Of a DNA stretch of 64,000 nucleotides, positions 1 to 64,000 are shown one piece after another. The notes below the pieces were generated by a model, which worked only from the letters and a program-made list of their open reading frames with translations, did not search any database and was not told the origin of the DNA. This DNA is from Thermincola ferriacetica (GTDB lineage Bacteria > Bacillota > Thermincolia > Thermincolales > Thermincolaceae), in assembly GCF_001263415.1 (NCBI RefSeq), contig NZ_LGTE01000002.1, positions 1 through 64,000 on the forward strand, read 5' to 3'. Each line of letters starts with the position of its first letter. Positions within the stretch are counted from its first letter, which is position 1. Both the position numbers and the translations under genes were made by a program.

Positions 1-95
1 CCATCGAGTTCGGGAACACTGCCTTCTTGGCAAGGTTTTGCAGCATAAAGCTCCGTGGTAGCGGAGAGCCCACCCACCCCTCCAATGGACTGGAT
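1..95 (+). ncRNA. Conserved structured RNA candidate, copy A (5' part outside window)
   Basis: The first ~75 bases closely match positions 43845-43920. Shared blocks include ATCGAGTTCGGGAAC, TTTGCAGCA, AAAGCTCC and GGTAGCGGAGA. Differences fall mostly in loops or keep pairing: TGCC/GGCA encloses TTCTT here and TGCCC there, and CTCCG/CGGAG here is CTCC/GGAG there. There is no open reading frame in common. Two intergenic copies with conserved single strands and preserved helices suggest a structured RNA. I do not recognise the family; 6S-type RNA and the raiA motif were considered but could not be confirmed from memory. The intrinsic terminator at 165-189 could be its 3' end. Confidence 0.5.
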
Positions 96-164
96 TGGAA
101 ATATTGGAGTGGAGGATCATTTAAGCTCTCCTCAATTGTACTAATTTGATTTGTCTACAATCTG

Positions 165-189
165 AAACTCACCCACAGGTGAGTTTTTT
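165..189 (+). terminator. Intrinsic terminator
   Basis: AAACTCACC pairs with GGTGAGTTT around a CACA loop, followed by a run of T. It would end transcription of the RNA candidate entering from the left edge before the DUF378 gene. Confidence 0.75.
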
Positions 190-261
190 CGTTTTAAATT
201 AATATTATTGTGGAATACTAGATTCAATCTGAAATTTATCTGAAGGAAAGGAGGGTCAACC

Positions 262-468
262 ATGGTTTTGGACAGGATCGCCCTGGTCCTGGTAATCATC
301 GGCGCCTTGAACTGGCTTTTGGTTGGACTATTCAATTTTGATGTTGTTGCTTACCTTTTCGGCAGTTCAACGGCAACCCTGAGCAGGGCTGTTTACGTTT
401 TGATCGGTATTGCCGGCTTGTGGGCGATAACCATGTTGTTTAGGCCACGGGAAAAAGCCAAATCATAA
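262..468 (+). CDS. DUF378 family small membrane protein
   Basis: A 68-residue protein with two hydrophobic segments, about residues 6-30 and 42-62. The sequence is typical of the DUF378 (YuzA-like) family, including a GALNWLLVGLFNFDVVAYLFG-type core and a basic C-terminus. It is an inner-membrane protein of unknown function. ATG is preceded by a strong GGAAAGGAGG ribosome site. It is monocistronic: a terminator precedes it and another follows at 476-510. Confidence 0.85.
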   Translation: MVLDRIALVLVIIGALNWLLVGLFNFDVVAYLFGSSTATLSRAVYVLIGIAGLWAITMLFRPREKAKS

Positions 469-475
469 GGTAACA

Positions 476-510
476 TAAGAGGGCATATTATTTTTTAATA
501 TGTCCTCTTA
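476..510. terminator. Terminator hairpin after DUF378 gene
   Basis: TAAGAGGGCATATTA and TAATATGTCCTCTTA form a 15-bp stem with a T-rich loop. It can act on the + strand transcript and is symmetrical enough to work both ways. Confidence 0.65.
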
Positions 511-563
511 CAATTTAGCCCCCATGTATGATAAGTCCCACATTGAATAAACCCACAGTTTAT

Positions 564-592
564 TTGACAGTTTATGTCCAAAGTAATATAAT
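564..592 (+). promoter_or_regulatory. Promoter of the riboflavin operon
   Basis: Perfect sigma-A hexamers TTGACA (564-569) and TATAAT (587-592), 17 bp apart. The predicted start near 599 lies just upstream of the FMN riboswitch. Confidence 0.9.
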
Positions 593-614
593 TAAAATCA
601 AATAAATATTGGAT

Positions 615-739
615 TATCTTCGGGGAAAGGTGCAATTCCTTACCGGCGGTGATGCCCGTCTTGGGATGAGCCCGCGAGCCAGAAGGCCGATTTGGTGAGA
701 ATCCAAAGCCGACAGTTAAAGTCTGGATGGGAGAAGATA
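615..739 (+). ncRNA. FMN riboswitch (RFN element)
   Basis: The conserved RFN blocks occur in order: ATCTTCGGGG at the 5' closing helix, GGTGCAATTCC, ACCGGCGGT, GATGAGCCCGCGAG, GGTGAGAATCC, GCCGACAGT, and GGATGGGAGAAGAT closing the first helix. FMN binding is expected to favour the terminator at 774-808 and lower rib expression. The element sits between a perfect promoter and ribD, which is the standard arrangement in Firmicutes. Confidence 0.97.
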
Positions 740-773
740 CTTAGGTTTGAACCTATTTGCTTATCTATGCACA

Positions 774-808
774 ATCCTGAAGATATCATTCTTCGGGGTT
801 TTGTTTTT
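774..808 (+). terminator. Riboswitch-controlled terminator
   Basis: CCTGAAG pairs with CTTCGGG, followed by GTTTTGTTTTT. It lies between the RFN aptamer and ribD and is the likely expression platform. Transcription attenuation is inferred from this layout. Confidence 0.85.
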
Positions 809-850
809 ATTAAATTTAAATAGACCACTATATTGATTCGGGTGAGTGGT

Positions 851-2008
851 ATGATAAAAACCGACGTAAAATATATGCGCATGGCCCTTGAACTGGCCTC
901 AAAAGCAAGAGGAAATACAAGTCCCAACCCTATGGTGGGGGCGGTTATTGTCAAAGATGGCCGGGTTATTGGCAAGGGTTATCATATGAAAGCCGGGACT
1001 CCCCATGCTGAAGTGCATGCACTCCGGGAAGCGGGCGAATTAAGCAGGGGCGCTACCATGTATGTTACCTTGGAACCCTGTTCCCATTACGGGCGGACAC
1101 CCCCGTGCAGTAAAGCAGTGATTGCAGCAGGAGTGGCGCGGGTGGTTGTAGCCATGGAAGACCCCAACCCATTAGTATCCGGCCAGGGCATTCAGCAAAT
1201 GAGAGAAGCCGGGATACAGGTGGAAGTAGGGTTAATGGAAAAAGAGGCCAGAGAATTAAACGAAGTTTTTATTAAATACATAAAAACACGCCGGCCTTTT
1301 GTTGTAATGAAGTCTGCTATGACCCTGGATGGCAAAATTGCTACGGCTACGGGGCATTCTCGGTGGATTACGGGGGAGGAGGCCCGTCGGCTGGTGCACC
1401 TATGGCGGAGCTGGTATGATGCGATTTTGGTAGGCATCGGTACTGTGCTGACCGATAACCCTTTGTTGACCTGCCGGCTGGAGGACCGTCAAGCCCAAAA
1501 TCCTGTCCGCATTATTTTAGACAGTTTAGGCAGACTGCCTGTTGATGTAAATGTTCTGAAAACCATAGAACAGGCTCCTGTTATTGTGGTCTCCACAGAA
1601 AAAATACCCCGGGAACGCAAGGCAGTTCTGGAAGAACTGGGAGCGGAAGTCCTGGTGTTGCCGGAGCGGGAAGGCCGACCTGACCTGGCGGCGCTGCTGG
1701 ATGAATTGGGCCGGCGGGAAATTACTTCTCTCTTTGTGGAGGGTGGCGCTACGGTAAACGCATCTTTTCTTAAAAACCGCTTGACCGACAAAACGGTCTG
1801 GTTTGTGGCTCCTAAAATTGTCGGCGGCCCTCAGGCGCCAGGGCCTGTTGGCGAAATGGGTATTCAGTTTATGGACGAGTGTTTGAACATAAAGAATATG
1901 TCTGTGCAGGATATTGGCCAAGACCTTTTGATTACAGGCTACCCCGATTACGGGGACAAAGAACCGGCTGCAGGCAAGAGAGGTAGGTGCAGATGTTTAC
2001 CGGTATAG
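851..2008 (+). CDS. ribD: RibD, riboflavin deaminase/reductase
   Basis: Bifunctional diaminohydroxyphosphoribosylaminopyrimidine deaminase and 5-amino-6-(5-phosphoribosylamino)uracil reductase, steps 2 and 3 of riboflavin synthesis. The N-terminal cytidine-deaminase-like domain has the zinc site HAEVHAL and PCSHYGRTPPC. The C-terminal reductase domain starts near VVMKSAMTLDGKIATATGHSRW and has the FVEGGATVN motif. Length 385 residues is normal. ATG at 851 is chosen because GGGTGAG precedes it; a TTG at 833 has no ribosome site. It overlaps ribE by about 16 bases. Confidence 0.97.
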   Translation: MIKTDVKYMRMALELASKARGNTSPNPMVGAVIVKDGRVIGKGYHMKAGTPHAEVHALREAGELSRGATMYVTLEPCSHYGRTPPCSKAVIAAGVARVVVAMEDPNPLVSGQGIQQMREAGIQVEVGLMEKEARELNEVFIKYIKTRRPFVVMKSAMTLDGKIATATGHSRWITGEEARRLVHLWRSWYDAILVGIGTVLTDNPLLTCRLEDRQAQNPVRIILDSLGRLPVDVNVLKTIEQAPVIVVSTEKIPRERKAVLEELGAEVLVLPEREGRPDLAALLDELGRREITSLFVEGGATVNASFLKNRLTDKTVWFVAPKIVGGPQAPGPVGEMGIQFMDECLNIKNMSVQDIGQDLLITGYPDYGDKEPAAGKRGRCRCLPV

Positions 2009-2652
2009 TTGAAGAATTAGGCGTACTAAAAAGGATACATAAGGGTGCTGATTCGGCCAGATTGACTATCCAGGCTGAGAAGGTTTTACAGGATGTAAAA
2101 CTGGGAGACAGTATTGCTGTAAACGGTATCTGTCTGACGGTGACTGAATTTAATAACCGGTTTTTTAGTGTGGATGTAATGGCGGAAACTTTGCGCCGGA
2201 CCAATCTGCTGGACTTGCAACCGGGGAATTTTGTCAACCTGGAAAGGGCTCTACGGGTAGGCGACCGTTTGGGTGGGCACATTGTCAGCGGACATATCGA
2301 CGGAGTAGGAACCATCATCCGGCAGCAGCGGGAAGATATTGCTATTATTACCGAGATTGAAGCCCCGCCGGAAGTAATGAAATATATTTTGACCAAAGGT
2401 TCTGTGGCTGTAGATGGTATAAGTTTGACGGTGGTTAATCATACTGACCGTACTTTCGTTGTTTCCCTGATACCGCATACTGCGAAAATGACAACCTTGG
2501 GGTACAAAAAGACAGGGGACAAGGTAAACCTTGAAAGTGATATTATTGGTCGTTATGTTGAAAGGCTTCTTGGTTGCCATCAGCAAGAATCCCCGGCAGT
2601 GAAGAAGACGGGTATTTCCCTGGAATTTCTTGCTGAGCAGGGTTTTTTGTAA
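1993..2652 (+). CDS. ribE: Riboflavin synthase alpha subunit
   Basis: Converts two 6,7-dimethyl-8-ribityllumazines to riboflavin and the pyrimidinedione. It has two tandem lumazine-binding repeats (about 1-96 and 97-200). The canonical [10 protein letters not shown] start, the GICLTV motif in the first repeat, and SGHIDGVG and GISLTV in the second are visible. The ATG at 1993 gives this canonical N-terminus and has AGAGGTAGGTG upstream, so I prefer it to the GTG at 1987. It is translationally coupled to ribD by overlap. Confidence 0.97.
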
Positions 2653-2687
2653 TCAGGACCGGCAGCATGGAAAGGAGAGAATAGTCG

Positions 2688-3914
2688 ATGAACAAACGGC
2701 AGTTTAATACAGTGGAAGAAGCTATAGCTGACATCCGCAGCGGCAAAATGATTATAGTGGTGGATGATGAGGACAGGGAAAACGAAGGCGATTTGCTAAT
2801 GGCTGCAGAAAAGGTTACTCCGGAGGCCATTAACTTTATGGCTACCTACGGGCGAGGTTTGATATGTGTGCCCATGGAGGGAAAGCGTCTTGATGAACTG
2901 GAGCTGCCGGCGATGGTCCCCCACGCTACCGATGCCCATGAAACAGCCTTTACTGTTTCCGTTGATGCAAAAGGCAAGACCACAACGGGTATTTCCGCTT
3001 ATGAAAGGGCTATTACCGTGAAAACTTTGATTGACCCGCGCACAAAACCGGAAGATTTGGCCCGGCCCGGTCATATTTTTCCGCTGCGGGCCAAAGAAGG
3101 GGGAGTGCTGCGCCGAACCGGTCATACGGAGGCTGCTGTGGACCTGGCAAAATTGGCCGGTCTTTATCCGGCCGGCGTAATATGCGAAATTATGAAAGAG
3201 GACGGTACAATGGCCAGAGTGCCCGAACTCATTGAGTTTGCCCGTACCCACGGTCTGAAGATAATTACTATCGCCGACCTGATTAAGTACAGGCGGCGGA
3301 CGGAAAAGCTCGTGCGCAGGGCGGCAGAGACAAAACTGCCTACCAAATACGGTAATTTTAAAGTAATTGCTTATGAAAACAGCCTGGATTCCGATGTCCA
3401 TGTGGCCCTGATTAAAGGAGACGTCGATACGGGGGAACCTGTACTGGTGCGGGTTCATTCGGAGTGCTTCACCGGCGATATCCTGGGGTCTTTGCGGTGT
3501 GATTGCGGAGACCAGTTGGCTACGGCAATGCGGACGATTGAAGCCGCAGGCAAAGGGGTTGTGTTATATATGCGGCAGGAAGGCAGGGGCATCGGCCTGG
3601 TCAATAAATTGAAGGCTTATAAACTGCAGGATGAAGGGAAAGATACGGTAGAGGCCAATGAAGCTTTAGGGTTCCCTGCTGATTTGCGCGACTACGGAAT
3701 AGGCGCCCAGATTTTGGCTGACCTGGGCTTAAAAAAGATACGGCTAATGACCAACAACCCGCGTAAAATTGCCGGACTTGAGGGATACGGCCTGGAAGTG
3801 GTGGAGCGGGTGCCTATAGAAATACCGCCCCAGTGTACAAATGAATTTTACTTAAGCACTAAAAAAGAGAAACTGGGGCACATGCTTACATTATCAAAGT
3901 CTAAGGGGGAATAA
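2688..3914 (+). CDS. ribBA: RibBA, DHBP synthase/GTP cyclohydrolase II
   Basis: A two-domain enzyme feeding both branches of riboflavin synthesis. Residues 1-~200 match 3,4-dihydroxy-2-butanone-4-phosphate synthase ([11 protein letters not shown] metal-binding motif, [12 protein letters not shown]). Residues ~205-400 match GTP cyclohydrolase II, with zinc cysteines in [20 protein letters not shown] and the RQEGRGIGL motif. Length 408 is normal. It has a strong GGAAAGGAGAG ribosome site, and its stop overlaps the ribH start by one base. Confidence 0.97.
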
Positions 3915-4384
3915 TGATGGTGAAGGTATTTGAAGGAAATCTCATTGCCAGAGGATTAAAGTTCGGGTTGGTAGTTGGTCGTTTTAACGAGTTTATTACC
4001 AATAAACTTCTTTCCGGGGCTTATGATGCTTTGAACCGGCACGGCGCTTTGCCGGAAGATATAGAAACGGCCTGGGTTCCCGGGGCCTTTGAAATACCTC
4101 TGGTGGCGCAAAAAATGGCCAGATCCGGCCGCTATGACGCGGTAATCTGCCTTGGAGCGGTGATTAGGGGAGGCACGCCCCATTTTGATTATGTTTGTGC
4201 CGAGGTTTCCAAGGGAATAGCAAAAGTCGGGCTGGATACCGGCGTGCCGGTAATCTTCGGGGTAATAACGGCTGATACCATCGAACAGGCCATTGAAAGG
4301 GCCGGAACCAAAGCCGGTAATAAAGGTTGGGATGCCGCTGTAACGGCCATTGAAATGGCGAACCTGTTGAAGACTATCGGGTAA
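3914..4384 (+). CDS. ribH: Lumazine synthase (RibH)
   Basis: 6,7-dimethyl-8-ribityllumazine synthase, the penultimate step, forming an icosahedral shell in many bacteria. At 156 residues it has the family motifs [34 protein letters not shown], and [23 protein letters not shown]. The ATGs at 3914 and 3917 both follow AGGGGGAAT; the first is used. It is the last gene of the FMN-controlled operon. Confidence 0.97.
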
Positions 4385-4431
4385 ATGAAGGCAGTTTGGA
4401 AAATCATGTGCGCAAAAAGGAAAATTTTTTA

Positions 4432-4459
4432 TTGACAAACGGTGCAAATATGCTAAAAT
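4432..4459 (+). promoter_or_regulatory. speD promoter
   Basis: TTGACA (4432-4437) and TAAAAT (4454-4459) with a 16-bp spacer, in the gap after ribH. Transcription would start near 4466, leaving a leader of about 85 nt before speD. Confidence 0.8.
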
Positions 4460-4472
4460 TTAATTTGATTGG

Positions 4473-4522
4473 AATTTGGTTCGCCTGTCTTGGAGGAGTG
4501 ACCGGGAACCGGGTTCCAAATT
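4473..4522 (+). promoter_or_regulatory. Inverted-repeat leader of speD
   Basis: AATTTGG (4473-4479) can pair with CCAAATT (4516-4522). A competing local hairpin GGAACC/GGTTCC forms inside 4505-4517. The two pairings exclude each other, which is typical of regulatory leaders. No known riboswitch class is recognised. Confidence 0.4.
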
Positions 4523-4551
4523 ATTTTGTGAGAAGGGGGCAAAGATGAAAA

Positions 4552-4935
4552 ATGGTCAACGCTTTGGGAAGACACATTTTGGCTGAAGTACACGGATGCG
4601 ACTTCGATTTGTTAAACGATGTGGAAAAGGTAGAAGAAATCATGGTGAACGCTGCATTGGAAGCAGGGGCAGAAATCAGGGAAGTCGTGTTTCACAAATT
4701 CAGCCCCCAGGGTGTAAGCGGAGTGGTAGTTATTTCTGAATCCCATTTGGCCATTCATACTTGGCCGGAGTTAGGTTATGCAGCTGTAGACGTATTTACA
4801 TGTGGTGAAAGGGTTAATCCTTGGGATGCATGTAACTACTTAGCAAAAGGTTTCCGTGCCAAAAGTGTTGATGCAAGGGAAACTCGCCGCGGTACAATGT
4901 ATTCAACTCCCCAAAAAGAGGCTGTAAATCTTTAG
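4552..4935 (+). CDS. speD: S-adenosylmethionine decarboxylase proenzyme
   Basis: Makes decarboxylated SAM, the aminopropyl donor for spermidine. At 127 residues it is the short prokaryotic class. The self-cleavage site giving the pyruvoyl cofactor is the Ser in VVISESHLAIHTWPE, followed by YAAVDVFTCG. ATG 4552 gives the family N-terminus (ALGRHILAE). Oddly, the good AGGGGG site is about 12 bases away and better placed for an out-of-frame ATG at 4544 that encodes only 13 residues. No spermidine synthase gene is adjacent. Confidence 0.95.
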   Translation: MVNALGRHILAEVHGCDFDLLNDVEKVEEIMVNAALEAGAEIREVVFHKFSPQGVSGVVVISESHLAIHTWPELGYAAVDVFTCGERVNPWDACNYLAKGFRAKSVDARETRRGTMYSTPQKEAVNL

Positions 4936-4974
4936 GAGGGATATTTATTTGTACGCGAACAAAGGTTAAAGGCT

Positions 4975-5022
4975 AGCATGGGTCCATACATACCGAAAGG
5001 TTTATGGGCCCATGCTTTTTTC
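4975..5022 (+). terminator. speD terminator
   Basis: GCATGGGTCCAT pairs with ATGGGCCCATGC, followed by TTTTTT. It separates speD from the hdr pair. Confidence 0.85.
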
Positions 5023-5044
5023 ATGTCTTTTGGCATATGTAGTT

Positions 5045-5077
5045 TATAATTTCAGAAAAAAAGGAATTATTCTGAAA
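5045..5077 (+). promoter_or_regulatory. Putative -10 and operator before hdrC
   Basis: TATAAT at 5045-5050 is followed at once by a perfect inverted repeat TTTCAGAA (5050-5057) / TTCTGAAA (5070-5077). A palindrome over the transcription start suggests repressor binding. No good -35 is visible. Confidence 0.4.
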
Positions 5078-5124
5078 ACGTAGAATAGCTTTTAGTAACT
5101 CGAAGGAAACGGGGGGGTGGGGGG

Positions 5125-5691
5125 ATGAAAGAAATCGACCTGGTGAGGAATCACGAGAAAAGTTTACCTTTTTTGCAGCAGTTGGAAGAAGAGAGCGGCC
5201 AAAAAGTCGGTCGTTGTTATCAGTGTATGAAGTGTACAGGAGGATGTCCTTTCCACTTTACCATGGATTATGCGCCAAACATGATTATGCGGATGCTGCA
5301 GGAGGGCCTGGTAGACGAAGTCCTTGAGAGTTACACTATACATACATGTGCCACCTGTGCAACTTGTACCGCCCGCTGCCCCAGAAATATTGATATCGCC
5401 AAAGTTATGGATACGCTACGGGTTATGGCCTACCGGCAGGGTTTTTATGGAAAAGGGAAAAATATGTATGTTTTCCACAGAGCTTTTCTAAATTCAATAA
5501 AGAAGCATGGCAGGCTTTACGAGACGGGGCTTGCTCTTGGACTCAACTTTGGAACGGGCAGGCTTTTTCAGGATTTAGATTTGGGTTTACCGATGCTCGG
5601 GAAAGGAAAACTTTCCCTTGTTCCGCACGACATAAAAGGCAGGGATGAAGTGAGAAGGCTTTTCGATTATGCCGGGAAAATCGGAGAGTGA
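5125..5691 (+). CDS. hdrC: HdrC-like iron-sulfur protein
   Basis: Similar to heterodisulfide reductase subunit C, an electron carrier with two [4Fe-4S] clusters. The clusters are bound by CYQCMKCTGGCP and CATCATCTARCP (about residues 32-43 and 72-83). Length 188 is normal. The ribosome site is GGGGGGGTGGGG. Six bases separate it from the HdrB-like gene, and no HdrA, MvhD or hydrogenase gene is near. In clostridia such HdrCB pairs are thought to link soluble or quinone electron pools to thiol or flavin partners; the partner here is unknown. Confidence 0.9.
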   Translation: MKEIDLVRNHEKSLPFLQQLEEESGQKVGRCYQCMKCTGGCPFHFTMDYAPNMIMRMLQEGLVDEVLESYTIHTCATCATCTARCPRNIDIAKVMDTLRVMAYRQGFYGKGKNMYVFHRAFLNSIKKHGRLYETGLALGLNFGTGRLFQDLDLGLPMLGKGKLSLVPHDIKGRDEVRRLFDYAGKIGE

Positions 5692-5697
5692 TTTGGT

Positions 5698-6564
5698 ATG
5701 AAACTGGCTTATTATCCTGGCTGCTGGTTAAAGGGTTCAGCCAAGGAATTAGATATGTCGATGAGGACCGTTAGCGGTCCGTTGGGTATTGAATTACTGG
5801 AGGTTCCGGACTGGAATTGCTGCGGGGGATTATCCGCGCACAGTATGGGACATTTTCTTGCTTTTGCCCTGCCGGCAAGAAACATAATCAATGCTGAAAG
5901 CACGGGGTGTAAAGAATTTACCTCCCCGTGCCCGGCTTGTTATGTCCGGCATTTTCTTGCCCGCAGGGATTTCAATGAAAACATGGTGATGAGACAGCAC
6001 CTGGAGAAAGCGCTGGGCCGGAAATTTAAGGACAGCACTATTAAAATTAAAAACTTGATCGAAGTTTTTTTGGACAGGTTTGGCCCGGCTGATGTACGAA
6101 AGTCCTTGACCGGGTTAAAGGTAGTCAATTATTACGGCTGTGCATTAGTTAAACCGCCCGGTGCCTGCGGTTTTTTTGATGACCCGGAAAACCCCCAATC
6201 GCTTGATAAAATTGCCGAAATATGCGGCGCTGAGCCAATTGAATGGCCTTATAAAACGGAATGCTGCGGAGCTTCTTTATGCTTCACCAATCAGGAAGCC
6301 GTGTGGAAGGCCGGCCGGGATATTTTGCAGACAGCCAGGGATTCCGGTGCGCAGGCTGTTGTTGTGGCTTGCCCCATGTGCCAGATGAATTTGGATATGC
6401 GGCAAGCCCAGATTAACAGAAAATATAAAACCAATTTTCATATTCCCGTAATATATTTCACCCAGCTTATAGGGCTTGCGATGGGTTACAGCCCGAAGGA
6501 ACTTGGCATCGATAAGCTGTGTGTAAGTGCCTTACCCCTTTTAAGATCATTGCATATAGCTTAG
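5698..6564 (+). CDS. hdrB: HdrB-like subunit with CCG domains
   Basis: A 288-residue protein with two cysteine-rich CCG domains, known in HdrB to hold non-cubane [4Fe-4S] clusters at the disulfide-reducing site. Domain 1 has YYPGCWLKG, WNCCGG and CPACY. Domain 2 has YYGCALV, ECCGASL and CPMCQMNLD. It forms an operon with the HdrC-like gene. The pair without HdrA resembles membrane-type HdrED or succinate-dehydrogenase-like HdrBC units, but there is no membrane segment. Substrate unknown. Confidence 0.9.
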   Translation: MKLAYYPGCWLKGSAKELDMSMRTVSGPLGIELLEVPDWNCCGGLSAHSMGHFLAFALPARNIINAESTGCKEFTSPCPACYVRHFLARRDFNENMVMRQHLEKALGRKFKDSTIKIKNLIEVFLDRFGPADVRKSLTGLKVVNYYGCALVKPPGACGFFDDPENPQSLDKIAEICGAEPIEWPYKTECCGASLCFTNQEAVWKAGRDILQTARDSGAQAVVVACPMCQMNLDMRQAQINRKYKTNFHIPVIYFTQLIGLAMGYSPKELGIDKLCVSALPLLRSLHIA

Positions 6565-6567
6565 CAG

Positions 6568-6600
6568 ATAAGCCCTCATCCGTACGGATTGTGGGCTTAT
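6568..6600. terminator. Perfect inverted repeat after hdrB
   Basis: ATAAGCCC (6568-6575) pairs with GGGCTTAT (6593-6600) and the loop contains the palindrome ATCCGTACGGAT. It lies between convergent genes and has no long T run. It is a likely shared terminator. Confidence 0.5.
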
Positions 6601-6644
6601 TCAATTTCGGAGCAACGATTGTTTCATCGTTACAGGGGCAATCC

Positions 6645-7208
6645 TCAGGAAGTTGTTTCTACCTGCATTTTTTGCAACGCCAGTTCAATTTCATGCAGGG
6701 TGCGGCCGATTCTGGAACGCAGTTCTTGGTTATTGCAGGAGATGTTGCCTGAAGAAAAAGCCAGGAATCTTATTACCTGTAAACAATAAACAGACATTAA
6801 AGGCAATGTTGATGCCTCCATTGACCATGATTTCGGAGTAAAATGTATAAAATGGTTGCGCAGCCTGTTCAGACGGCGAATAGATTTATCATGGTGTTTT
6901 CCGGGAATAAATTTTTTGCTTTTGGGATTCATCAGCATCTTGTCGGTTTGGATTTTACGGTATAGGTTTAAAAAAGTGTCAAGTTCCGGTTTGGGCAAAG
7001 GAGCGTTATTTTGCTTTGCTTCTATTAAACGTTCCGCTACCCGGTCTTTCAAAACATTTAGGCCGTCTTTGCCTCTCAGCGCACAAACCATAAATCCCTG
7101 GATGGAATTATGCAGAGATACTAATACCCATTTCCAATAATAGACGTCGGTTTTAGCTTTTTTCAGGAATAGGCCTGTTAACTCCAGGGCTTTTACTGAA
7201 TCTTCCAA
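6645..7208 (-). CDS. HEPN-like uncharacterised protein
   Basis: A helical protein of about 187-198 residues. Its RNHFIHFTPKSW segment carries the R-x4-H motif of HEPN-fold ribonuclease-like proteins, which often act in RNA cleavage, defence or stress. The function here is unknown. It is one of two genes on the - strand and stands alone. The listed end uses a TTG at 7208 with no ribosome site. A near-perfect AGGAGGGGG lies at 7247-7255, just upstream of an in-frame ATA at 7239-7241, with no ATG, GTG or TTG between. Real translation may begin at that ATA. Confidence 0.7.
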   Translation of the reverse strand: MEDSVKALELTGLFLKKAKTDVYYWKWVLVSLHNSIQGFMVCALRGKDGLNVLKDRVAERLIEAKQNNAPLPKPELDTFLNLYRKIQTDKMLMNPKSKKFIPGKHHDKSIRRLNRLRNHFIHFTPKSWSMEASTLPLMSVYCLQVIRFLAFSSGNISCNNQELRSRIGRTLHEIELALQKMQVETTS

Positions 7209-7311
7209 CTCGGTTGTCGTGAACCAAACTGAATGCTTTATGGAAACCCCCTCCTGTAAGATATGTTTTACCTGTGGAAGGACGGTTTATTCTAGGACCT
7301 TGCACGAATAT

Positions 7312-7340
7312 TTGACAGAATTTTTGTGAAATCTTATGTC
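7312..7340 (+). promoter_or_regulatory. Possible promoter of the menaquinone block
   Basis: TTGACA at 7312-7317 and a weak TATGTC at 7335-7340, 17 bp apart, in the divergent gap before the fusion gene. Confidence 0.5.
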
Positions 7341-7404
7341 AAGGGGAGGAATTGCTTATATAGTACAGAATATATTAAGTTAAATTTGATTGGGAGGTTA
7401 CCTG

Positions 7405-8985
7405 ATGGCAGCAGGGTTCTTGGACACAATTAATTCTGATTTACAGGCTGTGGAGGCAATTATAAATAAAGCCTTTAAAATAAAACCGGGTTACATCGGG
7501 AATTTTGCCCGTATTGACGATGATTATCCGGTGAAATATTTACATCCGGCAGTTATTATTTTAACGGGGCGTATGTTTGGACTTTATGAAGAAAAGCTTT
7601 ATTCGATGGCCGCCATTATCCAGTTTATCTATCTTGCGGCAAATGTTCATTTTAGAATACCTGATTATGATCCGGACCCTGCTGAAACCGATGTGAAAGA
7701 TGGTGTCCAGTACCCGGTTTTGGTAGGGGACTATTTATATGGCCGGTTCTTTACTACACTATGTAAAGGACAGATAATCCACTTACTGGAGCCCCTTGCG
7801 GATATCATCTGTGAGATGAACGTTGGGGGTATTTTACGGACCCAAAATTACCAATCCAGAGAAGAAAAACTGGTTGTCATTGAAAAAGAATCAGCGTCTC
7901 TGCTCAGGGAAGGCTGCCGGTTGACAGGCAGTCTGGCGGGAGTTTCTGCGCAAGACTTGGACAATATCGGTAATTTCGGGTACAATATAGGAATGGGGTA
8001 TGGGATGCTGGAAAGGAATTTCCCGCTGGAGGAGGCCCAGGAGTACTTCAACCGTGCCATTGACATTTTACGGCATTCATTTTCCGCTTCCAAAGCCAGG
8101 GATACTTTGTTGGAGCTTGTTCAGTCGCTTATTAAAGGCGAAACAAAGGTAAAATTAAAGAAGTACGGGCCGACTTTGGAACAGGCGGGGGACAAAAAGG
8201 ATATCAATGACCCTATAGTGCCTCCATATTATAAAAACAAAGAGGAATATGTACATGATATTTTTTCTAAGATTGCCGGAAAATATGACTTTCTGAACAC
8301 TGTATTAAGCATTAACCGGGATAAATATTGGCGTAAGTTTACGGTGGGGAAGACGGGCCTGAAGCCGGGCGGCCGGGCTCTTGATGTTTGTTGCGGTACG
8401 GGCATGCTTACCCTTGAACTGGCCAAGGCAGCCGGACCGGTAGGGAAAGTAGTGGGTTTGGACTTTTGCGGTGATATGCTGCAAATAGCCGGGAAAAACA
8501 TAACAAATACCCCTTATATCAAAAATATCGAATTTATCCAGGGAAATGCTATGGATTTACCTTTTCCCGACAATTACTTTGATTGTGCGACCATCGGTTT
8601 TGGTTTGCGCAATGTTCCCGATATGCGCCAAGCCATCAGGGAAATGATGCGGGTGGTGAAACCGGGGGGCAGGGTTGTTTCATTGGAATTTGCCAAACCC
8701 ACCGTACCTGGTTTCAGGCAAATATATAATTTTTATTTCCGTCACTGGGTTCCATTTTTGGGTAAATTAGGTGTTGGAGTGGACGGGCCCTATAATTATT
8801 TGCATAAATCGTGGACTGTTTTTCCGCACCAAAAAGAGGTAAGGGATATATTTGAGGAAATAGGCTTGAGCGGCGCCGAGTATTTTGAGCTTACCGGCGG
8901 AGTGGTGGCAGTTCACGTAGGTGTTAAACCTGCGATCAATCATGGCACACACGATGATGTTGCAGTTTCCCGGGAAGAACGGTGA
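7405..8985 (+). CDS. Degenerate polyprenyl synthase fused to MenG methyltransferase
   Basis: 526 residues in two parts. Residues ~276-515 are a UbiE/MenG class I methyltransferase (SAM motif LDVCCGTG at 326-333; GFGLRNVPDMRQAIREMMRVVKPGGR), which methylates demethylmenaquinone. Residues 1-~245 resemble an all-helical trans-prenyl diphosphate synthase or HepS small subunit: AAIIQFIYLAANVHF sits where the first aspartate-rich motif should be, and YPVLVGDYLYGRFF matches the family's GD motif. DDxxD is replaced by VHFRIPDYD (81-89), and the second Asp-rich motif is absent, so catalysis by this half is unlikely. ATG 7405 follows GGGAGG. It heads the menaquinone block. Confidence 0.85.
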   Translation: MAAGFLDTINSDLQAVEAIINKAFKIKPGYIGNFARIDDDYPVKYLHPAVIILTGRMFGLYEEKLYSMAAIIQFIYLAANVHFRIPDYDPDPAETDVKDGVQYPVLVGDYLYGRFFTTLCKGQIIHLLEPLADIICEMNVGGILRTQNYQSREEKLVVIEKESASLLREGCRLTGSLAGVSAQDLDNIGNFGYNIGMGYGMLERNFPLEEAQEYFNRAIDILRHSFSASKARDTLLELVQSLIKGETKVKLKKYGPTLEQAGDKKDINDPIVPPYYKNKEEYVHDIFSKIAGKYDFLNTVLSINRDKYWRKFTVGKTGLKPGGRALDVCCGTGMLTLELAKAAGPVGKVVGLDFCGDMLQIAGKNITNTPYIKNIEFIQGNAMDLPFPDNYFDCATIGFGLRNVPDMRQAIREMMRVVKPGGRVVSLEFAKPTVPGFRQIYNFYFRHWVPFLGKLGVGVDGPYNYLHKSWTVFPHQKEVRDIFEEIGLSGAEYFELTGGVVAVHVGVKPAINHGTHDDVAVSREER

Positions 8986-9021
8986 AGTTACAGTAATTAT
9001 ACGCTAGAAAGTGGGAGAGCT

Positions 9022-9894
9022 ATGTTAGTAAAAAAAGTAAGAACTTTTGGTGAAATGATCAAGTTTGAACATACTGTTTTCGCTTTACCCTTCGCTTATT
9101 TGGGAGCTTTTTTTGCTCATAAAGGTATTCCCGCGGCCAGCGACCTTTTTTGGATTACCATGGCTATGGTTGGCGCCAGAACGGCTGCCATGTCATTAAA
9201 CCGCCTCATCGACCGACATATAGATGCGAAAAACCCGCGTACAGCACAGCGGCATCTTCCTCAGGGGTTGATTACCGTCAAGGAGGTATGGTTATATATT
9301 ATCCTTTCTTTTGCTTTATTATTAGTATCGGCATGGCAGTTGAATCCTTTGCATCTGACTGTCCCCCTGACGGTTAAACTGATGCCGATTGCAGTTTTTT
9401 TTCTTTCCTTTTATTCTTTTACCAAGCGTTTTACATGGTTATGCCACATTGTACTGGGCATTTCCATTGGATTGGCCCCTGTTGGTTCCTGGGTTGGCAT
9501 AACCGGTCGCATAGAATTTCCGGCCATCCTGCTGGGGTTGGCAGTGGCAACCTGGATAGCCGGTTTTGACGTTATTTATGCCTGTCAGGACGTGGAATTT
9601 GACCGCCGGGAAAACCTTTACTCTATACCTGTACGTTTTGGCATCCGGGCGGCATTATGGATTTCCAACGGGTTGCATATTCTGACCATGGTTTTTTTAG
9701 TTTGGGTAGGAATCAGTTTACATTTGGAGATTTTCTACTGGCTAGGCATAGCTGTTTCAACAATAATTTTGGTATATGAGCATTCCATTGTTTCGCCAAC
9801 GGATTTATCCAGGCTGAATGTGGCATTTTTTAATATGAACGGTATCCTCAGCGTAATACTGTTTCTTTTTACTCTGATCAATTACTTTCATTAA
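9022..9894 (+). CDS. mqnP: MqnP-like UbiA prenyltransferase
   Basis: A polytopic membrane prenyltransferase of the UbiA family, 290 residues with about 8 hydrophobic segments. The first metal/diphosphate motif is NRLIDRHIDAKNPRT; the second is in DVEFDRRENLYSIP, near DVIYACQD. In this neighbourhood (mqnE, mqnA, mqnC) it most likely attaches the polyprenyl chain to the futalosine-pathway naphthoquinone precursor. The ribosome site is GTGGGAGAG before ATG. Confidence 0.9.
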   Translation: MLVKKVRTFGEMIKFEHTVFALPFAYLGAFFAHKGIPAASDLFWITMAMVGARTAAMSLNRLIDRHIDAKNPRTAQRHLPQGLITVKEVWLYIILSFALLLVSAWQLNPLHLTVPLTVKLMPIAVFFLSFYSFTKRFTWLCHIVLGISIGLAPVGSWVGITGRIEFPAILLGLAVATWIAGFDVIYACQDVEFDRRENLYSIPVRFGIRAALWISNGLHILTMVFLVWVGISLHLEIFYWLGIAVSTIILVYEHSIVSPTDLSRLNVAFFNMNGILSVILFLFTLINYFH

Positions 9895-9932
9895 TTCAAA
9901 TATTGCAAATGCTCAAGTCTGGGGGGAAGAAA

Positions 9933-11036
9933 TTGAATAGTTTATTTGCAAACAGTGAATTAGCCGGTATTGCGGAGAAAGTTGAGAAAGGTGAACGCCT
10001 GAGCAGGGAAGACGGTATCCGGCTGATGAAGTCCAATGATCTGTTAACTATCGGTTATATGGCTGACCTGGTCAGAAAGAGAAAAAACGGGGACTATGCC
10101 TATTTTATTGTAAACAGGCATGTGAACCATACCAATATATGTGAAAACCTATGTAAGTTATGCGCTTTTGGCAAAAAACCGGATGATCCCGATGCATATA
10201 CCTTGACCATTGAGGAAATTGAAGAAAAAGCCCGGGAATGCCAGGGGCAGCGCATTTCGGAATTCCATATAGTGGGGGGGCTCAACCCCAAGTTAAGGCT
10301 TGAATATTTTGAGGAAATGCTGCGCAGGGTGAAAAAGATACTTCCGAATACGGTAATCAAGGCTTTTACTGCTGTTGAAATCGATTATTTCGCCCGCACG
10401 GAAAACCTTTCCGTTGAGGATGTCTTACGCCGCTTGCAGAAAGCAGGGTTGGATTCCCTGCCGGGCGGTGGAGCAGAGATATTCAGCCCAAGGGTACGCA
10501 AGCATATTTGTGAGAAAAAAATCAGCGGTGAGCGCTGGCTGGAAGTGCATGAGACCGCGCACCGGATAGGGATGCGCACCAATGCCACCATGTTGTACGG
10601 ACACATAGAAACGGCTGAAGAGAGAATTGATCACCTGATCAAATTAAGAGAGTTGCAGGATAAAACCGGCGGATTCCTCGCTTTTATAGGACTCGCTTTT
10701 CATCCTAAAAACACCGGTTTGGAAGAATTAAATCTAAGCCGGACCACGGGTTATGATGATATTAAAGTATTGGCTGTAGCCAGGTTAATGCTTGATAATT
10801 TTGACCATATCAAAGCTTATTGGATTATGATTGGCCCGAAACTGGCCCAGGTTTCCCTGGCATTTGGGGTAGATGATATCGATGGGACCGTTGTAGAAGA
10901 AAAGATTACCCATTCGGCCGGCGCGGATACCGGACAGTCAATGACTAAAGCTGAATTGGTCAACATGATTAAAGCTGCAGGCAGAATCCCGGCGGAAAGG
11001 GATACACTGTACACTATCCTGGAGGAGGGCTTCTAG
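9933..11036 (+). CDS. mqnE: Aminofutalosine synthase (MqnE)
   Basis: Radical-SAM enzyme that joins SAM and the MqnA product to make 6-amino-6-deoxyfutalosine. The cluster motif is CENLCKLC (Cx3Cx2C), in NHTNICENLCKLCAFGKKPDDPDAY. Other family motifs are SLPGGGAEIFSPRVR and ATMLYGHIETAEERI. TTG at 9933 is preferred because GGGGGGAA sits 5 bases upstream; ATG 9909 would add eight residues. Its stop overlaps the GTG of mqnA by one base. Confidence 0.95.
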   Translation: MNSLFANSELAGIAEKVEKGERLSREDGIRLMKSNDLLTIGYMADLVRKRKNGDYAYFIVNRHVNHTNICENLCKLCAFGKKPDDPDAYTLTIEEIEEKARECQGQRISEFHIVGGLNPKLRLEYFEEMLRRVKKILPNTVIKAFTAVEIDYFARTENLSVEDVLRRLQKAGLDSLPGGGAEIFSPRVRKHICEKKISGERWLEVHETAHRIGMRTNATMLYGHIETAEERIDHLIKLRELQDKTGGFLAFIGLAFHPKNTGLEELNLSRTTGYDDIKVLAVARLMLDNFDHIKAYWIMIGPKLAQVSLAFGVDDIDGTVVEEKITHSAGADTGQSMTKAELVNMIKAAGRIPAERDTLYTILEEGF

Positions 11037-11887
11037 TGAAAAAAATTCGGATAGGGTATATAGAGTACCTGAACTGCTTACCGATATATTATGCGCTGGA
11101 AGAGGGAACTGTCAAATTGGAGGCTAAATTGGTGAAGGGTCCTCCTACGAAGTTAAACCGCATGTTTCTGGAGGGCCAACTGGATATTACTCCTATTTCC
11201 TCTATAGAATATGCAAGAAATCCCGACAAGGTAGTCATACTGCCCGATATTTCCATTAGCGCAGACGGTAATGTGGAAAGTATATTTCTTTTCAGCAAAA
11301 TCCCCGTAACGGAACTAGAAGGGCATACTGTCGCCTTGACCACATCTTCTGCCACATCGGTAGTTTTGTTGAAGATTCTTTTTGACCATTACTACCATGT
11401 AAAGGTAAACTACGTGGACCGTAAACCCGACCTGCCGACCATGTTAAAAAATACCGCAGCGGCATTGCTCATCGGTGATGATGCTATTTTGGCCAGGGAA
11501 AAGTATAAAGAGCTGGCGGGGCAGCCTCTCATTGTAACTGACCTGGGCGAAGTGTGGAAGAAATTTACCGGGATGAAGATGGTTTATGCTCTTTGGGTAA
11601 TCAGGCAGGGATTCGTAGATGACAACCCGGGTGAAACGGCAGAAATTGCGGGTATTTTCCGGAAAGCAAAAGAAATAGGCCTAAATAGCCTTGATTTGCT
11701 GGCGGGCAAAGCCGCTGAACATTATAACCTGCCCAAAGAACTTTTTGACCATTACTATGAAACTATTCGCTATGATTTCGGTGAAGAGGAACAAACCGCT
11801 TTGCTGACCTATTATGATTATGCATATAAAAGCGGGCTCATTCCCGAACGGGTGAAATTAAGAATTTGGGGTGAAAACATTGGGTAA
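11036..11887 (+). CDS. mqnA: Chorismate dehydratase (MqnA)
   Basis: Periplasmic-binding-protein-fold enzyme (283 residues) that dehydrates chorismate to 3-[(1-carboxyvinyl)oxy]benzoate, the first step of the futalosine pathway. Typical motifs are IGYIEYLNCLPIYYAL, LEGQLDITPISSIEYA and LTTSSATSVVLLKIL. GTG start, coupled to mqnE; the 3' end overlaps mqnC. The aro genes elsewhere in this window supply its substrate. Confidence 0.95.
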   Translation: MKKIRIGYIEYLNCLPIYYALEEGTVKLEAKLVKGPPTKLNRMFLEGQLDITPISSIEYARNPDKVVILPDISISADGNVESIFLFSKIPVTELEGHTVALTTSSATSVVLLKILFDHYYHVKVNYVDRKPDLPTMLKNTAAALLIGDDAILAREKYKELAGQPLIVTDLGEVWKKFTGMKMVYALWVIRQGFVDDNPGETAEIAGIFRKAKEIGLNSLDLLAGKAAEHYNLPKELFDHYYETIRYDFGEEEQTALLTYYDYAYKSGLIPERVKLRIWGENIG

Positions 11888-12953
11888 TTCTGTTATGCCT
11901 ATCCTGGAAAAGGCGTTAGCCGGGGGCAGGTTGGAAAAAGATGACATAGTGGACTTGTTTAATTCGAACGAACTGCTTCTCATAGGTAGGGCTGCGGATT
12001 TAATCAGAAAGAAACTGCACCCGGAGAATATTGTAACATTTGTTATTGACCGCAATATCAATTATACCAATGTATGCCGGACCCGATGCCGCTTTTGTGC
12101 TTTTTACAGAAACGAAAACGACCCCGATGCTTACGTGTTATCTATAGAAGAAATTTATGATAAAATCCAGGAAACCGTTGATTGCGGCGGGACACAAATC
12201 CTTATGCAGGGTGGACTGCATCCGGGCCTTCCCTTGGATTTTTACACTGATATGTTAAAGAAAATAAAGGAGCGGTTTCCCCATATTCACCTGCATTCCT
12301 TTTCCCCACCGGAAATAATCCATATTTCCAGGATATCGGGACTGAGCGTGCAGGAGGTGCTGGAAAAATTGCGGGCAGCCGGGCTTGATTCTATTCCCGG
12401 AGGAGGAGCTGAAATCCTCGATAACCGGGTCAGACAGTATATCAGTCCGCACAAGATTTCCTGGGAACAGTGGATTGACGTAATGAAGACGGCTCATAAA
12501 ATGGGCATGAAAACTACTGCCACCATGATGTTCGGCAGCGTGGAAACATATGAGGAGCGGGCCAATCATTTAATACGGCTGCGGGAAGCTCAGGACGAAA
12601 CTGGGGGTTTCCGAGCCTTTATTCCCTGGAGTTTTCAACCGGCCAATACCGCATTGGGTGGGGAACCTACTACGGGTGTGGAATACCTAAAGACCCTGGC
12701 AATTTCCCGTCTGGTACTGGATAACATACCAAATTTGCAGGCTTCCTGGGTTACCCAGGGCGCCAAAATGGCCCAGGTATCTTTAAGCTTTGGCGCCAAT
12801 GATTTTGGCGGGACAATGCTGGAGGAAAATGTAGTCAGAGCGGCCGGAGTAAGTTACCACGTACCTATGGATGAAATTATCCATGCCATCAAAGACGCCG
12901 GTTTTACTCCGGCTCAGCGGGATACGGGGTATAATATATTAAAGTATTATTGA
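11880..12953 (+). CDS. mqnC: Dehypoxanthine futalosine cyclase (MqnC)
   Basis: Radical-SAM enzyme forming cyclic dehypoxanthine futalosine. The cluster motif is CRTRCRFC in NYTNVCRTRCRFCAFYRNENDPDAY; SIPGGGAEILDNRVR is also conserved. It is a paralogue of mqnE but has the MqnC-type CxxxCxxCAFYR signature. TTG 11880 is preferred because GGGGTGA is correctly spaced before it; GTG 11871 is an alternative with no spacing to its site. mqnB and mqnD are not in the window. Confidence 0.93.
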   Translation: MGNSVMPILEKALAGGRLEKDDIVDLFNSNELLLIGRAADLIRKKLHPENIVTFVIDRNINYTNVCRTRCRFCAFYRNENDPDAYVLSIEEIYDKIQETVDCGGTQILMQGGLHPGLPLDFYTDMLKKIKERFPHIHLHSFSPPEIIHISRISGLSVQEVLEKLRAAGLDSIPGGGAEILDNRVRQYISPHKISWEQWIDVMKTAHKMGMKTTATMMFGSVETYEERANHLIRLREAQDETGGFRAFIPWSFQPANTALGGEPTTGVEYLKTLAISRLVLDNIPNLQASWVTQGAKMAQVSLSFGANDFGGTMLEENVVRAAGVSYHVPMDEIIHAIKDAGFTPAQRDTGYNILKYY

Positions 12954-12987
12954 AATGGTTCATTAAAATATGGGAGGAGAAAAAGTA

Positions 12988-13200
12988 ATGACCGCTTTTG
13001 GTTTAATTAGTGTGGGTATTCCCGAGTTGATATTGGTTCTGGTAATAGTCTTAATTATTTTTGGCCCCGGTAAGCTGCCCAAAATAGGTAAGGCTTTGGG
13101 AGAAGCCCTTGGCGGGTTTAAAAAGGCGGCTAATGCAAAATTTGATGAAGATGAAAAGACTAAGAAAAAAGAAGAGGATAGTGAAAGCACGAGTCATTAA
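12988..13200 (+). CDS. tatA: TatA twin-arginine translocase pore subunit
   Basis: A 70-residue protein with one N-terminal membrane helix (GIPELILVLVIVLIIFGPGKLP), the conserved FGPGKLP hinge and an amphipathic helix (IGKALGEALGGFKKA), then a charged tail. ATG 12988 follows GGGAGGAG. It pairs with tatC 24 bases downstream, forming a minimal TatAC system for folded, cofactor-bearing exoproteins. Confidence 0.95.
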   Translation: MTAFGLISVGIPELILVLVIVLIIFGPGKLPKIGKALGEALGGFKKAANAKFDEDEKTKKKEEDSESTSH

Positions 13201-13223
13201 ACCCTTATTAGGAGGAGTATTGC

Positions 13224-14213
13224 ATGGACGAAAAGAGGATGCCTATCCTCAAACATCTGGAAGAATTAAGGCGGGTTCTGATCATCAGTTTTCTTTCTAT
13301 TATTCCTACTTCAGTGGTTTGCTGGTTCTACCGGAAAGAGCTATTGCATTTGTTAACCCGTCCTGTGGACAGACTGCATTACAAACTGGTTTATATTGGC
13401 CCAACGGAAGCATTTATCGCCAATATCAAGATTGCTGTTATCGGTGGAATTATTTTAGCATCGCCTGTAATCATGTGGCAGGTTTGGAGTTTCATCTTAC
13501 CTGCCCTGACTAGAAACGAAAAACGCGCGGTTATTATCATCATGCCGATCTCCATTTTGTTGTTTGTGACGGGCGTTGTTTTCGGTTACCTGACAGTGTT
13601 CAACTTCGGGATAGAATTTCTGTTGGGATTTGGCGGTGAAGGACTGGAACCTATGCTGTCTCTCAGCAAATACCTGTCCTTTGCTTTTTGGTTCTTGCTT
13701 CCCTTTGGACTGATTTTTGAAATGCCCCTGGTGATTTTGTTTCTCACCAGGTTGGGTTTGGTTACGCCCCAGTTTTTGGCGAAAAACCGCCGGTTTGCCC
13801 TGCTCATAATCTTTATAATCTCTGCTGTGGTTACTCCGACCACCGATATGGTTTCTCAGTTCGCTATGGCAGGCCCAATGTATGTTCTTTATGAAATAAG
13901 CATATGGATATCCAGGTTTATGAAAGCTAAAAAGCGCAAAGAGGAAGAAACAGGGATAGTCGAAGGAGTAAAGGAAGCAGAAGAAGTGGAGGAGGCAGAA
14001 AAGACCTGGGAAACACCTGGCGTTTCCGGCGATATATCAGATTCTTCTGCCGTTCAAAAGGGCGGGGAGCAGGAAGATACAACGGCCAACAACGTTAACG
14101 AAACATCAGCAGATGATGAAGTAACCATTCCCTTTATAGATGAAGACCCTAAAGAAAAACGTCTTAAAGACATATACAAAAATATAACGGAAAAGGGTAA
14201 TGGACCCGAGTAA
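13224..14213 (+). CDS. tatC: TatC translocase receptor with acidic tail
   Basis: A six-helix inner-membrane protein that recognises twin-arginine signal peptides. The family start MPILKHLEELRRVL and the PTEAFIANIKIA and VVTPTTDMVSQ motifs are present. The core ends near residue 235. About 95 further residues are Glu/Lys/Asp-rich and probably disordered, making this longer (329) than usual TatC (~250). The last 14 bases overlap the selB frame. Confidence 0.95.
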   Translation: MDEKRMPILKHLEELRRVLIISFLSIIPTSVVCWFYRKELLHLLTRPVDRLHYKLVYIGPTEAFIANIKIAVIGGIILASPVIMWQVWSFILPALTRNEKRAVIIIMPISILLFVTGVVFGYLTVFNFGIEFLLGFGGEGLEPMLSLSKYLSFAFWFLLPFGLIFEMPLVILFLTRLGLVTPQFLAKNRRFALLIIFIISAVVTPTTDMVSQFAMAGPMYVLYEISIWISRFMKAKKRKEEETGIVEGVKEAEEVEEAEKTWETPGVSGDISDSSAVQKGGEQEDTTANNVNETSADDEVTIPFIDEDPKEKRLKDIYKNITEKGNGPE

Positions 14214-16134
14214 GGGGATGTCTGGAAAAATGGGCAAGCATTTCATAATCGGAACCGCCGGTCACGTGGATCATGGCAAGACCATGTTGGTCAAAGCCAT
14301 GACCGGAAAAGACACGGACCGGCTGAAAGAGGAAAAAGAACGGGGTATTTCGATAGAACTGGGTTTTGCGCCCATCCGACTGCCCAGCGGCATTCAGGCC
14401 GGTATTGTGGATGTTCCCGGTCATGAAAGATTTATTAAAAACATGCTGGCCGGGGTAGGCGGGATGGACCTGGTCCTGTTGGTGATTGCCGCCGACGAAG
14501 GAGTGATGCCCCAAACCACTGAGCATTTGGATATTATCAAACTCCTGCAGGTACCGCAGGGTATCATTGTCATAAGCAAGATTGACCTGGTAGATGCCGA
14601 CTGGCTTGACCTGGTAGAAGAAGAAATCAAGGAAGCCGTCAAGGGTACCGTTTTTGACGGGGCTCCCGTGTTCAGGGTTTCTTCCACTACCGGTGAAGGA
14701 ATTCGGGAACTCCTGGATTATATAGACCAAATGGCGGCAAAAATGAAGGTGCGGCCATCGACGGGGTGGCCCAGGCTGGCCATCGACCGGGTTTTTACCA
14801 TAGCCGGTTTCGGCACCGTTGTTACGGGCACACTAATAGAGGGAAAGGTTAAAGTTGGCGATCCCCTGGAAATTTTACCCAAAGGGTTGGGGACCAGGGT
14901 GCGCAATATTCAGGTGCATGGCGAAAAAGTGAACGAAGCCTATGCCGGTCAAAGAGTGGCTCTGAATCTGGCCAATGTTGAGGTGGAAGAAGTACGGCGG
15001 GGTGATGTCCTGACTTGGCCGGGCAGGTTGAAACCAAGCCATAGAATTGATGTAAAACTACAGTTGCTGGAAAACGCCCGGCAACTTTCCCACAGGGCCC
15101 GGGTGCGCGTGCACATAGGAACCTCGGAAATTCTTGCCCGGATAATTCTACTGGATCGGGATGAGTTGAATCCCGGGGAAGTGGCTTATGCCCAGGTAGA
15201 ATGTGAGGAACCTATTGTAGCCGCAAAAGGGGACCGGTTCGTGATCAGGTCCTATTCCCCTATGCACACTATTGGCGGTGGGACGGTAATTGATGCCAAC
15301 CCGGCGAAGCACAAGCGTTTCCGGCCAGATGTTATTGAGGCATTGGCTACCAAAGAAAAAGGTACTCCGGAAGAACTGGTTATTCAGGCTTTGGGCACGG
15401 CAGGTGCGGAACTCCTTGCCCACGAGGCTTTGGCCAAGGCAGCCGGAATTCCGGAAACAGAGTTGACGCCGGCTCTGGAAAGTTTAAAAAAAGCAGGGAA
15501 AATCAGGGTAATCAGTGTTGAAGGCAAGCAGTTTTATATTTCCGATGATAAGTTTCAGCAGTGGGCCCGGGACATTACCGGGGTTTTGGAAGAATACCAC
15601 AGGAAATTTCCCCTGCGTCCGGGTATGCCAAAGGAAGAAATCCGCTCCAGGTTCTTTCCGGGAATAAACAATAAGCTGTACAATGCCATTCTGCAGGTTT
15701 TCGAAGAGGAACAGAAATTTACCCTGACAGGCGATAGCTTGGCCCTATTTGGTTATGTTCCCCGCGTGGACCCGGAACAGGCCAAGGAGTTGGCCGCCGT
15801 CGCGGAACAATTTTTGCAAGGGGAATTCCAGCCGCCGGCCTGGAAAGATATGGTATTTACAGGTAAAGATATGGACCCGGAAGAAGTGTTAAACTACTTT
15901 GTTAACCAAAATATACTGGTTAAACTGGAAGACAACGTAATTTTGCACAGGGATGTTTTTGAAAAGGGCAAGCAGAAAATAATCGATTATTTAAAGGAAA
16001 AGGGTGAAATTACCCTGGCCGAGGCAAGGGACTTGTTGAACTCCTCCAGGAAATATATCTTGCCTTTCTTAAACCGCCTGGATAAAGAGAAGGTTACCAG
16101 GCGGGTTGAAGATAAAAGAATTCTTTATAAATAG
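14200..16134 (+). CDS. selB: SelB selenocysteine elongation factor
   Basis: Delivers Sec-tRNA to UGA codons with a SECIS hairpin. The EF-Tu-like GTPase has [19 protein letters not shown] and SKIDL. Beta-barrel domains follow, and the C-terminal ~250 residues are winged-helix repeats that bind SECIS. At 644 residues it is the normal length. Starts at 14200, 14218 or 14230 are possible; the first is listed and none has an ideal ribosome site. selA, selC and selD are not in the window. Its presence implies selenoproteins in this organism. Confidence 0.95.
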
Positions 16135-16248
16135 ACGGATAACTATAAATAAGTTTTATTGGGGAAAACAAGGGTTTGGTTTATTATCACAGAATAATAA
16201 TTAAGATAATATCGTACTTTATTGCTGTATTTCCAGGGGGTGAAAAGC

Positions 16249-16830
16249 ATGTTTGCGGAAGTTGATGCCCGTAATTTAAACTGCCCTCAGCCTGTGATTA
16301 ATACTAAAAAGGCTTTGGATGAGATCGAATCGGGCACGGTAATTACAATAGTCAATAATGAAGCTGCTTTGCAAAACGTATTGACGCTGGCTAAAAATAT
16401 GGGTTGTGAAGTAGAGGTAGAACAAAAAGGGGAGGACTGGCACATTCAAATCACCAAGAAAGGTGAAGCGCTGGATTGCTCGGTTGTGACTACCAAGAAC
16501 GAAGTTGTTGTTTTTACCTCTGATGTTTTGGGCAGGGGAAACGATGAGCTTGGCGGAGTGTTAACCAAGGCGTTCTTCTATACCCTGGTTGAAAGCGAAG
16601 ACATTCCCCAAACCATTATCTTCCTTAATGCCGGCGTTAAGCTGACTTGTGAAGGGTCGCCCGTTATAGAGCACCTGCTGGCGCTGGAAAAAAGAGGGAC
16701 TGAAATTTTATCTTGCGGTACTTGTCTTGATTTCTTGAAATTGAAAGAGAAACTGTGTGTTGGACAGGTTACCAATATGTATACGGTTTGGGACAAGATG
16801 AATAAGGCCGATAAGGTTATCAACTTTTGA
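16249..16830 (+). CDS. yedF: YedF selenium-metabolism sulfurtransferase-like protein
   Basis: A 193-residue protein. Residues 1-~75 are a TusA/SirA-like domain with the key CPxP motif (NLNCPQPVINTKKAL). The rest is a DsrE-like domain with cysteines in LSCGTCLDFL. This two-domain form is the YedF type associated with selenium metabolism (possible selenium carriage to SelD). Its position after selB agrees. ATG 16249 follows AGGGGGTGA. Confidence 0.88.
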   Translation: MFAEVDARNLNCPQPVINTKKALDEIESGTVITIVNNEAALQNVLTLAKNMGCEVEVEQKGEDWHIQITKKGEALDCSVVTTKNEVVVFTSDVLGRGNDELGGVLTKAFFYTLVESEDIPQTIIFLNAGVKLTCEGSPVIEHLLALEKRGTEILSCGTCLDFLKLKEKLCVGQVTNMYTVWDKMNKADKVINF

Positions 16831-16835
16831 TGAAA

Positions 16836-16858
16836 AGCCCTGTAAACAGGGCTATTTA
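16836..16858 (+). terminator. yedF terminator
   Basis: AGCCCTGT pairs with ACAGGGCT around a 2-base loop, followed by ATTTAATT. The T run is weak. Confidence 0.6.
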
Positions 16859-16880
16859 ATTGTAGACAAAGCAAGAAAAG

Positions 16881-16999
16881 GGGAGGTTAAATGTTTTCCG
16901 GAGCGGGGCTTAAATCGTCCATCGGTCCGCGAGCCGCGTAAGCGGGAGCGGTTATCCGATGGAGACTTCGCCCAGAGCGGAGGAATCATTTAACCTCCC
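16881..16999. repeat. GGGAGGTTAAATG palindrome copy 1, interrupted
   Basis: Arms GGGAGGTTAAATG (16881-16893) and CATTTAACCTCCC (16987-16999) are identical to copies at 20688 and 43720. Compared with copy 3, bases 16907-16974 are an insertion inside the loop. It is flanked by GAGCGG at 16901-16906 and 16975-16980. The insert is itself an inverted repeat: CCATCGG/CCGATGG outside, CCGC/GCGG inside, and GGGC/GCCC at its ends. Confidence 0.8.
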
Positions 17000-17136
17000 T
17001 GAATCTTAAAATTTTAACCTTTGTCAACAGCACGGAGCGCGCCCGATAATTTAGCGGATTTCTGATATTTAGAAGGAAAATCGGCAACTTTTAGAGAATA
17101 AAAACTGCAGTAACCTCTGGAGGAGCGAAGCGTACT

Positions 17137-18042
17137 GTGCAGGAAACCAAGAACCACATTTTGATCGTTGAAGATAACCCGTTAACCGCCAACCAGCTAA
17201 AGTCATTTTTGGAAACGGTTGGGTATAAGGTTTCCCTTTGTCTGAATGCCGAACAGGCCAGGAACTTTTTGACCGAGGAAACGCCAGACTTGATAATCCT
17301 GGACATTATCCTACCGGACACGGACGGTTATGAGTTATGCCGGTGGATCAGGGAAGAGACGAGGCTGCGCCTCATACCTATTATTTTTGTCAGTGCTAAG
17401 GATGGCCTGGATGACAAGGTGTTGGGGCTGCAGGCCGGCGGGGATGATTATATTACCAAGCCTTTTGCCATGGAAGAGTTGCTGGCCCGTATTGAAGTAA
17501 TTCTGCAGCGGATGCGAGTTTTTCACGAACTGTCCATGCGGGACGAGCTGACAGGCAGCTATAACCGCCGTTATTTCAATGAACGTTTGACAGAGGAAGT
17601 ACACCGTGTGAAGAGGTACGGGCGGCCTTTAACCGTGGCCATGATTGATATAGACCACTTCAAACAGGTCAATGATACATACGGCCACCAGGTAGGCGAT
17701 TTTGTGCTTACCAAGCTGGTAGAGTTTTTGCAGAACAATTTGCGGAAAAGCGACCTGGTTGCCAGATTTGGCGGAGAAGAGTTTGTGGTTTTGTTAACGG
17801 AAATTGATGCTGATTCGGCGGAACGCCTGATGGAACGAATCCGTAGCGCTTTGGAAAATGCTACTTTTATATATAATCGGGAGCCTCTGTTTGAAAAGAT
17901 ATCTGTGAAAATAACGGTTAGTATTGGATTAGCCAGTTGTCCGAAGGATGCCACGGATCCCGAAAGGATAATATCGTTGGCTGATGAAGCTCTCTATATA
18001 GCTAAAAATACCGGTCGCAACCGAATTGTGAAGCACTGCTGA
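17137..18042 (+). CDS. Response regulator with GGDEF domain (PleD-like)
   Basis: 301 residues: a receiver domain (about 5-120; acidic pocket ED near residue 12, phospho-Asp in LIILDIILPDTDG, Lys in YITKPF), then a diguanylate cyclase domain (~130-300) with the active motif RFGGEEF. The RxxD inhibitory site is not obvious upstream of GGEEF (LRKSDLVARFGGEEF contains RKSD, which could serve). It likely makes cyclic di-GMP on phosphorylation. There is no adjacent kinase. GTG start with GGAGGAG about 12 bases upstream. Confidence 0.93.
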   Translation: MQETKNHILIVEDNPLTANQLKSFLETVGYKVSLCLNAEQARNFLTEETPDLIILDIILPDTDGYELCRWIREETRLRLIPIIFVSAKDGLDDKVLGLQAGGDDYITKPFAMEELLARIEVILQRMRVFHELSMRDELTGSYNRRYFNERLTEEVHRVKRYGRPLTVAMIDIDHFKQVNDTYGHQVGDFVLTKLVEFLQNNLRKSDLVARFGGEEFVVLLTEIDADSAERLMERIRSALENATFIYNREPLFEKISVKITVSIGLASCPKDATDPERIISLADEALYIAKNTGRNRIVKHC

Positions 18043-18123
18043 GAACAGATATAATCCCGTAATAGAAAAGGAGGGGCAGGGCCAAACTAATAGGGATTAA
18101 AACATAAGAGCCGGAGTGAAGCG

Positions 18124-19428
18124 ATGGTGAAAATATCCCTCAGGTTTGGGGCCGGAGAAGTGACCGGCAATATACCCGATAAATATGTAACCACTATTGT
18201 CCAACCGGGACCTGCTTTAAACCTGCCCATTACTGAACAGGTTTCTCTGGTAACCCGGGCTCTTCATAACCCTGTCGGAACAAAGCGCCTTATTGAAATG
18301 GGCCGGGGAAAAACTACAGCGGCCATTGTAGTGAGTGACGGTACCAGGCTTGTTCCAACTTCGGTGCTGCTACCACCCGTGCTGGAAGAACTGAAAGCAG
18401 CCGGTATTAACAATGATGGCATAACTATTGTGGTGGGGGTGGGTAACCACCGCCCGGTAACGGAAGAAGAAAAAACGGCAATAGTAGGTGCTGATATATA
18501 CAAATCATACCGGTGCAAACATAGCAGGGAAGGCCCTTACGTAAGGGTGGGCGTAACTTCCCGGGGAACTCCGGTGGAGATAAGCAGGTTTGTGGCCGAA
18601 GCAGATTTAAAAATTCTTACTGGAAATATCGAAATGCACCGTCTGGCAGGGTTCTCAGGGGGCCCAAAAGGTTGTGTAGGCATTTCCAGTCCACGGGCTT
18701 TAGAGCATAACCACAGACTGAGCCGTCTGGGATCTAACGCTCCGGGTAGTCTGGAAGGTAATATAGTCCAGGCGGATTTATCTGAATATGCGCGTATAGC
18801 CGGAATAGACTGCATCCTTAATGTGGTGACGGACCATCGAGGCAATGTGGAAGCAGCGGTGGCCGGTGATGTAATAGAAGCTCACCAAAAAGGCATCCCG
18901 CTGGCAGAAAAAAAATACAGGATTCCTGTTGAAGAACCGGTCGACCTGGTAATTGTATCAGCCGGAGGCGTTCCTAAAGATTCTGCTCTCTACCAGGCGG
19001 TAAAGGCTTTGCAAAATGCGATGGATGTATTGCGGCCCGGCGGACAGGTGATCCTTGTTGCAGCCTGTCCGGAAGGGTTTGGCGACCCCTGTTTCCGCGA
19101 ATGGATGCTTACCGGAAAGGGGATTCGGGACATTGTGGGCAGGGGAGAAAAAGAATTCCGTTTGGGAGGCCATAAAGCCGTGGCTTTGGCGCAGTTGCTG
19201 ATGAAGGGAGAGGTGTACCTGGTTTCCCTTATGGGTAGCAAAGAAGTGGAAGCCGCTGGGATGCGGCCCTGTGTGTCCCTGCAAGATGCGATAGATAATG
19301 CCGTTGCCAAGTTTGAATACGGTAGGATTATTGTTCTTCCCTTTGGGGGAGTTACGTTTCCTTATATAATGCGGCAAACGGCTGCTTCAGTTCAATTAGG
19401 CAGGGGGGAGTTGGGGCATGGGACGTAG
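18124..19428 (+). CDS. larA: LarA-like nickel-pincer lactate racemase family protein
   Basis: 434 residues of the LarA family, whose characterised member racemises lactate with a nickel-pincer nucleotide. Visible family motifs are VSDGTR, GVGNHRP (His), HRLAGFSGGPKG (His and the cofactor-linking Lys position), and ALEHNHRL (His). Many LarA homologues act on other 2-hydroxy acids, so the substrate is uncertain. No larB, larC or larE maturation genes are adjacent. The last codons overlap the next gene. Confidence 0.85.
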   Translation: MVKISLRFGAGEVTGNIPDKYVTTIVQPGPALNLPITEQVSLVTRALHNPVGTKRLIEMGRGKTTAAIVVSDGTRLVPTSVLLPPVLEELKAAGINNDGITIVVGVGNHRPVTEEEKTAIVGADIYKSYRCKHSREGPYVRVGVTSRGTPVEISRFVAEADLKILTGNIEMHRLAGFSGGPKGCVGISSPRALEHNHRLSRLGSNAPGSLEGNIVQADLSEYARIAGIDCILNVVTDHRGNVEAAVAGDVIEAHQKGIPLAEKKYRIPVEEPVDLVIVSAGGVPKDSALYQAVKALQNAMDVLRPGGQVILVAACPEGFGDPCFREWMLTGKGIRDIVGRGEKEFRLGGHKAVALAQLLMKGEVYLVSLMGSKEVEAAGMRPCVSLQDAIDNAVAKFEYGRIIVLPFGGVTFPYIMRQTAASVQLGRGELGHGT

Positions 19429-19678
19429 GTATAAGGGTAAGTTCTGTAACAGGATTCAACCAGATATGCTCGGTAAAGGAGAAGTCTATTATGAAGTCAG
19501 GGTGGATACAGAAAAAATAAATTTTTTTACAAAAATTCTGGAAGCCCATGAACGTCTGGCTTTTGTGGTTCAGGTAGACCCGGCCCGGGGTACCCTGGGC
19601 ATGCTCAGCACTAAAAGCCAGGAGCATGAATTAATGCAGGTACTGCAGAGCCTGCCTCTAAAAATAGAAATACTTTAA
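19418..19678 (+). CDS. DUF4911 family protein
   Basis: An 86-residue protein of unknown function. Features are YYEVRVDTEKINFFTKILEAHE and a central VDPARGTLGMLST segment, as in DUF4911 proteins of clostridia. ATG follows GGGGAGTTGGGG and overlaps larA by 11 bases, so it is translationally coupled and may serve the LarA-like enzyme. Confidence 0.75.
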   Translation: MGRRYKGKFCNRIQPDMLGKGEVYYEVRVDTEKINFFTKILEAHERLAFVVQVDPARGTLGMLSTKSQEHELMQVLQSLPLKIEIL

Positions 19679-19684
19679 TCTGAA

Positions 19685-19717
19685 AAACATTTCTGCTCTT
19701 TGCAGAAATGTTTTTTT
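19685..19717 (+). terminator. Terminator after larA operon
   Basis: AACATTTCTGC pairs with GCAGAAATGTT around TCTTT, followed by a T run. Confidence 0.9.
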
Positions 19718-19790
19718 ATCACGAAACATATTGGAGTTTGGTGAATATATTGTAGTAATTGGGACGAAATCAAATGTGGGGGGGTTACAA

Positions 19791-20114
19791 TTGGAAGACC
19801 AACTGAGTAACTTATTGGCACAGGCGCAAAAGTTACAGGCTGAGATAACCAGACTCCAGGAGGAAATGAAAACCAAAACAGTGGAAGTTTCTGTAGATGG
19901 AGGGACAGTGCGGGTTATTGCTACCGGGGGTCAATATATAAAGGATATATTCATCGACCCCAACTTTATACATCCGGCCAATGCCAAGGTCATTAAGTCC
20001 CTTATCGTGGAAGGAGTGAATATGGCACTTGACAAGGCCAAGCAGATGGCAGAAAAAGAAATGAAAAAAATCACCGGCGGGTTTGCCATGCCCAAAATAC
20101 CGGGAATGTTTTAG
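19791..20114 (+). CDS. YbaB/EbfC family nucleoid-associated protein
   Basis: 107 residues with an N-terminal coiled coil (LSNLLAQAQKLQAEITRLQEEM) and the family beta region (VEVSVDGGTVRVIATG). YbaB proteins bind DNA as dimers. TTG at 19791 is chosen since GGGGGGTTACAA precedes it; the longer frame from 19731 would overlap the terminator region. Usual ybaB sits between dnaX and recR, so this is probably a second, paralogous copy; here it is coupled to an unknown gene. Confidence 0.82.
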   Translation: MEDQLSNLLAQAQKLQAEITRLQEEMKTKTVEVSVDGGTVRVIATGGQYIKDIFIDPNFIHPANAKVIKSLIVEGVNMALDKAKQMAEKEMKKITGGFAMPKIPGMF

Positions 20115-20123
20115 AGGAGGTAT

Positions 20124-20609
20124 ATGGAATTGACCGTTTCCCATTTGGATAAACTGTTGGCTTTGTTGGACCGCCAGACAGACAACAGGCTACATCCAAA
20201 CTTGCTGGTGGGTTACCTGGGGTTGGTTAACCTCATGAGTATCATGAGCTTTATTCATGCAGCAGAACAAAGTACCGGCCTGGCGCTGCCTGCTCTGAAT
20301 GATGCCGAATCTACGTCGGGTACCGGCGACGAAAAAAACCTGAAAAACGCCATCACGAGCCTTATGAACAGCGCGGGAGCCGGTTCGGGGGGCCCTGATT
20401 TATCCAGTCTGTTGAACATGATGGGTGGAAATAAAAAGCCTAATCCCCAGATGCTTTTGACTTTAATGAATCTGATGAATTCTATGAAAGCAAAGGCCGA
20501 CACGGGAGATGATAAAGAAGCGGATTCAAAGGATGTCGGTGAAAAACCTCTTCCGGCTAAAACAGATTCCCCCGATGTAAAAAGCGATAGGAGACGTGGA
20601 CTGCTATAA
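20124..20609 (+). CDS. Unknown protein with Met/Asn-rich repeats
   Basis: 161 residues, not recognised. The N-terminal ~50 residues look folded (LLALLDRQTDNRLHPNLLVGYLGLVNLMSI). Then come hydrophobic LMN-type repeats (SLMNS, SLLNMMGG, LLTLMNLMNSMKA) and a charged, probably disordered tail. The ribosome site is GAGGAGGT close to ATG 20124 (TTG 20130 possible). It lies 9 bases after the ybaB gene, so the two are probably one operon. Confidence 0.7.
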   Translation: MELTVSHLDKLLALLDRQTDNRLHPNLLVGYLGLVNLMSIMSFIHAAEQSTGLALPALNDAESTSGTGDEKNLKNAITSLMNSAGAGSGGPDLSSLLNMMGGNKKPNPQMLLTLMNLMNSMKAKADTGDDKEADSKDVGEKPLPAKTDSPDVKSDRRRGLL

Positions 20610-20687
20610 TCTGCCATAAAGCTAAGCCCCAAAAAAGTAAAGCCCCAAATAAGCCGTAGGCTGGAACCAAAGTAATCCTGTAGACCT

Positions 20688-20725
20688 GGGGAGGTTAAAT
20701 GTTTCTGTAATCATTTAACCTCCCC
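20688..20725. repeat. GGGAGGTTAAATG palindrome copy 2
   Basis: GGGGAGGTTAAATG (20688-20701) and CATTTAACCTCCCC (20712-20725) form a perfect 14-bp stem with a 10-base loop. It is the shortest of three copies. It sits in a 234-bp gap with no gene. Confidence 0.85.
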
Positions 20726-20843
20726 CTTATATTTTAATATTTAGGAAATTATGCAGTAACCAATATTTCATTTATTCATACAATGATATAAAGTGAGATA
20801 AGGCGCTGCCTAAAAAGCAAAAGAATGTTAGGGAGGATGAGAG

Positions 20844-21194
20844 ATGAGTTCAAGTCCGCTAAACCCCAATTTAGTCCCGTTTTTGCAGGGACTAAAGCCT
20901 TTTCTTGGCCCAAAAGGACAAAACCTGACCGATATTACTTTAAACCTGTTAAAGATCCTGTCGAGTCAAACTACACAGGAAACGGTGCAAATGTTAAACG
21001 AGGCCGTCAACAAAAATTCATCGGCCGCGCAGGGAGTAGCTTCGCCGGTGGATTATGCTTTTACCCTGTTCTTGATTCTTATACTGCTGATTTTATCGAG
21101 CAATGTACTGATTCCAAACGAGGTCGGGTACAACACAGGACTTTCCCATGGAGACAGTCCTTTCTCTGACGAGCCTATTGGTGAAACCACGTAA
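20844..21194 (+). CDS. Unknown small protein with C-terminal membrane segment
   Basis: 116 residues, not recognised. The first ~65 residues are polar and helical (NPNLVPFLQGLKPFLGPKGQNLTDITLNLLKIL); residues ~70-90 are a strong hydrophobic helix (YAFTLFLILILLILSS). GGGAGGATGAGAG supports ATG 20844. It shares the NPN...L and NLL-type segments with the unknown protein at 20124, so the two may be distantly related. Confidence 0.7.
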   Translation: MSSSPLNPNLVPFLQGLKPFLGPKGQNLTDITLNLLKILSSQTTQETVQMLNEAVNKNSSAAQGVASPVDYAFTLFLILILLILSSNVLIPNEVGYNTGLSHGDSPFSDEPIGETT

Positions 21195-21241
21195 AAAGCT
21201 GGGCAAGCCAAATCACCGGTTGGGGAAGGGAACGTCTGCAG

Positions 21242-22663
21242 ATGCTTGATAACGTACAAACTCTTTGTAAAGTTACCAATGGGGTTTTGAGACAGGGAGA
21301 TCCGCAACAAAAAATAGCAGGGATTATGAGTAGGTGCAAGGCGGTTAAACCGGGACAGGTTTATTTTGATGTCAAGGGAGGCCCGGGGAGCGACGAAAAT
21401 ATACTGGTAGCCCTCGATAAGGGAGCTGTTGCCCTTGTCATATCGAAACACAAGAAAAAACTGCCCTTCAATAATCATAAAATTTCTGTAATAGCTGTGC
21501 CGAAAGTTTGGGACGCTTTTTGGGACTGTGTCAGTTACCATAGGGACCAGTTCAATATACCGGTAGTTGGCGTTACAGGTACCTCCGGAAAGACTACCAC
21601 CAAAGAAATGATTGCTTCAATATTTAAAAAAAAATGGGGCAAGATTTTAAAAACTGAGCAGAACCTGAATCTACCAAGTTTTGTGCCGGGGCACATCATG
21701 AGGCTGACGGCCGAGCATAAAGCCGCCGTATTTGAAATCGGCATGAACCGGCGGGGCCATGTCGCCAAGCAGTCCAGGGTCATAAAACCGATGATCGGCA
21801 TTATAACCAACATAGGTCAGGCCCATGTAGGGATGCTGGGTAGCAAGGAGGCCGTTATCGAAGAAAAAGGGTCAATCATAAAAGGAATTCCGAAAAATGG
21901 ATACTTGCTCATTAATGCTGATGATGAAAACAGCGGCAAATTAGACCTTAGTTCTTTTCAAGGCAAAACGCTCCGTTTCGGTATCAAAAACAAAGCTGAT
22001 TATGTTGCCGAAGATATCGCTACCGGCCTGGATTTTGTTTCCTTTAAGACTGTTATTTATGGAAAAGAGGAGCAAATCAGAGTCCCGATTTCCGGCAAGC
22101 ACAACGTTTATAATGCACTGGCTGCCATAGCAGCTTCCACGTTATTAAATATTGAAGTCAAATATATTAAACAGGGTTTGGCCGGTTTCCGCCGCCCCAA
22201 ACTGAGACTGCAGTTGGTCAAAGGAATCAACGACAGTTTGTTGATCAACGATACTTACAATGCCAATCCTGATTCGGTGATTGCGGGACTGGAGGTTTTA
22301 AAAGAGCTGGCCAAAGATAAAACTTCAATTGCTGTACTGGGTAATATGCTAGAACAGGGAGTTTTTACAAATGAGGCTCACCAGAGAGTGGGGCGCCATG
22401 TGCAGGAGCTGGGAATAAATTATTTGATTACTATTGGCAAACTTGCCCGGCAGATAGCTGTGGGAGCACGTAAACATGGTATGCCTGAAGAAAAGATAAA
22501 GAGCTTTGATCAACGTTACGAGGGTAGTTTTTACCTCAAAAAACATATGCCACATAGGGCAGTCTGCTTGTTTAAAGGATCCCGGGCTGTTTACCTGGAT
22601 AAGATGGTGGAGTACCTGAAAGACCCGGCGGCCAGTCCGCAAACCATTCAAATTATCCGTTGA
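21242..22663 (+). CDS. MurF-like Mur ligase paralogue
   Basis: 473 residues with the Mur ligase layout: N-terminal UDP-sugar-binding-like domain, ATPase domain with GVTGTSGKTTTKEMIAS and EIGMNRRGHV, and a C-terminal domain with NDTYNANPDSV. It is most like UDP-MurNAc-tripeptide D-Ala-D-Ala ligase. It stands outside any division/cell-wall cluster, so it may be a second MurF with a special role such as spore cortex or a modified precursor. ATG 21242 follows GGGGAAGGG. Confidence 0.88.
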   Translation: MLDNVQTLCKVTNGVLRQGDPQQKIAGIMSRCKAVKPGQVYFDVKGGPGSDENILVALDKGAVALVISKHKKKLPFNNHKISVIAVPKVWDAFWDCVSYHRDQFNIPVVGVTGTSGKTTTKEMIASIFKKKWGKILKTEQNLNLPSFVPGHIMRLTAEHKAAVFEIGMNRRGHVAKQSRVIKPMIGIITNIGQAHVGMLGSKEAVIEEKGSIIKGIPKNGYLLINADDENSGKLDLSSFQGKTLRFGIKNKADYVAEDIATGLDFVSFKTVIYGKEEQIRVPISGKHNVYNALAAIAASTLLNIEVKYIKQGLAGFRRPKLRLQLVKGINDSLLINDTYNANPDSVIAGLEVLKELAKDKTSIAVLGNMLEQGVFTNEAHQRVGRHVQELGINYLITIGKLARQIAVGARKHGMPEEKIKSFDQRYEGSFYLKKHMPHRAVCLFKGSRAVYLDKMVEYLKDPAASPQTIQIIR

Positions 22664-22665
22664 TG

Positions 22666-22690
22666 AGGTTGGGATTTTCCCAACCTTTTC
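22666..22690 (+). terminator. Terminator after murF-like gene
   Basis: AGGTTGGG pairs with CCCAACCT around ATTTT, followed by TTTC. Confidence 0.85.
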
Positions 22691-22711
22691 TGATTCGTTC
22701 CCAAAAAATAT

Positions 22712-22740
22712 TTGGATAAGGCCCTGTGATATGGTATAAT
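22712..22740 (+). promoter_or_regulatory. yqeG promoter with extended -10
   Basis: TTGGAT (22712-22717), a 17-bp spacer, and TGGTATAAT with an ideal TATAAT at 22735-22740. Confidence 0.8.
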
Positions 22741-22775
22741 TCTCGTTGTAAGAAAGAACCGGGAGATGGATATAG

Positions 22776-23294
22776 TTGTTAAAATATCTGCAACCTAACC
22801 TGTATGTTCCTTCAGTGAACAAAATAGATTTGGACAAATTAAAATTGTACGGGATTAAAGCCTTGATTTTTGATTTGGATAATACCTTGCTGCCCTGGCG
22901 GGAACGAAAATACAGCCTGCTGCTGGAGGAGACCATCAAACGTTTTACTGATTGCGGGTTTGCGGTATGCATCGTTTCCAATGCCCGGGACAGTAGAGTT
23001 AAAAACATGTTTGCATCCATGGGTATTCCGGCCATCATTAAAGCCGGCAAACCACGAAAAAAGGCCTTCCGGAAGGCCTTACACATCCTGAAAACCAGGC
23101 CTGACGAAACGGCGGTAATTGGCGACCAGCTTTTCACCGATGTTTTAGGCGGCAATCGCATGGGCCTGTTCACAATTCTTGTTCTGCCTATAAGCAGGCG
23201 GGAGTTCCTGGGTACCAGACTGGCCCGCCGGGTGGAAAAACCTATTTTAAAACATTTTATCAAAAAGGGTGTCATATCCAGACCGAGGTATTAG
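22776..23294 (+). CDS. yqeG: YqeG family HAD phosphatase
   Basis: 172-residue HAD-superfamily protein. The motifs are DLDNTLLPW (nucleophile Asp), IVSNA (motif II), KAGKPRKKAF (Lys) and VIGDQLFTDVLGGNRMG (acidic motif). It resembles YqeG, which in Bacillus precedes yqeH and aroE; aroE is also near here. TTG start with GGGAGA upstream. The physiological substrate is not known. Confidence 0.9.
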   Translation: MLKYLQPNLYVPSVNKIDLDKLKLYGIKALIFDLDNTLLPWRERKYSLLLEETIKRFTDCGFAVCIVSNARDSRVKNMFASMGIPAIIKAGKPRKKAFRKALHILKTRPDETAVIGDQLFTDVLGGNRMGLFTILVLPISRREFLGTRLARRVEKPILKHFIKKGVISRPRY

Positions 23295-23355
23295 TTTCTA
23301 TGTATAATACAGCCATTTATGTCACAAACTAAAAGAAAAAAGGAGCTGTGACATT

Positions 23356-23556
23356 TTGGCGACAAAAATTGTTTCCCGGTTTTTTCCGGAAATGCACAAG
23401 GTTGGCCAGGACGGCGGTCTGTTTCTCCGGCAGTTGCGGGATACGGTACAGGAAGTAAAAGCTGAAGACCCTTCGCTGGCCGATTACCACCTGTATGACC
23501 TGGGATTCATTCAGCAGGAAAACGGGTTGGAAGTAAAAATGTACTTTGAAGGATAA
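23356..23556 (+). CDS. Small uncharacterised protein
   Basis: 66 residues, not recognised. Soluble, mixed charge, with a YHLYDLGFIQQENGLEVKMYFEG C-terminus. TTG start with AAAGGAGCTGTGA upstream. It lies between yqeG and aroE and ends before the hairpin at 23629. Confidence 0.65.
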   Translation: MATKIVSRFFPEMHKVGQDGGLFLRQLRDTVQEVKAEDPSLADYHLYDLGFIQQENGLEVKMYFEG

Positions 23557-23628
23557 GGTTGCAGTAAAATCATACATAGAGGCAGAAAAGACCAAGCAGG
23601 AAAAGATACTTGCCTTGTCAAATACCTG

Positions 23629-23657
23629 TAGTGACCCAATGGTCACTATATTTTTTT
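23629..23657 (+). terminator. Terminator/attenuator immediately before aroE
   Basis: TAGTGACC pairs perfectly with GGTCACTA around CAAT, followed by TATTTTTTT. The T run ends two bases before the GGAGG ribosome site of aroE. It either ends the 66-residue gene or attenuates aroE. Confidence 0.85.
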
Positions 23658-23669
23658 GGAGGCGCTGCT

Positions 23670-24551
23670 ATGAGCAAAAAAGTTCAAAGAATTACGGGAA
23701 AAACAGGAGTCATAGGCATATTTGGCTTTCCCGTGGAACATTCTTTTTCCCCTGTCATGCACAATGCGGCTTTTCAGGCTGGTGGGCTGGATTATGTTTA
23801 TGTACCTTTCGAGGTTCCACCTGAAAGACTGGCGGAGGCTGTATCGGCTATAAGAGCTTTAAAGCTCCGGGGAGTTAATGTGACCATCCCCCACAAAGAG
23901 CGAGTGGTCCAATATCTGGATAGTTTATCGGAGGAAGCCCGCCTCATCGGCGCTGTAAATACTATTGTCCGTTCGGGGGACGAACTGAAAGGATACAATA
24001 CTGACGCTGCCGGATTTTTGCGGTCGCTGGAGGAAAAAAAGGTGGCAGTGCAGGGGGCCAATGTGTTGCTTCTCGGAGCAGGCGGAGCAGCTAGGGCAGT
24101 AGCTGTCCAGTTGGCATTGGCAGGAGCGAGGCGGGTTGGTATAGTAGTGAGAAATTCGGGCTGGAGTAAGGCTGAGGGAATTGCGGAGATTGTCGCGGGA
24201 CACTCTTGCGCCAAGTCTACGGTTGCTTTATTTGAAAATGCGCAGGACCTGATAGCAGAAAAGGGAAACATCATCATAAACTGTACTCCTGTCGGTATGC
24301 ATCCCAACGTAATGGAAATGCCTCCTTTTAAACTGGATACTATCCCGGCAGATAGCGTTGTCTGTGATTTGATATATAACCCGGCGGAGACGCTGTTTTT
24401 AAAAACGGCCAAGGCCAGAGGGCTGAAGACGGTATCAGGAAGCGGTATGCTCCTGTACCAGGGGACGCTGGCTTATGAACTGTGGACCCGGCAACAGGCT
24501 CCGGTGGATATAATGAGAACAGCCCTGGAAGAAGCCCTGCAGCGCTGCTGA
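23670..24551 (+). CDS. aroE: Shikimate dehydrogenase
   Basis: NADPH-dependent reduction of 3-dehydroshikimate to shikimate. 293 residues with FGFPVEHSFSPVMHNAAF, NVTIPHKE (catalytic Lys), GYNTDAAGF (Asp), the nucleotide loop LLGAGGAARAVA and C-terminal GSGMLLYQGTLAYELWT. ATG 23670 follows GGAGGCGCTGCT. Other aro genes lie at 35 kb and 45.5 kb. Confidence 0.97.
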   Translation: MSKKVQRITGKTGVIGIFGFPVEHSFSPVMHNAAFQAGGLDYVYVPFEVPPERLAEAVSAIRALKLRGVNVTIPHKERVVQYLDSLSEEARLIGAVNTIVRSGDELKGYNTDAAGFLRSLEEKKVAVQGANVLLLGAGGAARAVAVQLALAGARRVGIVVRNSGWSKAEGIAEIVAGHSCAKSTVALFENAQDLIAEKGNIIINCTPVGMHPNVMEMPPFKLDTIPADSVVCDLIYNPAETLFLKTAKARGLKTVSGSGMLLYQGTLAYELWTRQQAPVDIMRTALEEALQRC

Positions 24552-24665
24552 AGTTGTCGCTTCTTGTTGGGAAATGACTGAAAATTCTCGACCTTTACGG
24601 CAGGATTAATGGTGGCTGAAGATGAATAGATTCATAAACATGGGAATCAAAGGGGGAGGAGTTTG

Positions 24666-25142
24666 ATGGAAAAGAGCTTAACCCTTAAGCAGGTAGCCAC
24701 CATTCTTGGGGTAGAGCCAAGTACCGTAAGGTTTTGGGAAAAAGAATTTGCCGAGTTTGTTAAGGTGAAATCCTACAAAGGGCAGCACAAAAGGTTCACG
24801 CCCGCTAATGTGGAAATACTCACGAAAATCAGAGACCTGTTGCAGGTTGAACAGTATACTATTAAAGGAGCCAAAAGACGCCTTGAGATGGATATGGCTT
24901 TGGACAGCGCCATGGGCATTGACGGGAACTTTAAAACAACGGTGTTTTTCATGCTGTCAGCCATTATGCAGGAACTGCAGACTTACCGGGAAACGAGCCA
25001 AAAACTTTCGCAACAACTGGAACTCCTGCAGCTTGAAAAATCGGAGATAGAGGAGAAGCTGCAGGAAGAACAAAGAAAAGGAATCCTGGATTTTATTAGG
25101 GATAAAATAGCCATGAAAAAGATGCAGGAAAAGGAAGCGTAA
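24666..25142 (+). CDS. MerR-family regulator with coiled-coil tail
   Basis: 158 residues. The N-terminal helix-turn-helix resembles MerR proteins (LKQVATILGVEPSTVRFWEKEF ... KRFTPANVEILTKIRDLL). The C-terminal half is a long coiled coil (QKLSQQLELLQLEKSEIEEKLQEEQ) rather than a ligand domain. It lies before the type IV pilus cluster but is separated by a terminator, so a regulatory link is only a guess. GGGGGAGGAG supports ATG 24666. Confidence 0.85.
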   Translation: MEKSLTLKQVATILGVEPSTVRFWEKEFAEFVKVKSYKGQHKRFTPANVEILTKIRDLLQVEQYTIKGAKRRLEMDMALDSAMGIDGNFKTTVFFMLSAIMQELQTYRETSQKLSQQLELLQLEKSEIEEKLQEEQRKGILDFIRDKIAMKKMQEKEA

Positions 25143-25163
25143 TCGAGCAGGCTTCCTTTTTTG
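25131..25163 (+). terminator. Terminator overlapping the merR 3' end
   Basis: AAGGAAGC pairs with GCTTCCTT, followed by TTTT. The 5' arm lies inside the last codons of the MerR gene. Confidence 0.8.
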
Positions 25164-25310
25164 TTTGGCTAATTTTTGGTGTTGGGAGTCCGTGGCTGGA
25201 ATTGAAGACCAATTTTATTTATATTTTTTAATTTTATGGAAGGAAATATTGGAAAAAAGTAGAATAATGTATTGTCTTGTAACAATATGTAGCAGGAGGG
25301 TGATTTAACC

Positions 25311-27014
25311 GTGTATAATGGCGAAAAATTGCTTCTTGGCGATTTGCTTGTGAAATCAGGGTTAATCACCCGGCAGCAACTGCTTTTGGCCCTGGAAAAA
25401 CAGAAACTGAGCGGGGAAAGGTTAGGCAAGATACTGATAGAAAGAAACTATATTTCCGAGACTGATTTGCTGGATGTGCTTCAGGAACAGTTGGGTATTC
25501 CTAAAGTTGACCTTTTCCATACGGCCCTGGACCCAGAAACTGTGAGGTCTGTTCCCGAACAACTGGCCAGGCGCTATCAGGCGGTGGCTGTGAAAAAAGA
25601 GGGCCGCAGACTGACGGTAGCCATGGCTGACCCTATAAATATCTTTGCTATTGACGACCTGAAATTGGCTACGGGATGTGAAATCGTTCCATGCCTGGCC
25701 CTGGAAGATGACATTATGAAGGTCATCAACCAGTACTATGGGCTGGAAAACATTGATGAAGCTTTTGAGAACGTGGAGGTTGGCGCTACCCAGGAGTACC
25801 GGGAAATTTATGATATAGATGAAGTCGATGAAGGCCTTGTTGACGACGCCCCCATTGTCCGGGTAGTCAACTCCATAATCAGCCAGGCCATCAAGGCCAG
25901 GGCCAGCGACATACATATTGAGCCGCAGGAAAAAGGGCTTAGGGTACGCTACAGAATAGACGGCGTGCTCCAGGAGGTCATGTCTCCTCCGAAACACGTC
26001 CAGGCCTCCATTATTTCCAGGTTGAAAATTATGGCGCAACTGGACATAGCCGAACGGCGCATTCCCCAGGACGGCAGAATTGAAATAGCTGTAAACAACC
26101 GTCCCATTGACCTGCGGATTTCCACGCTGCCTACTATCTTTGGGGAGAAGGCGGTTATCCGTATCCTGGACAAGGGGAATTTCCTGGTTGGCATTGACCA
26201 ATTAGGTTTTTTGCCCGATACCAAGGACCGGTTCCGGAAGCTGATCAGGCAGAGTTATGGGATGATCCTGGTTACCGGACCCACGGGCTGCGGAAAAACC
26301 ACTACCTTATACTCGGCCCTCAGCGAGCTCAATTCGGTGGATAAAAACATCATTACCGTGGAAGACCCGGTGGAATACCGATTGCCGGGCATAAACCAGG
26401 TGCAGATAAACCCTAAAGCGGGGCTTACTTTTGCCAACGGTTTGCGGTCAATTTTACGGCAGGACCCCAACATCATCATGGTTGGGGAAATCCGTGACCT
26501 GGAAACGGCCGATATTGCCATCAGGGCTGCCCTGACGGGGCACCTGGTGCTGAGCACCATGCATACCAATGACGCTGCCGGAGCCTTGACCCGGTTGATA
26601 GACATGGGTGTCGAACCCTTTCTGGTGGCTTCGGCGGTCATCGGTGTGGTGGCCCAGCGGTTGGTAAGAACAGTATGCCCCAATTGCCGTGAGTCTTACC
26701 AGGTCCCTGCCGCCGCGCCGGAACGCCTGGCGCTGCAAATCCCCGATGAAGAGGCGCTGGTCCTGTACCGGGGCAGGGGTTGCGGGCAATGCAATAATAC
26801 GGGCTACCACGGGCGGCTGGCCATACATGAAATTATGGAGGTTACGCCCAAAATCAGGGAGTTGGTCAATAAAAAGGCTTCCACCGATATTATTAAAGAA
26901 GCGGCTGTTGGGCAGGGCATGCGCACCCTGATGGAGGACGGCCGTGCCAAGGTATTGAGCGGCGGGACCACATGGCAGGAGGTACTGCGGGCAGCCTTTG
27001 TGGACGAAAAATAG
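25311..27014 (+). CDS. pilB: Type IV pilus assembly ATPase PilB
   Basis: Hexameric ATPase driving pilus extension. 567 residues: N-terminal MshEN/GspE-N domain (LLGDLLVKSGLITRQQLLLALE), then the secretion ATPase domain with Walker A GPTGCGKT (323-330), Asp box VEDPVEYR, Walker B DPNIIMVGEIRD and His box TGHLVLSTMHTN. The zinc cysteines CPNC...CGQC are near the C-terminus. GTG start with AGGAGGGTGA. First gene of the pilus cluster. Confidence 0.97.
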   Translation: MYNGEKLLLGDLLVKSGLITRQQLLLALEKQKLSGERLGKILIERNYISETDLLDVLQEQLGIPKVDLFHTALDPETVRSVPEQLARRYQAVAVKKEGRRLTVAMADPINIFAIDDLKLATGCEIVPCLALEDDIMKVINQYYGLENIDEAFENVEVGATQEYREIYDIDEVDEGLVDDAPIVRVVNSIISQAIKARASDIHIEPQEKGLRVRYRIDGVLQEVMSPPKHVQASIISRLKIMAQLDIAERRIPQDGRIEIAVNNRPIDLRISTLPTIFGEKAVIRILDKGNFLVGIDQLGFLPDTKDRFRKLIRQSYGMILVTGPTGCGKTTTLYSALSELNSVDKNIITVEDPVEYRLPGINQVQINPKAGLTFANGLRSILRQDPNIIMVGEIRDLETADIAIRAALTGHLVLSTMHTNDAAGALTRLIDMGVEPFLVASAVIGVVAQRLVRTVCPNCRESYQVPAAAPERLALQIPDEEALVLYRGRGCGQCNNTGYHGRLAIHEIMEVTPKIRELVNKKASTDIIKEAAVGQGMRTLMEDGRAKVLSGGTTWQEVLRAAFVDEK

Positions 27015-27068
27015 CACAGGGCGAAATAAGCCGTTGAAATGCCAAAATTTTCAGACGAGGTGTTAGCA

Positions 27069-28127
27069 TTGCATATTGAAGATTTGTTAAAAATGGCTGT
27101 GGAGCGGGGTGCTTCGGACTTGCACCTGACGGTGAACGCAGCGCCGGTAGTGCGGGTGCACGGTGAACTGCGCTACCTGCCGGTGCCGGTTTTGACATAT
27201 CAGGACTTGAAGCGGATGGCCGGTGAAATTTTAAACGAGGAGCAAAAATTACACTTTGAGGAAAAAGGTGAACTGGACTTTTCGTACAGCATTTACGGTT
27301 ATGCCCGCTTCAGGGTGAATGTGTTTAAACAGCGGGGGACGCCGGCCATTGCGGCCCGGATAATCCCGCCGGTCATTCTGAATACCGACGAGCTGGGCCT
27401 GCCCGAAGTGGTCAAAACCCTTGTCCGCAAGCCCAATGGCTTGATTCTTGTGACAGGGCCCACCGGAAGCGGTAAATCCACCACTCTGGCAGCCATGATC
27501 GACCAGTTAAACAAAGAAAGAACGGGGCATATCATTACCCTGGAAGATCCTATCGAATTCCTGCATACGCACCAGAACTGCATCATCAACCAGCGTGAAA
27601 TAGGACTGGACTCCAAGACCTTTGCCGCCGGGTTGAGGGCGGCCCTCCGGCAGGACCCTGACGTGATCCTGGTTGGCGAGATGCGTGACCTGGAGACCAT
27701 TGCCACGGCCATAACGGCGGCGGAAACCGGGCACCTGGTGCTGGCCACCCTGCATACGGCCGGCGCTGTACAGACCATTGACCGGATCATTGACGTTTTT
27801 CCGCCGCACCAGCAGGAACAGATCAGAGTACAGTTGGCCCTGATCCTGCAGGGAGTGATTTCCCAGACCCTGATTCCACGGGCTGACCATGCGGGGCGGG
27901 TGCCTGCTGTGGAAGTCCTGGTGGCCACGCCGGCAGTGCGCAACATGATCCGGGAAGGCAAGACCCACCAGTTGATGACGGCTATGCAGGCCGGGGCCAA
28001 GTACGGTATGCAGACTATGGACCAGTCCCTGAAGTCTCTCTATAAAAAAGGCTTGATTACTTACGAAGAAGCCCATTCCAGGGCCTTAGACCAGGACAGT
28101 TTCCTGACTTTCATTAATGCTGTTTAG
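27069..28127 (+). CDS. pilT: Type IV pilus retraction ATPase PilT
   Basis: Powers pilus retraction and twitching. 352 residues with the family start IEDLLKMAVERGASDLHL, Walker A GPTGSGKST, EDPIEF, Walker B DPDVILVGEMRD, TLHTAGAVQTIDRI, and the C-terminal AIRNLIRE-like motif seen here as AVRNMIREGKTHQL. TTG 27069 is preferred: GAGGTG is correctly spaced and it gives the standard N-terminus; ATG 27039 would add ten residues. Confidence 0.96.
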   Translation: MHIEDLLKMAVERGASDLHLTVNAAPVVRVHGELRYLPVPVLTYQDLKRMAGEILNEEQKLHFEEKGELDFSYSIYGYARFRVNVFKQRGTPAIAARIIPPVILNTDELGLPEVVKTLVRKPNGLILVTGPTGSGKSTTLAAMIDQLNKERTGHIITLEDPIEFLHTHQNCIINQREIGLDSKTFAAGLRAALRQDPDVILVGEMRDLETIATAITAAETGHLVLATLHTAGAVQTIDRIIDVFPPHQQEQIRVQLALILQGVISQTLIPRADHAGRVPAVEVLVATPAVRNMIREGKTHQLMTAMQAGAKYGMQTMDQSLKSLYKKGLITYEEAHSRALDQDSFLTFINAV

Positions 28128-28176
28128 TTCTTGTTCTTAAATTTAACCGATTTTTAAAAGAATTTAAACCGGGGCG

Positions 28177-29403
28177 GTGAACAGGCACGTGGGTAATATT
28201 TTTACATATCGGGTTATGGACAGGGGTGGACAGGTTCTCAGGGGAACCATCGAAGCAGACAATATCAATGCTGCGGCCGCACGCCTGAAGGAAAGGGGTT
28301 ACCTGATCAAGGAACTGAAGGCCAGGAGCGAGGTCAGCGCCCTATTAACTAAAAAAATCCATCTGACCAGGGTGACGATGAAGGACCTGGCCCTTTTCTG
28401 CCGGCAGTTCTCTACCATGCTGAATGCCGGTATCCCGGTCATGAACGGCCTGGGCATCCTGACCAGGCAGATTGCCAATCCCCTGCTCAGGGAGGCCCTT
28501 GAAGAGGTGGTGCATGACCTGGAACGCGGACGGACTTTATCCGACGCCATGGCTATGCACCCCAAAGTATTTCCTGCCCTGATGGTGAACATGGTCGAGG
28601 CGGGTGAACTGGGCGGCATCCTGGACCAGGTTTTTGAGCGGTTGGCTGCCTACTACCAGCGGGAATACGAACTGCGGTCCAAGGTGGTCTCCGCTCTTAT
28701 TTATCCGGCGGTGGTCTGCCTGGTGGCCATGCTGGTGGTGAGTATACTGATTGTCTTTGTGCTGCCCAAGTTTGCGGGCCTTTTTGCCGATTACGGTGCG
28801 ATTCTGCCGCTGCCCACCAGATTGCTCTTGGCGTTAAGCAGTTCTGTTCAGAACTACCTGCTGCTGTGGCTGGCGGCCATAGCCGGGCTGATTCTCTTAC
28901 TTATCCGTTTTCTCCGGACGGACATGGGCAGGCAGATGTGGGACAGGTTTATCATTTCGGTGCCGCTGTTCGGCCCCCTTACCCGTAAGGTGCTGACGTC
29001 GCGGTTCGCGCGTACTCTCGGTTCCCTGCTGGCCAGCGGCGTGCCGGTTCTGCAGGCCATGGATATGGTGAAGAGACTGATGGACAACCATTACCTGAAG
29101 CAGGGGATAGCCGGGGCCCAGGTGGCCCTGCGGGAAGGCAAGAGTATGTGGGAACCTCTGCAGCATGCCCGGGTTTTCGACCCCATGGTACCCCAGATGA
29201 TCGCTGTCGGCGAGGAAACGGGTGCCGTGGACCGGATGCTGGAGAAGATAGCCAACGTCTACGACGGCGAAGTGGAGCAGACGGTCAACCGCCTGACGTC
29301 ACTGATCGAACCGGTGATAATTGTTGTGCTCGCCCTGGTGGTGGGCTTTATTGTGGCGTCCGTAATGTTACCCATGTTTGACCTGATAGGTAACATTCAG
29401 TAA
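28177..29403 (+). CDS. pilC: Type IV pilus inner-membrane platform protein PilC
   Basis: 408-residue GspF/PilC family platform with two repeats (about 70-195 and 275-400), each followed by membrane helices. Motifs are FCRQFSTMLNAGIPV, ALEEVVHDLERG and FARTLGSLLASGVPVLQAMD. It anchors PilB/PilT and interacts with PilN/PilO. The GTG start at 28177 or 28189 is uncertain. It is followed by the pilin. Confidence 0.96.
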   Translation: MNRHVGNIFTYRVMDRGGQVLRGTIEADNINAAAARLKERGYLIKELKARSEVSALLTKKIHLTRVTMKDLALFCRQFSTMLNAGIPVMNGLGILTRQIANPLLREALEEVVHDLERGRTLSDAMAMHPKVFPALMVNMVEAGELGGILDQVFERLAAYYQREYELRSKVVSALIYPAVVCLVAMLVVSILIVFVLPKFAGLFADYGAILPLPTRLLLALSSSVQNYLLLWLAAIAGLILLLIRFLRTDMGRQMWDRFIISVPLFGPLTRKVLTSRFARTLGSLLASGVPVLQAMDMVKRLMDNHYLKQGIAGAQVALREGKSMWEPLQHARVFDPMVPQMIAVGEETGAVDRMLEKIANVYDGEVEQTVNRLTSLIEPVIIVVLALVVGFIVASVMLPMFDLIGNIQ

Positions 29404-29438
29404 TATTGGGTAGTTTTTTAGAAAGGAGGTGAATTCTG

Positions 29439-29780
29439 GTGGGGGGAATCAGAAAAGTGATAAAGAATGACCGCGGTTTTACGCTGATTGAATTGATGGT
29501 GGTTATAGTTATTATTGGTATTATTGCGGCCATAGCCGTGCCAAGGTTTGTCAATGCCATCAGTGATGCCAGAGCGGAAACCGATAAGGCTAACATTAAA
29601 ATGCTACAGTCTGCAGTCGAGCGTGTTTATGCAAAGACAGGTAGTTATCCCAATACATTAAATGACTTGGTAAATGGCGGATATATTAAGAGTATACCAA
29701 AAGATCCTCAGAATGATGAAGTCTATTCCTTATCAAACGGTATTGTTTCCTGTGACCATTTTTCTGGTCAGAATTATTAA
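29439..29780 (+). CDS. pilA: Major type IV pilin candidate
   Basis: 113 residues, short for a type IV pilin. The class III signal has cleavage G/FTLIELMVV with Glu5 present, followed by the hydrophobic alpha-1 helix. The C-terminal domain is compact (~60 residues) with a single Cys, so no disulfide loop. The GTG start is preceded by a near-perfect GAAAGGAGGTGA ribosome site, the strongest in the cluster, and is followed by a stable hairpin; both suit high expression. Conductive function cannot be judged from sequence alone. Confidence 0.9.
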   Translation: MGGIRKVIKNDRGFTLIELMVVIVIIGIIAAIAVPRFVNAISDARAETDKANIKMLQSAVERVYAKTGSYPNTLNDLVNGGYIKSIPKDPQNDEVYSLSNGIVSCDHFSGQNY

Positions 29781-29789
29781 AAGTATTCC

Positions 29790-29813
29790 GGGTGGCAATG
29801 TGATTTGCCACCC
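29790..29813 (+). terminator. Hairpin after pilin gene
   Basis: GGGTGGCAA pairs perfectly with TTGCCACCC around a 6-base loop. There is no strong T run, so it may be a partial terminator or an mRNA-stabilising hairpin that keeps pilin transcript levels high. Confidence 0.6.
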
Positions 29814-29845
29814 GCCCCTTAAAATTTTACCTGGCTGGTGTATCA

Positions 29846-30598
29846 ATGGCAATGTATGTATTTTTATTTGCTTTGCTTGGATTTATCATAGGCTCTTTTC
29901 TCAACGTCTGCATTTACAGGATTCCGCAGCGTATGTCTCTAATCAATCCGCCATCCCACTGTCCTGACTGCGGGTACCGGTTAAAACCCATGCATCTGAT
30001 CCCGGTCATCAGCTTTCTGAAACAGAAGGGCAGGTGCGCCTACTGCGAAACCAAAATATCCTGGCAGTACCCGCTGGTGGAACTGCTGACAGGCCTGTTA
30101 TACGGGCTTACGGTGTACCGTTTCGGTCTTACGGCAGAGGCCGTTGTTTATCTTGTGTTGATAAGTTTACTCATCGTTATCAGTTTTATCGACCTGAGGC
30201 TGAAAATTATCCCCAACGGGCTTATTATTATTGGCCTGGTTGTGGGTTTGGCTATAAATATAATACGCCCCTTGACCACTTTTTCAGGGGGGCTGGTTGG
30301 TTTTTTTTCCGCCGGTTGCCTTTTCCTGGCCATTGCTGTACTCAGTAAAGGGGGGATGGGCGGCGGCGATATAAAGTTGGCGGCCATGCTGGGGTTATGG
30401 CTGGGGTGGCAGCAGGCCTTTCTCGGTTTTTTTCTGGCCTTTGTCATTGGCGCCGTTGTGGGCATTGGCCTGATGGCTACAGGCAAAAAAACACGGAAGG
30501 ACGCCATTCCTTTTGGTCCCTTTATCTCCCTTGGCGCCCTGCTCAGTATTTTTTGGAGCCGGCAGATAATCGGGTGGTATATGGCGCATTTTCTGTAA
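29846..30598 (+). CDS. pilD: Prepilin peptidase PilD
   Basis: Membrane aspartyl protease that cleaves and N-methylates prepilins. 250 residues, about 7-8 membrane helices. The cytoplasmic loop has two CxxC pairs (CPDCGYRL and CAYCETK). Catalytic Asps are in FIDLRLKIIPNG and GGGDIKLAAMLG. It probably processes the pilin-like proteins in this cluster. Confidence 0.96.
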   Translation: MAMYVFLFALLGFIIGSFLNVCIYRIPQRMSLINPPSHCPDCGYRLKPMHLIPVISFLKQKGRCAYCETKISWQYPLVELLTGLLYGLTVYRFGLTAEAVVYLVLISLLIVISFIDLRLKIIPNGLIIIGLVVGLAINIIRPLTTFSGGLVGFFSAGCLFLAIAVLSKGGMGGGDIKLAAMLGLWLGWQQAFLGFFLAFVIGAVVGIGLMATGKKTRKDAIPFGPFISLGALLSIFWSRQIIGWYMAHFL

Positions 30599-30616
30599 CC
30601 TTAAGAGGGGATGAGC

Positions 30617-31057
30617 GTGAAAAGGTGGAATTCCGGTGGGTTTACCTTAATAGAGTTGATGGTGGTTATTGCAGTTATAGGTGTGATAACGATGCTGGCA
30701 GTGCCCAATTTACGTGGGGAATCGGACCGGTACCGGCTGGAGGTAAATGCGAAGAAGATTGCCTCCGTGCTCAGGTACGCTCAGACAAGGGCCGTCAGTG
30801 AGGGCAGGGTTTGGCGGGTGGATTTTGATACGGCTACTATGCCGGCGAAAATCCGGGCTTACCCCAAAAGTACAGGGGCAACTGCTCCTGAGGCGATGGT
30901 CGCCGGCCTGGAAGGTGTCGAGGTGACGACTGCGCCGGTCGTAGATTTTCAGGCGTCGGGTATTCCGGCTGCTCAGGCTGAAATAGTAATCAGGACCAAA
31001 GGTGCTGCATCGGTGAAAATCAGTGTAAACAGTATCGGCCGGGTCAGGATTGAATAA
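30617..31057 (+). CDS. Minor pilin, GspH/FimT-like
   Basis: About 146 residues. Prepilin signal G/FTLIELMVVIAVIG with Glu5, then a beta-rich domain with a GspH/FimT flavour (IASVLRYAQTRAVSEGR). GTG 30617 is preferred because GAGGGG is 6 bases upstream; ATG 30611 abuts the site. Minor pilins of this type prime pilus assembly or form the tip. Confidence 0.85.
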   Translation: MKRWNSGGFTLIELMVVIAVIGVITMLAVPNLRGESDRYRLEVNAKKIASVLRYAQTRAVSEGRVWRVDFDTATMPAKIRAYPKSTGATAPEAMVAGLEGVEVTTAPVVDFQASGIPAAQAEIVIRTKGAASVKISVNSIGRVRIE

Positions 31058-31079
31058 AAGGCGGGAAGAGGGAATTGCC

Positions 31080-31643
31080 ATGAAAAGAATTGCCGGTGAA
31101 AAAGGTTATACCCTGGTGGAAGTGATGACGGCGGTGGCGCTTATCGGCATTGCCGTTATTCCGCTGGTTTCCCTTATCAGCGGGCAGGTACAGGTGAACA
31201 AAGAGGCGGGAAAAAGGTTTATTGCCGTCCAGGCGGCGAAGGCGAAAATGGAAGAGATTTATGATGCCATAAAGGATAACCCGCAAAATCCAGATATTAA
31301 TATTGAGTTTAAGGATGACGAGCCTATTGCTGATGGGGTTTATCGCACCACCAGAAAGGTAATTGTAGACTCCTTCGATTTGACCAAATTCGGTAAAGGA
31401 CACCGACACAGTGACAAACATAAGCGAACGGATTTTCTCTATAAATACGAAGTGAAAGTAGAAACAGGCAATCCGGAAGAAACTGTGCTGCTGTTTACCT
31501 ATTATACTCCGCTGCCCGGTTATGGCCATGACTGGGAGCACGATGATGACGATGATGGCCCCGGAAACAACGGGAACGGAAATGGGTATGGGTACGGTAA
31601 TGGAAATGGAAATGGGAACGGGAATGGAAATGGTAACAACTAA
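31080..31643 (+). CDS. Pilin-like protein with Asp and Gly-Asn repeat tail
   Basis: 187 residues. Prepilin signal G/YTLVEVMTAVALIG with Glu5 and a GspI/PilV-like body. The C-terminal ~38 residues are unusual: HDWEHDDDDDG, then about 25 residues of Gly/Asn/Tyr repeats (GNGNG type) encoded by imperfect GGNAAY hexamers. The Asp cluster could bind divalent metal. The repeat DNA also holds the start codon of the next gene. ATG 31080 follows GAAGAGGGA. Confidence 0.85.
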   Translation: MKRIAGEKGYTLVEVMTAVALIGIAVIPLVSLISGQVQVNKEAGKRFIAVQAAKAKMEEIYDAIKDNPQNPDINIEFKDDEPIADGVYRTTRKVIVDSFDLTKFGKGHRHSDKHKRTDFLYKYEVKVETGNPEETVLLFTYYTPLPGYGHDWEHDDDDDGPGNNGNGNGYGYGNGNGNGNGNGNGNN

Positions 31644-32160
31644 CAGAAAGGAAACGGTAATCGATGCCGGACCAAAATCAAAGAATTATAAAGTGTCTGG
31701 CTTCACCCTTATAGAATTGACAGTGGCCTGTGCTATTATTTTCCTGGTGACGGCTGCCGTTTATGGACTGTTATATTCCGGGGTGGCTTCCTATAACTTC
31801 TCCGGGGACCAGGCAGAAATACAACAGAATGCCAGGGCTGCCATTTACAGGATGGCTGTGGACATTAAAAATGCGCAGAAGATACTTACCACTTCGGGAA
31901 AATCCACACCGTCAAGGTTGTGTCTGAAAATCGATGACTCCCGGGAAGTCTGGTTTCTGTTGGACGACAACCGGTTGATGCGCCAATGGCGAACAGAAAC
32001 GGGGAGCCTGATAAAAGAAGAAATTGTTGCGGACTGTGTTAAAGACTTGCAGTTTGCCAATATCCAAAATGATTTTGTGACAATTACGGTCAGTACCGGC
32101 AAAGGAACTGCCGGCTATACGGTAACTACCGCCGTTTCTGTAGCCGGGTGGGAAGATTAG
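31630..32160 (+). CDS. Pilin-like protein, GspJ/PilW-like
   Basis: About 176 residues. Prepilin signal G/FTLIELTVACAIIF with Glu5 after a ~24-residue leader, long but tolerable. The body (AEIQQNARAAIYRMAVDIKNAQ) is typical of GspJ/PilW. The start is taken as ATG 31630 inside the preceding gene's repeat; ATG 31624 is equal. A longer in-frame Met-rich stretch back to 31522 is a by-product of the repeat and is rejected. It overlaps the previous gene by 14 bases. Confidence 0.82.
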   Translation: MVTTNRKETVIDAGPKSKNYKVSGFTLIELTVACAIIFLVTAAVYGLLYSGVASYNFSGDQAEIQQNARAAIYRMAVDIKNAQKILTTSGKSTPSRLCLKIDDSREVWFLLDDNRLMRQWRTETGSLIKEEIVADCVKDLQFANIQNDFVTITVSTGKGTAGYTVTTAVSVAGWED

Positions 32161-32170
32161 GGGTGGTACA

Positions 32171-32716
32171 GTGTTCATAAAAAAATTAAAAACTGATGAG
32201 CGCGGAGCGGCTTTGATATTGGCTGTATTTGTAATAGTTATTCTCTGTATTCTTGCCCTGGGTATTGCTGATATGTCACTTTTTGAGATAAGAGCCAACA
32301 AAGCAGAAAACAGGCAGTTTGTTGATGAGGAAAAGGCCAGAGCTGTTTACTACCTGGTGCTCTGGGACATCAAAACGGGGGAAATTAGTCCGGAAGATTT
32401 TGAAACAAAAGACGTTGATGAAAGATACTACGACCTGGGGCAGGACCTTGGCCGGGTGAAAGTAAGTATAGATTATGTGGACAGAGATGAAGACCATCAC
32501 AGGCACCATAATAACAGTCACGACAATGGTCATCACTTTGGGCATTACAATCATGACCATGACCATGATGACGGTAAAGGAAACCCCCATGATTATTACT
32601 ATCTGGAAATATATCCTGACCCTGTCGATACTTCAGTGGTATGGGCTGCCGAAGTACGCACCAAGAAAAATTGGGATAAACTGGAAATATTTGACGATTT
32701 ACACCGGAATATTTGA
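32171..32716 (+). CDS. PilX/GspK-like protein with His-Asp rich segment
   Basis: 181 residues. The N-terminus RGAALILAVFVIVILCILALGI is typical of PilX/GspK-like minor pilins without a standard FTLIE. Residues ~104-138 are extraordinarily rich in His and Asp (HHRHHNNSHDNGHHFGHYNHDHDHDDG), suggesting metal binding (Zn, Ni, Cu, Fe) on or near the pilus. GTG start with AGGGGTGG. It lies between the pilin-like genes and pilM. Confidence 0.85.
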   Translation: MFIKKLKTDERGAALILAVFVIVILCILALGIADMSLFEIRANKAENRQFVDEEKARAVYYLVLWDIKTGEISPEDFETKDVDERYYDLGQDLGRVKVSIDYVDRDEDHHRHHNNSHDNGHHFGHYNHDHDHDDGKGNPHDYYYLEIYPDPVDTSVVWAAEVRTKKNWDKLEIFDDLHRNI

Positions 32717-32743
32717 CCAAATATACAGAAAGGAGGCCACCGT

Positions 32744-33925
32744 ATGTTTTTCACCCCCAAACACGTCGGCGTGGACATCGGCTCCAGCGCCGTGCGCATT
32801 GTAGAAGCCAGGAAACGCGGCGCCATTGCCGAATTGCAGGATTATATCATTGCTCCCCTGCCGGTGGGAGCCGTGGCCAACGGTAATGTGCTAAATGTGG
32901 ATGCCGTTGCCCTGGCCATTCAGGAAGCAATGCGCAAGAGCAAAATATCCGGCCGGAATGTTGTACTTTCCGTGGACAGCCAGAACGTGGTTATCCGCCA
33001 CGTGAAGTTTCCAAAAATGAAGGAGGAGGAACTGGCGGAAGCCCTGAAGTGGGAACTGGACCAGTACATACCCATGCCGGTTGCTGACGCCGTTGCTGAT
33101 TTTGAAATAGTCGGCGAGGAAGAAGAAGACGGCGTAATCCAAATGGACGTAATGCTGGTGGTGGCAGCAAAAAAGGTTCTCCAGGGTTACGTGGAGGCCG
33201 TCCAAAAGGCGGGATTCAAACCTTTGGCGGTAGATATTGAACCCCTGTCCCTGGTGCGGGTGCTGAATCTGAAGGGCGTTAATACGGGCGGGGACGATCT
33301 GGCCAAGCATTTGAGCCACGGAGCGGTGACGTTGCTGGATATGGGGGCCGGTTCCACCAAACTGACCTTTTTCCGGCAGGGAAAAATAATGTTGAACCGG
33401 ATTATTAATGTCGGCGGGTATGACCTGACCAAGGCCGTGGCCGCCCGTTTGCGCGTTAACCTGGAGCAGGCGGAACGGGTGAAAAGAGAATATGGCTTAA
33501 GGGGTCTGGATAAGTCAATGAACAGTTACAGTGAGGCTGCGGCTGCCCTGGAGAAAGATATAGGAGAACAGGAAAGACAGGATGGGCAGGAAGGACTACC
33601 GCTCTCCGCTTATGAGCAGGAAGTAGCTGAAGAGTTAAAGCCCAAAGTTGATGAAATTATCGCTGAACTGAAGCGCTCCATAGCTTTCTACAAGCTCCAG
33701 TACCGCCACGAGTTTATCAACCGCATAATTCTGGTGGGCGGCGCATCTCTTTTGAAAGGCTTACCTCAGTATCTGGAGGCGCAGACAGGGATAAAGACGG
33801 TTTTTTTTAACCCCGTTGACGTGGTCCATTATAAAACCAGGAGCCGTCGGGACAATATTGACCGCATTGCTCCGACCCTGACGAACGCAATAGGGTTGGC
33901 CATAAGAGAGGTGAAGGGCCGATGA
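32744..33925 (+). CDS. pilM: Type IV pilus assembly protein PilM
   Basis: Actin-like cytoplasmic ATPase-fold protein (393 residues) with VGVDIGSSAVRIVEA, EALKWELDQYIPMP and LLDMGAGSTKLTFF. It binds the N-terminus of PilN and links the alignment complex to the motor. The ribosome site is GAAAGGAGG. It overlaps pilN by four bases. Confidence 0.95.
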   Translation: MFFTPKHVGVDIGSSAVRIVEARKRGAIAELQDYIIAPLPVGAVANGNVLNVDAVALAIQEAMRKSKISGRNVVLSVDSQNVVIRHVKFPKMKEEELAEALKWELDQYIPMPVADAVADFEIVGEEEEDGVIQMDVMLVVAAKKVLQGYVEAVQKAGFKPLAVDIEPLSLVRVLNLKGVNTGGDDLAKHLSHGAVTLLDMGAGSTKLTFFRQGKIMLNRIINVGGYDLTKAVAARLRVNLEQAERVKREYGLRGLDKSMNSYSEAAAALEKDIGEQERQDGQEGLPLSAYEQEVAEELKPKVDEIIAELKRSIAFYKLQYRHEFINRIILVGGASLLKGLPQYLEAQTGIKTVFFNPVDVVHYKTRSRRDNIDRIAPTLTNAIGLAIREVKGR

Positions 33926-34479
33926 AAGGTTCCATTAACCTGTTGCCTTTGGAATACCGGAAAAAGCCTATAGCCAACCGCGAACAGGTTATCCTCATAG
34001 TTCTGATTTTGGCGGTCCTGTTTTATATGGTTTATTACGGCGTTGGCGTGGCCGGTGTAGAAATGACGCAATACAGGCAGGAACTGAGTATGGCTGTTGC
34101 CGAGCTGGAGAAGATGCAGGACGGGCTCCGGAAATACGAGCAGAAACTGGCCCAAAACCAGGTTCTTTCTACCAACAAGAGGCTGGCCGAGTCGTTACAG
34201 AAGGAAATTAAACCGGCTACTCCTGTTATCATGGAAATTAATAAGATTATTCCCGCCGGGGTTGTGCTGAATGCCATGGAAACCGGTGATAACGGCACCC
34301 TAAGTTTGAAGGGTACGGCGCCCGGCCTGGCTCAAGTTTCCGATTTTATCGATCGCCTGAACCAGAGTGCCCATTATAAAAATGCGCGTGCGATAAATAT
34401 TCAGGAAGCTGATACGGGTAAAGCTTTATGGAACTTTGAAATCACCTGCGCCTGGCAAAAAGGTGGTGACGGGCAATGA
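33922..34479 (+). CDS. pilN: Type IV pilus assembly protein PilN
   Basis: 185 residues. It has the N-terminal PilM-binding peptide INLLPLEYRKKP, one membrane helix (~25-48), a coiled coil and a C-terminal ferredoxin-like domain. It overlaps pilM and pilO by four bases each (ATGA-type coupling). Confidence 0.93.
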   Translation: MKGSINLLPLEYRKKPIANREQVILIVLILAVLFYMVYYGVGVAGVEMTQYRQELSMAVAELEKMQDGLRKYEQKLAQNQVLSTNKRLAESLQKEIKPATPVIMEINKIIPAGVVLNAMETGDNGTLSLKGTAPGLAQVSDFIDRLNQSAHYKNARAINIQEADTGKALWNFEITCAWQKGGDGQ

Positions 34480-35081
34480 AACTTAAAGGCTTGAATATGA
34501 GTGAACGGGAAAAGACCACCCTGCTAATTGGCCTGTTTGCCGTGCTGATAGTTGCTTTTTACTTCTATATGTACCAGCCCACGGAAAGCCAGATAGCCGG
34601 GCTTAAGTCGGAATTGGCAGCCGTACAGGCCAAACTGAAAGCGGTGAAGGAGATAACCGGTAATCCGGGCGCCTTCGAAGCCCACATGGAGGCTAACAGG
34701 GCTGCAATTCAGACCATTGAAACCAAGCTGCCTTCAGGTGAAAACGCCACGGGGTTTATTCGGTCTGTTGAAGAAAAAGCCAAAGCCGCCAATATAAAGG
34801 TAATTGCCTTAAAACCGGGCGAAACTGTTGATAAAGGCCAGTACCTGGTTTACAAATATACGGTGGACATCAGGGGACAGTATCGTGATATTACCCGGTA
34901 CTGCGAATCCCTGGAAAAACTGCCCCGGTTGGTGAACATAACCGGCTGGAAGATGACCAAAGGCCAGGACAAGGCGCTCACAGCTACTCTGCTTTTGGAG
35001 ATATACAGCGCCAAGGGCCGGCCGCCTATACCTGAGGAGAAAATCCGGATACCTGACCAGGATAGGAATCCTTTTGTTTAG
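34476..35081 (+). CDS. pilO: Type IV pilus assembly protein PilO
   Basis: 201 residues: a short cytoplasmic start, one membrane helix (~17-33), a coiled coil (IAGLKSELAAVQAKLKAV) and a C-terminal domain. It forms the inner-membrane alignment complex with PilN. No PilP or secretin PilQ follows, as expected for an organism without a standard outer membrane. Confidence 0.9.
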   Translation: MKLKGLNMSEREKTTLLIGLFAVLIVAFYFYMYQPTESQIAGLKSELAAVQAKLKAVKEITGNPGAFEAHMEANRAAIQTIETKLPSGENATGFIRSVEEKAKAANIKVIALKPGETVDKGQYLVYKYTVDIRGQYRDITRYCESLEKLPRLVNITGWKMTKGQDKALTATLLLEIYSAKGRPPIPEEKIRIPDQDRNPFV

Positions 35082-35134
35082 TCTGGATAATATTTTTTGC
35101 CGGAAAGAACTTTTGGGCATATTTTGTCCTGTCG

Positions 35135-35164
35135 TTGACAAATGGGAACTTGAACCTTCATAAT
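35135..35164 (+). promoter_or_regulatory. aroC promoter
   Basis: TTGACA at 35135-35140 and CATAAT at 35159-35164, an 18-bp spacer, just upstream of a terminator-like hairpin. Confidence 0.75.
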
Positions 35165-35213
35165 ATAGTAAATAACACCTGTAAAATGCCGGGGTTATTT
35201 ACTATATTTTTTT
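35165..35213 (+). terminator. Terminator/attenuator in aroC leader
   Basis: ATAGTAAATAAC (35165-35176) pairs perfectly with GTTATTTACTAT (35194-35205), followed by ATTTTTTT. It starts about where the aroC transcript should begin and ends before the GAGGTGA ribosome site. It could end the pil operon, attenuate aroCKB, or both. Confidence 0.8.
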
Positions 35214-35226
35214 CGAGGTGAGATAT

Positions 35227-36381
35227 TTGTTGAGGTTTTTAAATGCCGGGGAATCACACGGGCCTGCCCTGACGGCTATTGTCGAGGGTATGCCTGCCGG
35301 GGTGCCTGTTACCGAGGAATACATAAATACTCAGTTAGCGCGCCGTCAGATGGGATACGGCCGGGGCGGACGCATGAAGATTGAAAGGGACCAGGTGGAA
35401 TTTACTGCCGGGGTGCGGGGTGGTTTCACCCTCGGAACCCCTATTTGTTTGGTGATCAGGAACCGTGACTATGCCAATTGGGAAAAAATCATGACTCCTT
35501 CTCCATCGGCTGATTTGGACGAAATGGTGGTTACGAGGCCGCGCCCGGGTCATGCCGATCTGGCCGGCGCCATCAAGTATAACCACGCCGACATTCGCAA
35601 TGTGCTGGAAAGGGCCAGCGCGAGGGAAACCGCCACACGGGTAGCCGTTGGAGCTTTAGGTCGGCGGCTTCTGGAAATGTTTGGCATCCAGATTTTCGGT
35701 CACGTAGTGCAGATTGGTTCGGTGCGGGCTGTTATCCCCCCATCCTATGAGGAAGTCCGGCGGTTGGCTGCGGCGTCGGAATTGTTTTGTGCCGACCCTG
35801 AGGCTGAGCAGGCTATGAAAACGGAAATTGATGCGTCTAAAGAAGCAGGCGATTCCCTGGGCGGCATATTTGAGGTTGTGGTAACCAACCTGCCGGTCGG
35901 TTTAGGGAGTTTCGTCCAGTGGGACCGTAAGCTGGACGGGCGCCTGGCCCAGGCGGTAATGAGCATCCAGGCTGTCAAAGGCGTAGAAATCGGCATGGGT
36001 TTCCGGGCGGCCACTTTACCTGGTTCACAAGTTCATGATGAAATATTTTACGACTCTGGCGGCTTCTACCGTTGTACCAACCGGGCCGGCGGGCTGGAAG
36101 GCGGTATTACCAACGGGGAACCATTGGTGATCAGGGCAGCTATGAAACCGATCCCGACTTTGTATAAGCCTTTAAAAAGCGTTGATTTGGCGACCAAAGA
36201 ACCCTTTGCAGCATCGGTAGAACGGTCGGACACCTGTGCTGTGCCGGCGGCTGCCGTTGTGGCCGAAGCGGCTGTGGCCTTTGAACTGGCCAGGGCCATG
36301 ATAGAGAAATTTGGCGGGGACAGCCTGGCGGAAATGCAGCGGAATTATGAAGCCTACGTGGCCTATGTAAGGCAGGTGTAA
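35227..36381 (+). CDS. aroC: Chorismate synthase
   Basis: FMN-dependent conversion of EPSP to chorismate. 384 residues with [53 protein letters not shown] and [12 protein letters not shown]. Starts at GTG 35218, TTG 35227 and TTG 35230 are possible; 35227 gives the usual MLRFL N-terminus and suits GAGGTGA. First gene of aroC-aroK-aroB. Chorismate also feeds the menaquinone genes. Confidence 0.96.
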
Positions 36382-36385
36382 ATCA

Positions 36386-36895
36386 TTGAATATTGTTTTA
36401 ATTGGTTTTATGGGGACGGGAAAATCAACCATCGGACGGAAACTGGCGGCCAAACTGGGTATGGAGTTTTATGACACGGACCAGGATATAGAAGAAGTAA
36501 CGGGCATGACGATTCCCCAGCTTTTTAAAAAACACGGTGAAATACGGTTCCGTTCCGAAGAAGCGGCTGCGGTGAAAAGGGCAATGCGGAAAGACGGCCG
36601 GGTAATTGCCACCGGGGGCGGCGTGGTGCTGAACCCTGATAATGTGGCGGTGCTGAAGCAAAACAGCTTCATGGTATGCCTTACCGCCGACAAAGACACT
36701 ATATACGAACGGGTGCGCCGTAAAAAGAACCGGCCGTTGCTACACGGCGATATGCAGAAAAATATTGAGCGGTTGTTAAAGGAACGGGAACCTTATTACC
36801 AGGTTGCTGACATTTATATAGATACTTCGGCATGTTCCGTGGAAGAAGTTGAGCAGCAGATAATAGAGGCATTTAAAGCCGGACAGGAAAGGTAG
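36386..36895 (+). CDS. aroK: Shikimate kinase
   Basis: ATP-dependent phosphorylation of shikimate. 169 residues with Walker A GFMGTGKST, DTDQDIEEVTG (Mg/shikimate Asp), FRSEEAAA, TGGGVVL and the RKKNRPLL lid. TTG start with GGCAGGTG upstream; 4 bases after aroC. Confidence 0.96.
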   Translation: MNIVLIGFMGTGKSTIGRKLAAKLGMEFYDTDQDIEEVTGMTIPQLFKKHGEIRFRSEEAAAVKRAMRKDGRVIATGGGVVLNPDNVAVLKQNSFMVCLTADKDTIYERVRRKKNRPLLHGDMQKNIERLLKEREPYYQVADIYIDTSACSVEEVEQQIIEAFKAGQER

Positions 36896-36904
36896 GAAGG
36901 TAAC

Positions 36905-37993
36905 ATGGAAGGGAACGAAAGTTTAGAAGAAGTACGGGTGGAGTTGGGTGAAAACAGCTACTCCATAATTATCGGCAATGATATTCTTTCCGGGCTGGGA
37001 GCCGCACTGAAAGAGCTGCCTATCGGGGAGAAAATTATGGTTGTTACCAATCCCACAGTGCAGGAGCTGTATGGTGACATTACCATACGCAGTCTGGAAA
37101 ATGCCGGCTTTCAGGTCGTCATGGGTATAGTGCCTGATGGGGAACAGTATAAGTCCATGGCCAGCGCCCAGGCGCTTTACGATACGGCCTTTGCAGCCGG
37201 GTTAGACAGAAAATCAGCCGTATTGGCGTTGGGTGGCGGCGTCATCGGAGATTTGGCCGGGTTTGTAGCGGCTACCTACATGAGGGGTGTCCCCTTTGTT
37301 CAGGTGCCTACTACCCTGTTGGCCCAGGTGGACAGCAGTGTAGGGGGGAAGGTAGCAGTAAATCATCCGAAGGGTAAAAATATTATTGGTTCTTTTTATC
37401 AGCCCAAACTGGTTTATGCCGATATCAATACCCTGCGTACGCTGGATGAACGGCAGTTCAGGGCGGGAATGGCAGAGGTAATAAAATACGGCGTTATCTG
37501 GGATGCCGGATTTTTTTCTTATCTTGAGGAGAATCTGCATAAAATTAAAGGGATGCAAAATGAAACCCTGGTTAAGATAGTCAGGCGGTCATGTGAAATT
37601 AAGGCGCACGTGGTAGAACAGGATGAAAAGGAATCAGGGATCAGGGCCATTCTTAACTACGGTCACACCTTTGGCCACGCCATTGAAGCGCTGACAAATT
37701 ACAGTGTTTTTGTGCACGGGGAAGCAGTGGCCATCGGTATGGTCACAGCCAACCGCCTGGCGCAGAGGATTGGCCTTTTATCTCAGGCTGACTTGGACAG
37801 AATAGGTCTTCTGATTGCAAAGACCGGGCTGCCTGTTGATTGCGGGAACATAAATAAGCAGGCCATGCTCAGGAAAATGTATTTTGATAAAAAAGTCCAG
37901 TCCGGCCGGATAAAATATATCCTGCCGGAAAAAATAGGCAGGGTTAGAATAACCGACGCTGTTGACGAGAGTGATGTGCTGGCTGTCCTATGA
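36905..37993 (+). CDS. aroB: 3-dehydroquinate synthase
   Basis: Zn/NAD-dependent cyclisation of DAHP to 3-dehydroquinate. 362 residues with GGGVIGDLAGFVAATYMRGVPFVQVPTTLLAQVDSSVGGK-type core and NYGHTFGHAIE metal-binding histidines. ATG with GGAAGG. Ends the aroCKB operon. Confidence 0.97.
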   Translation: MEGNESLEEVRVELGENSYSIIIGNDILSGLGAALKELPIGEKIMVVTNPTVQELYGDITIRSLENAGFQVVMGIVPDGEQYKSMASAQALYDTAFAAGLDRKSAVLALGGGVIGDLAGFVAATYMRGVPFVQVPTTLLAQVDSSVGGKVAVNHPKGKNIIGSFYQPKLVYADINTLRTLDERQFRAGMAEVIKYGVIWDAGFFSYLEENLHKIKGMQNETLVKIVRRSCEIKAHVVEQDEKESGIRAILNYGHTFGHAIEALTNYSVFVHGEAVAIGMVTANRLAQRIGLLSQADLDRIGLLIAKTGLPVDCGNINKQAMLRKMYFDKKVQSGRIKYILPEKIGRVRITDAVDESDVLAVL

Positions 37994-38080
37994 CCAGGAT
38001 GGGTTTATGAGACACGGGCAGGAATATATATGACCTGTATGGCAAAAAATAGTTAGTACTAATAATGTGGAGGTGTTTCC

Positions 38081-39502
38081 GTGCTTTCCAGGGATGATTT
38101 GCAGGATGTACTGCGGCAGGCGATAGCCAACGGCGGGGATTTCGCCGACATTTTTATCGAACGGAAAAAGACTACCGGTATCGGCTGTGAAGATGACAAA
38201 ATAGAAAGGATTAATTCCGGGATTGACGTAGGGGCCGGTATCAGGGTAATTTCAGGTGAAGCGACGGCTTACGCTTACACCAATGACATCAGCAGGGAAG
38301 GGCTGATGAAGGCCGCAAAAATCGTCAGCCACGCAGCCGGTGAAAATAAAAGGGATATTACCTTTAATCTGACAGAGGTTAAACCGGTGGTGGATTTTGA
38401 ATTCCAAAAGGTGCCGGATACGGTTCCCACTGATGACAAGGTGGCGTTGGTTTTGCAGGCCAATAAAACGGCCCGGGAGTACGATAAGCGCATCAAACAG
38501 GTAGCCGTGGGTGTAGGTGACGTTATGCAGCAGGTTACCATTGCCAATACTTTAGGAAACTACGTGGAAGATGAACGGGTCCGTACCCGGTTTATGATAA
38601 ATACAGTCGGCGCCAGCGAAGGTGTAATTCAAACGGGTTATAATGCTGTCGGCGGTCTGGTAGGGTATGAGCTCTTTGACGAATTTAACCCCGAGGATGT
38701 AGCTCGTGAGGCAGCCGGTCGCGCCATTAAGATGTTGGAGGCCCAACCGGCTCCTGCCGGGAAGATGCCGGTGGTAATGGCCGCAGAAGCAGGGGGAACG
38801 ATGGTACACGAAGCCTGCGGACATGGCTTGGAAGCCGATTTGGTGCAAAAGAGGCTTTCGGTGTATGCCAATAAGAAAGGTGAACAGGTAGCTGCCGACA
38901 TCGTTACAGTAATTGATGATGCCACGATAAAAAATAAGTATGGTTCCTTCCGGTTTGACGATGAAGGGGAAAGAGGGCAGAAAACGGTTCTTATCAAGGA
39001 TGGGGAACTGGTCGAATACATGTATGACCGGCTGACGGCCATGAAAGAAAAAAGGGAATCCACGGGCAACGGAAGGCGGGAATCTTACCAGGATAAACCA
39101 ATTCCCCGTATGACCAATACCTATATTGCACCGGGAAAAGATGACCCGGAGAAAATCATTAAAAGTATTGAAAACGGTTTGCTGGTCAAGAAGATGGGCG
39201 GCGGTCAGGTCAACACTACCAACGGCGATTTTGTCTTTGATGTGGCCGAGGGTTACCTAATCCGTGACGGCCAGGTAGTTGCACCGGTGCGCGGCGCCAC
39301 TTTGACGGGCAACGGGCCGGAAGTGCTTAAAATCGTTGATATGGTTGGTAATGACTTGGGTTATACCATCGGGACATGCGGGAAAGACGGCCAGGGCGTG
39401 CCAGTGTCTGATGCCCAGCCGACCATGCGGATCCCCGAAATCGTGGTCGGCGGTACAGGCGTATCCGACGGTCCCACAATCCGAAGGATCCGCAGAATAT
39501 GA
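38081..39502 (+). CDS. tldD: TldD-family metalloprotease
   Basis: 473 residues of the TldD/PmbA family, with the TldD zinc motif HEACGHGLEAD and a GTGVSDGPTIRRIRRI-type C-terminus. TldD works with TldE/PmbA to degrade unfolded peptides and mature some RiPPs. The PmbA partner candidate is about 4.6 kb downstream at 44092. GTG start with GGAGGTG. No RiPP precursor is seen nearby. Confidence 0.93.
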   Translation: MLSRDDLQDVLRQAIANGGDFADIFIERKKTTGIGCEDDKIERINSGIDVGAGIRVISGEATAYAYTNDISREGLMKAAKIVSHAAGENKRDITFNLTEVKPVVDFEFQKVPDTVPTDDKVALVLQANKTAREYDKRIKQVAVGVGDVMQQVTIANTLGNYVEDERVRTRFMINTVGASEGVIQTGYNAVGGLVGYELFDEFNPEDVAREAAGRAIKMLEAQPAPAGKMPVVMAAEAGGTMVHEACGHGLEADLVQKRLSVYANKKGEQVAADIVTVIDDATIKNKYGSFRFDDEGERGQKTVLIKDGELVEYMYDRLTAMKEKRESTGNGRRESYQDKPIPRMTNTYIAPGKDDPEKIIKSIENGLLVKKMGGGQVNTTNGDFVFDVAEGYLIRDGQVVAPVRGATLTGNGPEVLKIVDMVGNDLGYTIGTCGKDGQGVPVSDAQPTMRIPEIVVGGTGVSDGPTIRRIRRI

Positions 39503-39510
39503 ACAAGGGA

Positions 39511-39533
39511 CAGGGCTGCTTCAGGCAGCCCTG
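39511..39533 (+). terminator. Hairpin after tldD
   Basis: CAGGGCTGC pairs with GCAGCCCTG around TTCAG. No T run follows, so termination is likely but not certain. Confidence 0.6.
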
Positions 39534-39581
39534 ATGACTATCTGGACACGAAAAGAATTGATTCCTTCATGGGCGGGTATG

Positions 39582-39590
39582 TGGTATAAT
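39582..39590 (+). promoter_or_regulatory. rnhA extended -10 promoter
   Basis: TGGTATAAT, an extended -10, the same nonamer as before yqeG and asp23. A TTGATT lies at 39558, with a long spacer. Confidence 0.6.
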
Positions 39591-39625
39591 TGGTGGAAAA
39601 GAATAACAAAAAAGGCGGGGGTATT

Positions 39626-40066
39626 TTGAAAAAGGTTACCATATATACCGACGGGGCATGTTCAGGGAATCCTGGCCCCGGCGGCTGGGGAGCCATACTT
39701 TTGTATGGTGAAAAAAGCAAAGAAATATCGGGCTATGAACCGTCTACGACCAACAACCGCATGGAGTTGACGGCGGCCATCAAAGCCCTCCGAGCCTTAA
39801 AGGAACCGTGTGAGGTAGACCTTTACAGCGACAGCGCATATCTGGTCAATGCCTTTCAGCAGGACTGGTTGGGCAAATGGCAACAAAAGGGATGGGTGAA
39901 CAGCAAAAAAGAACCGGTAGAAAACCAGGACCTTTGGCAGGAACTCCTCAAGCTTACCAAAACCCATAAGGTAAAGTGGATAAAGGTGAAAGGACATGCC
40001 GACAATGAATTTAACAACCGGTGCGATGAATTGGCCAGGGGCGAAATAACAGCCCATCAAAATTGA
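39626..40066 (+). CDS. rnhA: Ribonuclease HI
   Basis: Degrades RNA in RNA-DNA hybrids. 146 residues with YTDGACSGNPGPGGWGAIL (first Asp), NNRMELTAAIKAL (Glu), YSDSAYLV (second Asp) and the basic protrusion WQQKGWVNSKKEPVENQDLW; the last Asp is in CDELAR. TTG 39626 follows GCGGGGG; a longer frame from 39590 overlaps the promoter and is less likely. Confidence 0.95.
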   Translation: MKKVTIYTDGACSGNPGPGGWGAILLYGEKSKEISGYEPSTTNNRMELTAAIKALRALKEPCEVDLYSDSAYLVNAFQQDWLGKWQQKGWVNSKKEPVENQDLWQELLKLTKTHKVKWIKVKGHADNEFNNRCDELARGEITAHQN

Positions 40067-40095
40067 CATATCGGGTAATCGGTGTTATTATTTGA

Positions 40096-40116
40096 ATATA
40101 CCCTATATAGGTATAT
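40096..40116 (+). promoter_or_regulatory. Palindromic operator candidate before fmdE
   Basis: ATATACC / GGTATAT with a 7-base spacer, 17 bases upstream of TATAAT (40133-40138). It occupies the -35 region, which would suit a repressor or activator site. Confidence 0.45.
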
Positions 40117-40163
40117 ACATAATGAAAGATGCTATAATACCATTTTTTAGGGGGTGATTACTC

Positions 40164-40700
40164 ATGTGCGTGGAAAAAACACCTTGGGAAAAAGCCGTAG
40201 AATTCCATGGACATGCCTGTCCCGGATTGGCCCTGGGGTTTCGGGCAGCGCAACTGGCTCTTCAAGAACTGGGCGTGGATAGGGATATTGATGAGGAACT
40301 TGTGGCCATTGTTGAGAACGACAGTTGTTCCATTGACGCGATTCAGTCTCTGACAGGATGTACTGTGGGGAAAGGCAATATGATCATGCGGAACAATGGT
40401 AAGCAGGTATTTACCATAGGAAAGAGGTCAGGGGGGCAGGCTGTCCGGGTGGCCTTAAAATTTGGCGTAATGCAGGGAAAAGGGGACAGGGAGGAACGAA
40501 TTAAAAAACTCCTGCACGGTCCCGCCGAGGAGTTATTTGATATCAGGAAGGTTGACCTGGAACTGCCCGGAAAGGCCATCATTTTTAATACTGTCCAGTG
40601 CAGCCGGTGCGGTGAAGGTGTTATGGAACCCAAAGCCCGGCTGAGGGACGGTAAACCTGTTTGTCCGGACTGTTTTAGTGAGTATACAAGAGGGTTTTAA
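40164..40700 (+). CDS. FmdE-like protein
   Basis: 178 residues of the FmdE family, named after a gene next to molybdenum formylmethanofuran dehydrogenase. The N-terminal domain has FHGHACPGLALGFRAA and the conserved ENDSCSIDAIQSLTGCTVGKGN; the C-terminus has a CSRCGE...CPDCF zinc ribbon. No Mo/W enzyme gene is adjacent. Biochemical function is not established. AGGGGGTGA supports ATG. Confidence 0.88.
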   Translation: MCVEKTPWEKAVEFHGHACPGLALGFRAAQLALQELGVDRDIDEELVAIVENDSCSIDAIQSLTGCTVGKGNMIMRNNGKQVFTIGKRSGGQAVRVALKFGVMQGKGDREERIKKLLHGPAEELFDIRKVDLELPGKAIIFNTVQCSRCGEGVMEPKARLRDGKPVCPDCFSEYTRGF

Positions 40701-40724
40701 CCTACGCATATCCCCGCCCCCTTT

Positions 40725-41327
40725 TTATTCCCGCCAGGGAGTTTCAAATCTGTGATTGACAACACCCCAGTCGATATTTTTCATGAATGCGTCAATATAA
40801 GGAGCTCGTTTAGCTCCATAATCTATAAAATAAGCGTGTTCATAAACATCGATAATCAGCACAGGAGCCGAACTTTGAATTACGCCGACATTATGAGCAT
40901 CCAGAAGGAAGTTATGCAATCTTTTATCCCGGAAATCATAAGCCAGCACAACCCATCCGCGGGATGAAGCGGCGGCCGCTTTAAAATCTTCCTCCCATTT
41001 TTCAATGGAGCCGAAATTATGTATAATTGCATTTCTGATTTTTCCGATCGGCGGGCCTCCATCTCCGCCCAAGTTGTTAAAATACAGTTCATGGAGGACC
41101 ACTCCGTTAAGATTAAAGGTTTCTTCTACCTTTAATTCCCGAAATTCGGTATAGCGGGGGTTTTGATTTTCTCTCGACACCTGAGACAGTTTCCGCCGAA
41201 TTTCGTTAGTTGTTTTAACATAACCTTTATACAAAATTTCATAATGCTCAGTTATCTGTTTTGTAGAGATGCCATCAAGTTTTAACAACTCTGGTTTTAG
41301 TGGTTTGGCTATAATTTCTTTATGCAT
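40725..41327 (-). CDS. sodA: Fe/Mn superoxide dismutase
   Basis: 200 residues. Metal ligands are placed at His in QITEHYEILY, His in GVVLHELYFNN, and Asp/His in DVYEHAYFIDYG; GWVVLAYD precedes them. The sequence is divergent from classical SodA (HHK motif missing), as in several clostridia. Iron or manganese cannot be told apart here. It is the second - strand gene, convergent with fmdE, with GGAG upstream of ATG. Confidence 0.9.
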   Translation of the reverse strand: MHKEIIAKPLKPELLKLDGISTKQITEHYEILYKGYVKTTNEIRRKLSQVSRENQNPRYTEFRELKVEETFNLNGVVLHELYFNNLGGDGGPPIGKIRNAIIHNFGSIEKWEEDFKAAAASSRGWVVLAYDFRDKRLHNFLLDAHNVGVIQSSAPVLIIDVYEHAYFIDYGAKRAPYIDAFMKNIDWGVVNHRFETPWRE

Positions 41328-41385
41328 TCAATCCGGTCTCCTTACAATGAATTTGATATATAATGAACTTTGATATTTGGGAGAG

Positions 41386-41414
41386 GAGCTAGGGCAACAA
41401 ACCTAGCTCTTTTT
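41386..41414 (+). terminator. Orphan intrinsic terminator
   Basis: GAGCTAGG pairs with CCTAGCTC, followed by TTTTT, reading on the + strand. No + strand gene lies between fmdE (ends 40700) and here, because sod is on the other strand. It may end read-through from fmdE antisense to sod, or a short RNA. Confidence 0.75.
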
Positions 41415-41614
41415 GATGCCATAGTCCTCTACATGATACGTGATACTTATTGTTTTTTTTGCAATGCGTCTATTTTAGGATATGAGCTAGTAATAGCAAA
41501 GGTGACATAACAAATCTTCAACTGGGGAGCAGGGTTGTAATGACAAACAATTTTCATTTATAATTGTTATATCTTGGGTTTACAAAGAGGTGAGGGGTTC
41601 TGCCGGCCGGAGGC

Positions 41615-42433
41615 TTGGAAAGGCATATAAAGAAAATATTGATTATTACCGGGCACCTGGTTTTCATTCGGTTTTTGGCGGAAGTCCTGACCGGTGTCCT
41701 TATTAAAGGACTGGCCGGGGTCATTCCGGAGGACTTGCAGCTTCCCGCGTACCGGTTATATTTTGCCGGTTCCCTGCTGGCGGTGGGCGTTGTTTACGGT
41801 TCTAAGCTGCTGGGATTTGAAATAGCCGGTTTTTTTGCCCACCGGGCGGCCTGGGGCAGACTTTTTTCAGGTATGTTGGCGGCCTTTGGGTCTGTAGCCG
41901 CCATCATACTGTTATCGGTTTGGTTAGGTACTTATAATATTTCCGTTGGCCGGTTGACTTTTAAACCGGGCCAGATGATGTTTTTTTTCGGCCTTTTCAT
42001 ACTGGTAGCCTTTGCAGAAGAATTGCTCCACCGGGGGATAATTTTTCGCTTGACAGAAAAGCACTATTCCGGGAGTACAGCCATAATATTATCAGCTTTG
42101 ACTTTTTCCCTCATGCACCTTTTCAATAAAGGTATAACTCTCTTAGCATTTCTCAACATCTTTTTAGTTGGCTTATTAATGGCCGAAAAGGCAGCCGGGA
42201 CAGGCAGTCTTTGGTGGCCCGTCGGTTTTCATTTTGCATGGAACGCTATGGAAGGTCTTGGCTTTTCTCTTCCGGTGAGCGGTTTGGCAGTACCCGGTAT
42301 ATTGAATGTGGTACCGGAGCGCAGTGTTATAAAAAGCCCCTTTTGGGGCGCCGAGTTCGGGCCGGAGGGCAGTATTGTCACCACTGCAGTGGCAGTAATT
42401 ATTTTAATGTTCCGTAACATACGTAAGGGGTAA
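41615..42433 (+). CDS. CPBP-family intramembrane metalloprotease
   Basis: 272 residues with about 7-8 membrane helices and the three Abi/CPBP motifs: EELLHRG (EExxxR), FSLMHLF (FxxxH) and FHFAWNA (HxxxN/B). Such proteins cleave prenylated or membrane peptides, or act in bacteriocin immunity. The TTG at 41615 sits only one base after GGAGG; GAGGTGAGG is further upstream, so the start is uncertain. Confidence 0.85.
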   Translation: MERHIKKILIITGHLVFIRFLAEVLTGVLIKGLAGVIPEDLQLPAYRLYFAGSLLAVGVVYGSKLLGFEIAGFFAHRAAWGRLFSGMLAAFGSVAAIILLSVWLGTYNISVGRLTFKPGQMMFFFGLFILVAFAEELLHRGIIFRLTEKHYSGSTAIILSALTFSLMHLFNKGITLLAFLNIFLVGLLMAEKAAGTGSLWWPVGFHFAWNAMEGLGFSLPVSGLAVPGILNVVPERSVIKSPFWGAEFGPEGSIVTTAVAVIILMFRNIRKG

Positions 42434-42504
42434 TAAATTCTGTTCTTTTTAAGTACATTTTTTCATAGGCTATCTAGAAGATGTGGAGATTGGGAGGGTG
42501 GGGC

Positions 42505-43281
42505 ATGCGTTGGAAAATTGCCTTGGTGGTAGTGATCCTCGCTGTTGGTTTATATTTAATCCTTTCCCACGGCTTAACCGGAGATGAGCCTGAATTAACT
42601 GCGGGGAAAATGCCGGAAGAGATTCTGGCGGAAACTAAAAAGAAAGGGGCAGCTCTAGAAAGCTTTAAGTACCGTTCAACTGTTACCGCGGGAGAGCAGT
42701 TGACTGTTAACCTGAGAGGGACCGCGTCTCCGGCCAAGAAAGAAGAACTGCTGGAATTCAGTTGGGAGTCATCCCAGGGGTACGGGGAGTCGGCGGCTTA
42801 CATAAAAGACCAACGCATTTTTGTTTACCACCCCCTGAAGAACCTTTGGTTTAGGCCGGAAGAAGAGCCAGGCCTGAAGCAGTTGGTTGGAATACTGGGT
42901 AATCAACTGAGGTTGCTGAACCCGTACCGGAGTTTGGAACGGATAAACCTAGAAAAGGCCAGGGTAACCAATACGGGGACTGAGGTAATTGATGGCCGGG
43001 AAGCTACCGTCATTGAGGTGTTTCCGGGGGCAAAAGCCAATGAGTGGTTCGAAGGGGTATTGCCTCCCCAGCTTATTGGCGCGAAAGTGGCCGATGTCAA
43101 GCAGATTTACTGGATAGGAAACAAGGATTTATACATCTATAAATATATTTTAAGGGCCAAAATCAAAATCCTTGGACTGCAGTTATTGGACTTCCAGGTG
43201 CACAGCACTCTCCGGGATTTCCACAAAGCAAAAATTACCATTCCCGACAAATTGCGGAAAAAACTCTTTGCAGCCGGTTAA
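42505..43281 (+). CDS. LolA-like exported/membrane-anchored protein
   Basis: 258 residues with one N-terminal membrane anchor (WKIALVVVILAVGLYLIL), no lipobox Cys, then a beta-rich domain resembling LolA/LppX lipid-binding proteins (MPEEILAETKKKGAALESFKYRS; DGREATVIEV; YWIGNKDLYIYKY). It probably acts on the outer face of the membrane; the ligand is unknown. ATG 42505 follows GGGAGGGTGG. Confidence 0.7.
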   Translation: MRWKIALVVVILAVGLYLILSHGLTGDEPELTAGKMPEEILAETKKKGAALESFKYRSTVTAGEQLTVNLRGTASPAKKEELLEFSWESSQGYGESAAYIKDQRIFVYHPLKNLWFRPEEEPGLKQLVGILGNQLRLLNPYRSLERINLEKARVTNTGTEVIDGREATVIEVFPGAKANEWFEGVLPPQLIGAKVADVKQIYWIGNKDLYIYKYILRAKIKILGLQLLDFQVHSTLRDFHKAKITIPDKLRKKLFAAG

Positions 43282-43286
43282 TCTGT

Positions 43287-43347
43287 GCTGCACCGGTGGA
43301 ACAACCGTTGTTTTGTGGATGCCGCTGCACCGCTGAAACAACCGTTG
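43287..43347 (+). repeat. Two 24-bp direct repeats
   Basis: 43287-43310 and 43324-43347 match at 22 of 24 bases (GCTGCACCG.TG.AACAACCGTTG), period 37 bp. They mark the left edge of the structured non-coding region after the LolA-like gene. Confidence 0.8.
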
Positions 43348-43359
43348 CTCCGGGGCTAC

Positions 43360-43503
43360 GGGCAGAGACAGTGTAAACTCCGTTCGGTTGAAATCACTGA
43401 ACCCGGCCGAATCGTCGTCCGTGACTCACGGCCGGGTTTCCGGCGTCCGTGCCGGAAACAGTGATTTCAAGCCCTCACTGTCGTTAACACTGTCTATCTG
43501 CCC
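43360..43503. repeat. Multibranch inverted-repeat element
   Basis: A nested set of perfect stems. The outer one is GGGCAGA+GACAGTGT (43360-43374) with ACACTGTC+TCTGCCC (43487-43503, 2-base bulge). The second is TTGAAATCACTG (43388-43399) with CAGTGATTTCAA (43459-43470). Inside are two side-by-side hairpins: AACCCGGCCG (43400-43409)/CGGCCGGGTT (43429-43438), and TTTCCGGC (43437-43444)/GCCGGAAA (43451-43458). This could be a structured RNA, a palindromic mobile element or a recombination site. No coding frame is supported. Confidence 0.75.
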
Positions 43504-43719
43504 TCCGCCAGGTCGCAACTTATTGTTTCACCGGGCAGCGGCCTCTTTCTCACCCTTACCCGGGGCAGGGCAGGCAGGGTTCTCCGCCTGCCGTTTGGGA
43601 GCGACTGCGCCCGCAAACCCGCAGCCGGGCAGGCAGGGAGTTCCCGCATGTCCGAAGATGGCGAAGGCCGCCGGGAAGTCCGGATCTCGACTTATGCAGG
43701 GTGCCCAGGCTGACGATAA
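43504..43719. other. GC-rich non-coding DNA with small hairpins
   Basis: No gene is recognised. Hairpins include GGCAGGC (43569-43575)/GCCTGCC (43586-43592) and GTTTG (43593-43597)/CAAAC (43614-43618). GGCAGGCAGGG occurs twice (43569 and about 43628). GC content is visibly above the neighbouring genes. Confidence 0.5.
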
Positions 43720-43770
43720 GGGAGGTTAAATGTTTTCCGGAGCGGAGGAATCATTTAACCTCCCCTTTTT
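43720..43770. repeat. GGGAGGTTAAATG palindrome copy 3
   Basis: GGGAGGTTAAATG (43720-43732) and CATTTAACCTCCC (43752-43764) with a 19-base loop, followed by CTTTTT. This is the uninterrupted form of copy 1: the loop TTTTCCGGAGCGGAGGAAT is identical to the flanks of the insertion at 16907-16974. With the T run this copy could work as a terminator. Confidence 0.85.
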
Positions 43771-43805
43771 CCAATCTGCGGCATGCAACATATGCTGAGT
43801 AACCG

Positions 43806-43930
43806 GACGGGAGGCGGCCTGACTTATCAGAAATGCTATATGAGCCATCGAGTTCGGGAACGCTGCCTGCCCGGCAAGGGTTTGCAGCACAAAGCTCCCG
43901 GGTAGCGGAGACACCCTCCTGCCCTGCCAA
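43806..43930 (+). ncRNA. Conserved structured RNA candidate, copy B
   Basis: 43845-43920 matches the start of the window. Here the 5' part is visible: GGGAGG (43809-43814) can pair with CCTCC (near 43915-43919), enclosing a conserved bubble, a TGCC/GGCA hairpin and a CTCC/GGAG hairpin. Loops differ from copy A while stems are kept. The family is not identified. It lies between palindrome copy 3 and pmbA with no open frame. Confidence 0.5.
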
Positions 43931-44091
43931 TATTAGATGATATTAGATGATGCCGCTGTGGAGGCAAGACAATGAGTTGCGACACACTTATAATTTCACT
44001 GTTGCAGTGTTAATTGTCGCCGGTCGTTAAAGGAATATTTTTACTTTTGTTGAATTATACTACCTTGAGAGTGGAAAGGAGTGCTGAATGC

Positions 44092-45450
44092 ATGGTAAGA
44101 TCAGAAAATACACAGGAATATATGGAGCTGGCCGCATATGTGGTGAAAAAGGCCCGGGAAATGGGAGCGGGCCAATCGGAAGCCTTTCTGATAAATTCCA
44201 GGGAATTGTCCGTAGATGTTCGGGAAGGGCAAGTTGAAACGATGAAACTGGCTGAAGACCGGGGGTTGGGGATACGGATTTTTAAAGAGGGCAGAATCGG
44301 ATTTGCTTTTACCTCAGACCTTGATAAGCAGGCAGTCAACGACATTATTGCCCAGGCTCTGAAAAATTCGGACAAAACGACCGCAGACGATTTTAACAGT
44401 TTGCCGGAAACGGCGGGGAATTACCCGCAACTGGATTTATTTGACCCGATAATTCATCAGGTCCCCGTCGAGGATAAAATAGCCCTGGCCAAGCACATTG
44501 AGGAAATAGCCAAGAATTATGACCGCCGTATTACTAACACGGAAAGGGCCGCTTATTTTGATGTCGAATATGCTGTAACCCTGGCCAATTCCCTGGGTGT
44601 AGCGGAGACATATAAGGGTTCTTACTGCGGGGCTTATATGGATGTTGTGGCTGAAGAAAACGGCGATAGCCAGACCGGTTTCGGACTGCAGTTTGTCTTG
44701 AAATACCGGGATTTAGACCCTAAGGCCATCGGGGAAGAAGCAGCAGAAAAAGCCATTCATAAACTGGGGGCAAAAACTGTTCCCACCCAAAAAGCTTATG
44801 TGGTTTTTGACCCTTATGTGGCCACTAATTTTCTCGGCGTCCTGGCTCCTGCCCTTTCTGCGGAGGCGGTTCAAAAAGGCAAGTCCATCTTCGCCGGAAA
44901 AGTAGGGCAGCAGGTTGCTGCATCTGCGATCAGTCTGATTGACAACGGCGCCATGCCCGGGCAAACGGGGTCAGCGCCTTTTGACGGGGAAGGAGTGCCT
45001 ACATCGGAGACGGTTTTAGTGCAGGACGGCCAACTGCAGGGCTTTTTACACAATGCTTATACAGCGCGTAAAGATAAAACGCAACCTACCGGAAATGGTA
45101 TCCGGGGTTCTTTTAAAAGTATGCCGGAAGTAGGGACTACTAACTTTTATATAAAACCGGGCCAGGTATCCAGGGAAGATGTGATTAGCCAAGTTGATAA
45201 AGGCCTGTATGTGACGGAAGTCATGGGCATGCATACGGCAAATCCCATATCCGGTGATTTTTCTGTAGGAGCGGCAGGTATCTGGATAGAAAACGGCAAA
45301 TTTGCTTACCCGGTGAGGGGTGTGGCTATTGCCGGAAACTTGCTGGATCTTTTGAGAAATGTAGTAGCCGTGGCTGATGACCTGCGTTTTTTTGGCGGAA
45401 AGGGAGCTCCTACCATCTGTATCGGAGGAATTACCATAAGCGGCCATTAA
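44092..45450 (+). CDS. pmbA: PmbA/TldE-family protein
   Basis: 452 residues of the TldD/PmbA family without the HExxxH zinc motif, so it is the TldE/PmbA non-catalytic partner type. Conserved parts are AREMGAGQSEAFLINSRELSVDVREGQ, DRGLGIRIFKEGRIGFAFTSD and FSVGAAGIWIENGKFAYPVRGVAIAGN. ATG 44092 has GGAAAGGAG about 10 bases upstream. It is separated from tldD (38081) by five genes. Confidence 0.92.
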   Translation: MVRSENTQEYMELAAYVVKKAREMGAGQSEAFLINSRELSVDVREGQVETMKLAEDRGLGIRIFKEGRIGFAFTSDLDKQAVNDIIAQALKNSDKTTADDFNSLPETAGNYPQLDLFDPIIHQVPVEDKIALAKHIEEIAKNYDRRITNTERAAYFDVEYAVTLANSLGVAETYKGSYCGAYMDVVAEENGDSQTGFGLQFVLKYRDLDPKAIGEEAAEKAIHKLGAKTVPTQKAYVVFDPYVATNFLGVLAPALSAEAVQKGKSIFAGKVGQQVAASAISLIDNGAMPGQTGSAPFDGEGVPTSETVLVQDGQLQGFLHNAYTARKDKTQPTGNGIRGSFKSMPEVGTTNFYIKPGQVSREDVISQVDKGLYVTEVMGMHTANPISGDFSVGAAGIWIENGKFAYPVRGVAIAGNLLDLLRNVVAVADDLRFFGGKGAPTICIGGITISGH

Positions 45451-45515
45451 AAATACTACTCAAATAAAATAATTTATGGTAAAATTTTTTAGTGGAATAT
45501 TTAAGGGGTGAGCCG

Positions 45516-45956
45516 ATGGCGAGGATCAAAGTTATTCACGGGCCAAATCTTAACCTGCTGGGCAAGCGCGAACCCGATATTTATGGTACAGTCAGCCTGG
45601 ACCGGATAAACGCCAGACTGGAGGAAATAGCTGCCGAATTGGGCTTAAAACTGGAAATTGTCCAATTCAATGCGGAAGGTCAGATTATTGATGCTATCCA
45701 GGAAGCGGCTGTTTCCTGTCAGGGCATTCTCATTAATCCGGCAGCATATACCCACTACAGTATTGCTATCAGAGACGCCATCGCTGCTTCGGCCATTCCG
45801 ACTGTTGAAGTACATCTATCAAATATCTATGCCCGCGAAGAGTTTCGACATGTTTCTGTTACAGCATCTGTTTGCGCCGGTCAGATTTCGGGTTTTGGTC
45901 CGAGAAGTTATGAATTGGGATTGCGGGCGTTGGCAGATATAATAAAAGATAAATAG
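45516..45956 (+). CDS. aroQ: Type II 3-dehydroquinate dehydratase
   Basis: 146 residues; dehydrates 3-dehydroquinate in the shikimate pathway. Motifs are [18 protein letters not shown] (catalytic Tyr and Arg region), [30 protein letters not shown], and [20 protein letters not shown] 45516 follows AGGGGTGAG. It starts the block syntenic with Bacillus aroQ-yqhT-efp-spoIIIA-acc-nusB. Confidence 0.97.
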
Positions 45957-45964
45957 GAGAGATT

Positions 45965-47032
45965 ATGAACCAGAGGCTACTAAAAGTTCAGAAAAAAATT
46001 GCTGAATTAGAATTAGATGCTTTATTGGTTACAGGAGTGGAAAACAGGCGTTATCTCAGCGGCTTTACCGGTACAAGCGCAATTTTGCTCATTTCGCCGG
46101 CCAAAGCATTCCTGATAACTGATTTTCGTTACCTCGAACAGGCTGAAAAACAGGCTCCGGATTTTAGAGTGGTTTCGTCCACGGGCTTACCTGACGAAGC
46201 GTTGGCGGACCTGGTTGACCACGAAGGGTACAGAACTCTTGGGTTTGAGGCGGATCACCTTACATATCAGCAGTTTAAAAATTACGGAGAAAAAATGCCC
46301 GGGGTAACTTTAAAACCACTGCGTACAGTAATTGAAAAATTTCGAGAGGTCAAGGATGACCAGGAAATACAACTGCTTCGGAAAGCGGTGGCCATTGCTG
46401 ACAAGGCCTTTACGCACATTCTTGATTTCCTGCGGCCGGGAATTACCGAAAAGGAAATTGCCAACGAACTCGAGTACTATATGAAAACTTGCGGCGCAGA
46501 AAAATCAGCCTTCGACCTGATTATTGCTTCCGGCTCGCGGTCAGCGTTACCCCACGGCGTGGCCTCAGGCAAAAAGCTGGCAGTAGGAGATTTTGTCGTA
46601 TTAGACTTTGGTTGTGTTTACCAGGGGTATCACTCCGATATGACCAGAACCGTTGTACTTGGAAAAGCCAGTCCGGAGCAGAAAAAGATATACAATATCG
46701 TTCTGGAAGCCCAAAAAAGGGCAACGGCAGCTATAGCTCCGGGAAAGGTATGTTCTGAAATCGATGCGGTGGCCAGGGACCTGATTGCCAAAGAAGGTTA
46801 TGGTTCAAATTTCGGGCACGGTTTAGGACACAGCATAGGTTTGGCTATTCATGAAAAACCCGCTCTGGCTCCCAGAGACCAAAGCGCGCTCAGGCCAGGG
46901 ATGACGGTAACGGTTGAACCCGGCATATATATCCGTGACTGGGGTGGGGTGCGTATTGAAGATATAGTTGTTGTGACCGGTCAATCCGTGGAGGTCCTGA
47001 CCCAATCTACTAAGAAACTCTTAGAACTTTAA
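45965..47032 (+). CDS. pepQ: M24 Xaa-Pro aminopeptidase/dipeptidase
   Basis: 355 residues. Creatinase-like N-terminal domain, then a pita-bread metallopeptidase domain with the di-metal ligands in VLDFGCVYQGYHSDMTRT (two Asp), GHGLGHSIGLAIHE (His) and VTVEPGIYI plus GVRIEDIVVV (two Glu). It matches the YqhT position upstream of efp. Prolidase and aminopeptidase P activity cannot be separated here. Confidence 0.93.
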   Translation: MNQRLLKVQKKIAELELDALLVTGVENRRYLSGFTGTSAILLISPAKAFLITDFRYLEQAEKQAPDFRVVSSTGLPDEALADLVDHEGYRTLGFEADHLTYQQFKNYGEKMPGVTLKPLRTVIEKFREVKDDQEIQLLRKAVAIADKAFTHILDFLRPGITEKEIANELEYYMKTCGAEKSAFDLIIASGSRSALPHGVASGKKLAVGDFVVLDFGCVYQGYHSDMTRTVVLGKASPEQKKIYNIVLEAQKRATAAIAPGKVCSEIDAVARDLIAKEGYGSNFGHGLGHSIGLAIHEKPALAPRDQSALRPGMTVTVEPGIYIRDWGGVRIEDIVVVTGQSVEVLTQSTKKLLEL

Positions 47033-47068
47033 CAAATAATCATAACCTAAAAAGGAGGATGCAGAAGG

Positions 47069-47626
47069 ATGATTTCTACAAACGACTTTCGGACAGGCTT
47101 AACTATCGAAATAGACGGAGACGTCTATTCCGTAGTGGAATTTCAGCACGTTAAGCCCGGGAAAGGAGCTGCTTTCGTAAGGACTAAACTTAAGAATGTC
47201 AGGACTGGGGCAGTTGTGGAAAAAACGTTTAACGCCGGTGAGAAAATACCAAGGGCCAGGGTTGAACGCAGGGAGATGCAGTACTTATACAGCGATGGCG
47301 ATTCCTATAACTTTATGGATACCCAGAATTATGAGCAGATAGCCCTTACTAAAGAACAATTAGGGGATGCCATTAAATATTTAAAAGAAAATATGAATAT
47401 TCACGTGGTTTTGTGGCAGGGCAATCCTATAGGCGTAGAATTGCCGAATTTTGTTGAGTTAGAAGTAGTTGAGACTGCGCCTGGCATTAAAGGTGATACT
47501 GCTTCCGGAGGCTCCAAACCGGCAACTCTGGAAACTGGTGCCGTTGTACAAGTTCCTTTCTTTGTAGAAGTAGGGGATGTTTTACAGATTGATACCAGGA
47601 CGGGCGCTTATCTCAAGAGGGTATAG
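47069..47626 (+). CDS. efp: Elongation factor P
   Basis: 185 residues; relieves ribosome stalling at polyproline. Three beta domains; modification-loop Lys in [25 protein letters not shown] start and [26 protein letters not shown] end. Its usual YqhT-efp pairing is kept. AAGGAGGATG is upstream. Confidence 0.97.
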
Positions 47627-47701
47627 TAAAGATAATAGAGGTGAATCATTCTAGTAAATTACGCCTTAATTATTTTAATTATTGACTATCAGGTTTAAAA
47701 T

Positions 47702-47755
47702 CCCCCTTTTTAAGTTATAATAATACTGATTTAAGGACTTAAAAGGGGGTTATTT
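47702..47755. terminator. Hairpin between efp and next gene
   Basis: CCCCCTTTTTAAG pairs with CTTAAAAGGGGG. The 3' arm contains the ribosome site AAAGGGGG of the following gene, so the stem either ends efp transcription or hides that site in read-through mRNA. TATAAT at 47716-47721 inside the loop could start a transcript lacking the 5' arm, freeing the ribosome site. Confidence 0.6.
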
Positions 47756-47756
47756 T

Positions 47757-48206
47757 GTGACAAACCTGAAGAAAAGAGTAGCATACCTGCAGGGCTTGGC
47801 CGAAGGCATGGATATCGATGACGGGTCCAAAGAAGGCAGAATTCTGGCAGGGATTATCGATGTCCTGGGCGAAATGGCCGAGCAGATTGAAGATATTGAA
47901 GCAGCTCAGTCGGACCTTGAGGATTACGTAGAAAGCATAGATGAAGACCTATATAATCTTGAGGGCGATGTGCACGGAGCCGATATTGAGGAGTATATGG
48001 AAGTAGAATGCCCTAACTGCGGACAGATTGTGTGTTTCGACGCCGGTATTGTTGACGATGAAGACCTTATTGAGGTAACGTGTCCAAACTGTGATGAAGT
48101 TGTTTATGTCAATGATGAAGAAATTCTTGACGATACCGAAGACGCTGTTTTGGAAGCGGGGAATGATAACCGCATGGTTTCCTCTAAAGATACGGAAGAC
48201 ATTTAG
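47757..48206 (+). CDS. CD1247-type acidic zinc-ribbon protein
   Basis: 149 residues, very acidic. An N-terminal helical region resembling CD1247 N-terminal domain proteins (VAYLQGLAEGMDIDDGSKEGRILAGIIDVLGEMAEQI) is followed by a zinc ribbon with CPNCGQIVCFD and CPNCDEVVYV. Unknown function; it regularly follows efp in clostridia. GTG start with AAAGGGGG. Confidence 0.82.
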   Translation: MTNLKKRVAYLQGLAEGMDIDDGSKEGRILAGIIDVLGEMAEQIEDIEAAQSDLEDYVESIDEDLYNLEGDVHGADIEEYMEVECPNCGQIVCFDAGIVDDEDLIEVTCPNCDEVVYVNDEEILDDTEDAVLEAGNDNRMVSSKDTEDI

Positions 48207-48226
48207 TTAACTACATTGTGGCGAGA

Positions 48227-48255
48227 AACGGTCAGGATAACCTGGTCGTTTTTTT
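48227..48255 (+). terminator. Terminator
   Basis: AACGGTCAGG pairs with CCTGGTCGTT (two wobble pairs) around ATAA, followed by a T run. Confidence 0.85.
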
Positions 48256-48371
48256 ATGTCATTCCAAAATCAGGCAGGATTATCCATGAGTTATGTTGAA
48301 AAACGTACCGATGGCATCAGTTCAAAAAGTTTGCAGATCAGCATACAAATAACGACGGCGGGAGGAGACTT

Positions 48372-50750
48372 ATGGAGAATAGCTTGTCGAAGTCAAATTT
48401 TGCCAAGAAACGTAAAATTCCGATAAAAATCACCATAATATACATGTTGATTGGCAGTCTGTGGATATTGTTTTCTGACAAGATTTTAAATAACCTGTTT
48501 TTCGATGTATCAAAAATCAGTTTTTTCCAGACATTCAAAGGATTATTTTTTATTGGGGCAACGGGCTTTCTGTTGTACCTGCTGATGAGGCGGTACGTAT
48601 CGGCCCTTGCACAATCGGAAATGGAACTTTATGTCCGGGAGGAACTTTTTCGCACCGTTCAGGAAACTTCCCATGAAGGGTTTATGATTTTCACCAGTAT
48701 TCGTAATGAACAGGGGAAAATTATTGATTTTGAGGTTGCCTATTGCAATTCGGAAGCGGCCCGGATAATGGGTTTCAGGGTAGAGAATATAATCGGTCAT
48801 TCGCTGCTTAAAGCTATTCCTGTTTTTAAAGAAAACGGCTTGTTCGAGGTTTTTGTCAATATTGTCGAAACAGGCGTTTCCAAGCATTTCGAACATTCAT
48901 TCCGGTTGAATGGGTGTAATTTATGGTTCAGGAACACAGCCGTTAAAGCCGGTGATGGTTTTGCTGTCTGTTTCAGCGACATTACCGATTCGAAAAAAGC
49001 TTTGGAGGAACTCCGGCAGGAAAGGGATTTTTCCCAAAGTCTGGTGGACAATGCCCGGACCATCATTATGCTTTGGGCTATGGATGGGACAATTACCTTG
49101 TTTAATAAGTACGCCGAGGAACTGACAGGGTATACGGCTGCTGAGGTAATTGGAAAAAAATGGTGGGAAATATTTACGCCTAAAGAGATTAAGCCGGCAA
49201 TACCCGAACTAGTGGAACGTTTCCAACAGGGCGAAGTGATTGAAACAGGTGAACACCCGTGGATTGCCAAGGACGGAGGACGAATAGAGATTCTCTGGAC
49301 CCATACGCTGTCATATGATGCTGAAGGTAAGCCTTTGGTTATAATTTCTATGGGTATTGATATCACTGACAGGAAGCGGGCGGAAGAAATAATTAATCAT
49401 ATGGCATATCACGATCCCTTGACTGACCTGCCTAACCGGGCGCTGTTTAATGACCGCCTGAAGCTGGCCCTGGCCCATGCCAAACGAAACAAGCAGCTTT
49501 TGGCAGTGATGTTCATAGATTTAGACCGGTTTAAACTAATAAATGATACATTGGGCCATGCCATGGGTGACCGGGTATTAAAGGATGTGGCCCAGCGGCT
49601 CACCGAGTGCCTGCGGGAAGGTGATACGGTGGCCCGCATCGGTGGAGACGAGTTCATATTAATTTTCCCACAAATAGCCAAAGAGCAGGATGTGGCCAAA
49701 ATAGCCTTAAAGATTATTGAAACCATGAAAAGGCCCTTTAAGGTTGAAATGCAGGAATTCCATTTGACAACCAGTATAGGAGTGGCCATTTATCCCCATG
49801 ATGGGCAGGATGCCGAGACGCTGGTGAAAAACGCCGATTCAGCTTTGTATCTGGCCAAGGAACAGGGTAATACATACCAGCTTTATACGCCGTCCATGAA
49901 TGACAAAGCTTACGAAAGGCTGAATACGGAGCAGGCTCTCTGCAAAGCCCTGGAGAACGATGAATTTGAGGTGCATTACCAGCCCCAGGTGAATATTATT
50001 ACAGGTCAAATTACGGGGATGGAAGCCCTGGTTCGTTGGAAACACCCGGAAAAGGGGTTGGTTTACCCGGGTGATTTTATTCAGATCGCCGAAGAAACCG
50101 GGCTGATAATTCCAATCGGTGAGTGGGTTTTGCGCACTGCCTGCCTGCAGAGCAAAGCCTGGCAGGATGCCGGATATTCGCCTGTTACCGTTGTGGTCAA
50201 TCTTTCGGCGCGGCAGTTTCTCCAGCAAAACCTGGTAGAAACTATAACCAGAATACTGCAGGAAACGGGAATGGACCCGAAGTGGTTGGAATTGGAAATT
50301 ACTGAGGGAGTGATTATGAAGGATGTTGATTATACGGTCAAGGTATTGCAGGAATTGGCTAAAATGGGGATCAGGATTACCATTGACGATTTTGGCACAG
50401 GTTATTCTTCGCTAAACTATCTAAAACGTTTTCCGATAAATACGTTGAAAATTGATCGCTCTTTCATTCAGGGTGTAGTTTCCGATATTCAAGATGCGGC
50501 TATAGTCAGTACTATTATTGTGCTGGCCCGAAACCTTAACCTGAAGGTAGTTGCCGAGGGAGTGGAAACGGAAGAACAATACCTGTTTCTCCGGGGCAAG
50601 CAGTGTTACGACATGCAGGGGTACTGGTTCAGCCGGCCCGTACCTGCAGAGGAATTTGAAGGTCTGTTAAAACGCCAGCCTTTTAGCCGGGTAGTTACCA
50701 TGGCCGAGGTGGCAGCCACGGAAGAAACTAATCCTTTAGCAAAAACTTGA
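48372..50750 (+). CDS. Membrane PAS-GGDEF-EAL protein
   Basis: 792 residues: two N-terminal membrane helices (~15-35, ~50-75), PAS domains (~95-205 and ~225-340; the second with a typical PAC end), GGDEF (~350-510) with intact RIGGDEF, and EAL (~530-775) with EALVRW and DDFGTGYSSLNYL. Both c-di-GMP synthesis and breakdown are possible; often one activity dominates. It sits between the CD1247-type gene and spoIIIAA, breaking the Bacillus-type order. GGAGGAG precedes ATG. Confidence 0.94.
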   Translation: MENSLSKSNFAKKRKIPIKITIIYMLIGSLWILFSDKILNNLFFDVSKISFFQTFKGLFFIGATGFLLYLLMRRYVSALAQSEMELYVREELFRTVQETSHEGFMIFTSIRNEQGKIIDFEVAYCNSEAARIMGFRVENIIGHSLLKAIPVFKENGLFEVFVNIVETGVSKHFEHSFRLNGCNLWFRNTAVKAGDGFAVCFSDITDSKKALEELRQERDFSQSLVDNARTIIMLWAMDGTITLFNKYAEELTGYTAAEVIGKKWWEIFTPKEIKPAIPELVERFQQGEVIETGEHPWIAKDGGRIEILWTHTLSYDAEGKPLVIISMGIDITDRKRAEEIINHMAYHDPLTDLPNRALFNDRLKLALAHAKRNKQLLAVMFIDLDRFKLINDTLGHAMGDRVLKDVAQRLTECLREGDTVARIGGDEFILIFPQIAKEQDVAKIALKIIETMKRPFKVEMQEFHLTTSIGVAIYPHDGQDAETLVKNADSALYLAKEQGNTYQLYTPSMNDKAYERLNTEQALCKALENDEFEVHYQPQVNIITGQITGMEALVRWKHPEKGLVYPGDFIQIAEETGLIIPIGEWVLRTACLQSKAWQDAGYSPVTVVVNLSARQFLQQNLVETITRILQETGMDPKWLELEITEGVIMKDVDYTVKVLQELAKMGIRITIDDFGTGYSSLNYLKRFPINTLKIDRSFIQGVVSDIQDAAIVSTIIVLARNLNLKVVAEGVETEEQYLFLRGKQCYDMQGYWFSRPVPAEEFEGLLKRQPFSRVVTMAEVAATEETNPLAKT

Positions 50751-50835
50751 ACCGGCGCCCGTTTAAATACGGTTAACTAACTTCATTGGCAAATACAGAG
50801 TGTATGAGTTAACAGACTGTACCAGGCTGTTAAAT

Positions 50836-50875
50836 GACCGCCGCGAGGCTTTATGCTTCGCCGGCGGTCTTTTTT
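50836..50875 (+). terminator. Terminator before spoIIIA operon
   Basis: GACCGCCG pairs with CGGCGGTC around an 18-base loop, followed by TTTTTT. Confidence 0.9.
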
Positions 50876-50941
50876 CGCCATATTTTTTATTCATAAATGC
50901 CGGGGCTCGGCAATATTTATATACGGAAAGGGGGACAAAGT

Positions 50942-51919
50942 ATGGCAAGACAGACGGTGCTTTACCAGGAAATAATGGAAATGGTCCCTGGCAATTTGAG
51001 GGCTATTTTGGCCCGTGTGCCCAATGAATTGATGAGGCGAGCTGAAGAAATCCGCCTACGCCAAAACCGCCCGCTGATTATCGGACATGACGGTGGCGAT
51101 TTGTTTCTTACACCGGAAGGAGAACCTACCGTTGATATTACGCAAAGTTATACTGTGACCGGTGAAGATCTGAAGAAAACTGCCAATTTGCTGAGCAATT
51201 CTTCAATATACGCAGTGGAAGAAGAAGTAAGGAACGGGTTTATTACCGTTCCCGGCGGGCACCGTGTGGGGTTGGCCGGCAGGGTTATTATTGATAACGG
51301 AAAGGTTAAAACCATTAAATACATAACCAGCCTGAATATCCGGATAGCCCGGGAAGTCATCGGCGCATCCGATAACATCATGCCATATCTTATTGACCCC
51401 ATTCGAAAAGAGTTTCAGCATACCTTGATAATTTCTCCCCCTAGGTGCGGCAAAACTACGTTGCTGAGAGATATTGTCCGCCAATTGAGCAATGGAGTAC
51501 CTTCTTTGGGGTTTCATGGGGTACCCGTCGGCGTGGTGGATGAAAGATCCGAGATTGCCGGATGCTTCAGGGGTGTCCCTCAGAAGGATGTCGGCATCAG
51601 GACCGATGTCCTGGACGGATGCCCAAAGGCAGAGGGAATGATTATGCTTATTCGTTCTATGGCGCCCAAAGTGGTAGCTACCGATGAAATTGGCCGAAAA
51701 GAAGACATTTTTGCCCTGGAAGAAGTATTGAATGCCGGTGTTAAGATCCTGACCACAGTGCATGGCGCCAACCTGAGCGAATTGGTCCAGAGGCCTGCTC
51801 TGAAATATCTGGTAGAACAGGGCATTTTTGAACGCTATATTGTTTTGAACCGGGAAAAGGGAGTGGGCACGGTGGAAGATATTCTGGACGGTAAAACCCG
51901 GCAGTCTTTGAAGAGGTGA
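50942..51919 (+). CDS. spoIIIAA: Stage III sporulation protein AA (ATPase)
   Basis: 325-residue secretion-ATPase-like protein, energising the mother cell-forespore channel. Walker A is SPPRCGKTTLLRDIV; other motifs are VVDERSEIAG, DVLDGCPKAEGM and ATDEIGR. ATG 50942 follows AAAGGGGGA. It heads the eight-gene spoIIIA operon, normally under sigma-E; no certain sigma-E promoter was identified. Confidence 0.96.
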   Translation: MARQTVLYQEIMEMVPGNLRAILARVPNELMRRAEEIRLRQNRPLIIGHDGGDLFLTPEGEPTVDITQSYTVTGEDLKKTANLLSNSSIYAVEEEVRNGFITVPGGHRVGLAGRVIIDNGKVKTIKYITSLNIRIAREVIGASDNIMPYLIDPIRKEFQHTLIISPPRCGKTTLLRDIVRQLSNGVPSLGFHGVPVGVVDERSEIAGCFRGVPQKDVGIRTDVLDGCPKAEGMIMLIRSMAPKVVATDEIGRKEDIFALEEVLNAGVKILTTVHGANLSELVQRPALKYLVEQGIFERYIVLNREKGVGTVEDILDGKTRQSLKR

Positions 51920-51925
51920 AGGGAA

Positions 51926-52444
51926 ATGTTGAAACTGATTGGCGCATTTTTGGCCGTAGCAGCCTGTGGCGGGATAGGACTGACTGTAGCCCAGCATTAT
52001 ATTCAGCGGCCCAAGCAACTGCGGGCCATGCTATCGGCCCTGCAAATGCTGGAGACGGAAATAGTTTATGGCGCTACGCCGCTACCTGACGCAATGGAAA
52101 ACGTCGGTCGCAACTGTGATGAAAAAATAGGCCGGATTTTTCTGGCGGCCCGTGATTTTCTTTGCTCAGCCGAAGGCTTGACAGCCGGTGAAGCCTGGCA
52201 TCTGGCGGTAGAAAAATATGGTTACGATTTAGCCTTTATCAGAGAGGACCTGAGTGTTCTAAAGAGAATCAGTGGCTTTTTGGGTTGTTCTGACCGGGAT
52301 GATCAGAGCAAGCACCTACAGTTAACCAGAGAACAACTCAGGTATGAAATAGCCAAGGCTGAGGCAGTTGCACAGAGCAACGGGAAAGTATGGAAATCGC
52401 TGGGGTTTTTGTTTGGCCTGGTTTTGGTCCTGATGGTTTATTAA
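51926..52444 (+). CDS. spoIIIAB: Stage III sporulation protein AB
   Basis: 172 residues with membrane helices at both ends and a helical middle resembling GspF-type platform proteins (QLRAMLSALQMLETEIVYGATPLPDAM). Acts in the SpoIIIA-SpoIIQ channel. GTGAAGGGAA precedes ATG. Confidence 0.94.
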   Translation: MLKLIGAFLAVAACGGIGLTVAQHYIQRPKQLRAMLSALQMLETEIVYGATPLPDAMENVGRNCDEKIGRIFLAARDFLCSAEGLTAGEAWHLAVEKYGYDLAFIREDLSVLKRISGFLGCSDRDDQSKHLQLTREQLRYEIAKAEAVAQSNGKVWKSLGFLFGLVLVLMVY

Positions 52445-52473
52445 GATGACCTGGGTTTTAAGAAAGGAGAGAT

Positions 52474-52674
52474 TTGATGGATATCGATCTGATTTTTCAA
52501 CTGGCCGGAATCAGTATTGTTATTACTGTTATTTATACAGTTCTGAAACAGGCCGGTAGGGATGAGTATGCCTTTGCAACCTTATTGTTGGGGATAGTAA
52601 TCGTGCTGGCCATGGTTATCCCCAGGATAGCCAACTTGTTTGACACGGTAAAGGACGTTTTTAATCTTTATTAA
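52474..52674 (+). CDS. spoIIIAC: Stage III sporulation protein AC
   Basis: 66 residues, two hydrophobic helices (IFQLAGISIVITVIYTVLKQAGRDEYA ... LLLGIVIVLAMVI), family length. AAAGGAGAG precedes ATG. Confidence 0.95.
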   Translation: MMDIDLIFQLAGISIVITVIYTVLKQAGRDEYAFATLLLGIVIVLAMVIPRIANLFDTVKDVFNLY

Positions 52675-52687
52675 GGAGTGCTGGGAA

Positions 52688-53086
52688 TTGGGTATCTTGG
52701 AATATGCAATGAAGGTTGTGGGCTTAGGCATCGTGGCAACGGTAATCATTGTGGTCATTAAACAGCAAAGGCCAGAATTTGCCGTTCAATTGAGCCTTCT
52801 GGTGGGCATAATGTTTTTCACCTTTATTATCGGTAAGGTCAATACGGTGATAGTGGTATTTAACCAACTGGCCCAGCGGGCCAATATCAATATGTATTAC
52901 ATGGGTACTGTGCTAAAGATTATTGGAATAGCTTATGTTTCCGAGTTTGGAGCGCAAATCTGCCGGGATGCCGGCGAGGGAGCCATTGCTTCCAAGATAG
53001 AGTTTGTAGCCAAGGTTTTGATTATGGTTATGGCCATTCCAATAATTATTGCTGTTTTTGATACCTTGATGAAAATAATTCCCTAA
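52688..53086 (+). CDS. spoIIIAD: Stage III sporulation protein AD
   Basis: 132 residues, polytopic membrane protein (VVGLGIVATVIIVVIKQQRPEFAVQLSLLVG ... GIAYVSEFGAQICRDAGEGAIASKIEF). TTG start with AAGGAGTG upstream. Confidence 0.95.
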   Translation: MGILEYAMKVVGLGIVATVIIVVIKQQRPEFAVQLSLLVGIMFFTFIIGKVNTVIVVFNQLAQRANINMYYMGTVLKIIGIAYVSEFGAQICRDAGEGAIASKIEFVAKVLIMVMAIPIIIAVFDTLMKIIP

Positions 53087-53109
53087 CGGCGGAAACGGTG
53101 GGTGATGTA

Positions 53110-54324
53110 GTGGCTGGAAGATATAAAAAAGGTTGGGCAGTAATAATTTTACTGGCATTAGCCTTGTTTTCAGGCTTTCTTACGGGCCGTGCCTATGCTG
53201 TTGAACCCGCTGAAGAAGACATCAGAAGCGCCAATGCCGAAAAAGTAGAACAGGAACTTGATGCCCTTGATTTGCGGGAGATGGAAAAATACCTGGACGA
53301 AATCAACAGGGAAATAGCAGATTATGTTCCCCAACTTGAATTGCGCTCCTTAATCGGCAAAATAGCCAGAGGTGAATTTAAGTTTGGTTTTACCGACATA
53401 TTAACGGGGCTTTTGAAGTTTTTGTTTCATGAAATCATAGCCAATTCCAAACTGTTAGGTGAACTCCTGGTTTTAACGGTGATATGCGCCGTTTTACAGA
53501 ATATCGAGTCGGCTTTTGAACAAGGAACGGTGGGCAAAGTTGCCTGGACAGTTTGTTACCTGACTTTGTTTATTTTGGCGCTAAAGTCCTTCGGTATCGC
53601 CCTTGGTATCGGCAGAGAAGCAATAAGCGACATGGTTTCTTTCATGCAGGCCACGTTGCCTGTTTTAATCACCTTGTTAACGGCTATGGGTAACCTGACT
53701 TCGGCGGCGCTTTTTCATCCCCTGACCGTTACTGTTCTCAGCAGTATTAGCACGTTGATTAAAAATATTGTTTTTCCCCTAATTTTTTTCTCGGCGGTAT
53801 TAGGTTTGACAAGCAATATCTCCGAAAGATTTCAGGTATCAAAAATGTCCGGTTTGATGAAACAATGGAGTATGGCATTAATGGGACTTTTTTTTACCGT
53901 ATTTTTAGGGTTTCTCAGTGTGCAGGGCATAGCAGGTTCAGTGGCTGACGGTGTTGCCCTGCGAACTGCCAAATTCGCCACCGGGGCCTTTGTGCCGGTT
54001 TTGGGCAAAATGTTTGCTGATGCCCTTGATGCAGTGGTAGGCACCTCTTTGCTGCTTAAAAATGTCGTCGGCCTGGTAGGGATTATCGCCATTTTTTTCA
54101 TCTGTATATTTCCGGCCTTAAAGATTCTGTCTATTATGCTCATTTTCAGGGTGGCGGCGGCGATTAGCCAGCCTATCAGCGATACTAAACTGGTAGAGTC
54201 GTTAAACACAATGGGAAACAGCCTGGGACTTGTTTTCGCAGCAGTATCTTCCGTAGGAATTATGTTTTTTTTCGTCATCGCCATTGTCCTTGGGACCGGA
54301 AATGTAAGTCTGATGATGAGATAA
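53110..54324 (+). CDS. spoIIIAE: Stage III sporulation protein AE
   Basis: About 404 residues with a cleavable-looking N-terminal hydrophobic segment and a C-terminal block of 7-8 membrane helices. GTG 53110 is preferred because GGGTGA is well spaced; GTG 53098 is an alternative. Channel component of the SpoIIIA complex. Confidence 0.94.
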   Translation: MAGRYKKGWAVIILLALALFSGFLTGRAYAVEPAEEDIRSANAEKVEQELDALDLREMEKYLDEINREIADYVPQLELRSLIGKIARGEFKFGFTDILTGLLKFLFHEIIANSKLLGELLVLTVICAVLQNIESAFEQGTVGKVAWTVCYLTLFILALKSFGIALGIGREAISDMVSFMQATLPVLITLLTAMGNLTSAALFHPLTVTVLSSISTLIKNIVFPLIFFSAVLGLTSNISERFQVSKMSGLMKQWSMALMGLFFTVFLGFLSVQGIAGSVADGVALRTAKFATGAFVPVLGKMFADALDAVVGTSLLLKNVVGLVGIIAIFFICIFPALKILSIMLIFRVAAAISQPISDTKLVESLNTMGNSLGLVFAAVSSVGIMFFFVIAIVLGTGNVSLMMR

Positions 54325-54351
54325 AATCCTGCGGGGAAGGTAGCTTGGGTT

Positions 54352-54972
54352 ATGGATATATTAAAACAGATTGTGCAAAATGTATTAATTATTGTTTTGT
54401 TAAATGTTTTACTGGAAATGGTTATCCCCAATTCCAACCTGGGCAGGTATATTAAATTGGTGATGGGCCTGTTTATAATTGTGGCCGTTTTAAATCCTAT
54501 CCTTGGTTTCCTGAACAGGGATTTTTCCATTTTAACTGTTTCACCGGTTGAATACAGGGGTGAAGATCTCAATAGTTTGCTCAGGAAGGGTAAATCTCTG
54601 GACAGTGAAATGAAACGGGCTGCATTAAAGGACTATGCCCAAAAAATCTCTCAGCAAGTTTCCGCTTTGGCACGGTTAGATGGGAGCGCGGCGGTTCAAA
54701 AGGTGGTGGTTGATATAGAGGATAACCCTGAGGCAGCCAATTTCGGCCAATTGAAAGAAATTGTTGTCTACTTGGGAAAAAATCCTCAAGCGGGCGGCAA
54801 CAGCTCAGGCAGTGTGGGTGTAAAACCGGTAGAAATCAACGTAAGCGGCACCCAGGAAGAAAGTAAGACCGGTGAGACCCCAAATAAGGACGTAATAAAA
54901 CTGCAGGGTGTATTAGCTGATTTTTACGGAATTAACCCGGATAACATAAAGATTGTTTTTTCCGGGAAATGA
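54352..54972 (+). CDS. spoIIIAF: Stage III sporulation protein AF
   Basis: 206 residues: two N-terminal membrane helices (LKQIVQNVLIIVLLNVLLEMVIP; LVMGLFIIVAVLNPILGFL) and a ring-building-motif-like extracytoplasmic domain. Confidence 0.94.
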   Translation: MDILKQIVQNVLIIVLLNVLLEMVIPNSNLGRYIKLVMGLFIIVAVLNPILGFLNRDFSILTVSPVEYRGEDLNSLLRKGKSLDSEMKRAALKDYAQKISQQVSALARLDGSAAVQKVVVDIEDNPEAANFGQLKEIVVYLGKNPQAGGNSSGSVGVKPVEINVSGTQEESKTGETPNKDVIKLQGVLADFYGINPDNIKIVFSGK

Positions 54973-54987
54973 GCAGGGGGGGTAATT

Positions 54988-55638
54988 TTGGGAAACAAAT
55001 TTTTTGACCAACTGATTTCTTTTTTTGGCAGAAATGAGCGAAAGGACGGGGCAGACAAAAAAACAAACAAATTCAATTTATTTATCATTATTGGCGCTTT
55101 TGGCCTTATGCTTATAGTACTTGCCAATAATTTCGGACAGCAAAAACCGCAGGTGAAAATTACGGCGGATTCCGGAAGCGGTAGTTCCGGCCAACGGGCA
55201 GAACAGCATATTTCTTCGGGAACCGATATTACAGATGCAGAAAATGCCATCAGTGAGAAGCTCGCAGAAATCCTTTCCCAGATAGACGGCGCAGGCGAAG
55301 TAAAAGCCACGGTTAACCTGGCTTCTACCATGGAATATGAATATGCTGTTAATACTTCCACCAGTAACAAAACCACCCAGGAGACCGACCAAAAGGGCGG
55401 CAACCGCACAGTGACAGAACTGAATGAAGACGGTCAATTGGTGTTGATCAGGGAAGGTGAGGGGAACAAGGAAATCCCCGTGGTGAAAAAAGAGATCAAG
55501 CCTCAGGTACAGGGCGTAGTAGTTGTGGCTGAAGGCGCCAACGACCCTGAAATCAAAGCCCGGTTGCTGGATGCGGTACAGGTTTTCCTCAACGTCTCGC
55601 CGCACCGGGTGGTAGTTTTACCAAAAGAGAGTAGGTGA
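54988..55638 (+). CDS. spoIIIAG: Stage III sporulation protein AG
   Basis: 216 residues: one membrane helix (~32-48), then a ring-building domain (AENAISEKLAEILSQIDGAGEVKATVNL ... VQGVVVVAEGANDPEIKARLLDAVQVFLNVSPHRVVV). SpoIIIAG forms a large ring in the intermembrane space. TTG start after AGGGGGGG. Confidence 0.95.
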   Translation: MGNKFFDQLISFFGRNERKDGADKKTNKFNLFIIIGAFGLMLIVLANNFGQQKPQVKITADSGSGSSGQRAEQHISSGTDITDAENAISEKLAEILSQIDGAGEVKATVNLASTMEYEYAVNTSTSNKTTQETDQKGGNRTVTELNEDGQLVLIREGEGNKEIPVVKKEIKPQVQGVVVVAEGANDPEIKARLLDAVQVFLNVSPHRVVVLPKESR

Positions 55639-55643
55639 TGTGC

Positions 55644-56267
55644 ATGAAATCGGTATATTTTTCCAAAAAACTCATTTGGCGGCTGACTTTTACCGTAGTT
55701 GCCCTGGTTGTTGTGGTGGAACTAATCAGTTTGAGCGCTTCTTTTAACGCCGGCGGGTCAGCGGAGATACATAAGGCTTTACCTTTTAATGACAACCTGA
55801 AGGTTGCCGTCGGGCAGGCAGTCAGGGGACAGGGAGGAGAGGAGACTCCTGGAGCTGCCGACGGGCAGGGATGGAATGTGACCGGGTACAACCGGAAGGA
55901 AACTGTCAAAAGCCAGTTTTTTATCGAGTACAGGATGCAGAGAGACAGGGCCCGTGGACAGCAGATAGATTTGCTCAGGGAGATAGTGAACAACGCCAAT
56001 TCCACAGAAGACGTCCGCAAAGAGGCCCAGCGCAGGTTACTGCAGATATCCCAGTTGCTGGAAAAAGAAATGGAGATAGAAAACATGATCAGGGCCAAAG
56101 GTTTTAAGGATGCCGTAGTGTTTTTACAGGACAAATCAGCCACCGTTATAGTGCAGACCACAAAGCTTGCACCTGAAGAAGAAGATAAAATCAAGGGAAT
56201 AGTAAACCGCATCGCCAACATAGAGGAAAGCGCTGTTTCTATAAGCACAGTACCGGTGAAACAATAA
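55644..56267 (+). CDS. spoIIIAH: Stage III sporulation protein AH
   Basis: About 207 residues: membrane helix (~12-30) and YscJ/FliF-like domain (IDLLREIVNNANSTEDVRKEAQRRLLQISQLLEKEMEIENMIRAKGFKDAVVFLQDKSATVIV). It pairs with SpoIIQ from the forespore. ATG 55644 follows GTAGGTGATG. Confidence 0.95.
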   Translation: MKSVYFSKKLIWRLTFTVVALVVVVELISLSASFNAGGSAEIHKALPFNDNLKVAVGQAVRGQGGEETPGAADGQGWNVTGYNRKETVKSQFFIEYRMQRDRARGQQIDLLREIVNNANSTEDVRKEAQRRLLQISQLLEKEMEIENMIRAKGFKDAVVFLQDKSATVIVQTTKLAPEEEDKIKGIVNRIANIEESAVSISTVPVKQ

Positions 56268-56392
56268 GTTGCGACTTCACGGAAGGCCTATATATTATAT
56301 TGTATACTTGCTTCTAATCTATTGAAATAAGGTTAAACACCTAATATAATTAATAAAAGTAAGGGTATGCCTCGTAAACCGGATGTATTGTT

Positions 56393-56435
56393 TCTCAGGT
56401 TGTCCTTGACTGCCTGAGATTTTGTATTGTTTTTT
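56393..56435 (+). terminator. Terminator after spoIIIA operon
   Basis: TCTCAGG pairs with CCTGAGA around a 13-base loop, followed by TTTTGTATTGTTTTTT. Confidence 0.7.
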
Positions 56436-56480
56436 GGTTTCACTTGTGAAGGACAGAACTTTACGGTGGGAGGAGATAGC

Positions 56481-58388
56481 ATGTGCCATAAAGTGGAGAT
56501 TACGGATACGACGCTGCGTGACGCTCACCAAAGCTTATGGGCCACCAGGATGCGAACTGAGGATATGCTCCCCATTGCTGAGAAGCTGGATGAGGTTGGA
56601 TACCATTCTTTAGAGGTATGGGGCGGAGCGACTTTTGATGTATGCCTCCGGTACTTGAACGAAGACCCTTGGGAGCGCCTGCGGACTTTGAAGAAATATT
56701 TCAAAAAGACTAAGCTGCAGATGCTCCTGCGGGGGCAGTCGCTGGTCGGTTACCAGCATTACCCCGATGACGTAGTGGAAGCTTTTTGTTATAAGGCTGT
56801 GGAAAACGGTATTGACATTATCAGGATTTTTGATGCTTTAAACGACACCCGCAACCTGGAAGTGCCTATCAGAATGGCCAAAAAAGCCGGGGCCCATGTA
56901 CAGACGGCGATTTCCTATACTGTCAGTCCTGTACATACCTTGGAACATTACCTGCAAACGGCGCTGGCTTTCAAGCAAATGGGCGCTGATTCCATTTGCA
57001 TAAAAGATATGGCCGGACTTTTATCACCCTACAAAGCTTATGAATTGGTTAAAATGATTAAGGAAAAGGTTGATATCCTTGTTCAATTGCACTGCCATTA
57101 CATTGGAGGTATGGCTGTCGGAGCCTATCTGAAGGGTGTTGAAGCCGGGGCCGACGTGATTGATACGGCATCGGTACCTTTGGCTTTTGGCGCCTCTCAA
57201 CCGCCTGTGGAAACGGTAGTAAGGGCTCTCCAGGAATCTCCCTATGATACAAGTCTCGATATCCATCTTTTGTTTGAAGTGGCCAAGTATTTCGAAGATT
57301 TAAGGAAACGGCACGGTTTTGAACGGGGTGTTACCAGAATTACGGACATGCGTGTCTTTGATCACCAGGTGCCCGGCGGCATGATTTCCAACCTGGTGTC
57401 CCAACTGGAAGAACAAAAGGCATTGCATAAGATTCACGAAGTGCTTGAAGAAATCCCCCGGGTTCGGGAAGACCTTGGTTACCCGCCTCTGGTCACTCCT
57501 ACCAGCCAGATTGTCGGTACCCAGGCAGTGTTAAACGTATTAACAGGAGAAAGATACAAGTTGGTGCCGGGTGAAGTGAAAGCGTACGTACGAGGGGAAT
57601 ATGGCAATCCTCCTGTACCTATTAAAGAAGAAATAGTTGAGAAAATACTTGGTGAGGGCAAAACCAATATGATTAAGTGCCGCCCTGCTGATTTATTGGA
57701 ACCCAGAATGGATAAACTAAGGAAAGAAGTGGAAGGCATTGCCCGGTCAGAAGAGGATGTCCTGTCATATGCCTTGTTCCCACAGGTGGCGCTGAAGTTT
57801 TTTGAATGGCGTAAGAATCACGAAAATGATGCCGATGATGATATCCCGGATGAGGTAATAGAAGAAGCCGGTGCGGAACAAACAGATATACAACAAGTAT
57901 CATCATCCAATGTATCGAAGGGGGTTGAAGAAGTGAATCTCAATGAAATTAAGGAATTAATCAAACTGCTTGGGGAGACCGATATTACCGAACTGCACCT
58001 GGAAAGCGCCGGGGTTAAGGTAGCCATCAAAAAGGGTAGCACCGGACAGTTAGGTGCACCGGTTTTCGAAGCTACAGGCGACGTGCAGGCGGAAAAAGCT
58101 GAAAAAGCGCCCAAACCGGTAATTGAAAAGTCCAGGGATACCAGCAACCTTATTCCGATTACGGCTCCCATGGTCGGGACTTTCTACCGCCGCCCGGCGC
58201 CTGACGCGGAGCCTTTTGTGGAAGTAGGTCAAATGGTATCCGAAGGACAGCCCGTTTGTATAATTGAGGCCATGAAACTGATGAATGAAATAGAATCGGA
58301 AGTAGCGGGCAAAATTGTCGAGGTTCTGGTTGAAGACGGACAGCCGGTGGAGTACGGACAGACTTTGTTCCTTGTTGAAAAAGCATAA
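56481..58388 (+). CDS. Biotin-dependent carboxyltransferase fused to AccB
   Basis: 635 residues. 1-~465: pyruvate/oxaloacetate carboxyltransferase (5S/PycB/OadA type) with ITDTTLRDAHQSL, LRGQSLVGY, RIFDALND, SICIKDMAGLL (carbamylated-Lys position) and LHCHYIGGMA (metal His). 485-635: complete AccB, not just a biotinyl tail: it begins with the AccB N-terminal motif NLNEIKELIKLL, has a linker, then PITAPMVGTFYR and the biotin site EAMKLMNEIE. GTG 57933 is in frame at the AccB start with its own GAAGGGGG ribosome site 8 bases upstream. It lies where accB stands in Bacillus, next to accC. ATG 56481 follows GGGAGGAG. Confidence 0.92.
   Translation: MCHKVEITDTTLRDAHQSLWATRMRTEDMLPIAEKLDEVGYHSLEVWGGATFDVCLRYLNEDPWERLRTLKKYFKKTKLQMLLRGQSLVGYQHYPDDVVEAFCYKAVENGIDIIRIFDALNDTRNLEVPIRMAKKAGAHVQTAISYTVSPVHTLEHYLQTALAFKQMGADSICIKDMAGLLSPYKAYELVKMIKEKVDILVQLHCHYIGGMAVGAYLKGVEAGADVIDTASVPLAFGASQPPVETVVRALQESPYDTSLDIHLLFEVAKYFEDLRKRHGFERGVTRITDMRVFDHQVPGGMISNLVSQLEEQKALHKIHEVLEEIPRVREDLGYPPLVTPTSQIVGTQAVLNVLTGERYKLVPGEVKAYVRGEYGNPPVPIKEEIVEKILGEGKTNMIKCRPADLLEPRMDKLRKEVEGIARSEEDVLSYALFPQVALKFFEWRKNHENDADDDIPDEVIEEAGAEQTDIQQVSSSNVSKGVEEVNLNEIKELIKLLGETDITELHLESAGVKVAIKKGSTGQLGAPVFEATGDVQAEKAEKAPKPVIEKSRDTSNLIPITAPMVGTFYRRPAPDAEPFVEVGQMVSEGQPVCIIEAMKLMNEIESEVAGKIVEVLVEDGQPVEYGQTLFLVEKA
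57933..58388 (+). CDS. accB: Possible separately translated AccB (internal start)
   Basis: Internal in-frame GTG (codon 485 of the fusion) with AAGGGGG 8 bases upstream. Translation would give a 151-residue protein of normal AccB length and N-terminus. It would supply the biotin carboxyl carrier of acetyl-CoA carboxylase, while the long product carries out the pyruvate/oxaloacetate reaction. Whether both are made is unknown. Confidence 0.45.
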   Translation: MNLNEIKELIKLLGETDITELHLESAGVKVAIKKGSTGQLGAPVFEATGDVQAEKAEKAPKPVIEKSRDTSNLIPITAPMVGTFYRRPAPDAEPFVEVGQMVSEGQPVCIIEAMKLMNEIESEVAGKIVEVLVEDGQPVEYGQTLFLVEKA

Positions 58389-58458
58389 ATAGCGCCGGTG
58401 ACCGGTGGTCAGTGGCCGGCGGTGATATTACTTGAAGCTACAACGGTGGAGGTGTGTA

Positions 58459-59808
58459 ATGTTTAAAAAAGTTCTGATTGCCAATAGGGGAGAAATCGCC
58501 GTTCGGATTATCAGGGCATGCAAAGAAATGGACATCAGGACTGTTGCTGTATATTCGGAAGCAGACCGGGATTCTTTACATGTCCGTTTGGCAGACGAAG
58601 CTTTTTGTATAGGTCCTGCTCCCTCAGGTAAGAGTTATCTGAACAAAGCTAATATCATAGCGGCGGCAGAAGTATCCGGAGCCGATGCCATCCATCCCGG
58701 CTACGGGTTTTTGGCTGAGAACGCCGAATTTGCGGAAATATGCGAAAGCTGCGGTATAAAGTTTATCGGGCCGTCTATTTCCGCTTTGGAAAATATGGGC
58801 GCAAAAGCAGTAGCGCGGGAAACCATGATCAAGGCCGGGGTACCTGTTGTTCCCGGTACTGAAGGAGTTATTACTGATAAAGAAGAAGCGGTCAGAATTG
58901 CCCAGGAAATCGGTTACCCGGTTATTATTAAAGCTTCAGCAGGCGGTGGCGGCAAAGGCATGCGCATTGCCCAGAGCAAAAATGACCTGATCAAAGCCAT
59001 TCAAACGGCCCAGGCAGAAGCCGAGGCAGCTTTCGGCAATGCTGAAGTTTACATCGAGAAATATGTGGAAGAACCGAGACATATTGAGTTTCAGATTCTG
59101 GCTGACAATTACGGCAATACAGTTTACCTGGGTGAGCGTGACTGCTCTATCCAGAGAAGAAACCAGAAATTGCTGGAAGAAGCTCCTTCTTCGGCCCTGA
59201 CCCCTGAACTGAGGAAAAAAATGGGTGAAACGGCTGTGCGCGCGGCAAAAGCAGTAAATTACAGCAATGCCGGTACTGTGGAGTTTCTCCTGGATAAAGA
59301 TAATAATTTTTATTTTATTGAAATGAATACCCGGATTCAGGTAGAACACCCTGTCACTGAATTGGTCACAGGAATTGACCTGATTAAAGAACAGATCAGG
59401 ATTGCTGCCGGTGAAGAATTGGGCTATACGCAGGATGATGTTAAAATCAACGGGTGGGCTATCGAATGCCGGATAAATGCCGAAGACCCGGCCAAAAATT
59501 TTATGCCTTCGCCCGGGAAGGTGATAAAGTACGTCCCGCCGGGTGGCATGGGAGTACGGGTAGACAGCGCCGTATACGAAGGCTATACCATTCCGCCTTT
59601 CTACGATTCGATGGTAGCTAAGCTAATTGTGTGGGGACGCAACAGGGAAGAGGCTATTCAGAGAATGCGCCGGTCCCTGCAGGAATTTGAAATAGAAGGG
59701 GTAAAAACCACGATTCCTTTCCATTTGGTGGTTGTGGATAATGCTTTCTTCCAGAGGGGGGACTTTTATACCAATTTTATTCAGCGCCGCGTCTTGCAGG
59801 AAGATTAG
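58459..59808 (+). CDS. accC: Biotin carboxylase (AccC/PycA type)
   Basis: 449 residues, ATP-grasp enzyme that carboxylates biotin. Motifs are [79 protein letters not shown] and [17 protein letters not shown] 58459 follows GGTGGAGGTG. It probably serves both the fused carboxyltransferase and acetyl-CoA carboxylase, since it is next to the AccB-containing gene. Confidence 0.95.
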
Positions 59809-59831
59809 AATTGGCGGCAGAAGGTTTGACT

Positions 59832-59864
59832 AGCGCGCATGACAAGAATAGATGCGCGCTTTTC
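59832..59864 (+). terminator. accC terminator
   Basis: AGCGCGCAT pairs perfectly with ATGCGCGCT, followed by TTTCTT. Confidence 0.85.
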
Positions 59865-59893
59865 TTGAATAGAAGTTTACAATTTGGTATAAT
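59865..59893 (+). promoter_or_regulatory. asp23 promoter
   Basis: TTGAAT (59865-59870), 17-bp spacer, TGGTATAAT with TATAAT at 59888-59893. Same extended -10 as before yqeG and rnhA. Confidence 0.8.
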
Positions 59894-59937
59894 ATGTTTA
59901 TAGTTGGTGTAAGCAATTCGACCGGGAGGTGTCGGTT

Positions 59938-60339
59938 ATGGAAAAGAAAGAGCTCATTGAAAGGCACGAAACAGAACTGGGTGTAATCCGCATTGCGGAT
60001 GAAGTAGTAGCGATTATTGCCGGCCTGGCTGCGACGGAAATTCCAGGGGTAGCGGGCATGAGTGGAGGCTTAGCCGGTGGAATTGCTGAGATGTTGGGAC
60101 GGAAAAATCTGTCCAGGGGCGTTAAAGTAGAAGTAGGTGAAAAAGAAACGGCTATCGACATGTTTGTAATTGTGGAATTTGGTGTGCGAATTCCCGATGT
60201 TGCTCATCAAATACAGGAAAACGTCAAACGGGCCATTGAAAGCATGACCGGACTGAATGTCGTGGAAGTAAACATAAATATCCAGGGAGTGGTTTTTCCC
60301 ACACCTGAACCCAAGGAAGAAGAACATAGAGTAAAGTAG
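59938..60339 (+). CDS. Asp23/Gls24 family envelope-stress protein
   Basis: 133 residues (YqhY-like). Family core: GVIRIADEVVAIIAGLAATEIPGVAGMSGG and VKVEVGEKETAIDMFVIVEFGVRIPDVAHQIQENVKRAIESMTGL. It lies next to the acc genes as in Bacillus, where yqhY influences acetyl-CoA carboxylase activity. ATG 59938 follows GGGAGGTG. The membrane anchor AmaP follows. Confidence 0.93.
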   Translation: MEKKELIERHETELGVIRIADEVVAIIAGLAATEIPGVAGMSGGLAGGIAEMLGRKNLSRGVKVEVGEKETAIDMFVIVEFGVRIPDVAHQIQENVKRAIESMTGLNVVEVNINIQGVVFPTPEPKEEEHRVK

Positions 60340-60345
60340 TTTTTT

Positions 60346-60365
60346 CCCCCTGAACACTCAGGGGG
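60346..60365 (+). terminator. Hairpin after asp23
   Basis: CCCCCTGA pairs with TCAGGGGG around ACAC. Only TT follows, so it may be a partial terminator that lowers amaP relative to asp23. Confidence 0.6.
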
Positions 60366-60424
60366 TTCAAATTATTTGGTAATGTAAATTTATGTATTTG
60401 AAGAACCCGAATGGAGTGTTGCTC

Positions 60425-60970
60425 GTGAATTTTTTTGACCGTTTGTTATTGGGATTGTACAGTCTAAGCATGGTTATCCTGTTTGTAGTGGTCGGCTTAG
60501 TGGCTGCTGGATGGACAACTCCTCTCGACCTTTTGGAATTTGCCCTCTTTAAGCAGGACCAAAGAATTGCGGTAGGACTGGTCGCTATAGTATTTATTCT
60601 TATCAGTTTAAAGTTTTTGATTAACAGTTTTGGCACAAAAAATGAGGTAATGCATGCCCTGATCAAAGAATCGGCTATGGGACAGGTACGTATTACGGTG
60701 CAGGCCCTGGAAAACATTGTCAAAAAATCCGTGCTGCAGGTGCGGGGTATCCGAGAAGTTCAGCCCAGGATTATTTCCCGCCCGGAGGGGATAGGGGTAT
60801 TTATTCATGTTATTGTTGCGCCTGATTTGGCTATTCCACAGGTATCCGATGAAATTCAGGAAAAAGTCAAAGAGAACCTTGAACGTATTGCCGGGGTTAA
60901 TGTACATGCCGTTAAGGTATTGGTGGAAAATATTGCTACTGACATGAAGGTCAGGGATAGGGTCAATTAG
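60425..60970 (+). CDS. amaP: AmaP, alkaline shock membrane anchor
   Basis: 181 residues: two N-terminal membrane helices (LLLGLYSLSMVILFVVVGLVAAG; IAVGLVAIVFILISLKFLI) and an Asp23-like C-terminal domain (GQVRITVQALENIVKKSVLQVRGI). It anchors Asp23 at the membrane. GTG 60425 is preceded by AATGGAGTG. Confidence 0.92.
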   Translation: MNFFDRLLLGLYSLSMVILFVVVGLVAAGWTTPLDLLEFALFKQDQRIAVGLVAIVFILISLKFLINSFGTKNEVMHALIKESAMGQVRITVQALENIVKKSVLQVRGIREVQPRIISRPEGIGVFIHVIVAPDLAIPQVSDEIQEKVKENLERIAGVNVHAVKVLVENIATDMKVRDRVN

Positions 60971-60982
60971 GGGGAATGAATA

Positions 60983-61201
60983 ATGCGAGACAGGTCTTGG
61001 CAGGATTTTCTGGGAATGCATTTAGGAAAAATACTGGGTGTAGCCCTGGGCCTTCTATTAGGCTGGATGGTTATTGAATACGGCTTGTTGAAAACCTTGT
61101 TTGTTATAATATTAATTGTACTGGGTTATTTTATCGGCAAAAAGGTCGATGAAGACGAGGATATATTGATGGCTGTCAGAAGGTTTTTCAGAGGTTATTA
61201 G
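60983..61201 (+). CDS. DUF2273 small membrane protein
   Basis: 72 residues, two hydrophobic helices joined by a short loop (GKILGVALGLLLGWMVIEYGLLKTLFVIILIVLGYFIGKKVDED). It accompanies AmaP/Asp23 in many Firmicutes. AGGGGGAATG precedes ATG. Confidence 0.9.
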   Translation: MRDRSWQDFLGMHLGKILGVALGLLLGWMVIEYGLLKTLFVIILIVLGYFIGKKVDEDEDILMAVRRFFRGY

Positions 61202-61208
61202 CAGCCGG

Positions 61209-61236
61209 CCCCTGCCATTTAGGCGGGGGTGTTTTG
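61209..61236 (+). terminator. Terminator
   Basis: CCCCTGCC pairs with GGCGGGGG (one wobble) around ATTTA, followed by TGTTTTGGTTT. Confidence 0.75.
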
Positions 61237-61259
61237 GTTTGCCGGGTAACAGAAATTTT

Positions 61260-61288
61260 TTGACCTTGTAAGGTTATACTACTTATAG
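61260..61288 (+). promoter_or_regulatory. nusB promoter
   Basis: TTGACC (61260-61265), 17-bp spacer, TTATAG (61283-61288), about 20 bases before ATG of nusB. Confidence 0.55.
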
Positions 61289-61308
61289 TTACAGACAGGA
61301 GGTTATCA

Positions 61309-61737
61309 ATGAGCAGGAGAAAAGCCAGGGAAGCGGCCTTACAGGTTCTCTTCCAGATAGAAATGGCCGGAGTGGAAGAAGGAAAGGCTTATGAATACAT
61401 TTTTTCGGAATTCAACATAGGTGAAAATGCCCAAAAGTTCTGCCGGGAACTGGTCCAGGGCACGTTAAGAAACCGCGCGTATATTGATGACATCATCAGA
61501 GAAGTTTCTAATGAATGGGATTTGTACCGAATGGCTAATGTGGACAGGAATATTATTCGCATGGCCCTTTATGAAATGCTTTTTCGGGAAGATGTGCCGA
61601 AGAATGTGGCCATAAACGAGGCCATTGAGCTGGGTAAGGATTTTAGCACGGCTGATTCAGGCAAGTTTATAAACGGCATTTTGGGCTATGTGGCCAAAAA
61701 TATGGAGCAGTTCAAAAGGACCGAACCAGGAGTGTAG
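61309..61737 (+). CDS. nusB: Transcription antitermination factor NusB
   Basis: 142 residues, all-helical. Family parts: RRKAREAALQVLFQIEMAG, LYRMANVDRNIIRMALYEMLF and PKNVAINEAIELGKDFSTADSGKFINGIL. Works with NusE on rRNA boxA antitermination. ACAGGAGG precedes ATG. Confidence 0.97.
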   Translation: MSRRKAREAALQVLFQIEMAGVEEGKAYEYIFSEFNIGENAQKFCRELVQGTLRNRAYIDDIIREVSNEWDLYRMANVDRNIIRMALYEMLFREDVPKNVAINEAIELGKDFSTADSGKFINGILGYVAKNMEQFKRTEPGV

Positions 61738-61741
61738 CCAT

Positions 61742-62761
61742 ATGGGGTTGGTTTTGGGCATTGATACAAGTTGTTACACCACTTCTCTTGCTATGTTGGA
61801 CACAGGCGGAGGATTGGTGGCGGACCAGAGGAAGTTGCTTGATGTTCCTGCCGGTGCGCGGGGTCTGCAGCAGAGCAACGCCGTATTTCAGCATATTCAG
61901 AACATCAAAAACCTCTTTGATAATCTTTGGGAAATACCAGGCAGAAGAAAGCTGATACTAGGGGTTGCGGCCAGCGTCAGGCCACGCCCGGTGGAAGGCT
62001 CTTATATGCCCGTATTTACTGTGGCGGAAAGTTACGGCCGGACTATAGCCGGGTTGCTGGGCGTGCCTTTTATCCCTACCAGCCACCAGGAAGGGCATAT
62101 TATGGCGGGGTTGTGGTCGATAGGCATATTTCCGGCCAGGGAATTTTTAGCGGTACATTTATCAGGAGGAACTACGGAAGTCCTGCGGGTCACCCAACAA
62201 GGGGAATCAGCGGATATGATGTTTGACATCCGCCTGCTCGGGGGAACAAAAGATTTAAATGCCGGCCAGTTCATTGACCGGATAGGGGTGGCTTTGGGTT
62301 TACCTTTCCCGGCGGGCCCAGAACTGGAAAAATTGGCCCGTAGGGCTGCCGGCGCCATACCTATTCCCTCATCGGTACACGGATTGGAAATAAGTTTCTC
62401 CGGTCCGGAGACAATGGCGCAGCGCTTAATCAGCAGCGGGGCAGATGCAACTGAAGTTGCCCGCGGTGTAGAACAGTGTATAGCAAATTCCCTGGAAAAG
62501 GTCCTGCGCAGGGCTATAGAACAGACAGGTGTGATAGACATTCTCCTGGTAGGCGGAGTGACCGCCAATTACTATATCAGATCCCGGTTGCGGGAGCGCT
62601 TGGAGCACCGGGCAGTAGGAGCCAGGCTTTTCTTTGCCGAACCGTCCATGAGTTCCGATAATGCCGTTGGCGTGGCGGCAATTGGGTTGCGTAAGCTAAA
62701 AGCAAGCCCCGGTGGGGAAAATGGGTCCTACCCGACCCGGATTAAAGATAAAATTACATAA
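61742..62761 (+). CDS. TsaD/Kae1 paralogue
   Basis: 339 residues of the ASKHA-fold TsaD/Kae1 family. The metal histidines are kept as HQEGH, with LGIDTSCYTT at the start and LLVGGVTANYYIRSRL and SSDNAVGVAAIG late. It differs from true TsaD in the VRPRPVEGSYMPVF and LLGGTKDLNAGQFIDRIG regions, so it is probably a paralogue rather than the tRNA t6A enzyme. It follows nusB by four bases. Confidence 0.82.
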   Translation: MGLVLGIDTSCYTTSLAMLDTGGGLVADQRKLLDVPAGARGLQQSNAVFQHIQNIKNLFDNLWEIPGRRKLILGVAASVRPRPVEGSYMPVFTVAESYGRTIAGLLGVPFIPTSHQEGHIMAGLWSIGIFPAREFLAVHLSGGTTEVLRVTQQGESADMMFDIRLLGGTKDLNAGQFIDRIGVALGLPFPAGPELEKLARRAAGAIPIPSSVHGLEISFSGPETMAQRLISSGADATEVARGVEQCIANSLEKVLRRAIEQTGVIDILLVGGVTANYYIRSRLRERLEHRAVGARLFFAEPSMSSDNAVGVAAIGLRKLKASPGGENGSYPTRIKDKIT

Positions 62762-62830
62762 GGGGATTTTAGCCCTGCTCCAAAAACCATTTACAACTAT
62801 TCTGGGAGAATACATTTGTGTCATATACTG

Positions 62831-62866
62831 GGTCGGGAAATAGGATGTTTCCCGACCGGTTTTGCT
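62831..62866 (+). terminator. Terminator
   Basis: GGTCGGGAA pairs with TTCCCGACC, followed by GGTTTTGCTTT. Confidence 0.8.
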
Positions 62867-62905
62867 TTCAGGCACTGGGTGAAGTTGTGGGTGCAAAGTC
62901 GCACC

Positions 62906-62928
62906 ATGCCAAAGTAATAATTTGGCAT
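62906..62928 (+). promoter_or_regulatory. Palindromic operator candidate before multiheme cytochrome
   Basis: ATGCCAAA (62906-62913) and TTTGGCAT (62921-62928), perfect 8-bp arms and a 7-base spacer. It follows a short hairpin GGTGC/GCACC at 62890-62905. It may be a repressor site or part of a leader structure. No clear promoter hexamers are visible nearby. Confidence 0.4.
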
Positions 62929-63060
62929 AAATTACCTCTGCTGTATTGGCAGGAATATTGAGGAAAATTGTCGAAATTGGTCAGTACATTTGGACATGAT
63001 AGAAAGGAGGGAAAAGGGAAAATCAACGACATATATGATATGTCAACAAGGGGAGGCAAT

Positions 63061-64000
63061 ATGATGAACCGCACTTCGCTACAGGACAAGCCGAGGTTTC
63101 CATTATTGCTGTTTCTAGTGGTTTTCAGTATCTTTATTCTAAGCGTTCCGGCCCTTGCCTTTGCCGATACTAACGGTCCCTCGTTTACTAACCTTTTTCC
63201 GCAGGGTGGAGCGGTAATAAAATCAAGCAGAGTAACTATTGCTTTAACGGCAGTTGACCCCGATTTTATCGATTACAACTCCGTTGTAATGCTGCTGGAC
63301 GGTAACCTGGTCAATCCGATCAAGCAGTATGGATGGATTGACGAGTATACCGATGACTATTCCACCTTGGAAATGTATTATTCTGCCAGCCTGGTGGAAG
63401 GCAGTCATTTTGTTTCAATCACGGTAAGAGACCGCGCGGGGAATTCTTCTACCAAACAATGGAACTTCACAATATCAGAACCACCGCAAATTTCCCCCAT
63501 ACAGCCCGAGGGCAATGCTACCGTAACGGAATTAAAACCTCTTATATCTGCCAAGGTTACCGATAATACAGCCGTTGACAGTGGCTCAGTGGAGATGTAT
63601 CTTGACGGCACTAGGGTAAACGCTGTATTTGATGCGGCATCTGGGGTCATAAACTTTACGCCGGAAAATGAACTGCCCAATGAAAGCTGGCACACGGTCT
63701 TGGTCAAGGCCCGTGATACTGCAGGCAATCAGGCGCAATTTTCCTGGAAGTTTTTTATCAACACTTATACTGAAATGACTTTTTCCATGAATGATGCAAC
63801 CTGCCAGCAGTGCCATGATCGAACCAGTCATCCCATGAATAATTGCGGTAAATGCCACGGTACAAATCTATCGCCATCCAATCCTACATATCCGTTGGAC
63901 GATTGTTATAAATGCCATTTTAACGCTACCACCTACCCAAGCGCTTACCATAACCAAGGGCTGCCGGTAGCAAATCCGCCTCTTCACGGGGCGCAGGATA
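63061..64000 (+). CDS. Secreted multiheme c-type cytochrome with Ig-like domains (3' end outside window)
   Basis: At least 313 residues, open at the right edge. A Sec signal peptide (basic start, then LLLFLVVFSIFILSVPALAFA) is followed by about 200 residues of Ig-like/cadherin-like beta repeats (SVVMLLDG, ITVRDRAGNSS, SVEMYLDG, VKARDTAGNQ). Then three c-type heme motifs appear within 40 residues: CQQCH (248), CGKCH (262) and CYKCH (282). More hemes probably follow. Such surface multihemes carry electrons to extracellular acceptors in Thermincola-like bacteria. AGGGGAGG supports the ATG at 63061 or 63064. Confidence 0.9.
   Translation, partial: MMNRTSLQDKPRFPLLLFLVVFSIFILSVPALAFADTNGPSFTNLFPQGGAVIKSSRVTIALTAVDPDFIDYNSVVMLLDGNLVNPIKQYGWIDEYTDDYSTLEMYYSASLVEGSHFVSITVRDRAGNSSTKQWNFTISEPPQISPIQPEGNATVTELKPLISAKVTDNTAVDSGSVEMYLDGTRVNAVFDAASGVINFTPENELPNESWHTVLVKARDTAGNQAQFSWKFFINTYTEMTFSMNDATCQQCHDRTSHPMNNCGKCHGTNLSPSNPTYPLDDCYKCHFNATTYPSAYHNQGLPVANPPLHGAQD

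Follow-up and report, generated by a model that had tools for sequence, protein, structure and literature searches.

The stretch analysed here, referred to as the window, comprises 64,000 nucleotides of Thermincola ferriacetica DNA (contig NZ_LGTE01000002.1, positions 1 to 64,000), and the feature under study lies in a gene-free stretch of 810 bp that spans 43281 to about 44092. A first-pass annotation, made from the letters alone, had described a 144-nt structure there (43360-43503), with two outer stems around two apical hairpins, and these are present as described. Folded as RNA, the 144 nt have a minimum free energy of -76 kcal/mol on the plus strand and -81.7 kcal/mol on the minus strand (z -9.3 and -9.4, respectively), and no shuffled sequence folded equally well. 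The structure is thus real, but the extent originally given was too short: the 144 nt form the interior of a palindrome that measures about 226 nt, and with the outer arms included the minus strand reaches -136.9 kcal/mol (Table 1). The terminal arms (CCGCT..GTGAAACAAC / TTGTTTCAC..AGCGG) are common to the copies of the element. Beneath apical hairpin 2 come an internal loop with tandem G.A and then a CCCGGCC/GGCCGGG stem.

The surroundings had also been noticed in the first-pass annotation and can now be given identities. The direct repeats on the left are a truncated second left arm and the element's own left arm, and the GC-rich hairpin tract on the right is a separate dispersed repeat, called module B here, for which the Rfam scan of the window gave no match. 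With truncated arms and module B around the window copy, the gene-free stretch is a nest of repeats. The tip of module B carries a terminator-like hairpin at 43720-43769.

Table 1. Parts of the element and adjacent repeats (positions in the window)
Feature	Position	Strand	Description
Full element	43318-43543	-	Imperfect long palindrome including the outer arms; TwoAYGGAY RNA; z -13.2 for 43316-43545
Rfam RF01731 (TwoAYGGAY) match	43353-43510	-	Model 1-168; 44.2 bits, gathering score 43, E 1.4e-5 (local scan)
Left outer arm	43318-43335		Hypervariable yet paired segment between conserved ends (alignment A1)
Right outer arm	43527-43543		Pairs with left outer arm
Apical hairpin 1	43437-43458	-	ACGGAC hexaloop, C-G closing pair (sequence and fold)
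Apical hairpin 2	43402-43436	-	3-bp GTC/GAC stem, ACGGAC hexaloop (sequence and fold)
Truncated second left arm	43287-43310	+	92% identical to 43324-43347
Truncated inverted right-arm copy	43945-43983	+	Inverted repeat I6, BLAST
Module B, adjacent distinct dispersed repeat	43545-43940		Long nested palindrome; 73 matches in own genome; z -11.1

When the window was scanned with Rfam at curated cut-offs, two matches were returned, one to an FMN riboswitch and one to TwoAYGGAY (RF01731), a family of unknown function. The score of the second is thin, only just above the cut-off, but the match covers the entire model. Both apical loops of the window copy read ACGGAC, which fits AYGGAY, and the forked fold is the same; the differences from the family are the low score and an extent of about 35 and 33 nt past the Rfam model into paired arms. 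The same genome has 14 matches to RF01731 in all, 8 of them above the cut-off and the best at 52.9 bits. We regard it as close to certain that the element in the window is a TwoAYGGAY RNA of a dispersed family. Among the three options that the first-pass annotation had put forward, a large structured RNA is the best supported, given the Rfam match, the compensatory changes and the homologues across the phylum. TwoAYGGAY was described by Weinberg et al. in 2010 in one table row of the main text (PMC2864571), and the dispersed, multicopy nature of the repeat seen here is a point absent from that main text. The kind of element is known, and what this analysis adds is its dispersed multicopy anatomy, a hypervariable paired arm segment, and co-occurrence with CsrA.

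A second copy in the genome and homologues with compensatory changes had been suggested as checks on the structure, and both were found. BLAST gave 41 dispersed matches to the element in the window's genome (3.18 Mb in 78 contigs), 23 of them near full length. Because the assembly breaks at the element repeats, as seen from several contigs that terminate in a copy, the copy count is approximate. Twenty near-complete copies from this genome were aligned (alignment A1), yielding a consensus of 81 pairs in which 97.3% of cells are paired. At 23 of the 81 pairs both sides have changed, a level reached by none of 500 shuffles, and slid structures pair at 29-43%. Identity is 92% in the core and 91% in the outermost CCGCT, while the arm segment between them falls to 58%; pairing in this variable segment is nevertheless 85%, compared with 67% after shuffling. 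The corresponding columns (14-22 and 219-227; window about 43318-43335 and 43527-43543) are hypervariable between copies and always self-complementary, as they are among the copies of genome G247, which repeat the pattern of conserved ends flanking a variable paired segment. Template switching in palindromes can also yield compensatory changes, and either this process or selection may underlie the compensation in the arms. Initially, insertion into arbitrary hairpins that were already present seemed likely, but in further copies the variable arm proved to be flanked by conserved segments on each side. Three of the G247 copies (L089, L090, and L092) are nested one layer further, inside an outer repeat similar to GAGTCACGGGGACGGTTCTACTGACTCA and to its inverse.

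The loops are the most constant part of the fork. The GGA of both is invariant across the 20 aligned copies, and two GGA apical loops, mostly spaced 24-28 nt apart, occur in 52 of 60 copies from other genomes (picked by a model that already contained GGA loops) and in 21 of 25 copies from the window's own genome (picked by BLAST). This bears on whether the element acts as RNA at all. A protein-binding DNA cruciform, or a chromosome-organising repeat with no role as RNA, would account for the perfectly paired hypervariable arms, which suit DNA hairpins, and for copies that are dispersed and intergenic. However, the tandem G.A and the GGA loops, which are unpaired and conserved, are features that fit an RNA, and the co-occurrence with CsrA described below also argues against a DNA element, which we consider highly improbable.

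If the element is an RNA, the strand matters. Compared with its complement, the TwoAYGGAY strand has the better fold in all 21 own-genome copies and in 53 of the 59 foreign ones, whose selection relied on a model of the TwoAYGGAY strand. The core G-U content is nearly equal between the strands (1.36 vs 1.24 per copy), so the asymmetry in energy stems from loops and mismatches. Gene context was assessed with genes called as simple long ORFs, and on copies and genomes that are not independent samples: among the foreign copies, 28 are antisense to both of their tandem neighbours and 11 are in sense (p 0.009), and a convergent gene follows downstream of the RNA in 39 of 60 cases (p 0.027). The window copy is likewise antisense. 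For the own-genome copies there is a slight excess of antisense (7 vs 5), and none of 18 lies between divergent genes. This antisense bias fits avoidance of CsrA sites in mRNAs, and it also fits a 3'-end role for the plus strand.

The latter possibility would make the element a 3'-UTR or terminator-associated structure on the mRNA strand, in which the long palindrome would be a barrier that protects transcript ends or brings about termination. Such a role would explain the orientation counts, and in four copies (L008, L021, L022, and L025) a T-run does follow the outer hairpin on the plus strand. Most copies lack a T-run, however, the conserved ANGGA lies on the opposite strand, and a 226-nt branched structure with invariant loops far exceeds the needs of a terminator; with the counts drawn from non-independent samples, we consider this explanation unlikely. 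An ordinary terminator was rejected for reasons of size, the conserved fork, and the absence of a T-run at the window copy, in agreement with the original remark that the structure is far beyond a terminator. Most likely, it is the minus strand that is functional, antisense to both flanking genes. Because most copies are antisense, transcription of the GGA strand would require a dedicated promoter.

Beyond the window's genome, a survey of 398 genomes from the phylum, with at most six candidates scored per genome, placed RF01731 in 51 of them, many with several copies. Among the matches listed in a motif scan were Lachnospiraceae, Desulfosporosinus, Thermincola, Dethiobacter, and others, and an Rfam check of 18 motif-scan loci confirmed copies in two Lachnospirales-type isolates, Lysobacter, and Shewanella. 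As to a general enrichment near flagellar genes, only a few copies have such genes as neighbours. One of these could be followed between species: in three species of one genus belonging to the same order as the window's organism (L141, L143, and L144), the flagellar operon contains a copy flanked by a motE-like gene and fliK, antisense to the operon and approximately 3.4 kb from fliG (gene names at this locus, except fliG, come from reading translations). With 96-99% identity, the core of this orthologous copy is more conserved than any other 100-nt window in each pairwise comparison of the three species; whole-element windows are 88-99% identical and flanking windows mostly 60-94%. Paralogous copies within one genome are about 89-91% identical. 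With the orthologous core above its flanks and the paralogues at this level, the sequences favour selection on the fliK-adjacent copy over recent spread. Homogenisation of copies may occur but is not needed, as the orthologues are at least as close as the paralogues.

Other copies are less stable. In genome G036, copy L118 has no counterpart in the sister species G294 and G248, and the right-flank homology ends at the cassette edge. Comparison of L118 with L149 and L154 gives one precise right edge, while the left side is confounded by another insertion, with no clear target duplication. L117 and L151 share the left flank and have similar outer arms, with the inner element between the arms in opposite orientation. 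A related observation is that L150 (G248) and L119 (G036) have different palindromic elements behind the same left flank. Copies are gained, lost, and rearranged, and the genomes in which this polymorphism is seen are fragmented assemblies. When empty sites for the G247 copies were sought, the relatives compared lacked the corresponding flanks.

Such turnover could point to a non-autonomous, MITE-like mobile element, as the first-pass annotation had also proposed, in which a trans-acting transposase spreads a palindromic unit and palindromy brings about the RNA-like structure as a side effect. The 41 dispersed matches, the terminal inverted repeats of the copies, the mosaic nesting with module B and arm fragments, the insertion polymorphism between sister species, and the inversion behind a shared flank would all be in keeping with this. 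However, some of the junctions in the fragmented genomes are possibly assembly errors, a clear target-site duplication was not seen in the L118 comparison, and the invariant GGA of the loops and the conservation of orthologous copies above their coding flanks speak against it. No match to a plasmid or phage was obtained, so phage or plasmid cargo was rejected as well. As for a mobilising enzyme, none was found with the Y1 family checked: a Y1 (RAYT) transposase is absent from 14 of the 51 TwoAYGGAY genomes, including five multi-copy genomes that are at least 99% complete (G247, G224, G280, G254, and G259), which argues against IS200/RAYT mobilisation. The same gap leaves the folded single-strand recombination site, the remaining first-pass option, without support. 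The element resembles the RAYT-mobilised REP/BIME palindromes and MITEs in being a dispersed intergenic palindrome found in mosaics, but it is far longer, branched, and equipped with conserved loops, and it has no consistent Y1 transposase. The mobile-element option is partly supported, but we consider mobility as the whole explanation to be rather doubtful.

What the loops might bind is suggested by their sequence. In nearly all copies they read A(N)GGA(Y), typically closed by C-G, and fit both the published SELEX consensus for CsrA, RUACARGGAUGU with six-base loops and AC/GU pairing, and the ANGGAN hexaloop of RsmE (PMC7652899). The stem of apical hairpin 1 is longer than the short stems favoured in SELEX (PMC7652899). 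CsrA binding was proposed for TwoAYGGAY on motif grounds by Gardner's group in 2014, with validation said to be needed (PMC4333381). The window's genome encodes CsrA (PF02599 match, E 4.8e-22), and across the sampled phylum PF02599 is found in 49 of 51 TwoAYGGAY genomes and in 236 of 347 others (p 4e-6), a comparison that, like those below, is not tree-aware and is confounded by phylogeny and lifestyle. CsrA goes with flagella, and FliG was taken as a control for this reason. Within FliG-positive genomes, TwoAYGGAY occurs in 48 of 280 with CsrA and in 2 of 48 without it (one-sided p 0.011). Stratified by family, it occurs in 2 of 11 CsrA-lacking genomes where 4.9 would be expected (p 0.022). 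The presence lists behind these comparisons were copied by hand, and their totals (285, 328, and 51) match the search tallies. The two TwoAYGGAY genomes with no CsrA match, G007 and G186, are 75% and 94% complete, and incomplete genomes can hide CsrA.

From the structure, family match, copy number, covariation, conservation, loop fit to published CsrA sites, and CsrA co-occurrence, all observed directly, we infer a dispersed family of long-stem RNAs, putatively transcribed and functional as the minus strand, that would bind and perhaps titrate CsrA. We give this reading an even chance. The RNA would form a long self-paired rod, its tip forked into two ANGGAN-loop hairpins approximately 25 nt apart, and one CsrA dimer would bind both loops. 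The many copies would jointly constitute a CsrA-binding RNA, titrating or acting locally, much as CsrB/RsmZ do. Of the mechanisms considered, CsrA binding has the best support, at about even odds. In common with CsrB/RsmZ RNAs, the element, a predicted CsrA binder, has GGA in hairpin loops, several sites, and ANGGAN hexaloops. The arrangement differs, with two sites per RNA and many gene copies here, as opposed to one RNA with many sites. To our knowledge, CsrA-soaking RNAs are not established in this branch of bacteria.

Sequestering RNAs of the CsrB/RsmZ type are established for Gammaproteobacteria, while Bacillus uses the protein FliW (PMC7652899), and outside Gammaproteobacteria CsrA control is known mainly through FliW. 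An RNA family with paired CsrA-type loops in about an eighth of the phylum's sampled genomes, biased to carriers of CsrA, makes the 2014 proposal directly testable. Its dispersed form also poses a puzzle, namely how an RNA gene can spread and yet remain conserved. Tentatively, a multicopy, dispersing RNA repeat might, separately from the Csr sRNAs of Gammaproteobacteria, act as a distributed sponge for CsrA whose dose depends on copy number, with its copies maintained by selection on the GGA fork, the arm segment changing freely while it remains paired; this is a possibility that we lean against. The other Rfam match in the window, the FMN riboswitch, lies far upstream of the element (612-742, plus strand, 113.7 bits).
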